A stretch of 34,063 bases of DNA from a virus: IMG/VR virus record IMGVR_UViG_3300006875_000071, positions 1-34,063 of that record; one strand, 5' to 3'. The translations under genes were made by a program, and so were the position numbers. Positions 1 through 34,063 of the stretch are shown in pieces. Position 1 is the stretch's first letter. Each line of letters begins with the position of its first letter. The notes under the pieces are model-generated. The model was not told the origin of the DNA, searched no databases, and saw only the letters and a program-made list of their open reading frames with translations.

Positions 1-243
1 CAAAAGATAAAATCTACTTGTCAGTTCACTTGGTACTGTGAAGCTAAACGAGCCATGAATGCACAAGTATACGACAAAGTTAAAAAGATTGCCATCATGG
101 TTTATGCAAACTATGGTGTTATACAAGACATAACAAATGGTGCTTTATATTACCATGCTGATTATGTAGACCCTAAATGGAAATTGCAAAAAACTGCAGT
201 CATTGGGCGACATATTTTTTATAAAGAGAAAGTAGGCATCTAA
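1..243 (+). CDS. Cell wall hydrolase, SleB/Hydrolase_2 family (5' end outside window)
   Basis: The frame is open from base 1 to the TAA at 241-243, giving the last 80 residues of a longer protein; the ATG at 55 is internal. The visible part matches the C-terminal half of the SleB-type cell-wall hydrolase domain: a CQFTWYC block at residues 7-13, then NGALYYHADYVDPKW at about residues 46-60 and an IGRHIFYK block near the end, typical of this family (known from spore-cortex lytic enzymes and many phage lysins). It would cleave peptidoglycan and is a plausible lysis enzyme. The N-terminus, including any signal peptide and the catalytic glutamate expected there, is not in the window. The ClpP-like gene starts on the next base, so the two are probably co-translated. 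Family assignment is secure; the role in lysis is inferred. Confidence 0.85.
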   Translation, partial: QKIKSTCQFTWYCEAKRAMNAQVYDKVKKIAIMVYANYGVIQDITNGALYYHADYVDPKWKLQKTAVIGRHIFYKEKVGI

Positions 244-804
244 ATGATGAATAAATTGAACATTCAACTTAGTGACAAGGATAACTCCGCACATTCGTTT
301 TATTTGTTGATGGATGAAGTAACCCTTCAAACAACCAAGCCAATAGTTGAATGGATTTTTGAGGCGAACTTCACAGAAGAACGACCTGATATGTTAAATT
401 TACTCATCTGTTCTCCAGGTGGAGATCTGAATGCTGCGTTTGCATTGATTGACACTATGAGAGGATCAGCAGTTCCAATTCGCACAATTGGACTTGGACA
501 GATTGCTTCTGCTGGGCTTATGATTTTTATTGCTGGAGATAAAGGGCATCGTATTCTTACACCAAACACTTCTATTCTATCTCATCAATACTCATGGGGT
601 GCGTTTGGTAAGGAACACGAGTTGTTTGCAACAGTAAAAGAGTTTGACTTAACTACGAAGAAAATGATTGCACACTATAAGAAGTGTAGTGGATTGTCTG
701 AATCTAAAATTCGTGAGATTCTGCTACCTCCACAAGATATGTGGTTAAGTCCTCAAGAAGCTAAAAAGCTAGGACTATGCGACGATGTTAAGGAACTTAA
801 CTAA
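244..804 (+). CDS. clpP-like: ClpP-like serine protease
   Basis: A 186-residue protein of the ClpP/crotonase-fold peptidase family, close to the usual ClpP length. An oxyanion-loop motif SPGGD is at residues 57-61. The candidate triad is Ser89 in GQIASAG, His114 in ILSHQ and Asp165 in PPQDMWLSPQEA, each placed as in bacterial ClpP. No signal peptide is visible, so it should act in the cytoplasm, perhaps with the host ClpX or ClpA ATPase; no ATPase gene is in view. It begins directly after the hydrolase stop codon, and the ATG at 247 is an alternative start. T4 uses a different fold (gp21) as prohead protease, so this is more likely an auxiliary protease acting on host or phage proteins, but a capsid-maturation role cannot be excluded. 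Confidence 0.85.
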   Translation: MMNKLNIQLSDKDNSAHSFYLLMDEVTLQTTKPIVEWIFEANFTEERPDMLNLLICSPGGDLNAAFALIDTMRGSAVPIRTIGLGQIASAGLMIFIAGDKGHRILTPNTSILSHQYSWGAFGKEHELFATVKEFDLTTKKMIAHYKKCSGLSESKIREILLPPQDMWLSPQEAKKLGLCDDVKELN

Positions 805-814
805 AGGAGAAATT

Positions 815-1048
815 ATGCTAACAGATAAAACATTTCTTATTAGCACTCTGATTGGTTTTATGACCATGATAGGAGCTACTACATTTTACAAATACAGTGA
901 ATTACAAGCTATCAAAAGTAATATTGAGTCTGCAATCGTGAAGGGAATTGATCCAGTTGCAGTTCGTTGCGCATATGCAAATGTAAAAGATGTAGTTTGC
1001 GTAGCCTATGGAATTGCAAACCATCAATTACCGCCATCTAAAAAGTGA
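815..1048 (+). CDS. Small membrane protein of unknown function
   Basis: A 77-residue protein. I chose the ATG at 815 because an AAAGGAGA ribosome-binding site lies at 803-810, just after the ClpP stop; the longer frame from 785 would overlap clpP without a comparable site. One hydrophobic segment (about residues 5-22, FLISTLIGFMTMIGATTF) is followed by a polar region with two cysteines (in RCAYAN and VVCVAYG) that could form a disulfide if that part lies outside the cytoplasm. I recognise no family. Its size, single membrane segment and place after a cell-wall hydrolase fit a holin-like or i-spanin-like lysis component, but that rests on context only. Confidence 0.7.
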   Translation: MLTDKTFLISTLIGFMTMIGATTFYKYSELQAIKSNIESAIVKGIDPVAVRCAYANVKDVVCVAYGIANHQLPPSKK

Positions 1049-1055
1049 TGAATAA

Positions 1056-1072
1056 CCCTACATCTAGTAGGG
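1056..1072 (+). other. Hairpin after the small membrane protein gene
   Basis: CCCTAC (1056-1061) and GTAGGG (1067-1072) pair perfectly around the 5-base loop ATCTA, starting 7 bases after the stop codon. The following bases GCTTCC are not a T tract, so this is not a textbook intrinsic terminator. It may be a weak terminator or an RNA-processing or stability element between the lysis-like genes and the next transcription unit. Confidence 0.4.
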
Positions 1073-1087
1073 GCTTCCAGAAAGTGC

Positions 1088-1116
1088 TTGTCTTTTATTC
1101 GATTTTAGGGCATAAT
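1088..1116 (+). promoter_or_regulatory. Sigma70-like promoter
   Basis: TTGTCT (1088-1093, 4 of 6 matches to TTGACA) and CATAAT (1111-1116, 5 of 6 matches to TATAAT) are separated by exactly 17 bases. Transcription would start around 1123, about 20 bases before the ATG at 1145, leaving room for the GAAAGGG ribosome-binding site. It would drive the cassette of secreted proteins that follows, separately from the T4-type late promoters. Confidence 0.55.
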
Positions 1117-1144
1117 TAAGCTGTAAAATTGAAAGGGTTTTACT

Positions 1145-1270
1145 ATGAAATTTGTAATTGGTCTTGTTTTGGGATTTTTGATTGCAACTGCTGGGTTCTC
1201 AAATCTTGCAACTTTTGCAGATAGACAGGTAGATGCAGCCAAATCGCTAGTTAAGGATAATGTGAAATGA
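1145..1270 (+). CDS. 41-residue single-span membrane or secreted peptide
   Basis: ATG at 1145, after an AAAGGG site, reads through 41 codons to TGA at 1268-1270. The N-terminal 17 residues are almost entirely hydrophobic (MKFVIGLVLGFLIATAG), followed by a short amphipathic tail with DRQVDAAK and ending KDNVK. The stop overlaps the next start as ATGA (1267-1270), which implies translational coupling. Tiny proteins with this layout (one membrane anchor plus a short charged helix) are common in T4-like phages of aquatic bacteria. Function is unknown; an inner-membrane anchor or holin-like peptide is possible. Confidence 0.65.
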   Translation: MKFVIGLVLGFLIATAGFSNLATFADRQVDAAKSLVKDNVK

Positions 1271-1578
1271 AAGTTTATATTATGCTCGCACTTTTGGTAT
1301 CATCAAACGCTATGGCGTATGATTTTGAATCTGAATGGGCGAAATTTGAAAAAGATTTTGCGAAACTGCGAACAACTAAAGCTATTGAAAATAGCGGAAA
1401 TCTTCCACTTAAATCTAATTTACCAGAAATAAACACTGACATTCCCTCAATTCAGTTGGTTGATCCAAAATCTCCTCTTCGACTAGGTAGATCTTTGCAA
1501 GACCCTGTGATGCGAGATAAAATGATAAAACTTTATAATAAACCTGATACTGTTGTATATTCTTTAACCTTGGATTAA
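1267..1578 (+). CDS. Small secreted (periplasmic) protein of unknown function
   Basis: A 103-residue protein with a typical Sec signal peptide: MKVY, a hydrophobic core, then a signal peptidase I site SNAMA before YDF (cleavage after about residue 17). The mature part of about 86 residues is charged at the start (ESEWAKFEKDFAKL) and then rich in Pro, Leu and Ser; it has no cysteine and no further membrane segment. It overlaps the preceding peptide gene by 4 bases and is followed after 6 bases by a lipoprotein gene, so the three are probably made together. I do not recognise a family. Confidence 0.75.
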   Translation: MKVYIMLALLVSSNAMAYDFESEWAKFEKDFAKLRTTKAIENSGNLPLKSNLPEINTDIPSIQLVDPKSPLRLGRSLQDPVMRDKMIKLYNKPDTVVYSLTLD

Positions 1579-1584
1579 TATATT

Positions 1585-2130
1585 ATGAAAAACTTTTTAT
1601 TTGTTATTTTAACTGCTGGATTGATATCAGCGTGTAGTAGTACTAAAACTGTTGATGTAGAACCAGTCTCAAAGGATGCTATTAAATATACTCAAGAATT
1701 CGGTAGAGTAGAAGTAACCTTTAACGATAAGGGTGAGTGGGAATCTATAAAATCCACAGCCACTGCAGCAATATCTCTTAGTGACAATGCTGCTCTTGAA
1801 CAGTCTATGAATTTAGCTACAATGCGTGCAAAACGTAATATAGTTGAATTTATGCAGTCTGATCTTCAGTCAAGTAAACTTACAGATACTATAACTAATG
1901 CTTTATCCAAAGATATATCTTCTGAGGACAATAAATCTCGTGAACGTGCTGGAAATATTGCAACTAAAATTCAAGAAAAAATTATCGTACAGGCAGACGG
2001 TATTGTTAGAGGAGCATATGTGTCTGAGCGAAAAATATCTTCAGACAAAACAATGGTTGTTGTTACTTTAGAAGTCACAAAACGATCTATGTTGGCATCT
2101 TCCAAAATTCGTAATTCAATGGCGCAATGA
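1585..2130 (+). CDS. Outer-membrane lipoprotein, LPP20/FlgP-like
   Basis: A 181-residue protein starting with a lipoprotein signal peptide, with lipobox ISAC (Cys17) followed by SST. Serine at +2 favours outer-membrane sorting in proteobacteria. The mature part has the pattern of LPP20-type lipoproteins: a helix rich in Ala, Met, Arg and Lys (NLATMRAKRNIVEFM, about residues 88-102), a long polar helix, then a strand pair around DGIVRGAYVSERK (about 138-150) and TMVVVTLEVTKR. FlgP of Vibrio, a lipoprotein of the flagellar outer-membrane ring, belongs to this group. The stop codon overlaps the next start (ATGA), coupling it to a FlgT-N-like protein. Lipoprotein status is clear; the LPP20 match is by pattern only. 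Confidence 0.75.
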   Translation: MKNFLFVILTAGLISACSSTKTVDVEPVSKDAIKYTQEFGRVEVTFNDKGEWESIKSTATAAISLSDNAALEQSMNLATMRAKRNIVEFMQSDLQSSKLTDTITNALSKDISSEDNKSRERAGNIATKIQEKIIVQADGIVRGAYVSERKISSDKTMVVVTLEVTKRSMLASSKIRNSMAQ

Positions 2131-3146
2131 AACATTTAATTTTAACATTGGTATTATTCGCCAGTGTTTCTGCGGCTGAAGAAGTTACTGTTACTGGTTA
2201 TGGAACCACATATGGTTCTGCCATTGATAATGCCAAGATAATGGCATTAGAAGCAGGTGCTGGAACTTTTATTATAGGTGAATCTACTGCTCGTAATAAT
2301 ATCATAACAGAAAACATAGACCAATATAATGGTGGGGTTATAACAAAATACAAGATTGTTTCTTCAAACAAGAAACTTTCTGGTTATGAAGTCACGATTG
2401 TCGCAGATGTTGTTCCCAAAAATAACAATGTTATCAAAACACAACCCTCAACCATGCATATTAATTATGATGAGTATGAGCAGCGTGAGAAAATTGTAAA
2501 TCGTTTAAATAATGTTGGGAAGGCGATCCATGCTCAAGTATTGAAACCATCTTATAAAATCGGTCAGACCGAAACAACAATTTATAGTAAAGTTGTGCTC
2601 ACCTGGCAACCGAAATGGGTCTCAGATATGAGATCGTTTACCTCTGTGATTGCCGATAAGGGTAAGACAACCAACAATATTTACGATAATGTTTCTGGTT
2701 CTATAATTAGTACTATGATAACTCGTATTGGTCTCGGTGGTGCAATATTTGGGGCAGCTTTAGATTCAACAGCGAAACAACATTCACCTCAAAATTCTGA
2801 CACGATGATGGTGTGTTTTTCTGACACGTCAAATTTATCATTTGACTGTCACAATTTAAATGTAGACATTTCTTTTCCAAGAAATCCAAAATTAGTATTG
2901 ATTGGTAATATTGGAGACAGAAGTGTAATTTTACACGAACAATATTTGGATGCTGCTCTATATCGCTATGTAAACGCTGGAGAAAATGTGTCAAACACTG
3001 CCTTTATCCGTTCCAATTATAAAACAAAATTTTACAATCCATCATTTGTTATTTACGAACAAGAATCACAGACTGTGGACTTGACTTTTAATGTAGAAAA
3101 TAGTATAATTAAGTCTGTTAAGTCTATTAATGTTTATTTGAAATAA
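2127..3146 (+). CDS. Secreted protein with FlgT-N-like domain
   Basis: A 339-residue protein with a Sec signal peptide (cleavage after about Ala16, SVSA before AEEV). The first mature domain (about residues 18-100) has a VTGYGTTYGSAIDNAK start, an Ala-rich helix with GAGTFI, then a GGVITKYKIVSS turn and GYEVTIVADVV strand. This pattern resembles the N-terminal domain of FlgT, a periplasmic flagellar H-ring protein. A Gly-rich hydrophobic stretch lies at about residues 193-215 (SGSIISTMITRIGLGGAIFGAA), and two cysteines 12 residues apart follow in the C-terminal beta-rich half. It overlaps the lipoprotein gene by 4 bases. A membrane-inserting or outer-membrane-associated role is plausible but not shown. 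Confidence 0.7.
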   Translation: MKHLILTLVLFASVSAAEEVTVTGYGTTYGSAIDNAKIMALEAGAGTFIIGESTARNNIITENIDQYNGGVITKYKIVSSNKKLSGYEVTIVADVVPKNNNVIKTQPSTMHINYDEYEQREKIVNRLNNVGKAIHAQVLKPSYKIGQTETTIYSKVVLTWQPKWVSDMRSFTSVIADKGKTTNNIYDNVSGSIISTMITRIGLGGAIFGAALDSTAKQHSPQNSDTMMVCFSDTSNLSFDCHNLNVDISFPRNPKLVLIGNIGDRSVILHEQYLDAALYRYVNAGENVSNTAFIRSNYKTKFYNPSFVIYEQESQTVDLTFNVENSIIKSVKSINVYLK

Positions 3147-3148
3147 TC

Positions 3149-3496
3149 ATGCAAATAATTTATACTTCGATTAAAAAGAAAAAAGCCAAAAAACCAAACG
3201 CTAAGCAGCGGGAACTTGCTGCCGAATGGGAGGCTATACTGAAAAAGTATGAGACTAAACCCGCACGAAAATCAGCCCAACAAAGTTTAAAACCATTACA
3301 TCAAGTAAAACCATACATTCGTGAAACCGAAAAGATCAATAGTCTCCCATTTACTGCTGGTCCATGTTTCAAACCAATAGATAAAGTTTATACTGGAACC
3401 ATGATTAAAGGTATCGGTACAATGCATAAGTCCAATGCTGTACCTATTTTTTCAGACGAACAGGCAGTAGAAATTGCAACAATGCGTAGAGGATAA
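3149..3496 (+). CDS. Conserved phage protein of unknown function
   Basis: A 115-residue basic protein. The N-terminal third is very rich in Lys and Ala (residues 8-40) and contains a helix with AAEWEAILKKYE. The C-terminal part, GIGTMHKSNAVPIFSDEQAV then ATMRRG, is a block I recall from many uncharacterised phage proteins. No membrane segment or signal peptide. It starts 3 bases after the secreted-protein gene and ends 2 bases before the next, so it is part of a tightly packed unit leading to the replication genes. Function unknown; the basic character would allow nucleic-acid binding. Confidence 0.7.
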   Translation: MQIIYTSIKKKKAKKPNAKQRELAAEWEAILKKYETKPARKSAQQSLKPLHQVKPYIRETEKINSLPFTAGPCFKPIDKVYTGTMIKGIGTMHKSNAVPIFSDEQAVEIATMRRG

Positions 3497-3498
3497 TT

Positions 3499-3711
3499 AT
3501 GAATTGGATTGAACAAAGAAATGAACTCATAGTCAAAAAAATGAAATTAGATAAATTCTTCTCTATATTTCTTGAGAAATTTGAAAGAAAAATGGATCCT
3601 GATAATACTGAGACTGATATTTGGAAATTATATAAATCAAAACTCAAGGAATACGATAAAATATCATATGGAATTAGAACTGCAGATTATTGGATCTCTA
3701 AAAATGTTTAA
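3499..3711 (+). CDS. Small conserved T4-like phage protein, unknown
   Basis: A 70-residue, highly charged, mostly helical protein (MNWIEQRNELIVKKMKLDKF at the start; ending DYWISKNV). It overlaps the start of the gp33 gene by 8 bases, so translation of gp33 is probably coupled to it. Short proteins of this kind sit directly before gene 33 in other T4-like phages. No domain recognised. Lack of hydrophobic segments suggests a soluble cytoplasmic protein, possibly a partner in late transcription, but this is only context. Confidence 0.65.
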   Translation: MNWIEQRNELIVKKMKLDKFFSIFLEKFERKMDPDNTETDIWKLYKSKLKEYDKISYGIRTADYWISKNV

Positions 3712-3919
3712 AACAGCTAATGAGTTTTCTCTTTATATTGAGCGTATTGTTCGAGATAAAAAGATAAATTATCTGGAAGCTGTTCTTGAATATTGTCAAG
3801 AAAATTATCTTGAACCAGACGACATCACTTCTTTGATTAATAAATCTTTAAAAGATAAAATTGAAATGAATTTTCGTGAATTAAATTATCTTCCAAAACA
3901 AGCAACATTAGATGTATAA
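3704..3919 (+). CDS. gp33: Late promoter transcription accessory protein gp33
   Basis: A 71-residue protein beginning MFKTANEFSLYIE at 3704. The frame is open from 3572, but the upstream part lies wholly inside the preceding gene and does not look like gp33. T4 gp33 (112 residues) binds the RNA polymerase beta-flap and couples the gp55-holoenzyme to the gp45 sliding clamp, activating late transcription. Supporting features are the EAVLEYCQENYLEPDDI helix-turn pattern (about residues 22-38) and an ELNYLPKQATLDV tail, plus its place immediately before gene 59, overlapping it by one base (TAATG). The protein is short even for this family, so the call relies on both motif and position. Confidence 0.75.
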   Translation: MFKTANEFSLYIERIVRDKKINYLEAVLEYCQENYLEPDDITSLINKSLKDKIEMNFRELNYLPKQATLDV

Positions 3920-4524
3920 TGGATGGATTCAAAGCATACCGTTATTACCTAGCAATCAAACTTCACTTCACTACTGACAAATTCAATGTGTTTGAAAACC
4001 GTGGTAATGTCCGTGGAACACGTGAAGCATTTAATGCTCGTAATGATAGATACATTTTTGAAAAGATAGCAAATAAAAAGTTAAATGACAAAGATATTAT
4101 CCAATATTTTGTTGCAAATTTTGCATACTTTAAAGAAAACTCAATATATGAGGGTAAGGAAGCAGAAGATAATTATATTCAGTGGATGAAAAGAAAACAA
4201 TCGATAACAAAAACATTTATTGATGACCTGACATCTATTTTACATTTTGTTGAAACGAATAAAGTTAACAACTCTGCAGTATTTGAATTTACAGACAATG
4301 AATATCCTCTGGCATTAAAGATGTTTATCGGTGGTAAAATTACAATTGAATCTTTAAGAATTATTGATGATTTTATTGGTGTTATTGACAAATGGAAGGA
4401 TCACCCAACTGTGAAGTATATATGGGATGATGAAATTAGACGTATAACAAAGTTGAGTGGGTTTGTGAAATACGATAAAGACAAACTTGGTAAAATATTT
4501 GCAACATTTAGAGAAGAAATCTAA
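3919..4524 (+). CDS. gp59: Loader of gp41 DNA helicase, gp59
   Basis: A 201-residue, all-helical, basic protein, close to T4 gp59 (217 residues). The start MDGFKAYRYYLAIKLHF and the downstream RNDRYIFEKIA and YFVANFAYFKEN blocks are family hallmarks, as is the YIQWMKRKQSITKTF segment at about residues 86-100. gp59 binds forked DNA and gp32 and loads the replicative helicase gp41 onto lagging-strand or recombination-intermediate DNA. The gene overlaps gene 33 by one base and is followed 9 bases later by a small gene and then gene 32, its binding partner. This is the classic 33-59-32 order. Confidence 0.92.
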   Translation: MDGFKAYRYYLAIKLHFTTDKFNVFENRGNVRGTREAFNARNDRYIFEKIANKKLNDKDIIQYFVANFAYFKENSIYEGKEAEDNYIQWMKRKQSITKTFIDDLTSILHFVETNKVNNSAVFEFTDNEYPLALKMFIGGKITIESLRIIDDFIGVIDKWKDHPTVKYIWDDEIRRITKLSGFVKYDKDKLGKIFATFREEI

Positions 4525-4533
4525 GAGTAGTAT

Positions 4534-4749
4534 ATGGGTAAGACCTATTACAAAAATTCTCGTCGGTTTGACGATGATATGCCTTCTGGTCGTTCAGGCA
4601 AACACAGTAAACATGCTAGCGGTAAGAAAACTGCTGGTATGAGAACACTAAATAGTTATGTTGAAGATAATTATGACGAAGTTACATTTGACCAAGATGA
4701 TGATTTAGAGTATAATTATACTTCGACAGATACTGATACAAAATCTTAA
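4534..4749 (+). CDS. Small charged protein between genes 59 and 32
   Basis: A 71-residue protein with a basic first half (YYKNSRRF, GRSGKHSKHASGKK) and a strongly acidic second half (EDNYDEVTFDQDDDLE). It is likely disordered; no membrane segment or fold is recognisable. Similar small bipolar proteins occur between 59 and 32 in other T4-like phages of aquatic bacteria. The basic half could bind nucleic acid, and the acidic half resembles the acidic tail of gp32, so a modulatory role at the replication fork is conceivable. Function unknown. Confidence 0.65.
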   Translation: MGKTYYKNSRRFDDDMPSGRSGKHSKHASGKKTAGMRTLNSYVEDNYDEVTFDQDDDLEYNYTSTDTDTKS

Positions 4750-4776
4750 TACTCCGTTAATACGAAAGGAAATACA

Positions 4777-5682
4777 ATGGATATTCAATCACTACGCAAA
4801 ATGCGTAACAACGACTTCGGTGCAATTTCTTCTGCATTCGAGAAAGTCGCAAATCCCCAAACTGAAACCAAGTCTTACGTTGATGATCGCTTCTGGCGTC
4901 TAGAAGGTGATAAGGCTGGTAATGGTACAGCAACTATCCGATTCCTACCACGTGTAGAAGGTGATGAACTCCCATGGGTTCGTATCTTTTCTCATGGATT
5001 CCAAGGTCCAACTGGTAAGTGGTATATCGAGAACTCACTCACTACTCTTGGTGAGAACGATCCTGTTGGTGAGTTGAACACTCAACTTTGGAACTCTGGC
5101 TCTGAAGCCAACAAGGAAATTGCACGCAAACAAAAACGTAAGTTGTCCTTCATTGCTAATGTATTGATTGTTAGCGATCCTAAACATCCAGAAAACGAAG
5201 GCAAGGTATTCTTGTTTAAGTTTGGTAAGAAAATCTTTGATAAGATCATGGACAAAGCACGTCCAACTTTCGAAGATGAGAAGCCAGTCAACGTGTTTGA
5301 CTTCTGGGAAGGTGCTAACTTCAAACTACGTATGCGTAAGAAAGATGGTTACGCCAACTATGATGAGTCAGTCTTTACTGATCCAGTAGCACTTGGTGAT
5401 GACGACGAAATTGTTCGTGTCGCCAAAACACAGTACAAGCTGGCTGAATTTATCGATCGTAAGAACTTTAAATCTTATGATGAACTGAAGAAGAAACTAA
5501 ATGAGGTTCTTTCTGGTGACTCATTTGCTAGCAAGTCTGCTGCTCAAATGGTTGAGGAAGAAGATCGTCCTGTTGCTTCTGCGCCTAAGATTGCTTCTAA
5601 AGCAGCACCTAAAATGCCTGAGGTATCAGACGATGATGACGATGTAATGTCGTACTTTGAGAAGATTGCTAAAGAAGATTAA
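4777..5682 (+). CDS. gp32: Single-stranded DNA binding protein gp32
   Basis: A 301-residue protein, the same length as T4 gp32. The parts are the N-terminal basic self-association region with LRKMRNNDF (about residues 5-13, LAST-like), an OB-fold core (about 30-225) with FWRLEGDKAGNGTATIRFLP and FSHGFQGPTGKWYIEN, and an acidic C-terminal tail (SDDDDDVMSYFEKIAKED) for contacts with gp59 and other replisome proteins. It coats ssDNA during replication, recombination and repair. The T4 zinc ligands are missing: the protein has no cysteine at all, only the HGF histidine is kept. A GAAAGGAAA site precedes the start, and a strong terminator follows the stop, so it is the last gene of its unit. Confidence 0.96.
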   Translation: MDIQSLRKMRNNDFGAISSAFEKVANPQTETKSYVDDRFWRLEGDKAGNGTATIRFLPRVEGDELPWVRIFSHGFQGPTGKWYIENSLTTLGENDPVGELNTQLWNSGSEANKEIARKQKRKLSFIANVLIVSDPKHPENEGKVFLFKFGKKIFDKIMDKARPTFEDEKPVNVFDFWEGANFKLRMRKKDGYANYDESVFTDPVALGDDDEIVRVAKTQYKLAEFIDRKNFKSYDELKKKLNEVLSGDSFASKSAAQMVEEEDRPVASAPKIASKAAPKMPEVSDDDDDVMSYFEKIAKED

Positions 5683-5704
5683 ACTAATCCCATGCAAGTG
5701 TGCT

Positions 5705-5730
5705 GGGGAGTCGAAAGACTCCCCTTTTTA
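5705..5730 (+). terminator. Rho-independent terminator after gene 32
   Basis: GGGGAGTC (5705-5712) pairs perfectly with GACTCCCC (5717-5724) around a GAAA tetraloop, followed directly by TTTTTA. This is a textbook intrinsic terminator for plus-strand transcripts. On the minus strand the hairpin would not be followed by a T tract, so it should not end the opposing tape-measure transcript as efficiently. It sits exactly at the convergence of the two blocks. Confidence 0.93.
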
Positions 5731-5731
5731 T

Positions 5732-7921
5732 TTAGAAAGTAGCAAATCGTTTTCCGATATACCTTGCCTGAGATGATTCTTCATTTCTAACTACAGATCT
5801 AATAAATTGATTGGTAGAAGAGTTGTTGTTAACAGGAGCATTAACAACAGTAGTATTTCCACCAGCCAATTTTCCTTCAGCCATAGCCTGAGCGTCAGCA
5901 TTTGTTTTTGATGCATTGTATATTTTGGCAGAATCTACTTGCACATTACCACCAACTGCAACAAACCTAGTTGCCTCTTCCCACGGAAACTCTTTTAACG
6001 ATCGCATTGTTTCTTTAAGAGTATCACTCTTAATTTCACTAAAAGCCTTTATTCCTTGGCTCAGATCTTTCATACCTGATCCAGCCTTACCGATTCCCTC
6101 ACCATATTCAGAAATCTTTTGTAGCTGCTGGATTGGAGAGTCAGTTCCGATAGTAAGTAATCTTCCAACCAGATTACCAAGTCCAGCAAGTGCTTGACTG
6201 GCGCCAAATGCTGCCATTGCTGCAGCCACCGCACCCAATCCCTTGGCAACACTCCACAAATTATTACCATCAATATTTCCAAGACGTTCGACACCACCGA
6301 CCATGTCGTCAAACCCCTTGCCGATTGCTTGAAGTGCTTCACCTAAAATCCAAATACCAGCACCCATGGCACCAATTCCTGCACCTGCAGCAATCATCAG
6401 TGGAGTAGCTGGACCAAGTAATAGAGATGACGCACCAAGAGCAGCAATTGCTACACCAGCCTTAGCCATTGTTTCCCAGGTTGTATCACCAAATTCTTGT
6501 AGTGCTTTACCAATTACCCATATACTAGCACCCATCGCCGCCAGCCCTGCTGCGCCAGCTAACATTGATGGTAGTATTTTACCAAGTAGTAATCCAGCAG
6601 TTCCAATTCCAACCAAAACAACACCAGCCTTAGTCATTGTTCCCCAGTCAAGTTTTACAAATTCATTAATTGCTTTAGAAGCAACTACCAATGCTCCAGA
6701 TATAGCAATAATTCCAATCGATGCTTTGATCATATCACCCATAGCACCTTTTAGTACTTTTGCTGTAACAACTAAACCACCAAGAACAACTAACCCTTTA
6801 CCGACTTCATCCCAAGCAACTTCTCCCCACGCTTTAAATGCCTTAGAAGCACCAAATAATGACAAAGATAATGCACCTATGCCAACAGCAATTTTCATCA
6901 TATTTTTCATGATGGCATCTCCTTTGTTGCCACCCAAAAGACCACCTAATAATCCTCTCCCCTCACTACTTCCCTCACTACCCTGTTTAGATGATTGTTG
7001 CACCTTTTCAGCAGTTTGAGGGTTTGTATTCTTTTCTATTTTTTCCAACAACTCAGTTTGCGTCTGAATTAGACGTTGATTTTCAATTTGTTGTTCTTCC
7101 ATCTGACCCTGGTCTGCAAAATCTTGAGTTGGTGACTTTTTAGTTGATAATTGTGGTGCATTGGTCATACCGACCAGTTTAGCTCGTTCATCATATTGTT
7201 TATAATCTGCAGCTAGAGCCTCTCTTTTATCTAATAGATCACGCCCCTCTTTGAATTTACCCATGTCAGACTGAGAGATACCAGTCTGTTCCCGCCATGC
7301 TTTGATTTTTTCCTCATTCTTATCCATCTCTTTTCTTGTTTTCTGAGCACTAGAAAAGTCTTTTTTTAATTCTTCTCTGGATTTTTCGGAACCAAGTTTT
7401 TTTTGAGTGTTTATGAATTTTTCTCGTTCTATGGATCTATTAAAGATGCCTGCTATGTTAAAACTTTTTAGAAGAGCGCCACGAATGCCACCTCCGTCAG
7501 TGAAAGAAGTTTTCATTTTTTCTATACCCATTTTAAATCTTTCTAATGGGCTATAAAACACTTTCATACTTTTGGCAATATTTGTAATAGCAAGTGCCTC
7601 TTCAGCACGCAGTCGCATCAATTCTTTTGAGGAAGATAAAATTTGTTTATTTACTTCTAATTGCTTTTTGCTTATTTGTAACTGATCTTTATCAATTTTT
7701 AATTTTTCTTTCATTTCTGGAGTGATAACTTTCACACCATCAGAACTTTCTGACATACCAGGAGCATTAGTTTTAATGCTCCTCTGTTGATTTAGAGACT
7801 TTTGAGCGTCATCCAGAAGTTGCTTAATAGACTTTATATTGTCAAGTTGTTGTAGTTGAGCATCCAATAATTGTTTCATATCGTTGGATGTTACATTCAC
7901 TTGATAAGGTTGCTTTGCCAT
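5732..7921 (-). CDS. gp29: Tail tape measure protein (gp29-like)
   Basis: A 729-residue protein. The first 310 residues are polar and strongly coiled-coil (Gln/Lys/Glu-rich). Residues 335-600 are rich in Ala, Gly, Val and Leu with several membrane-like helices, and a Gly/Asn-rich C-terminus follows. This layout, the size, and the place right after the gp26/gp51 pair fit the tail tape measure, which sets tail length and may be ejected into the host envelope. T4 gp29 has 590 residues. Residues 365-535 contain three copies of a 56-residue repeat, each starting with Trp (W370, W426, W482). ATG at 7921, 5 bases after the gp51 stop, behind an AAAGG site. T4 gp29 similarity is by architecture and context. 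Confidence 0.78.
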   Translation of the reverse strand: MAKQPYQVNVTSNDMKQLLDAQLQQLDNIKSIKQLLDDAQKSLNQQRSIKTNAPGMSESSDGVKVITPEMKEKLKIDKDQLQISKKQLEVNKQILSSSKELMRLRAEEALAITNIAKSMKVFYSPLERFKMGIEKMKTSFTDGGGIRGALLKSFNIAGIFNRSIEREKFINTQKKLGSEKSREELKKDFSSAQKTRKEMDKNEEKIKAWREQTGISQSDMGKFKEGRDLLDKREALAADYKQYDERAKLVGMTNAPQLSTKKSPTQDFADQGQMEEQQIENQRLIQTQTELLEKIEKNTNPQTAEKVQQSSKQGSEGSSEGRGLLGGLLGGNKGDAIMKNMMKIAVGIGALSLSLFGASKAFKAWGEVAWDEVGKGLVVLGGLVVTAKVLKGAMGDMIKASIGIIAISGALVVASKAINEFVKLDWGTMTKAGVVLVGIGTAGLLLGKILPSMLAGAAGLAAMGASIWVIGKALQEFGDTTWETMAKAGVAIAALGASSLLLGPATPLMIAAGAGIGAMGAGIWILGEALQAIGKGFDDMVGGVERLGNIDGNNLWSVAKGLGAVAAAMAAFGASQALAGLGNLVGRLLTIGTDSPIQQLQKISEYGEGIGKAGSGMKDLSQGIKAFSEIKSDTLKETMRSLKEFPWEEATRFVAVGGNVQVDSAKIYNASKTNADAQAMAEGKLAGGNTTVVNAPVNNNSSTNQFIRSVVRNEESSQARYIGKRFATF

Positions 7922-7926
7922 GGGTT

Positions 7927-8076
7927 TTAACCTTTAAAATTTTTGGATTCTATTCGTTTCTTTTCTTCTTCTAGATATTGAATTAACATGAACACATATA
8001 CTTCTCGTTCGAATGGTATCATCTCTTCTAGCTCAGCCAAGGAGTATTTGTGATACTGCATTAGAGCAAAATTCAT
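7927..8076 (-). CDS. gp51: gp51-like baseplate hub assembly protein (probably made by -1 frameshift from gp26)
   Basis: The frame ends with TAA at 7929-7927. The first in-frame ATG (8076) gives only 49 residues (MNFALMQYHKYS...), but the gp51-like pattern starts earlier: ESLENYYK lies directly upstream in the same open frame, with no ATG, GTG or TTG start there. The frame continues without a stop back to 8124, where gp26 has a slippery heptamer. A -1 shift would fuse gp26 residues 1-238 to 65 more residues, a 303-residue product. The body contains SLAELEEMIPFEREVYVFML, followed by a charged helix. In T4, gp51 is needed for hub assembly. Whether a free short form is also made is open. Confidence 0.72.
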   Translation of the reverse strand: MNFALMQYHKYSLAELEEMIPFEREVYVFMLIQYLEEEKKRIESKNFKG

Positions 8077-8114
8077 TTTATAATAGTTCTCTAATGACTC
8101 ATGGCTGAGCAGAA

Positions 8115-8837
8115 CTAGAAAAAACTTTGAATACCTTCTAACACCTTATGGTGGTGTTTGTTACATACTGGACACGTATATTCAATTTCCTTTTTAAGTT
8201 TCGGCATGGTTTCGAAGAATTTTTGAATTCTCATAAACTGATCCGAGGTTAAATTATTCACGAATTGTAGTAATTCATCTTTTGTCTGTTCTTTGGCATA
8301 ATATATCTGTTCACCATCATAGATATAATCAATAGACAACGCCATGATATCAAAAATTTTATCAAAGTCGTCTTCCTTCATTTCTTGTAACTTGTTTAAT
8401 ATATCTACTGTAGGATATTTCATAACAACGCCGACATCATTAAATAAATTTAATTTATTAGTATGATCCTCTGATTTATGAACTTTAATATCATTAATAT
8501 CAATTTTAACTGTAGATTTAGATTTTTCATTATTTTCTCCATGATCTATATCACATGGAAATACTAAATCTATTATCTCCCCAACAGATTTACCACGAAT
8601 TTGTAAAAACATATACTCCAGATCAAATGTGGCTAGTTTATTCACATCAATCTGATCCTGTACGCATGATTTAACTACATTCTTTAATGTATCAATCATA
8701 ACGGTTGCATCCTCAGACTGTTGCGCCAACAACAGAGCTTTTTCTTCCTTAACAAGGAATGGTCGATATTTCACAGATGTTCCGATTGAGGGTACAACCA
8801 TGTTATATGTTGGGGTTGACATCATAGGCAAAGCCAT
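8115..8837 (-). CDS. gp26: Baseplate hub subunit gp26
   Basis: A 240-residue protein (T4 gp26 has 208) of the T4 baseplate protein family. It starts with a Pro/Thr-rich segment, then the typical KYRPFLVKEEKALL block (about residues 23-36), VVKSCV, and LEYMFLQIRGKSVGE (about 73-87). The C-terminus carries a probable zinc site, CPVC at 222-225 followed by HHH at 228-230, and ends LEGIQSFF. It takes part in assembly of the central hub. In lambda-type tails the gene before the tape measure encodes a chaperone made in two forms, and here the last two codons form a frameshift site into gp51. It follows gene 16 by 4 bases. Confidence 0.88.
   Translation of the reverse strand: MALPMMSTPTYNMVVPSIGTSVKYRPFLVKEEKALLLAQQSEDATVMIDTLKNVVKSCVQDQIDVNKLATFDLEYMFLQIRGKSVGEIIDLVFPCDIDHGENNEKSKSTVKIDINDIKVHKSEDHTNKLNLFNDVGVVMKYPTVDILNKLQEMKEDDFDKIFDIMALSIDYIYDGEQIYYAKEQTKDELLQFVNNLTSDQFMRIQKFFETMPKLKKEIEYTCPVCNKHHHKVLEGIQSFF
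8118..8124 (-). promoter_or_regulatory. Programmed -1 ribosomal frameshift site
   Basis: On the minus strand gene 26 reads CAA AGT TTT TTC TAG. The last seven bases before the stop form T TTT TTC, a perfect X XXY YYZ slippery heptamer in the gp26 frame (8124-8118), followed at once by the TAG at 8117-8115. Slipping back one base gives TTT TTT CTA GTT and continues into gp51. Downstream, a short hairpin (CTCA 8109-8106, loop GCCA, TGAG 8101-8098, flanked by a G-T wobble) starts 7-8 bases after the heptamer. It is nested in a TAGTTCT/AGAACTA pairing (8117-8111 with 8090-8084). Confidence 0.75.
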
Positions 8838-8841
8838 AATT

Positions 8842-9255
8842 TTATTCTCCTTTAGTCATATTATTAAGCATTTTGCTCAATTCAGCGGTGCTACCAACAA
8901 AGATAGCGTTATTATTAGTCACTTCTTTTTTAGAAACATCTTTTGGATTGTCCAATTTTTGTTTCTGTTGATGCAAATCAAGTAGCTGCTGATTCACGTC
9001 AGCAAGCTGTTTCATAAGATTTCCAACAACTTCAAATGCACGAGGATGTTCTGATTGATGTGCAACGTCTAATGCTTTCATCAATGCAGACTGCCCCTGC
9101 TGCAAAATTAAACGAAGATTATTTCGAGTGATCTCGTAGTCATCTTCAATTTTATTCGTTTTATCATTGATGATTTCACCATCAATTGTTACCACTTCAG
9201 TGCCTCGCATCGGTGCAATTCCGAACTCAGCAGACAACGATTCATCAATGTTCAT
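8842..9255 (-). CDS. gp16: Terminase small subunit gp16
   Basis: A 137-residue protein (T4 gp16 has 164). The core DYEITRNNLRLILQQGQSALMKAL (about residues 39-62) and HPRAFEVVGNLMKQLADVNQQLLDLH (about 69-94) are the helical hairpin typical of T4-type small terminases, and NNAIFVGSTAELSKML near the C-terminus is a second family hallmark. The small terminase forms a ring that regulates the large-subunit ATPase/nuclease gp17 during headful packaging. gp17 is not next to it here; instead the gene sits between an SNase-like nuclease gene (overlapping it by one base, TAATG) and gene 26. Confidence 0.9.
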   Translation of the reverse strand: MNIDESLSAEFGIAPMRGTEVVTIDGEIINDKTNKIEDDYEITRNNLRLILQQGQSALMKALDVAHQSEHPRAFEVVGNLMKQLADVNQQLLDLHQQKQKLDNPKDVSKKEVTNNNAIFVGSTAELSKMLNNMTKGE

Positions 9256-9674
9256 TATAACTCACCACGTTCTATTAAGATTTTTTTATTAATTTGATGT
9301 TGCTCTTGAGTTAATTCTTTGTTTTCACCTTTATATGGAACAGCGTAATTATTAGCGATTAGCCATTCATTCACTCTTGTTCCATCTTCAAGGATAAATA
9401 CACCAAGAATTCTTCCAAATTTATCATCATTATTATCAGACTTTTGCGTTTCAATAATCTGCCAAGATCCAGTTGGAAGTTTTTCTGCCAACTTCTTTTT
9501 AGAAAGTAATCCTCTTGGCTTTTCTTCCTTATTTGATGTTCTTGATTCCGGTGTATCTACACCAGCCATACGAACTCTCTGATTGGCTAAAATGATATTA
9601 AACCCCAAATCTAGGTCGATATCAACAGTGTCGCCATCCAACACTTTATTAATTTTGCATTTATATTGATACAT
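9255..9674 (-). CDS. SNase-like (thermonuclease family) nuclease
   Basis: A 139-residue protein with the full staphylococcal-nuclease active-site set: DGDT at residues 13-16, RMAGVDTPE at 35-43 (Arg35, Asp40, Glu43), and KFGR with Arg88. It should be a calcium-dependent phosphodiesterase cutting DNA or RNA. No signal peptide is present, so unlike secreted bacterial nucleases it would act inside the infected cell or be packaged in the virion. It is translationally coupled (TAATG) to the small terminase gene, which suggests a role linked to packaging, host DNA degradation or DNA-end processing. An AATAAATA promoter-like element lies 22 bases upstream of the start. Confidence 0.92.
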   Translation of the reverse strand: MYQYKCKINKVLDGDTVDIDLDLGFNIILANQRVRMAGVDTPESRTSNKEEKPRGLLSKKKLAEKLPTGSWQIIETQKSDNNDDKFGRILGVFILEDGTRVNEWLIANNYAVPYKGENKELTQEQHQINKKILIERGEL

Positions 9675-9696
9675 TAGTCAATTCCTTCAGAACTAT

Positions 9697-9704
9697 TATT
9701 TATT
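9697..9704 (-). promoter_or_regulatory. T4-like late promoter -10 element
   Basis: AATAAATA on the minus strand, 22 bases before the ATG of the SNase-like gene, in the short gap after gene 54. It differs from the T4 late consensus TATAAATA only in the first base, and the same octamer occurs before three plus-strand structural genes or blocks in this window. Confidence 0.5.
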
Positions 9705-9711
9705 GGTGTGA

Positions 9712-10443
9712 TTAAACTATTTTTATCAATTCCGATAAATTATCCATATTCCATTTTTTGGTATAATTTGCCACCAATCCAGTTGTATAATTTTGTGCAT
9801 CACCCAGAGAAAAATTAGACACTTTTGTTTGAAATGCATCAAAGTCATCAGTATACTCTGAAATCATTTGTGTAGGAATAATTTGTTTATTGTCTAATGA
9901 TGCAGTTGTATCTGAAGTCCAGTATTTATACTGCATATTTACTTGTAGTTTCATTATATCTTTTGAACTATAATCCATCTGTATATTACCGATAGATTTT
10001 GGATAACATTCATAAAGTTTTACTGCATATCGTGTGTTATCTAAAAGATCTTGCACTTCAATATCCATATCTACGATATACTGTGTATAATAATTGTATG
10101 TCCTAGTTTTTGGATCTGCTATACTGTTCATCCATCTATCAAATATTTTTTTTACATTCATACCAGAATCAACCAAAAATGACATAGAAATATTATCATA
10201 TATTCTTTCATATGGAACCTCACGAAATTCTCCAAAAATTCTATTTTGAGTGGTAGAATAATTCTGACCAGGGAGTTGAATTTGTTCGCAGAATAAAACT
10301 AATTTACGTGTGCTGTCAGTTTCTATACTAATTGGGGGAGTAAATCTAACCATATACCGATTTGTTCTGGCAAGACCACTCTGTTTAATCTGAGAAATAA
10401 ACTCATTAATACTTGTATTATTTTTCTTTTTTTCGTTTTCCAT
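9712..10443 (-). CDS. gp54: Baseplate tail tube initiator, gp54-like
   Basis: A 243-residue protein, shorter than T4 gp54 (320). The fold pattern is that of tube-type proteins: a start with SGLARTNRYMVRF, then CEQIQLPGQNYSTTQNRIFGEFREVPYERIYDNISMSFLVDSGMNVKKIFDRWM (in pieces over residues 50-110), a strand-rich middle with VKLYECYPKSIGNIQMDYSS, and LQVNMQYKYW. These blocks are shared by T4-type tail tube, gp48 and gp54 proteins. gp48 is encoded separately at 11533, so this one is best taken as gp54, which caps the hub and nucleates the tail tube. It starts one base after the gp2-like stop. Confidence 0.75.
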   Translation of the reverse strand: MENEKKKNNTSINEFISQIKQSGLARTNRYMVRFTPPISIETDSTRKLVLFCEQIQLPGQNYSTTQNRIFGEFREVPYERIYDNISMSFLVDSGMNVKKIFDRWMNSIADPKTRTYNYYTQYIVDMDIEVQDLLDNTRYAVKLYECYPKSIGNIQMDYSSKDIMKLQVNMQYKYWTSDTTASLDNKQIIPTQMISEYTDDFDAFQTKVSNFSLGDAQNYTTGLVANYTKKWNMDNLSELIKIV

Positions 10444-10444
10444 A

Positions 10445-11044
10445 TTACTTTCTCATTATTTTTCTGGATTGTGCCCAAATTTCTTGTTTACTTGCGCCAA
10501 TGAATCTTTCAACTGGGAGTAACATAGCTGTTCCCCAATCCGAAGAATCTACTTTTCTAAATTGAGTTCTAACATGACCAATTAAATACTGTTTGATACA
10601 TGGTCGTGCACCTTTAAATCTAGAAACTCCATCTATAACCTGCCACGAATATTTTAATCTAGTTGTTTCATCCATTCTTTTATTAGATCTATAAATTAAT
10701 AAATTGTCCAAAAGTTGGATTCTCAGGGCATAAGGCAGATAGTGCATATTAAGTCCCATAAATCCATCTGGTGTCCTTGCATAAGGAAAAACTAATGGAA
10801 ATCGATCATAATATGGCAATTCTTTTTTTAGCTTAGGATCGTATACAAACATGTACAGATGTCCAGGCTGAATTTTATTAACCAGAGCTTTGCTATCTCC
10901 TGCCATTACATTATTTGGGGTGAGACCTTGCTTGGTCAATATATTGACCTGTTGTTCGAACCAACTTCTAGACTTTTTAACTACATCGTCTAAGTTGTAT
11001 TGGTTGCGTTCGAATACATCGAGCATAGGTGGTTTTGAGGGCAT
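10445..11044 (-). CDS. gp2-like protein (possible DNA end protector)
   Basis: A 199-residue basic protein. The central part has HLYMFVYDPKLKKELPYYDRFPLVFPY (in two blocks, about residues 62-88) and GFMGLNMHYLPYALRIQLLD (about 94-113), then ARPCIKQYLIGHVRTQFRKV and DWGTAMLLPVERF. I recognise this as a family found next to gene 4 in T4-like phages and usually labelled gp2, the DNA end protector that shields packaged DNA from RecBCD and is needed for head completion. The adjacency to gp4, another head-completion protein, supports that, but I recall the family label rather than a proven function, so the name is tentative. Confidence 0.6.
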   Translation of the reverse strand: MPSKPPMLDVFERNQYNLDDVVKKSRSWFEQQVNILTKQGLTPNNVMAGDSKALVNKIQPGHLYMFVYDPKLKKELPYYDRFPLVFPYARTPDGFMGLNMHYLPYALRIQLLDNLLIYRSNKRMDETTRLKYSWQVIDGVSRFKGARPCIKQYLIGHVRTQFRKVDSSDWGTAMLLPVERFIGASKQEIWAQSRKIMRK

Positions 11045-11048
11045 ATTA

Positions 11049-11480
11049 CTATTTAGGGCTTATACCCAATTCTTTTTCAGTGATAATTTTGAAACCCCAA
11101 CCACGATCTTTGGCGTATTCTACGGCAGCTTTCCATTTGGCTTGATTTTTAATATAAGATAAAGATTCTGTTAAATATCTTTGCGTTCTGCGACCGGGAT
11201 ACTCTGGGGCAATCGTCTGTTTCGATGGTTTTACCTCTATTAAGTACGTTCTTCCATCTTTAAAGGTTATTCGAAAATCAACAAAATAACGATGTATTCT
11301 GTTATCTGTTGGGCATCGATAGGGAATAACAGTTTCCTCGGAACTCCACTTAGAAACAGATGGGTTTTTATCACACCAATTAGCGAACATAGTTTCCCAA
11401 GAAGATCTCATAATGATATTTGTTGGATCTCCTTGATATTTTTCCGGAAAAACTGGAGAAAACTTTCTTTTATGGAACAT
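11049..11480 (-). CDS. gp4: Head completion nuclease-fold protein gp4
   Basis: A 143-residue protein (T4 gp4 about 150). It shows a PD-(D/E)xK-type nuclease arrangement: Glu29 in RSSWE, Asp68 in YFVDFR, and Glu82-Val-Lys84 in YLIEVKP, as in TnsA-like endonucleases. gp4 completes the packaged head before tail joining, probably by trimming DNA. It is the first gene of the minus-strand block, starting 52 bases from the divergently transcribed gene 48. The stop is 4 bases before the gp2-like start. Confidence 0.9.
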   Translation of the reverse strand: MFHKRKFSPVFPEKYQGDPTNIIMRSSWETMFANWCDKNPSVSKWSSEETVIPYRCPTDNRIHRYFVDFRITFKDGRTYLIEVKPSKQTIAPEYPGRRTQRYLTESLSYIKNQAKWKAAVEYAKDRGWGFKIITEKELGISPK

Positions 11481-11532
11481 AAATAAGTCTTAGGAATAAA
11501 TAAACCCAACTTTATTTAGGGCAGGGACAATA
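11481..11532. promoter_or_regulatory. Divergent late promoter region between genes 4 and 48
   Basis: This 52-base AT-rich gap separates the two diverging structural blocks. AATAAATA on the plus strand (11495-11502) lies 30 bases before the gene 48 ATG. CTAAATA on the minus strand (11513-11519) lies 32 bases before the gene 4 ATG. Both resemble the T4 late -10 element TATAAATA and the CTAAATA form reported for cyanophages. A second plus-strand copy, ATAAATAA, overlaps the gene 4 start (11479-11486). The two outward-facing elements overlap in extent, so gp33-dependent polymerase could fire in both directions. Confidence 0.55.
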
Positions 11533-12666
11533 ATGGCAAGTCAAGCAGATATACGAAGAATTGATAATAGAATAGATGCCACATCAAATATGTATGTGCC
11601 AAGAGGTGCTGCCAATTCTTTTATAAAAGAAAACCCAAATTCTAATTATAAAATAGATAATCATATGTATCCATCTGACCTTATGGAGAATAACAACTCA
11701 TATGGTGGTAATTATGTTATTTTTTATATTAATGTTTCTGTTGATTCTAAGTTATTTAATGATAACTCTGTCGAAGTTGTAGAGGATTATACACCAAGAG
11801 ATAGAGGTGATCTTATCGCCCAAGATATTTCCAAAGAAGGATTAATTGCAGCCAACGCATTAGTTAATACTGTTACTGGCTTAATTGCTGGTGGAGGTGG
11901 AGGTCGTACCAAAAAGGAAGCGATAACAAACAAGGCTAAAGCTGTTGGTTTCGCAAATATTCCAACTATTGGGGTAGCTACTGCAACAAGTAGAACCGAA
12001 GCTGCACGAGCCAATCGACCGCAGAAAAGATTAAAAACCGCTATCGCCCTTCATGTACCAAATCAATTATCTATTCGTTATGGAATGCAGTGGTCAGAAG
12101 ATGATACTGCAATATTGGCTATGGTTGCGAAAGGTGGTGAAGAAGTTGTTAAGGCACTAAAATCAGGTGGTAAAAACTCAGATGTTAAAGGTGTTGCCGC
12201 AGACATTATTGCCAACTTAGCTTTATCAAAAGGTCCAAATGCGGGTGCTAACTCTGCTGCTTTAGGTCTTGCTGCCAATCCAAAGAAAGAACAAGTATTT
12301 AAGGGTGTTGATTTTAGGACATTTTCTTTTGATTATCAATTTTTTCCAAGAGATTCAATTGAGGCTCAAAAGGTTCTAACAATTATAAATGAATTTAAAT
12401 ATCACATGCATCCAGAGTTTAAAGATTCTAATAATTTCTTATATGTTTATCCTTCTGAGTTTGATATTTTCTATTATCAGGGTGGTCGAGAAAATCTAAA
12501 TCTACATCGTCATACATCTTGCGTTCTCACTGAGATGAATATTAATTATACACCAAATGGAACTTTTACATCATTTCCAAATGGCATGCCAACTCAAATT
12601 AATATGACATTAAATTTCCGTGAACTCGCTCTACTAACAAAAGATAAAGTTAAGGATGGTATGTAA
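11533..12666 (+). CDS. gp48: Baseplate tail tube cap gp48
   Basis: A 377-residue protein, close to T4 gp48 (364). The first 60 residues are polar, and a low-complexity Gly/Ala-rich region with a GGGGGR run follows (about residues 118-125). The tube-type core begins around RLKTAIALHVPNQLSIRYG (about 166-184), interrupted by a polar Ala/Lys-rich loop, and resumes with VDFRTFSFDYQFFPRDSIEAQ (about 258-278) and EFKYHMHPEF. gp48 sits on the hub with gp54 and forms the platform for tail tube growth. It opens the plus-strand baseplate block and overlaps gene 53 by one base. Confidence 0.85.
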   Translation: MASQADIRRIDNRIDATSNMYVPRGAANSFIKENPNSNYKIDNHMYPSDLMENNNSYGGNYVIFYINVSVDSKLFNDNSVEVVEDYTPRDRGDLIAQDISKEGLIAANALVNTVTGLIAGGGGGRTKKEAITNKAKAVGFANIPTIGVATATSRTEAARANRPQKRLKTAIALHVPNQLSIRYGMQWSEDDTAILAMVAKGGEEVVKALKSGGKNSDVKGVAADIIANLALSKGPNAGANSAALGLAANPKKEQVFKGVDFRTFSFDYQFFPRDSIEAQKVLTIINEFKYHMHPEFKDSNNFLYVYPSEFDIFYYQGGRENLNLHRHTSCVLTEMNINYTPNGTFTSFPNGMPTQINMTLNFRELALLTKDKVKDGM

Positions 12667-13157
12667 TGTACTTCAAAGACTTTCCAAAATTCATATATGA
12701 TTTTAATATGGGTGGTGTAGATAAAACTGCCCTGATAACAGATATTACTAGAAGCATTCGTTTTCGTAGAGATATTTTAGCCAATATAACATTATATGAT
12801 GAATATGATATAGTGGATGGAGAAACTCCAGAAATTGTTGCTGAAAAGATTTATGGAAACGCAGAATATCATTGGATCATTATGTTGTGCAATGACAAAT
12901 ATGATTATCTGAATGATTTTCCGCTATCTCAATATGAATTAGAAAAACATATACAATCAAAGTATTCTGGCGCTGAATATGATCCACATCATTATGAAAA
13001 CGCTGCTGGTTATGTAGTTAATTCTACTGAAGAAGGTGCTACCTCAGTTTCTAATTATGATTATGAGGTTAGATTAAATGAATCTAAACGCAGAATAAAA
13101 ATAATTTCTCCTACTCTTATAGACAGTGTTTTGAAAAACTTTAAAGAATTGTTATAA
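12666..13157 (+). CDS. gp53: Baseplate wedge subunit gp53
   Basis: A 163-residue protein (T4 gp53 has 196). The start MYFKDFPKFIYDF, the SIRFRRDILANITLYDEYDI segment (about residues 30-49), then DGETPEIVAEKIYGNAEYHWIIMLCNDKYD (about 50-80) are characteristic; this DGETP-to-HWIIM part is the LysM-like fold of the family. gp53 joins wedges to each other around the hub. Both borders are one-base TAATG overlaps with genes 48 and the hub gene, indicating strong translational coupling through the operon. Confidence 0.92.
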   Translation: MYFKDFPKFIYDFNMGGVDKTALITDITRSIRFRRDILANITLYDEYDIVDGETPEIVAEKIYGNAEYHWIIMLCNDKYDYLNDFPLSQYELEKHIQSKYSGAEYDPHHYENAAGYVVNSTEEGATSVSNYDYEVRLNESKRRIKIISPTLIDSVLKNFKELL

Positions 13158-14434
13158 TGCAATCCAGTAAGATACTTCGTTTTGCTGGCGATGTCAGCCT
13201 CGATAAAGTAATTATTACCAATCCTACAGGATTTTATCAGGATATTGCTGCCCAGGTGATTGCTGTTAATTTTTATGAGGATTTATTTTCTCCATTTATA
13301 ACTGGTAATCTTATTGTTAAAGAGTCATTGGATCTGGTTAATCTTTTTCCATTTATCGGGGAGGAGTTTCTAGATTTAGAAATAACTACTCCAGCATTAA
13401 GTGGTCCTGCTATTTCTGGTAAGTTTTACATTTATAAACTATCAGATCGCGATCTTGTTGGGGATAGAAATGTAGTTTATCAATTACATTTTATATCTGC
13501 AGAAGCAATCTCAGATCTTAATAAGAAAACAAGTAGAGGATTTAATGGTAAAATTTCTGATTTAGCTAAACAGTTTATCGAAGATAAAATTATTGGACTG
13601 GAAACAACAAAAAAGACTTTTGTTGAGGAAACTTCTAATAATGTCAAATATGTTTCAAATTATTGGACACCAGTAGAGAATTTAATATTTTTACAAAACA
13701 GAGCAGCAAATAAAGCTAATGTTCCAAATTATACATTTTTTGAAAATCGTGATGGGTTCTTTTTTATTAGTTTAGATTCTTTATATCAAAATAAACCATA
13801 TCAGTCTTTTGTTTATGATAGGTATACTCGTGATGACCGTCCACTTGGTGGAAGTATTAAAAACATTGATGAGGATTATAGAAGGATCAATTCAATTACC
13901 ATCCCAATTGCATATGATTACATGGATAGGATCAGTAATGGAATGATATCCTCTCGTTTAATTACATATGACTTAACAACAAAACAATATTCCTCTAAAA
14001 TTTATGATATGTTTACTAATTTTGATAAACAGAAACATTTAAATCCAAATCCCATAAATTCCAGCAAGGCTATTTGGAGATCGAATGCCATGATTTTTAA
14101 TATGACAAAATATCATAGTAATTTTACTGGCTTCGGTGATTCAACTAGTACAAAATATATTCAAGAGAGATACTCATTAATGAAATTGGCAGAGGCTAAT
14201 AAATTACAAATTAATGTACCTGGTAGAACAGATTATACGGTAGGGCAAGTTGTTGAGGTTAAACTGAATAGAATTGAACCATTTGATAAAAAAGAAACAG
14301 ACACAGAAGATAAAATGTTTTCTGGGCAATATATTATTGCCGCTATTAATCATCGCGTCGATAGAGAACGACATGAGTGTAATATTGAATTGATTAAAGA
14401 CTCTTCGTTAATGAATATGGATAAGGAACAATAA
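13157..14434 (+). CDS. gp27: Baseplate hub protein, gp27-like
   Basis: A 425-residue protein (T4 gp27 has 391) placed directly before gp5, its partner in the T4 hub. The N-terminal domain contains NFYEDLFSPFITGNLIVKESLDLVNLFPFIGEEFLDLEI (in parts over residues 39-79), a pattern of hub proteins whose duplicated barrels make a pseudo-hexameric ring matching the tail tube. The C-terminal part has PGRTDYTVGQVVEVKLN and SGQYIIAAINHRVDR, again typical. The trimer would clamp the gp5 spike and connect to gp48/gp54. Overlaps with genes 53 and 5 are one base each. Assignment rests on pattern and position. Confidence 0.78.
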   Translation: MQSSKILRFAGDVSLDKVIITNPTGFYQDIAAQVIAVNFYEDLFSPFITGNLIVKESLDLVNLFPFIGEEFLDLEITTPALSGPAISGKFYIYKLSDRDLVGDRNVVYQLHFISAEAISDLNKKTSRGFNGKISDLAKQFIEDKIIGLETTKKTFVEETSNNVKYVSNYWTPVENLIFLQNRAANKANVPNYTFFENRDGFFFISLDSLYQNKPYQSFVYDRYTRDDRPLGGSIKNIDEDYRRINSITIPIAYDYMDRISNGMISSRLITYDLTTKQYSSKIYDMFTNFDKQKHLNPNPINSSKAIWRSNAMIFNMTKYHSNFTGFGDSTSTKYIQERYSLMKLAEANKLQINVPGRTDYTVGQVVEVKLNRIEPFDKKETDTEDKMFSGQYIIAAINHRVDRERHECNIELIKDSSLMNMDKEQ

Positions 14435-17400
14435 TGGAATTTTACTATGGAATTGTAGAAAACCGTGACGATCCACTAAAACTTGGTAGGTGTCAAGTTC
14501 GTATCGTTGGTTTACATAGTCATGATAAATCAATATTGCCAACAGATTCTTTACCTTGGGCATACCCTTTACAGCCAGTAACATCTGCTGCTATTAATGG
14601 ATTGGGATGGTCTCCAGTTGGTCCAGTCCCAGGAACTACTGTAGTTATTATCTTTGCTGATAAAGATAAACAACAACCACTTATGTTTGGTACAGTTGGA
14701 GGAATTCCCCAATCAAAATCAGCAGCTATCGCAGTTGAAGATACAGGAAATATTGTTACCGATGGTGGAGTTATTAAAACACCTGATGGAAGACCAATTA
14801 AAAATAAAGATGGTAGTGATTTAACTATTAGTAATCAAATTGGTTCTGCCACAAAACAAATAGAACAAACTGTTTCAAATATTAAAAATAAAGCACTTGC
14901 GATAGCAAAATCTTTACTTGGAATAGATCTTGGTGGTAGCGCTAATACCAAGAATATGTTGAAGCTGCCTGTTGAGGGTGCTGATGATGAGACAAAACCA
15001 ACTATGGTTCCAAAGGTTGTCCCTGCAGATGAGGTAAAAATTGATGCACAACCAATTCCAGGTAAGGCAGATGACAAGGTTTTAAATACTCCAATTAGTA
15101 TAATTCCAATGCCAAAATATGTGCGTAAGGGTGAAGAAGGTAAAGCAAAGGCAGGATGTGAGGCATTAATCGCAGCATGTGATAGAGTAGGATTGACTTC
15201 AAAATATGCAAAAGCTGCTATTTTAGCAATTTGTGGCGGTGAAACTGCTTGGGTTCCAAGAGATGAAGGTCATGTTTATAATAAACCTCAATCTCTGCTA
15301 AACATTTTTCCAAGTATTTTTAATGGTGATTTAGATCTTGCAACTGAGTACTCAGGTGGTAAAAAAACCAAAGAAGAGTTTTTTGAACTTATATATGGTT
15401 ATAACTTTGCAAAGGGTAGAGGATTAGGAAATAAACAACCAGGAGATGGCGGTAAATATTTTGGTCGTGGATTTAATCAGTTAACTGGTAAGGCTGGTTA
15501 TGCACAGGCGCAAAATAAATTAATATCATACGGGAAAAATGTAGATCTTATTAATAATCCTTCTTTATTAAATGATGATTTAGAAGTAGCTGCATTAGCT
15601 TGTGCTATTTACTATAAAGAAAATGTTAAACATGATCAAAACGATCCAAAGTATTTTGAAGTTGCTCGTGCAAGAACTGGTGCTGATGCTGCTGGTGGGT
15701 ATGCTAAAAAACAGATCATGTATGAATATTTCCTTGGGCAAGGCGTGCTTTCTGATTCAACTATTAGACCTGCAGCTGAAGATTCTGCTGGTAAAATCTA
15801 TACCAAAGAAGAAGTTGCTCATTTACCGAAAGAACAACAAGATTCTCTATTAGAAGATCGTAAAGAAAATCAAACAGTTGGATTTAAAGATCCTGGCGGT
15901 AAATATCCCCTACGTGAGTTTTTAAATGAGCCAGACACCAATCGTTTGGCACGTGGCATCATTAGAGATACTGCAATTTCTTATAAAGATCAAATAAGAA
16001 CATCAAATATCCCAGCGCCATTTTCTGCTATCTGGGAGCAACCAATTGCACCTTATGGTGGAAGATATCCATACAATAAAGTGATGGAAACAGAATCTGG
16101 ACATCTTATGATGTTTGATGATACTACTGGGCACGAAACTATTTCATTAACTCATCGCAAAGGTTCATTTATTGATATAGATGCAAATGGAACTCAAGTT
16201 AATAAAATTGTTGGAGATGGATACACAATTATTGATCGTAATGGAATGATTTATATTGCAGGCAAATGTAATTTGACTGTTGGTAATTCTGTGAATCTTT
16301 TAGTCTTAGGTGATGCAAATATCGAGGTAAATGGATCTACCCAAGCCGTTATGCATGGGCAAGTAGACATCGGTATTGCGGATGATTTAAATGTCGCAGT
16401 CGGCGGTAATTTCAATCTTAATGTAAATGGTAATTTCAACATTAATGTAGATGGAGACAATATTACCACAGTTACTGGAGATAACAAACATCAAATTGAT
16501 GGGAATATGACTTCAATTGTTGGTGGATATGTTGCACATCAGACTTCTAATGAGTATACAGTATTGGCTGCATCTGCAATGAAACACACTGGATCAGAGC
16601 AACATATTTTAGCAACTGGTGGTAATGTTAATATAGATGGTTCAGAGTTCCATGGACAAGAAGGATCTGCTGAAGAAGCTGATTCAGTAGATGAAGTAAC
16701 TAATACTGCAGCGGATTTAATTGCTCCAACTTATTTAACTGGTAAATCAGACGCATATGAGATTTTAACAACTCCAGTTCGTCCAGCACCTTCAGTTGAT
16801 GTAAAATATGATATGGAAGTTATGGAAGATTTTTATGCAAATCCAGAAAAGTATTATGATCCAGCAGCTGAAGCAGCTGGTGTTAATGCAACTAGACCAC
16901 CACAGCCAGATGTAGGGGATAAGGGGCAGACTATTTCTCCAACTGGTCAATCAGAAGGTGATATAGGAGCATTTTTGTCAGCACAACTATCTAAAGCAAA
17001 AGAAGGATACTGGGCTGAGACAGGTATGAAAGGTGGATCAAGTAATCCAAATATTTTGGCAATGTGGAAAGATATTGGTCTTGGTAATGTAGGTGTTAAT
17101 GACCAGGTACCATGGTGTATGTGTTTTGTTAACTGGACTCTAAAACAATGTGGGTATCGTTATGTTCAAACTGCTCGAGCGTTTGATATGCGAGACAAAC
17201 CACAAAAATGGAATGCTACCCAGGTAACATCTGATCCACAACCTGGAGACATTATAGTATATCGTTATAGTCACATTAATTTTGTCTGGAAAGTTGAAAA
17301 TGGAAAGATGTATCCAGTTGGTGGTAATCAAGGTGGTGGTAAGGTTTCTGACAACAATCCTAAAGGTGGATCTGTGACTCAAAGCTATCCGAATGGGGTC

Positions 17401-17451
17401 ACTATTGGACACAAAGATATTGTTGGCGTATTTAGACCGAGTAAGGTATAA
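14434..17451 (+). CDS. gp5: Baseplate hub spike gp5 with two peptidoglycan hydrolase-like domains
   Basis: A 1005-residue protein, far longer than T4 gp5 (575). Domains in order: an OB-fold (1-95, starting with FYYGIVENRDDPLKLGRCQV), a polar linker, a GH19-type lysozyme or chitinase-like domain (about 235-435, with GGETAW Glu270 and GDGGKYFGRGFNQLTG at 337-352), a beta-helix spike (about 555-740, with NLNVNGNFNINVDGDN-type repeats), and a C-terminal CHAP-like/TIGR02594-type domain (about 835-1000, with VPWCMCFVNW Cys895, His947 and GGNQ Asn965). T4 gp5 instead carries a GH24 lysozyme. The spike should pierce the outer membrane and digest peptidoglycan locally. It is followed 2 bases later by the PAAR tip gene. 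Catalytic activity of both domains is inferred from motifs. Confidence 0.9.
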   Translation: MEFYYGIVENRDDPLKLGRCQVRIVGLHSHDKSILPTDSLPWAYPLQPVTSAAINGLGWSPVGPVPGTTVVIIFADKDKQQPLMFGTVGGIPQSKSAAIAVEDTGNIVTDGGVIKTPDGRPIKNKDGSDLTISNQIGSATKQIEQTVSNIKNKALAIAKSLLGIDLGGSANTKNMLKLPVEGADDETKPTMVPKVVPADEVKIDAQPIPGKADDKVLNTPISIIPMPKYVRKGEEGKAKAGCEALIAACDRVGLTSKYAKAAILAICGGETAWVPRDEGHVYNKPQSLLNIFPSIFNGDLDLATEYSGGKKTKEEFFELIYGYNFAKGRGLGNKQPGDGGKYFGRGFNQLTGKAGYAQAQNKLISYGKNVDLINNPSLLNDDLEVAALACAIYYKENVKHDQNDPKYFEVARARTGADAAGGYAKKQIMYEYFLGQGVLSDSTIRPAAEDSAGKIYTKEEVAHLPKEQQDSLLEDRKENQTVGFKDPGGKYPLREFLNEPDTNRLARGIIRDTAISYKDQIRTSNIPAPFSAIWEQPIAPYGGRYPYNKVMETESGHLMMFDDTTGHETISLTHRKGSFIDIDANGTQVNKIVGDGYTIIDRNGMIYIAGKCNLTVGNSVNLLVLGDANIEVNGSTQAVMHGQVDIGIADDLNVAVGGNFNLNVNGNFNINVDGDNITTVTGDNKHQIDGNMTSIVGGYVAHQTSNEYTVLAASAMKHTGSEQHILATGGNVNIDGSEFHGQEGSAEEADSVDEVTNTAADLIAPTYLTGKSDAYEILTTPVRPAPSVDVKYDMEVMEDFYANPEKYYDPAAEAAGVNATRPPQPDVGDKGQTISPTGQSEGDIGAFLSAQLSKAKEGYWAETGMKGGSSNPNILAMWKDIGLGNVGVNDQVPWCMCFVNWTLKQCGYRYVQTARAFDMRDKPQKWNATQVTSDPQPGDIIVYRYSHINFVWKVENGKMYPVGGNQGGGKVSDNNPKGGSVTQSYPNGVTIGHKDIVGVFRPSKV

Positions 17452-17453
17452 TA

Positions 17454-17762
17454 ATGGCAGGAATAGCAAGAATGGGTGATATGTCAGTTGGAGCAGATGG
17501 TGGTGCTCCAACTGCTCTTACTGCTAAAATACAGGCAGTGAAAACCTATATTAATGGAAGTTTAATAGGGCTAGTCGGAGATCAATTTGCACCTCATACT
17601 GTTGGTAGTACTACCCATCAAACCACACAAAGGCAGATAACTTCTGGATCAACAACAATGTTTTTTGAGGGTCATGCTGTTGCTCGAGGCGGCGATCCAA
17701 TTGCAGATGGTGATATTATAGATGCAAGTTCTGTTTCTACAGACTCGTATGCTGGTGGATAA
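17454..17762 (+). CDS. PAAR-repeat spike tip protein
   Basis: A 102-residue protein of the PAAR family. It starts MAGIARMGDMS, then has VGDQFAPHT (about residues 43-51) and ends with FFEGHAVARGGDPIADGD (about 75-92), the repeated P-A-A-R-like turns whose histidines bind a metal. The trimeric spike end of gp5 is sharpened by one such cone (T4 gp5.4). It lies between gene 5 and gene 25, the standard position. Confidence 0.93.
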   Translation: MAGIARMGDMSVGADGGAPTALTAKIQAVKTYINGSLIGLVGDQFAPHTVGSTTHQTTQRQITSGSTTMFFEGHAVARGGDPIADGDIIDASSVSTDSYAGG

Positions 17763-17769
17763 CTAAATA
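17763..17769 (+). promoter_or_regulatory. CTAAATA late-promoter-like element before gene 25
   Basis: CTAAATA immediately follows the PAAR stop codon and ends 6 bases before the gene 25 ATG. The sequence matches the cyanophage-type late -10 motif, but the start would then be almost leaderless with no room for a ribosome-binding site. It may be coincidental or serve the genes further downstream. Confidence 0.25.
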
Positions 17770-17775
17770 AAGAAT

Positions 17776-18168
17776 ATGGCACGAAATACAAGAATTTATT
17801 CAGATTTAGACTTCAATTTCACTGCTCATCCAGTGACGAAGGACGTTTCTCGCAGATATGATGAAAATGCAGTAAAATCTGCTTTGAAAAACCTTATTTT
17901 AACCAGGAATTATGAGAGACCGTTTCATAGTGAGATTGGATCACCCATTCGTGCTCTTTTATTTGAACCAGCATCACCGATGCTTAATGTAACGCTAAAA
18001 AGAGCTATTGTTGATGTAGTTAATAACTTTGAACCGAGAGTTGAGTTAATTGATGTAGATGTTAATAGTAGCCCAGATACCAATTCTTTATATGTTAGCA
18101 TCTATTTTAAATTAAAAAATACAGAAAGACCTCTAACATTAGAATTAACATTAGAGAGAACCCGATAA
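17776..18168 (+). CDS. gp25: Baseplate wedge subunit gp25
   Basis: A 130-residue protein, the same size as T4 gp25 (132). It carries the gp25/IraD-like fold pattern: YSDLDFNFTAHPVTKDVSRRYDENAVKSALKNLILT at the start (in parts), then RPFHSEIGSPIRALLFEPA (about residues 54-72), and alternating beta strands to the end. The conserved Glu-Ile-Gly region binds the first sheath ring, so gp25 is the point where sheath polymerisation begins. It is homologous to TssE of type VI secretion. It abuts gene 6 (stop at 18166-18168, next start at 18169). Confidence 0.94.
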   Translation: MARNTRIYSDLDFNFTAHPVTKDVSRRYDENAVKSALKNLILTRNYERPFHSEIGSPIRALLFEPASPMLNVTLKRAIVDVVNNFEPRVELIDVDVNSSPDTNSLYVSIYFKLKNTERPLTLELTLERTR

Positions 18169-19992
18169 ATGGATAATAAAAAAATTGCAGTATCAGAATT
18201 AGATTTTGATCGAATTAAATCTAATCTTAAAGTATTTTTGCAGGGTCAATCTGAATTTGCAGATTATGATTTTGAAGGTTCTGCTTTGTCTGTCTTATTG
18301 GATATTTTAGCATATAATACTCATTATAATGCTCTTTATACCAATTTGGCCGTAAATGAAATGTTCTTGGATTCTGCCAGAAAGAGAAATAGTGTAGTTT
18401 CTTTGGCCAAGATGTTGGGGTATGTCCCTCAGTCTTGTACTGCTGCCTCTGCCATTATTGACATTTCAGTTAGCGGAGTTTCTGGCAGTCCACCTTCTTT
18501 AACATTACCTGCTTATTCTTCATTTTCTTCAATAGTTGATAATGTTGAGTATACATTTTACACACGCTCCTCGATTAGTGTCGTTCCTGTTGCTGGTGTT
18601 TATACATTCAGCGATGTTTCTATAACAGAAGGGTTTCCTCTTTCATATAATTATACTGTACAAACTAATACAAAGTATATTATTCCAAATCAAAATGTAG
18701 ATATTGATACATTGACGGTTCGTGTGCAAGAAGATCCAGGTTCTGCTGCATATGCTAATTATACATTTGCTGATAATATCGCTGATGTTGGATCCACAAG
18801 TCGTGTTTACTTTTTAAAAGAAATTGATGATGGACTTTATGAAATATATTTTGGAGATGGTGTTATTGGATATAAACCATCTCCTGGAAATATAGTATCA
18901 TTAAATTACTTTTCTACAAATAAAGCTGCAGCGAATGGATGTAGAACCTTTACATATAATGGAGTGTCTTTAAACGGTGCAGTTTCTATAAATACAGTTT
19001 CCGTAGCTGATGGTGGAGCAGAAGCGGAAGATACTGATTCAATTAAATTTAGAGCACCTAAAAATTATTCTGCTCAAAATCGTGCTGTCACATCAGATGA
19101 TTATAAAGTTATTTTACCACAAATATTTGCCAACGTAGAGTCTGTAAATGTATGGGGTGGTGAAGATAACAATCCACCAATCTACGGTAAAGTTTTTATT
19201 TGTATTAAACCAAGATCTGGTGAGACATTAACAAATTCTACCAAAGATTCTATTAAAAATACAATTCTTAAAGGTAAAAATGTTGTTTCTATTATTCCTG
19301 AAATTGTAGACCCACAGTATTTGTATATTAAATTAAACACAACTGTTTATTATAACTCACAATCAACATCAAATACAGAAGAGACCATTAAAACTTTAGT
19401 TCGTGAAGTTATTATGGATTACAACGATTCTGATCTAACACGTTTTGATGGAATGTTTAGATTCTCAAAACTTTCTAGATTAATTGATGCTGCAGAAGAT
19501 TCTATTTTAAGTAATATAACAACAGTAACACTTATTCGTTCAATCACTCCAGTAATTGGCACAAGAACATCTTATGTTATCAAAATCGATAATCCAATTT
19601 ACTCTGAAGGTGTGGCAGAAGAATCTATTACATCCAATGGATTTATTGTTGATGGTATAGCAGAAATTTGTTATTTAGAAGATGATGGTGTTGGAAATAT
19701 TCGTATGTATTATTATGCTGGCGCATCAACTAAAAAATATGTTAACGAAAGACAAGGAACTGTCAATTATTCAACTGGCGTTATTACTCTTGATAATATT
19801 AATATTACATTTACTGAAAACAATTTGTTAACATTTACTATTAAACCACAATCTAATGATGTTGTCTCTGTCAGGAATCAATTAGTGTTAATTTCTGAAA
19901 ATGAATTAGTAGTTAATGCTATCGTTGATCCTTTGGCTTCTGGGACATCTTCTGGTGGAACAAATTACATCTTCACAACAAGTCGTAGCTAA
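18169..19992 (+). CDS. gp6: Baseplate wedge subunit gp6
   Basis: A 607-residue protein (T4 gp6 has 660) of the gp6/J-like baseplate family. The N-terminal block FDRIKSNLKVFLQGQSEFADYDFEGSALSVLLDILAYNTHYNALY (pieces over about residues 14-62) and NEMFLDSARKRNSVVSLAKMLGY are diagnostic; later YEIYFGDGVIGYKPSPGNIV (about 224-243) and FRAPKNYSAQNRAVTSDDYK mark the central domain. gp6 dimers form the inner iris of the baseplate and bind gp25 and gp53. The gene overlaps the following gp7-like gene by one base. Confidence 0.94.
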   Translation: MDNKKIAVSELDFDRIKSNLKVFLQGQSEFADYDFEGSALSVLLDILAYNTHYNALYTNLAVNEMFLDSARKRNSVVSLAKMLGYVPQSCTAASAIIDISVSGVSGSPPSLTLPAYSSFSSIVDNVEYTFYTRSSISVVPVAGVYTFSDVSITEGFPLSYNYTVQTNTKYIIPNQNVDIDTLTVRVQEDPGSAAYANYTFADNIADVGSTSRVYFLKEIDDGLYEIYFGDGVIGYKPSPGNIVSLNYFSTNKAAANGCRTFTYNGVSLNGAVSINTVSVADGGAEAEDTDSIKFRAPKNYSAQNRAVTSDDYKVILPQIFANVESVNVWGGEDNNPPIYGKVFICIKPRSGETLTNSTKDSIKNTILKGKNVVSIIPEIVDPQYLYIKLNTTVYYNSQSTSNTEETIKTLVREVIMDYNDSDLTRFDGMFRFSKLSRLIDAAEDSILSNITTVTLIRSITPVIGTRTSYVIKIDNPIYSEGVAEESITSNGFIVDGIAEICYLEDDGVGNIRMYYYAGASTKKYVNERQGTVNYSTGVITLDNINITFTENNLLTFTIKPQSNDVVSVRNQLVLISENELVVNAIVDPLASGTSSGGTNYIFTTSRS

Positions 19993-22544
19993 TGGCACTC
20001 GTTAAAACAAAAGTTTCCACAGTTGTTTCTAAACAACTTCCTGAGTTTGTTCGTGAGGACAATGCTCAGTTTGTTGCATTTCTAGAAGCATATTATGAAT
20101 TTTTAGGACAAACTGAAAAAAGGAATCTAGAATCAATCAGAGACATTGACGATACAGTCGATGGATTTATTCAGTATTTTAAAGATGAACTTTTAGAGCA
20201 AATTCCTAAAAATGTTTTATCTGATAAACGATATCTCGCTAAACAAATTAAAGAGTTATATCGTTCTAAAGGTACAATTAAATCTTATGAGTTTTTGTTT
20301 AGATTATTGTTTAATGAAACTCCAGATCTATACTTTCCAAAAGTTGATATGCTTCGTGTATCCGATGGTAAGTGGGATCAGCGCTCAGTTATTAGAACTA
20401 TACAAATATCTGGTGAAGCGTTTAATTTAGTTGGACAAACAATTTCTCAAGGTAGTTCTAGGGCTTCTGTAGAATCAGTTATTAAGTTTCAAGTTGGTAC
20501 GGAAACCATAATTGAAATAACTGTTAATGAGCAAAGTATTGTTGGTACATTTAATATTACAGATGTTATAACTGGTTACGATAATATAGATGGATCTGTT
20601 ATAACACTGCAAGTAATTCCAGTTATCACTGACTTTGAAATTATTAATAGTGGCGGTTATTATGATGTTGGTTCACCAATGTATATTGTTTCTGGCACTG
20701 GAACAGACGCACAAGCTGAAGTTCAGTCTATTGGATATGGATCCATAACAGACATTATTATTGATACTCCTGGATCTGGATATTCAGTAGGAACTGAAGT
20801 AACATTTAACAACGCAAATTGTGGGGATACTGGCGATTCTTTGATTTCTGCTCGTGCTGTTGTTACAGATATTGATTTAGATTCTATTTTAATGGAAGAT
20901 GGTTCTTATATCCTACAGGAAGATAGATCACAATTTGATATTGAGACTGCGACCACTGGCGGAATTCGTGCCGTAAAATTAATTACTGGTGGTGCATATT
21001 ATAAAAGACTTCCTGTTATTTCTGTAAGTGGTGGCACTGGAGCTAAATTATTGGTCGTAGGAGATGGTGTTGGGCGTGTAACAAGAATTGGTATCACCAA
21101 TCCTGGTGTTGGGTATCAGACATCTCCGATTGGCATTTTCCCGCATAATATTATTGTAAAGAATATAACTGGCACATTTGCTGCGGGCGACACTATTACA
21201 ATACTACCACAGACTCTTTCTGTTGAAACCAATGTAGAAGATAATTTAATTTTAGAGTCTGGTGATAACATTTTATTAGAAAATCAACAGTCTCCTGAGG
21301 CTACATTATATTCTTTTAATTTAGATAAACAACAATTAACCTTATACCCATCAACTGATAGAATTACCTTTATCACTGAGGATAATAATTATCTAATGGA
21401 TGAAGAAGGTAAAAATTTTGTTAATGAAGATTCTGGCGAATTTAGAATAAATCAAACAATCACATCTTCTGGTGGGGCTACTGCTACAATTGTAAGTGAT
21501 TCTGTCAGAACACATGCTGAGTCCAGAGGTATTGTTGGTGCTCTCGGAAAAACTTTAGGCAAATTTATTAATGCTGATGGTAAAATCTCTGAGTCTTCCA
21601 AAAAGATTCAAGACAGTTTGTACTATCAAGAATATTCATACGTTATTAAAGTTGGACAATCGATCGACAAATATCGTGAGGCTGTTAAGAAGTTACTGCA
21701 TCCTGTAGGATTGGCACTATTTGGTGAGGTTAGGGTTCAGTCTTTAATTAATGCTACATCTTCTGTTGTTTTAGAGATTTCTGATCTGTTGAGAATTATA
21801 CGTCTCTTCATTGATATGAAGATGCACGCTGTTGGTAATTATAGAACTCCATATGAAGATAATTCTGCTCTAGATAAAGAGCAAGTGACACTAATTATTA
21901 CTGACTTTGTCGCAAGCTGTCTACAGCTAATTACAACTACATCTGAATTCTTACCAACTCTGAACTTCCCGAATCTTACACCCGCTGAGGTTCATCTATT
22001 AGACCTAAGAACAGAACTTAGCGAATCGTTTAAGAGCATTATTTTTGAACTATACACATCAACTGCTATACCCAAAGATACAGCAGTGGTTGAAAATATA
22101 GCCAATTTGTTACTGAGATCCCAACCATCAGCTGGAACTCGTGTTTTTGGCACGAATTTAGGTTGGCTAGAGAAGTGGAAGTTTACAATTCCACCATATG
22201 CATCTGGTTCTAAGAACACCATCGGGGTATATACCGATGCTTGGAACCAGAACTATACTGGAACGAATAATCAGGGATATTGGGATTACTTTGCAAATAC
22301 ACAAATTAAGGATTTTGCAGACGTTATTATTGCAGACGTTATAAATAATCCTAATAGAAGAACAAATTTCGCACAAGAAGCATATATTGATATTATCAGA
22401 ATTGATGGAACGTATTCTTTTGATTCTTTTGATAGTACAGAAACCATGGACTCTGATGCTATCACAATGGACAGTCAGGCAACATTTGATTCAACAGAAT
22501 CACTAACATTAGATAGCACATCAATTCTAATGGATTCGATGTAA
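19992..22544 (+). CDS. gp7: Baseplate wedge protein, gp7-like
   Basis: An 850-residue protein between genes 6 and 8, where T4 has gp7 (1032 residues). The N-terminal helical domain (FVREDNAQFVAFLEAYYEFL, about residues 19-38, then SDKRYLAKQIKELYRSKGTIKSYEFLFRLLF) is the recognisable conserved part. The middle holds beta-rich Gly/Thr modules of the GGYY/SGTG and PGSGYSVGT type and short acidic strands such as SILMEDGSYILQED. A helical region with KLLHPVGLALFGEV follows. The last 45 residues are a repetitive Asp-Ser-rich tail (MDS, FDSTE). gp7 normally nucleates wedge assembly by binding gp10 and gp8; the name here rests mainly on position and the N-terminal block. Confidence 0.75.
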   Translation: MALVKTKVSTVVSKQLPEFVREDNAQFVAFLEAYYEFLGQTEKRNLESIRDIDDTVDGFIQYFKDELLEQIPKNVLSDKRYLAKQIKELYRSKGTIKSYEFLFRLLFNETPDLYFPKVDMLRVSDGKWDQRSVIRTIQISGEAFNLVGQTISQGSSRASVESVIKFQVGTETIIEITVNEQSIVGTFNITDVITGYDNIDGSVITLQVIPVITDFEIINSGGYYDVGSPMYIVSGTGTDAQAEVQSIGYGSITDIIIDTPGSGYSVGTEVTFNNANCGDTGDSLISARAVVTDIDLDSILMEDGSYILQEDRSQFDIETATTGGIRAVKLITGGAYYKRLPVISVSGGTGAKLLVVGDGVGRVTRIGITNPGVGYQTSPIGIFPHNIIVKNITGTFAAGDTITILPQTLSVETNVEDNLILESGDNILLENQQSPEATLYSFNLDKQQLTLYPSTDRITFITEDNNYLMDEEGKNFVNEDSGEFRINQTITSSGGATATIVSDSVRTHAESRGIVGALGKTLGKFINADGKISESSKKIQDSLYYQEYSYVIKVGQSIDKYREAVKKLLHPVGLALFGEVRVQSLINATSSVVLEISDLLRIIRLFIDMKMHAVGNYRTPYEDNSALDKEQVTLIITDFVASCLQLITTTSEFLPTLNFPNLTPAEVHLLDLRTELSESFKSIIFELYTSTAIPKDTAVVENIANLLLRSQPSAGTRVFGTNLGWLEKWKFTIPPYASGSKNTIGVYTDAWNQNYTGTNNQGYWDYFANTQIKDFADVIIADVINNPNRRTNFAQEAYIDIIRIDGTYSFDSFDSTETMDSDAITMDSQATFDSTESLTLDSTSILMDSM

Positions 22545-22556
22545 TTAGGAGATAAA

Positions 22557-23039
22557 ATGGCAAAATCAGTAATTAATACGGGAACAGTAGCTAATGACGG
22601 TACAGGAGATACTCTTAGGGCAGCTGGAATTAAAATTAACGATAATTTCTCGGAAATCTATACCGCTCTTGGAGATGGTTCTGCTATCTCTTTAACTGCC
22701 ACTGCTGCAGAACTAAACACTCTAGATGGCATCACTGCTAGCACTACAGAACTAAACTATGTAGATGGTGTTACCTCTGCTATCCAAACTCAACTAAACT
22801 CTAAAGCCGCAACCGCATCGTTGGCTACAGTGGCTACCAGCGGAGCATATTCTGATTTATCTGGAACCCCAACACCTATTACAACTCAACTTACATTAAC
22901 TGCTTCTACATCTGCACCAACTGTTTCTGCTGGAACTTTTGCTGTTGCAGATGGCGTATCTTGGGATCCAGATAGTAAAGCTGGCTCCGTACCTTATCCA
23001 GTGTTCTATGATGGAACTAGCTGGAATGCATTATATTAA
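22557..23039 (+). CDS. Small fibre-like virion protein
   Basis: A 160-residue protein behind a strong TAGGAG site (22545-22550). The start NTGTVANDGTGDTLRAAGIKINDNFSEIYTAL is a block common at the beginning of phage fibre-type proteins. Two copies of a fibre repeat follow: ATAAELNTLDGI and ASTTELNYVDGV (about residues 47-72), as in many tail fibre stalks. The C-terminus ends GSVPYPVFYDGTSWNALY, resembling the short fibre ends that bind a partner. It lies between gp7-like and gp8, so it may be a baseplate-attached short fibre or decoration. The function is inferred from repeats only. Confidence 0.7.
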   Translation: MAKSVINTGTVANDGTGDTLRAAGIKINDNFSEIYTALGDGSAISLTATAAELNTLDGITASTTELNYVDGVTSAIQTQLNSKAATASLATVATSGAYSDLSGTPTPITTQLTLTASTSAPTVSAGTFAVADGVSWDPDSKAGSVPYPVFYDGTSWNALY

Positions 23040-23059
23040 CCTATAGAGGAAATTTTTAA

Positions 23060-24451
23060 ATGGCTGCTATTATTACTTCAAAATTCCGCATTCACAATGC
23101 GCAATCTTTCAAAGAGGGTTTCTCTGAGAGTGCAGCGACTAACATGTATCTTGGCATTGGTCGCCCACAGGCTTGGACAAACGACAATTCACCAGACACT
23201 CCAAAAGACGCTGTCGCAGAAGAATATTATTACTGGGACGATATGCTCGCTCTTAAGCGTGTTCAGTCCTCGGACGTATCTCATGCTGTTCCACGTCGTA
23301 ATTGGACTTCTGGTAAATATTACGACATTTATCGTCATGATTATAATGGTTCCACTGCTGGTGTAAATATTGATACTGGCGGTAGTACTACTCCAGCAAC
23401 ATTGTTTGATGCTAACTTTTTCGTTGTTACTGATGAGTATAATGTATACAAGTGTTTAGATAATCGTGGCACTACAAATAATGTTGTAGCTTCTACAGTT
23501 AAACCAACAGGCAGTTCTACTTCTCCAATTACAACTGCAGATGGTTATGTTTGGAAATATATGTATACTATTTCCCCAGCTGATGTTATTAAGTTTGTTT
23601 CTACAGACTTTATTCCAGTTAAGACTCTAGGATCTAATCCTGGATCTACTGATGCTTATTACGATCAGTGGTTGGTAGAATCAGCAGCTGTTGATGGATC
23701 AATTAATAGTGTTCTAGTAACATCTGGCGGCACTGGTTACACTTCTGCTCCATCTGTTAATATCAATGGTGATGGTACTGGTGCTACTGCGACTGCTACT
23801 ATCGACATTGGTTCTGGTGCTGTTACTGCAATTACTATTACTAATGCTGGTACTGGTTATACTTACGCTTCAGTTGGTATTTCTGGTGGCGGTGGCGCAT
23901 CTGCTGCAGCAACTGCTATGATTACACCAAAGGGTGGTCATGGATCAGATCCAGTTGAAGAACTTGGTGGTTTCTATATTATGATGAATGTCCGTCTTGA
24001 GTATGATGACGGATCTGGAGATTTCCCAGTTGATAATGATTATCGTCGTATTATGCTAGTTCGTGATCCATATAATTATGGAACTACTACAGTATCAACA
24101 GCATCTACAGTAAAAGCCACAAAAGAACTTACTGTTTCTGGTGTAACAGGAACATTTACACAGGATGAAACTATTACTGGTGGAACATCTGGCGCAGTTG
24201 GTCGTATTACAACTGTTGACGGATCTACTATTCGTTACATCCAACTACGCACTGATAATACTACTGGCGCATCATTTAGCTTGACTGAAACTATTACTGG
24301 TGGCTCTTCAGGCGCAACTGGTACAGTTGCCACTAAAACTAACCCAGAAGTTCAGCCAGATAGCGGTGATGTGATTTATGTGGAGAATCGCCGCCCAATT
24401 AATCGTGCCGATGATCAAATTGAAGATATTAAGATTATTGTAGAGATGTAA
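23060..24451 (+). CDS. gp8: Baseplate wedge subunit gp8
   Basis: A 463-residue protein; T4 gp8 has 334. The start ITSKFRIHNAQSFKEGF, then MYLGIGRPQAWTND (about residues 29-42), YYWDDMLALKRVQSSDVSHAVPRRNW and YDIYRHDY, are family hallmarks. The extra length comes from inserted Gly/Thr-rich modules: a GGTGYTSAPSVNINGDGTGA-type pair (about residues 223-295) and a tandem pair of ETITGG(T/S)SGA(V/T)G modules (about 370-430). gp8 bridges gp7, gp10 and gp6 in the wedge. An AGAGGAAA site precedes the start. Confidence 0.88.
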   Translation: MAAIITSKFRIHNAQSFKEGFSESAATNMYLGIGRPQAWTNDNSPDTPKDAVAEEYYYWDDMLALKRVQSSDVSHAVPRRNWTSGKYYDIYRHDYNGSTAGVNIDTGGSTTPATLFDANFFVVTDEYNVYKCLDNRGTTNNVVASTVKPTGSSTSPITTADGYVWKYMYTISPADVIKFVSTDFIPVKTLGSNPGSTDAYYDQWLVESAAVDGSINSVLVTSGGTGYTSAPSVNINGDGTGATATATIDIGSGAVTAITITNAGTGYTYASVGISGGGGASAAATAMITPKGGHGSDPVEELGGFYIMMNVRLEYDDGSGDFPVDNDYRRIMLVRDPYNYGTTTVSTASTVKATKELTVSGVTGTFTQDETITGGTSGAVGRITTVDGSTIRYIQLRTDNTTGASFSLTETITGGSSGATGTVATKTNPEVQPDSGDVIYVENRRPINRADDQIEDIKIIVEM

Positions 24452-24458
24452 ATAAATA
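24451..24458 (+). promoter_or_regulatory. T4-like late promoter -10 element
   Basis: AATAAATA overlaps the last base of the gp8 stop codon and lies 31 bases before the ATG of the 2094-residue baseplate protein. It is identical to the octamers before gene 48, the SNase-like gene and the fibre gene at 32944, and one base from the T4 late consensus. Confidence 0.5.
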
Positions 24459-24489
24459 ATACAGCAGAAGCCAACAACGGAAATTCCAA

Positions 24490-27400
24490 ATGACTATTAA
24501 TTTTAATGTATCACCATATTATGATGATTACGATGAAACCAATAAGTATCTTCGTATTCTTTTTCGTCCAGGATACCCTGTTCAAGCAAGAGAATTAACG
24601 CAGCTACAGTCCATCATTCAAAATCAGATTACTCGTCATGGAGACCACATCTTTAAACAGGGTGCAATGGTTCTTCCTGGACAAATTTCATATGATGATG
24701 GGTTTAATTATATTAAGGTTCAAGATACATATAATGGAATTTCCGTTGACACATATATTGAAGAATTGGTTGGATATACTATTGTAGGTAATACTACTGG
24801 TGTTAAGGCTAAAGTTGTAGCTGTTTCAACTTCAACAAGTACAGATCCTGCCACATTATATGTAAAATATGTTCAGGCTGGTGATGATACTCTAACTAAA
24901 GTTTTTCAAGATAATGAAATTCTTACAACAGAAGATTCCCCAACTGCCAGAGCATTTACTAGTGCTATTGCTGATTCTACTGGTGTGGGTTCTGCTGCAC
25001 AGATTGAACGTGGGGTTTATTATGTTAATGGATTTTTCATGCTTGTTGAGCCACAAACTTTGCTTCTCGACAAGTATAGTAACAATCCTTCTTATCGTAT
25101 AGGTCTAAAATTAACTGAGATCATAGTTACTCCAGAGGAAGAATCTTCATTACAAGATAATGCTCAGGGTGCTTCTAACTTTGCAGCCCCTGGTGCTCAT
25201 CGATATGCTGCTACTTTAACTCTAGAAAAAAGAACAATTGAAACTGAAGATGATAAAGATTTTATAGAACTATTAAGAGTTAAAACTGGAAATATTCAAT
25301 ATAAAGTTCGGACAACAGATTATTCTGTATTAGAAGCTACTTTGGCTCGTCGCACATTTGATGAGTCTGGTAATTATACTGTTCGTAATTTTCCAATTGA
25401 TGTTCGTGAACATCGAAATAATAATCGTGGAGTATGGTCAGAAAATACTTCTTATATTATAGGAGATATTGTTTCCTACACTATTTTGGGAACAACTAAT
25501 TATTATACTGCAACAACCACTGGTATTTCTGGATCTCAGCCACCAATTCATTCTTCTGGGTCTTCAACTGACGGTGTTGGTGGTGTTACTTGGAAGCAAA
25601 CTAGTATTTTGTCTTTGATTTATAATCGTGGTATCTACAATCCAGCTACTGAGGGTGGTGATGAGGCTAAATTAGCTTTTGGTATGGAGCCTGGTAAAGC
25701 ATATGTTCAGGGATATGAGATTGAAAAAATTGGCACAGAATATGTAGATATTGATAAGTCTCGAGATTTTGCTCGGATTAGTGATACTCAAATTGCAGCT
25801 ACAGTTGGTAATTATATTAAAGTTACCAATCTTCATAGTGTTCCTAGATTTGATTTGTATCAACAAGTTGATTTGTATAATGAATTGACAACATCAGGTG
25901 GAAGTAGTGCTGGTACTAAAGTTGGAACTGCTCGTATTCGTGGAATCGAGTTAGAATCTCTTGGTGCTGTTCGTACAGCTGACATATACAAAGTTTTAAT
26001 CTCTAACATCACTTTAAACTCTGGTGTAAATTTTGATCGTCAAGTAAAACAACTTTATTATAATACTGGTGTCACTGCCACTAATTTTACAGCAGACATT
26101 AGTCCAATTTCTACTTCTATTGTCGGGTCAGCAACTGCTTCTGCCTCAACTACAATAACTGGTAATGGTACAAAATTCACTTCAGATCTTATTGTGGGAG
26201 ACTATATTTCTCTTGGCGGTACTGTTCGTCGTGTTACTGCTATTACAAATGATATATCAATCACAGTCAATGCATCCACTAGTGTTACTGGTGTTGCAAT
26301 TTCTAGATTCTCTACATCAGTAAACGAGCCACAAAATTCTTCACTATTGTTTCCTTTACCATTCTATGCTGTTCGAAAACTTCGTAGCATAGATGATAGT
26401 ACGATCGGCACTTCTTATACAGTAACTCAACGATTTGTTCAAACATCATCTACTGCTTCTGGTGGAACTTGCACATTAACAATAAATGCAGTTGGATCTT
26501 CAGACACTTTCGGGTCAGCAGCTGAGATTGATAACTATTTGTTGGTAGATAATACAACTGGTAATGTTGTAATTCCAAATAACATTAGCGTTGTGACTCC
26601 TTCTCTCCGTCAGGTTATTTTTACTCTGGATGCGTCACTCGCTTCTCTTCAATTTATTATTTTTGCAGCTGTTAAAAAATCATCTATTGATGCCAAAGAA
26701 AAGACCAAAACTCTGACAACTGCTACACTGGATGTAACAACTCAAGCAGCGGCAACGGTTTCTTCTATTAGGCTACAAAAAGCTGATATCTGGAAGATTG
26801 TTAGTGTTAAAATGGATACGCTGGCCACACCAGGTAATTGGGCAAGTGCTTTAGGTACTTACACCAATGATATTAGTGATTATTATTTACTTGATGATGG
26901 GCAAAAGGATGAGTATTATGATGTTGGATCAATTATATTAAACAAAGGGTATCCAGTACCATCTGCTCCTATTCGCATCACATTTGAATACTTTGAACAC
27001 GGTTCTGGCGATTATTTCTCAGTAGATTCTTATACAGACTCTGGTGTGAAATATGAAGAAATTCCAACATATTCTGCCGTCCAATTAAGAGACGTTTTAG
27101 ATTTTCGCCCACGTATTGATAACACTGGTACAGATTTTAGCTCTGCGGGTTCTTCATTAACACAAATACCAAAACGTGGTATTAATATTGAAGCTGATTT
27201 GTCTTATTACCTTGCTCGTAAGGATAAAATTGCCATCGATTTTAATGGTAAATTTTTCCAAGTTAGAGGTGTTCCATCTTTAAATCCAGCAGAACCACAA
27301 GATCCAACTAATGCAATGGTTCTCTATAAAGTTACTTTAGAGCCATATACATTTTCAACATCTGCGCCAAGTGTAGTTATACAATCTATTGATAATCGTC

Positions 27401-30400
27401 GTTATACAATGCGTGATATTGGTGCTATTGAAAAACGACTTGATACTTTAGAGTATTACACATCGCTTTCACTATTAGAACAAGAAACTGCAAATTTAAC
27501 TATCCAAGACGATGAGGGATTAGATCGTTACAAAAATGGATTTATTGTTGATGGATTTTCTGGACATGGTGTTGGCGATCCATACAATTCAGATTATAAG
27601 TGTTCTGTTGATATGGAGAAAAATGAACTAAGACCATTTTTCCGTATGGACAATGTTAATTTGATAGAAAAAAATTCTACAACTTCTCAAAGAGTTGCGT
27701 CTAATTATCAATTAACTGGTGATGTAATCACTCTACCTTATAGTAAGATTGAATTTATCAAACAGTCTGTAGCATCTAGAGTTCAAAATATTAATCCATT
27801 TGCTATATTTACATTTATTGGAAAGATTGAGCTCAACCCATCTTCTGATGAGTGGTTTGAGGTAGATCGTCGCCCAGATATCGTTAATAATGTTGAGGGT
27901 AATTTTACTGCAATTTCAACAGTATTAGAAAAATCTGGTGCTCTTGGAACTGTTTGGAACTCATGGCAAACGCAATGGTCTGGCGCAACAAGAACTGCAA
28001 GAACTGTATATACCACAGGTGGTAATTGGGCTTCTAGACAAGGCGATGTTTATTTAAATCAGCAACAATTACAAGCTAAGTTTGGTATTAATAATTGGGG
28101 TAATGCTCGACAGATTACAGTTCAAACTACTGCTACTGAAGTAGGTCAAGCACGCAGTGGTGTCAGGACTGTAGTAATCCCAACAGTAGATAGACAACTT
28201 GTTGAAGATAAAGTTTTGTCTACTGCAGTCATTCCTTATATGAGGAGTAGACCAGTATTGATCCAAGCGGTTGGATTTAAACCAAATAGTCGCCTCTATT
28301 CCTTCTTTGATAGTATAAATGTTGACTCACACATTCAACCTGCTACTAAAATTTCATATAATACTGTTAGTGGGTTTGCTACAGAATTTGATTCTAAGTC
28401 AAATGCAGGATCAAACTCAACTGAAACTGCACGCAGAGTAGCAGGTTCTCCAACTGGTGACACTCAGCCAGCATTAAATCGTGGAGATGTAATTACTGGT
28501 TTAACTTCTGGCGCAACTGCAATTTGTGTTGGATATAATATTGATGCATCAAACAACAGATCAATCTATGTTTTAAATATTAATGGAACCTTCCAGTTAA
28601 ATGAAACCATTGCTGGGTCAATTTCTGGTGCACGAGGTGTTATTAATACTGCAGTTTCTCCAAAAGCTGTTGGTGATGCTTTGGTTTCTACATTTAACGG
28701 TTCTGTATTCGGTCTTTATACAATTCCAAATACAGACGCATTGAGATTCCGTTGTGGTATTAAACAACTGGTCATTACTGATTCTTTAAATAATGCCGCA
28801 GATTTCACCTCTCGTGGTGTGGTACAGTTTCGTGCACAGGGAATTCTTGAAACTAAACAGGCTACTTTTAACGCTGTTAGAAACGCCAGTATTGCGTCTG
28901 AAGTTGTTAATGAGACAAGAACTATTACAGAAACATCTGAGCGAGTTGTTGGAGATACTGGCTGGTGGGATCCGCTTGCACAAACATTTTTGGTACAGCA
29001 AAAAGGTGGTGCATTCCTGACAGATATAGATTTATTCTTCGCCTCAAAAGATGATAAAATTCCTGTAAATGTGGAAATTCGTGAAGTTGTTAATGGATAT
29101 CCTGGGAAACGTGTGCTACCCTTCTCAAAGGTATCATTAACACCAGATAAAGTAAACATTTCTAGTAATACAGTAGTCGTTGATGGTGTCACATTAAATG
29201 CTGCTGATACTGCAACTAAATTTACATTCCCATCTCCAGTGTTTGTTGATGATGCCACAGAATATGCAATTATTATATCATCAGACTCTAACAACTATAA
29301 TTGCTGGATTTCTCAGATGGGTGATAAGGTTGCTGGTACAGATAGGTTTATTTCTGAGCAACCATATCAGGGTGTTTTATTTAAATCACAAAATGCATCC
29401 ACTTGGACGGCGGATCAGATGCAGGATTTAATGTTTACACTTTATCGTGCTCAGTTTAACACAAATGTAGAGGGTAGAGTAGAATTTGTTAATGATGTTC
29501 TACCAAATACTTTATTGCAATCTGATCCAATACAAACAACTAATGGAACAAATAAAATTCGTGTTTTCCATCCAAACCATGATATGTTCCCAGGATCTAA
29601 GGTTCGTATTCAGGGAATTGCAGCTGGTACATACAATGGAATTCCATCATCTGAGTTAAACACCACACATACAATTTCTTCTATTGATTTAGACTCTTAT
29701 GTTGTTACTGTTACAACAAATGCGACTTCAACTGGATTTATTGGTGGTAGTGATGTATATGCAACAGATAATGTCCAATATGATATTTTACAACCATTAG
29801 TACAGTCTCAAAATTTCTCTGAAACTACTACTGAACTTTTGGTAAAATCAACTTCTGGTCGTTCAGTTGATGGAAGTGAAGTCCCATATGTTAAACAAAC
29901 AGATGGTGATTATGTTTTAGCTAATGAGTCAAACGAATATACTACACCAAGAGTTATTGCATCAGAGATTAATGAGACTAATTTCTTAAGTGGTGACAAG
30001 TCTATCGGTGTTATTGCTATTATGGCATCGACCAACGATTCATTATCACCTATTATTGATACACACAGAACTTCCTTAATTTGTATCCATAATAAAGTTA
30101 ATAATGCCACACAAAGTAATACTAATGATACTAATATTGATAGTAGAACAGTTTCTTCTGCCAATACCAATATTGCATTTACATCAACTGGATTGAGTAC
30201 TTCTAACACAGCAACTAAACAAGAGTTTAGTACTCTTGTTGTTGGTCGTTATGTGACTATCAGTGGTGCTGCAGCTGGCGCTAATAATGGAACTTTCTTA
30301 GTGACTGCCATCGCTTCCGATGGCTCTACAGTCACTTTGAATAATGCATTTACTACAGCTTCTGCGGGGGCAAGTGTTACAGTAGTATCTTTGGACAATT

Positions 30401-30774
30401 TTTATGACGAGATTGCTCCATTTAATGGTTCTAATTTTAGTAAATATGTAACCAGAAGGGTCAACCTTGCAAATCCATCGACTTTCTTTAAGATTCGTAT
30501 GGCAGTTAATGTTCCAACTAATGCCAATGTTGATGTGTATTACAAATTAAATAATGTCGGAACAAATGTAGACTTTAATACAGTTCCTTACACATTAGCT
30601 AATTCGGATTCTGTTCTACCGAAAACAAGTTCATTGAGTACATTTACAGATATTGATTATTCGGTCAAAGATCTAAATCCATTTGATGCTATCACCGTTA
30701 AGATTGTTTTCCGTTCTACAAATTCAGCGGAAATAGCAAGAGTTAAAGATCTTCGTATTATTGCTTGTCCATAA
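24490..30774 (+). CDS. Giant DUF4815-type baseplate or fibre-attachment protein
   Basis: A 2094-residue protein, the largest in the window. The first about 330 residues form a DUF4815-type domain, with NVSPYYDDYDETNKYLRILF, RPGYPVQARELTQLQSIIQNQ and RHGDHIFKQGAMVLPGQISYDD. The middle is beta-rich with repeated Thr/Ser/Gly modules. A second conserved stretch begins at about residue 1490 (GWWDPLAQTF, then DIDLFFASKDDKIPVNVEIREV), and a final domain follows at about 1985-2094 (VTRRVNLANPSTFFKIRMAV, ending RIIACP). Proteins like this follow gene 8 in many T4-like phages of aquatic bacteria, where they appear to take the place of T4 gp9/gp10/gp11. It probably forms the outer baseplate that holds the fibres encoded next. 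It overlaps the next gene by one base. Confidence 0.8.
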   Translation: MTINFNVSPYYDDYDETNKYLRILFRPGYPVQARELTQLQSIIQNQITRHGDHIFKQGAMVLPGQISYDDGFNYIKVQDTYNGISVDTYIEELVGYTIVGNTTGVKAKVVAVSTSTSTDPATLYVKYVQAGDDTLTKVFQDNEILTTEDSPTARAFTSAIADSTGVGSAAQIERGVYYVNGFFMLVEPQTLLLDKYSNNPSYRIGLKLTEIIVTPEEESSLQDNAQGASNFAAPGAHRYAATLTLEKRTIETEDDKDFIELLRVKTGNIQYKVRTTDYSVLEATLARRTFDESGNYTVRNFPIDVREHRNNNRGVWSENTSYIIGDIVSYTILGTTNYYTATTTGISGSQPPIHSSGSSTDGVGGVTWKQTSILSLIYNRGIYNPATEGGDEAKLAFGMEPGKAYVQGYEIEKIGTEYVDIDKSRDFARISDTQIAATVGNYIKVTNLHSVPRFDLYQQVDLYNELTTSGGSSAGTKVGTARIRGIELESLGAVRTADIYKVLISNITLNSGVNFDRQVKQLYYNTGVTATNFTADISPISTSIVGSATASASTTITGNGTKFTSDLIVGDYISLGGTVRRVTAITNDISITVNASTSVTGVAISRFSTSVNEPQNSSLLFPLPFYAVRKLRSIDDSTIGTSYTVTQRFVQTSSTASGGTCTLTINAVGSSDTFGSAAEIDNYLLVDNTTGNVVIPNNISVVTPSLRQVIFTLDASLASLQFIIFAAVKKSSIDAKEKTKTLTTATLDVTTQAAATVSSIRLQKADIWKIVSVKMDTLATPGNWASALGTYTNDISDYYLLDDGQKDEYYDVGSIILNKGYPVPSAPIRITFEYFEHGSGDYFSVDSYTDSGVKYEEIPTYSAVQLRDVLDFRPRIDNTGTDFSSAGSSLTQIPKRGINIEADLSYYLARKDKIAIDFNGKFFQVRGVPSLNPAEPQDPTNAMVLYKVTLEPYTFSTSAPSVVIQSIDNRRYTMRDIGAIEKRLDTLEYYTSLSLLEQETANLTIQDDEGLDRYKNGFIVDGFSGHGVGDPYNSDYKCSVDMEKNELRPFFRMDNVNLIEKNSTTSQRVASNYQLTGDVITLPYSKIEFIKQSVASRVQNINPFAIFTFIGKIELNPSSDEWFEVDRRPDIVNNVEGNFTAISTVLEKSGALGTVWNSWQTQWSGATRTARTVYTTGGNWASRQGDVYLNQQQLQAKFGINNWGNARQITVQTTATEVGQARSGVRTVVIPTVDRQLVEDKVLSTAVIPYMRSRPVLIQAVGFKPNSRLYSFFDSINVDSHIQPATKISYNTVSGFATEFDSKSNAGSNSTETARRVAGSPTGDTQPALNRGDVITGLTSGATAICVGYNIDASNNRSIYVLNINGTFQLNETIAGSISGARGVINTAVSPKAVGDALVSTFNGSVFGLYTIPNTDALRFRCGIKQLVITDSLNNAADFTSRGVVQFRAQGILETKQATFNAVRNASIASEVVNETRTITETSERVVGDTGWWDPLAQTFLVQQKGGAFLTDIDLFFASKDDKIPVNVEIREVVNGYPGKRVLPFSKVSLTPDKVNISSNTVVVDGVTLNAADTATKFTFPSPVFVDDATEYAIIISSDSNNYNCWISQMGDKVAGTDRFISEQPYQGVLFKSQNASTWTADQMQDLMFTLYRAQFNTNVEGRVEFVNDVLPNTLLQSDPIQTTNGTNKIRVFHPNHDMFPGSKVRIQGIAAGTYNGIPSSELNTTHTISSIDLDSYVVTVTTNATSTGFIGGSDVYATDNVQYDILQPLVQSQNFSETTTELLVKSTSGRSVDGSEVPYVKQTDGDYVLANESNEYTTPRVIASEINETNFLSGDKSIGVIAIMASTNDSLSPIIDTHRTSLICIHNKVNNATQSNTNDTNIDSRTVSSANTNIAFTSTGLSTSNTATKQEFSTLVVGRYVTISGAAAGANNGTFLVTAIASDGSTVTLNNAFTTASAGASVTVVSLDNFYDEIAPFNGSNFSKYVTRRVNLANPSTFFKIRMAVNVPTNANVDVYYKLNNVGTNVDFNTVPYTLANSDSVLPKTSSLSTFTDIDYSVKDLNPFDAITVKIVFRSTNSAEIARVKDLRIIACP

Positions 30775-31004
30775 TGGAAACACTATTTTTAAAAGTTCAG
30801 GGAGAGGATGGTTTGGTTAGGGATTCAAGTAATAAAGCCATCCTAAATATTAACAATGTAGAATATGAGTCCTATCTTGCTCGGCGAGCTTTAGCTAAAG
30901 CACAAAAACAACAGTTTGAGCAGCAAGCTAAAGATATTGAAGGTCTTAAAAATGACATTAATGATATTAAACAGTTGTTATCACTTCTTATAAATAAACA
31001 ATAA
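30774..31004 (+). CDS. Small coiled-coil protein, unknown
   Basis: A 76-residue protein. I chose the ATG at 30774 because it forms the one-base TAATG overlap seen throughout this operon; an in-frame ATG at 30765 would add three residues inside the preceding gene. The N-terminal half has KVQGEDGLVRDSSNKAILN, a motif I recall from small virion-associated proteins of T4-like phages; the C-terminal half (about residues 35-74) is a Lys/Gln/Asp-rich coiled coil. It may be a fibre chaperone or baseplate accessory. It overlaps the next gene by one base. Confidence 0.65.
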   Translation: METLFLKVQGEDGLVRDSSNKAILNINNVEYESYLARRALAKAQKQQFEQQAKDIEGLKNDINDIKQLLSLLINKQ

Positions 31005-31213
31005 TGGCACTACAAACTCCAGTCAATACAGTACCGCAAACTGACAATTTTGATCAGTGGCGAGTTAAAACAAATCAGGTCATTACTGAGGCTAATCAGA
31101 CCGTGCAAGACGTTGGCGATCTCGCTACTCTGCAGGGTGGAGAGTCTACGATCGTAGACGCTGTTAATGGTGGCAGAAACTTTTCAATCGCAATGTCTAT
31201 TGCACTAGGATAA
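31004..31213 (+). CDS. Small virion-type protein, unknown
   Basis: A 69-residue protein with DNFDQWRVKTNQVITEANQT (about residues 14-33) and VQDVGDLATLQGGESTIVDA, a pattern found at the N-termini of T4-like fibre or baseplate proteins, where it attaches the protein to the virion. Here the segment stands alone as a complete short gene ending in AMSIALG. It starts as a one-base overlap and is followed 3 bases later by another small virion gene. Function unknown; possibly an adaptor split off from a fibre. Confidence 0.65.
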   Translation: MALQTPVNTVPQTDNFDQWRVKTNQVITEANQTVQDVGDLATLQGGESTIVDAVNGGRNFSIAMSIALG

Positions 31214-31216
31214 AAT

Positions 31217-31540
31217 ATGGCAAATTCATTTAAAAATAGTTTAGCTAGAAATGTTGGTACATCTGCTACAACAGTATACAGTGCACCAGTTTCTAAAAAT
31301 TCCATTTGTATCGAACTTGATGTTTGTAATACAACCAATGGTGGTGTCACATGTAATGCTTATATTACATCTGGTGGCAATGATTACTATATTGTAAAAA
31401 ATGCTCCAGTTCCTGTTGGTGGTTCTCTACAAGTGATTGCTGGACAGAAAATCGTCTTGTCTAATGGTGATAGTCTAAAGGTTGTTTCTTCAACCGCTTC
31501 GTCACTAGACGTTGTGGCCAGTATCTTAGAGGACGTATAA
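31217..31540 (+). CDS. Small beta-sandwich virion protein
   Basis: A 107-residue protein with an all-beta pattern: MANSFKNSLARNVGTSATTVYSAP at the start, ICIELDVCNTTN, then APVPVGGSLQVIAGQKIVLSNGDSLKVVSS and a DVVASILEDV end. This family is widespread in phages and is usually labelled a virion or neck/tail structural protein. Three bases upstream is the preceding stop; one base after its stop begins the fibre gene. A decoration or fibre-joint role is likely but unproven. Confidence 0.7.
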   Translation: MANSFKNSLARNVGTSATTVYSAPVSKNSICIELDVCNTTNGGVTCNAYITSGGNDYYIVKNAPVPVGGSLQVIAGQKIVLSNGDSLKVVSSTASSLDVVASILEDV

Positions 31541-31541
31541 A

Positions 31542-32756
31542 ATGGCGATCCAAAAAGGTCCAAGCGGAGCATTGGGAACCAGTATTGAAGCTGGTGAAAT
31601 TGCTACTGGTGCGATAACAGAAGATAAAATAGGTAGTGGCGCTGTAACTGCATCTAAAATACAAAATAATATTGCACTTCCAGGCACTAGTGCTACCATC
31701 AACGGGTACACACCAACCGTGTCTAACATGACTGGCAGAAACCGCATCATTAACGGAGATATGCGGATAAATCAGCGAGGCGCATCCGTTACTACTGCCG
31801 GAACTTATGTAACAGACAGGTGGCAGTGGGATAGTAATACAACATCAGCCACGCTTACTTTTGCTCAAAGTTCTACTGCACCCACAGGATTTACAAATTC
31901 ATTGGGCATTACAGTTGGCACTGCTGACACTTCTATTGCCGCAGGCGATTTGGTTGATTTTAGACATTGGATTGAAGGTAACAATGTTGCGGACTTTGGT
32001 CTTGGCACTGCGTCTGCTGTAACTTTTACAGTATCTTTTTGGGTTCGTTCAAGCGTAACAGGAACCTATGGCGCATCATTTAGAAACTCAGATGCAAGCC
32101 GTGTTTATGTAAGCACTTTTGTAATTAACGCTGCAAACACTTGGGAGTACAAAACAATCACAGTTGCTGGGGACACTACAGGAACTTGGTACACCGATAA
32201 CCAGCGTGGCTTAGGTATGAATATTTGTTTGGCTGGCGGTTCAAACTATCAAACTACGGCAGGCGTTTGGACGGCAGCAGGAAACTACAGAACAACTAGC
32301 GCACAAGCAAACTTTTTAGCAACAAACGGAGCCACCTTCTACATCACAGGCGTACAGCTAGAAAAAGGCAGTGTAGCCACACCGTTTGACTACCGCCAGT
32401 ATGGTACTGAGTTGGCCTTGTGTCAGAGGTACTATGCAAAATTAAGTGGTGGTGGATTTTCAAATTTTAACGCTTTTGCTGTTGGTTTTGCTAGTAATTC
32501 AACTACTGTTGAAGGAATAGTTATTTACCCAGTTTCAATGAGAGCAACAGCAACAGTAAGTTTTAGCAATGTAAGAACTAATACGGCTGTTGGTTCAAAT
32601 ACTGCAGTTACAAGTATAAGTAATACATATGCAGGGACAAATACTGCAAACGTAGTATTTATTTCATCAGGCTCAACTATGACACAGGGACAAGGGGCTA
32701 CTATTGTTGCAAATAATAATTCATCTGGTTATCTTGACCTGAGTGCGGAGTTATAA
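31542..32756 (+). CDS. Receptor-binding tail fibre protein
   Basis: A 404-residue fibre. The N-terminus has a short attachment region ([24 protein letters not shown], a repeated G-AIT/AVT-(D/S)KI motif common in fibres). A lectin-like beta-sandwich then begins with [14 protein letters not shown] (about residues 66-79), [14 protein letters not shown], and ends with the hallmark [31 protein letters not shown] (about 268-300). The C-terminal 110 residues are a different beta-rich tip. GC content is clearly higher from about 31680 to 32420 than in the flanking DNA, suggesting exchange of the receptor-binding module. A small gene downstream probably assists it. Confidence 0.8.
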
Positions 32757-32757
32757 A

Positions 32758-32916
32758 ATGTACCAAAAACATGCCAACACAAGATACGGTGAAGCGCAGT
32801 CTGTTCGCAGACTTTCTGATGGCGCATCCATCCCCTTCGATGAAGCCAACACAGACTACCAAGAGTATCTAAAGTGGCTTGCTGAAGGCAACGAACCTTT
32901 ACCTGCTGACGAATAA
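32758..32916 (+). CDS. Small tail-fibre-associated protein
   Basis: A 52-residue protein starting one base after the fibre stop. The sequence contains [20 protein letters not shown] and [16 protein letters not shown], a segment I recall both as a stand-alone small gene and as the start of longer tail-fibre-assembly proteins next to fibre genes in many phages and prophages. It may act as a fibre chaperone or cap. Its base composition is richer in GC than that of the baseplate genes, like the fibre module before it, so the two were probably acquired together. The stop TAA overlaps a late-promoter-like octamer. Confidence 0.7.
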
Positions 32917-32919
32917 ATA
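32912..32919 (+). promoter_or_regulatory. T4-like late promoter -10 element
   Basis: AATAAATA covers the stop of the 52-residue gene and lies 24 bases before the ATG at 32944. The octamer is the same as those at 11495, 24451 and (minus strand) 9697. It would give the last fibre genes their own late transcript. Confidence 0.5.
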
Positions 32920-32943
32920 ATAGAAACTTACTAGAGAACAACA

Positions 32944-33600
32944 ATGGCTTATATTGGATCTTACCCAGCAGACAGAACATCTGGCGCTAAACCTCGTGAT
33001 GAATACGTAGGTAATGGATCAACCACAACTTTTACTTTATCACAAGAAGTTCCTGGTGGGTTTGAATCAAATGTGATCGTGATTGTTGACAATGTTATCC
33101 AACAACCAGTGGAATCATATACAATTGCTGGTGATAACATTACGTTAACATTCTCTGAGGCACCATCAGCGTCATCTGTTATCTACGTTTTACATCAAGG
33201 TAATGCAACGTATCAGATGATTCCAGTAGTTGGTTCTGTAACACCAGATAAATTATCAGAAAATCTAAGGAACTTTACCTTAGATACATTTACTGGTAAT
33301 GGCAGTTTAACCACATTCGCCTTATCAACAACACCAACATCAGCAAATAGTATTTTAGTATCGGTGGACGGTATTATCCAAACTCCGACAACCAACTATA
33401 CAATCACTGATAATGATTTAATTTTCACAGCGGCACCTGATAGTGGAACTGCTATCACCGTTACACATCTAGGTTTTTCAACAGTATCTCGTATAACTGT
33501 TCCTGACGGATCTATCACTTCTGCAAAATTAGCAGTAAATGAAGACTGGGGATTGGTAGACGGAGCAGTAACATCAGAATTAGATTTCGGGAGCATATAA
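32944..33600 (+). CDS. Tail fibre-like protein with two repeated beta modules
   Basis: A 218-residue protein. After a short N-terminal tag (MAYIGSYPADRTSGAKPRDE) come two copies of a module of about 85-95 residues: VGNGSTTTFTLS...VIVIVDNVIQQPVESYTIAG (about residues 22-85) and FTGNGSLTTFALS...ILVSVDGIIQTPTTNYTITD (about 116-180). This GNGS-x-TTF/VDGxIQxP pattern is typical of phage fibre proteins that attach to baseplates. It ends with PDGSITSAKLAVNEDWG, a short trimerisation-like motif. Likely a fibre stalk or connector. Confidence 0.75.
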   Translation: MAYIGSYPADRTSGAKPRDEYVGNGSTTTFTLSQEVPGGFESNVIVIVDNVIQQPVESYTIAGDNITLTFSEAPSASSVIYVLHQGNATYQMIPVVGSVTPDKLSENLRNFTLDTFTGNGSLTTFALSTTPTSANSILVSVDGIIQTPTTNYTITDNDLIFTAAPDSGTAITVTHLGFSTVSRITVPDGSITSAKLAVNEDWGLVDGAVTSELDFGSI

Positions 33601-33603
33601 TAA

Positions 33604-34063
33604 ATGTCAAAACAAGTACAATTAAGAAGAGGCACTACCGCTCAACACAGCAGCTTCACTGGTGTTGTTGGTGAGGTTACTGTTGATACAACAAAGAAAA
33701 CAGTTGTTGTTCATGACGGATCTACCGCAGGAGGTGTCCCACTAGCAACTGAAACTGCCTTAGGTGATTATGTTGCAACATCTGATATCGGCTCCACAGT
33801 ACAAGCATACGATGCTGACACAGCTAAGACAGACGTTGCACAGAGTTTTACAGCCGCACAGCGTGGCACTATCTCTGCTCTCACAGACGGTGCAACTATT
33901 ACCCCAGACTTTGCTTTAGGGAATAACTTCTCTGTCACCTTGGGAGGCAACCGAACACTAGCAAACCCAAGCAACTTAGTTGCTGGACAAAGTGGTTCAA
34001 TCTTTATCTCTCAAGATGGCACTGGTAGTCGCACCTTGGCTTGGGGTAGTTACTGGGATTTTG
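33604..34063 (+). CDS. Tail fibre protein with Mtd-N-like start (3' end outside window)
   Basis: ATG at 33604, 3 bases after the previous stop; the frame stays open to the end of the window (153 complete codons). The start SKQVQLRRGTTAQHSSFTG, then VGEVTVDTTKKTVVVHDGST, is the N-terminal fold of the major tropism determinant type found on many phage fibres. A second segment from about residue 95 (ALTDGATITPDFALGNNF, LGGNRTLANPSNLVAGQSG, ISQDGTG) is a beta-module also common in fibres. It is probably a host-recognition fibre; the receptor-binding tip is not visible. Confidence 0.8.
   Translation, partial: MSKQVQLRRGTTAQHSSFTGVVGEVTVDTTKKTVVVHDGSTAGGVPLATETALGDYVATSDIGSTVQAYDADTAKTDVAQSFTAAQRGTISALTDGATITPDFALGNNFSVTLGGNRTLANPSNLVAGQSGSIFISQDGTGSRTLAWGSYWDF

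Follow-up and report, generated by a model that had tools for sequence, protein, structure and literature searches.

On the minus strand of the window, the whole 34,063-nucleotide stretch of viral DNA analysed here, an IMG/VR contig of an uncultivated T4-like phage, gene 26 (8115..8837) encodes a protein of 240 amino acids, the putative short chaperone form (TAC-N), which matches PF12322 with an E value of 2.6e-63 and phrog_150 with 4.7e-67; PF12322 is present in a single copy in the whole 34-kb record. According to both the sequence and the list of open reading frames (ORFs) the gene ends in CAA AGT TTT TTC TAG, so that the TAG stop (8117-8115) is adjoined by the slippery heptamer T_TTT_TTC (8118..8124), which lies in the gp26 frame and on the same strand. 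A Shine–Dalgarno (SD)-like GAAGG (8134..8138, minus strand) is located nine bases 5' of the heptamer. Past the heptamer the -1 frame is open as far as a stop at 7929-7927, and the resulting extension (7927..8121, minus strand; gp51 or TAC-C, 64 amino acids and a stop) matches the gp51 family phrog_634 (6e-26) as well as columns 232-276 of phrog_150, directly after the columns covered by gp26. The predicted gp26-51 fusion comprises 303 amino acids and contains ...IQSFFLVLLSHESLENYYK...; the ESLENYYK segment of the extension is preceded by no ATG, GTG or TTG, and the first ATG comes after it. Five bases separate the gp51 stop from the start, at 7921, of the tape-measure protein gene (5732..7921, minus strand, 729 amino acids), the ORF of which is a partial match to phrog_4372, tail length tape measure (4e-13). 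A preliminary description of this DNA had pointed out the in-frame heptamer beside the stop, the open -1 frame with its gp51-like product, the conserved part that begins ahead of any start codon, the five-base spacing to the tape measure and the 303-residue translation, and all of these are borne out by the sequence and the ORFs. The closest DNA relatives of the window in the phage collection compared are cyanophages. Elsewhere in the window, a Staphylococcal nuclease-like gene (PF00565) occupies positions 9255-9674, flanked by a tail-tube gene and a small-terminase-like gene.

The arrangement was compared across cultured phages and about 260 viral contigs, the gp26 loci of which were searched by single-protein queries, and clustering of the loci at 80% identity yielded 90 clusters. 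The extension was found at every locus that runs far enough beyond gp26, and relative to gp26 it is in the -1 frame at 270 of the 271 related loci; the only locus outside this frame (L108) lacks the stretch that leads from the slip to ELEEMIPFER, probably owing to a deletion or an assembly collapse. Alignment of the junction over T4-like phages, which the preliminary description had recommended, finds a heptamer of the form T_TTT_TT[CTG] kept at 248 of the 270 -1-frame loci and in 85 of the 90 clusters, and both the heptamer and the -1 relation are conserved in the Kyanoviridae, KVP40, Aeh1 and the T4-like phages of Sinorhizobium and Rhizobium. The first phenylalanine codon of the site is TTT in 85/85 heptamer clusters compared to 616 of 985 gp26 phenylalanine codons elsewhere (p about 5e-18), although these 85 clusters were selected for having the heptamer and the fair figure is 85/90. 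Across this set the conservation of the heptamer and of the -1 relation is far beyond chance. At six loci (L184, L210, L229, L230, L232 and L244) the gp26 stop comes nine codons after the heptamer, and proximity of the stop is therefore not essential to the arrangement.

Further signals surround the slip site. Most of the 85 heptamer clusters have an SD-like GGAGG or GAGG, with its end about 10 bases 5' of the heptamer, and the GAAGG of the window is a weaker version of it. The conserved glutamate position at this element is encoded by GAG and GAA at a ratio of 47:15 versus 536:1325 elsewhere (Fisher 8e-14), and the predicted pairing with the anti-SD sequence amounts to -6.4 kcal/mol versus -4.1 kcal/mol in synonymous shuffles, an excess that control positions do not display. 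Synonymous selection on the element is thus evident (Fisher 8e-14, Wilcoxon 2e-11) and, judged from these sequence statistics, the element is selected beyond the requirements of the protein it encodes. It is a probable 5' stimulator of the slip, resembling the SD-like stimulator that lies upstream in the dnaX frameshift. On the 3' side, folding is somewhat stronger across the clusters, with a mean z of -1.3 to -1.6, than in controls, with -0.04 to -0.42. The hairpin that had been noticed downstream in the window (8083..8117, minus strand; outer stem TAGTTCT...AGAACTA, inner stem CTCA...TGAG) can indeed form, folding at -10.4 kcal/mol, but a search for conserved pairs in 16 close relatives found none; a conserved downstream hairpin is accordingly rejected for the window's clade and the role of the structure is doubtful. 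The CPVC...HHH zinc-like motif, which the preliminary description had noted just before the shift, has been discarded as part of the mechanism since many cyanophage gp26 proteins lack it.

The reading that we favour, with a probability of roughly 0.93, is that two chaperone forms, short and long, are produced from one gene by means of a -1 ribosomal slip. Most ribosomes would stop at the TAG codon and release gp26, the 240-amino-acid short form, while at T_TTT_TTC a minority would move back by one base, probably aided by the upstream SD-like sequence, and synthesise the 303-amino-acid gp26-51 as the long form. On the model of lambda G/GT, the short and the long form alike would coat the tape measure that is encoded next to them, and the C-terminal part of the long form would recruit the tail-tube subunits. 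We infer that slippage takes place, how often it does so and that the products act as chaperones in the window's phage; tape-measure binding and a role in tail assembly are what lambda and T4 genetics would lead one to expect.

Most database annotations, including those of S-PM2, P-SSM2, KVP40 and others, draw gp51 as a gene apart, which would make it a separate small protein with its own or stop-coupled initiation just past the gp26 stop. Some relatives do possess an ATG that overlaps or closely follows this stop (at +2 or +5 in about 26 T6 clusters), and wherever an ATG, GTG or TTG occurs soon past the slip, separate or coupled initiation is possible. However, the first 12 codons of the extension are devoid of ATG, GTG and TTG in 38 of the 85 heptamer clusters, or 89 of 248 loci, the window likewise lacking a start before the conserved part and ACG-2014d and ACG-2014e being examples among cultured relatives, and at these start-less loci codons 2-11 past the slip have a pN/pS of 0.38 in the -1 frame as opposed to 1.4 and 1.9 in the other frames. 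A start-less stretch under -1-frame selection implies -1-frame translation that does not depend on a usual start codon, which rules out separate initiation as the general mechanism. Moreover, a separate gp51 provides no reason for the heptamer being kept, and gp51 of T4 is a continuous protein in which a gp26-like part is followed by the extension; independent synthesis of gp51 is improbable on these grounds.

The frame change could alternatively take place during transcription, the fused message resulting from slippage of the RNA polymerase, not of the ribosome, at the T run. A run of six T is indeed present, but it is short for transcript slippage and is kept in phase with the codons read by the ribosome; together with the selected SD-like element upstream, which fits a ribosomal event, this leaves polymerase slippage very improbable. 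That the contig is metagenomic is the only support for tracing the two frames to a chance frameshift mutation or a sequencing error, and this explanation, refuted by the recurrence of the same frame break at the same place in 270/271 loci including those of cultured phages, can safely be dismissed. Ribosomal slippage, in contrast to a separate gp51, accords with the start-less relatives, and the lambda G/GT-type interpretation put forward in the preliminary description has come through all of the comparative tests proposed there, with T4 gp51 representing a natural in-frame fusion.

T4 and T4-type phages serve as a natural control. The genes 26 and 51 of T4 give rise to the same pair of products as predicted for the window, gp26 being the short and gp51 the long form, but they are separate and divergent, there is no slippery run in gp26 and frameshifting of T4 itself at gene 26 is rejected. 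PF12322 covers residues 1-201 of T4 gp51 (3.9e-52) and is followed by the same extension as the -1 tail, T4 gp51 being a gp26 paralogue that carries this tail; T4 gp26 and gp51 have both been described as hub assembly chaperones (PMC3004832). All eight T4-type phages examined (T4 and seven others) have two PF12322 genes, one for a long gp51 and one, free of slippery runs, for a short gp26, whereas a single PF12322 gene was found in 16 other phages, in Aeh1 and in one further large virus record. The in silico fusions of 90/90 clusters are hit by a profile built from T4-type gp51, at a median of 57 bits; gp26 by itself or joined to a shuffled tail reaches 18 bits. The junction between fusion and profile is free of gaps in 88 of the 90 clusters and of both gaps and insertions in 87, the window's fusion aligning ungapped across the slip; without exception, profile column 200-201 is where the first -1 residue is placed.

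In an unrooted tree the T4-type gp26 and gp51 proteins are split from the frameshift-type proteins (100/99). With the frameshift spread over several families and the two-gene form over one part of the Straboviridae, a duplication that replaced the frameshift is the simpler history, and we infer from this distribution and the unrooted tree that frameshifting in the T4 lineage would have given way to duplication. RB43 and Klebsiella phage RCIP0002 (L283 and L285) have a tandem 51-26-25 order on one strand, unlike the divergent order of T4, and their gp26 is short (184-185 amino acids).

Structural modelling provides a hint of a chaperone fold in gp26. For the gp26 model (pLDDT 88), ranks 2-3 are taken by 2OB9, the tail assembly chaperone of HK97, with a probability of 0.80 but a weak E value of 0.95. 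There is no chaperone fold among the matches listed for the T4-type gp51 model (pLDDT 94), and sequence searches of the PDB found no homologue.

Frameshifting is reportedly kept in several T4-like groups, and the abstract by Vladimirov and co-workers is said to name T4 genes 26 and 51. In T4-like phages the gp26/gp51 genes were identified as those of the tail assembly chaperones (TAC-N/TAC-NC) by Vladimirov, Gautam and Davidson (Virology 2022, doi 10.1016/j.virol.2021.11.003). A paper on phage Adele (PMC12846349) refers to the same work for the poly-T slip signals of T4-like TAC-N genes, and PMC10885494 reports separate short and fused long genes in some T4-like phages; in an earlier review T4 was still listed as an exception (PMC5009743). 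The published T4-like TAC-N/TAC-NC pair consists of the same genes in the same short/long arrangement as in the window, of which only the contig is new. Since the chaperone identity and the poly-T slip had already been published for T4-like phages, the preliminary description was right about something already known, and the locus is very probably a well-supported further example of a published T4-like frameshift and not a discovery. Many more sequences and quantitative controls now back the way in which T4-like phages form both versions of the chaperone thought to prepare the tail ruler. The upstream SD-like element and the branch without a heptamer are less documented than the frameshift itself.

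Among other known systems, lambda G/GT has G_GGA_AAG as its slip site, as opposed to the poly-T heptamer of the window, and gp26 of the window differs further in having no lambda-type chaperone family match among the matches listed. The two systems are alike in that a -1 slip near the end of the chaperone gene is situated directly before the tape measure, with the T domain as the extension (PMC5009743). Phage Adele and its kin (Vandenendeviridae/Andersonviridae) belong to other phage families than the T4-like window and, likewise, shift to the -1 frame at a T-rich GTTTTT before the tape measure (PMC12846349).

The heptamer is missing in 5/90 clusters. Kuttervirus and related Ackermannviridae, Vibrio K444 and Cygsa01 have [AC]TT TTY NNN TAA in its place, the extension being present throughout (loci L012, L018 and L257-L274 of the Ackermannviridae, L014 and L017). 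The Mooltan-type site reads ATT TTC ATT TAA. An ATG overlaps the stop (TAATG) in three of the five heptamer-less clusters, where coupling is therefore possible, and there is none in the other two. We tentatively envisage three routes to the two chaperone forms, a scheme that is plausible but for the present doubtful as a whole: a poly-T -1 slip with an internal SD-like element in the window and most relatives, gene duplication in T4, and either an unusual slippage on a single phenylalanine codon or stop–start coupling in the Ackermannviridae, K444 and Cygsa01. It is possible that neither the third of these routes nor the internal SD element has been described before.

The frameshift arrangement also has consequences for existing annotations. 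Aeh1 alone has been reported to lack gp51, and cyanophage gp51 to correspond to about 20% of full-length T4 gp51 (PMC3037559). In Aeh1 (L287, AY266303 118400-120200) the sequence GAT TTT TTC GAC TGA is followed by an unannotated -1 tail, which explains the former observation, and the resemblance of cyanophage gp51 to only 20% of the T4 protein is explained by the frameshift arrangement itself. In many records gp51 is entered as a gene of its own or left out where the joined frameshift product would be right; the tails of AS-zj, Ci1 and the Ackermannviridae are unannotated or partly annotated.
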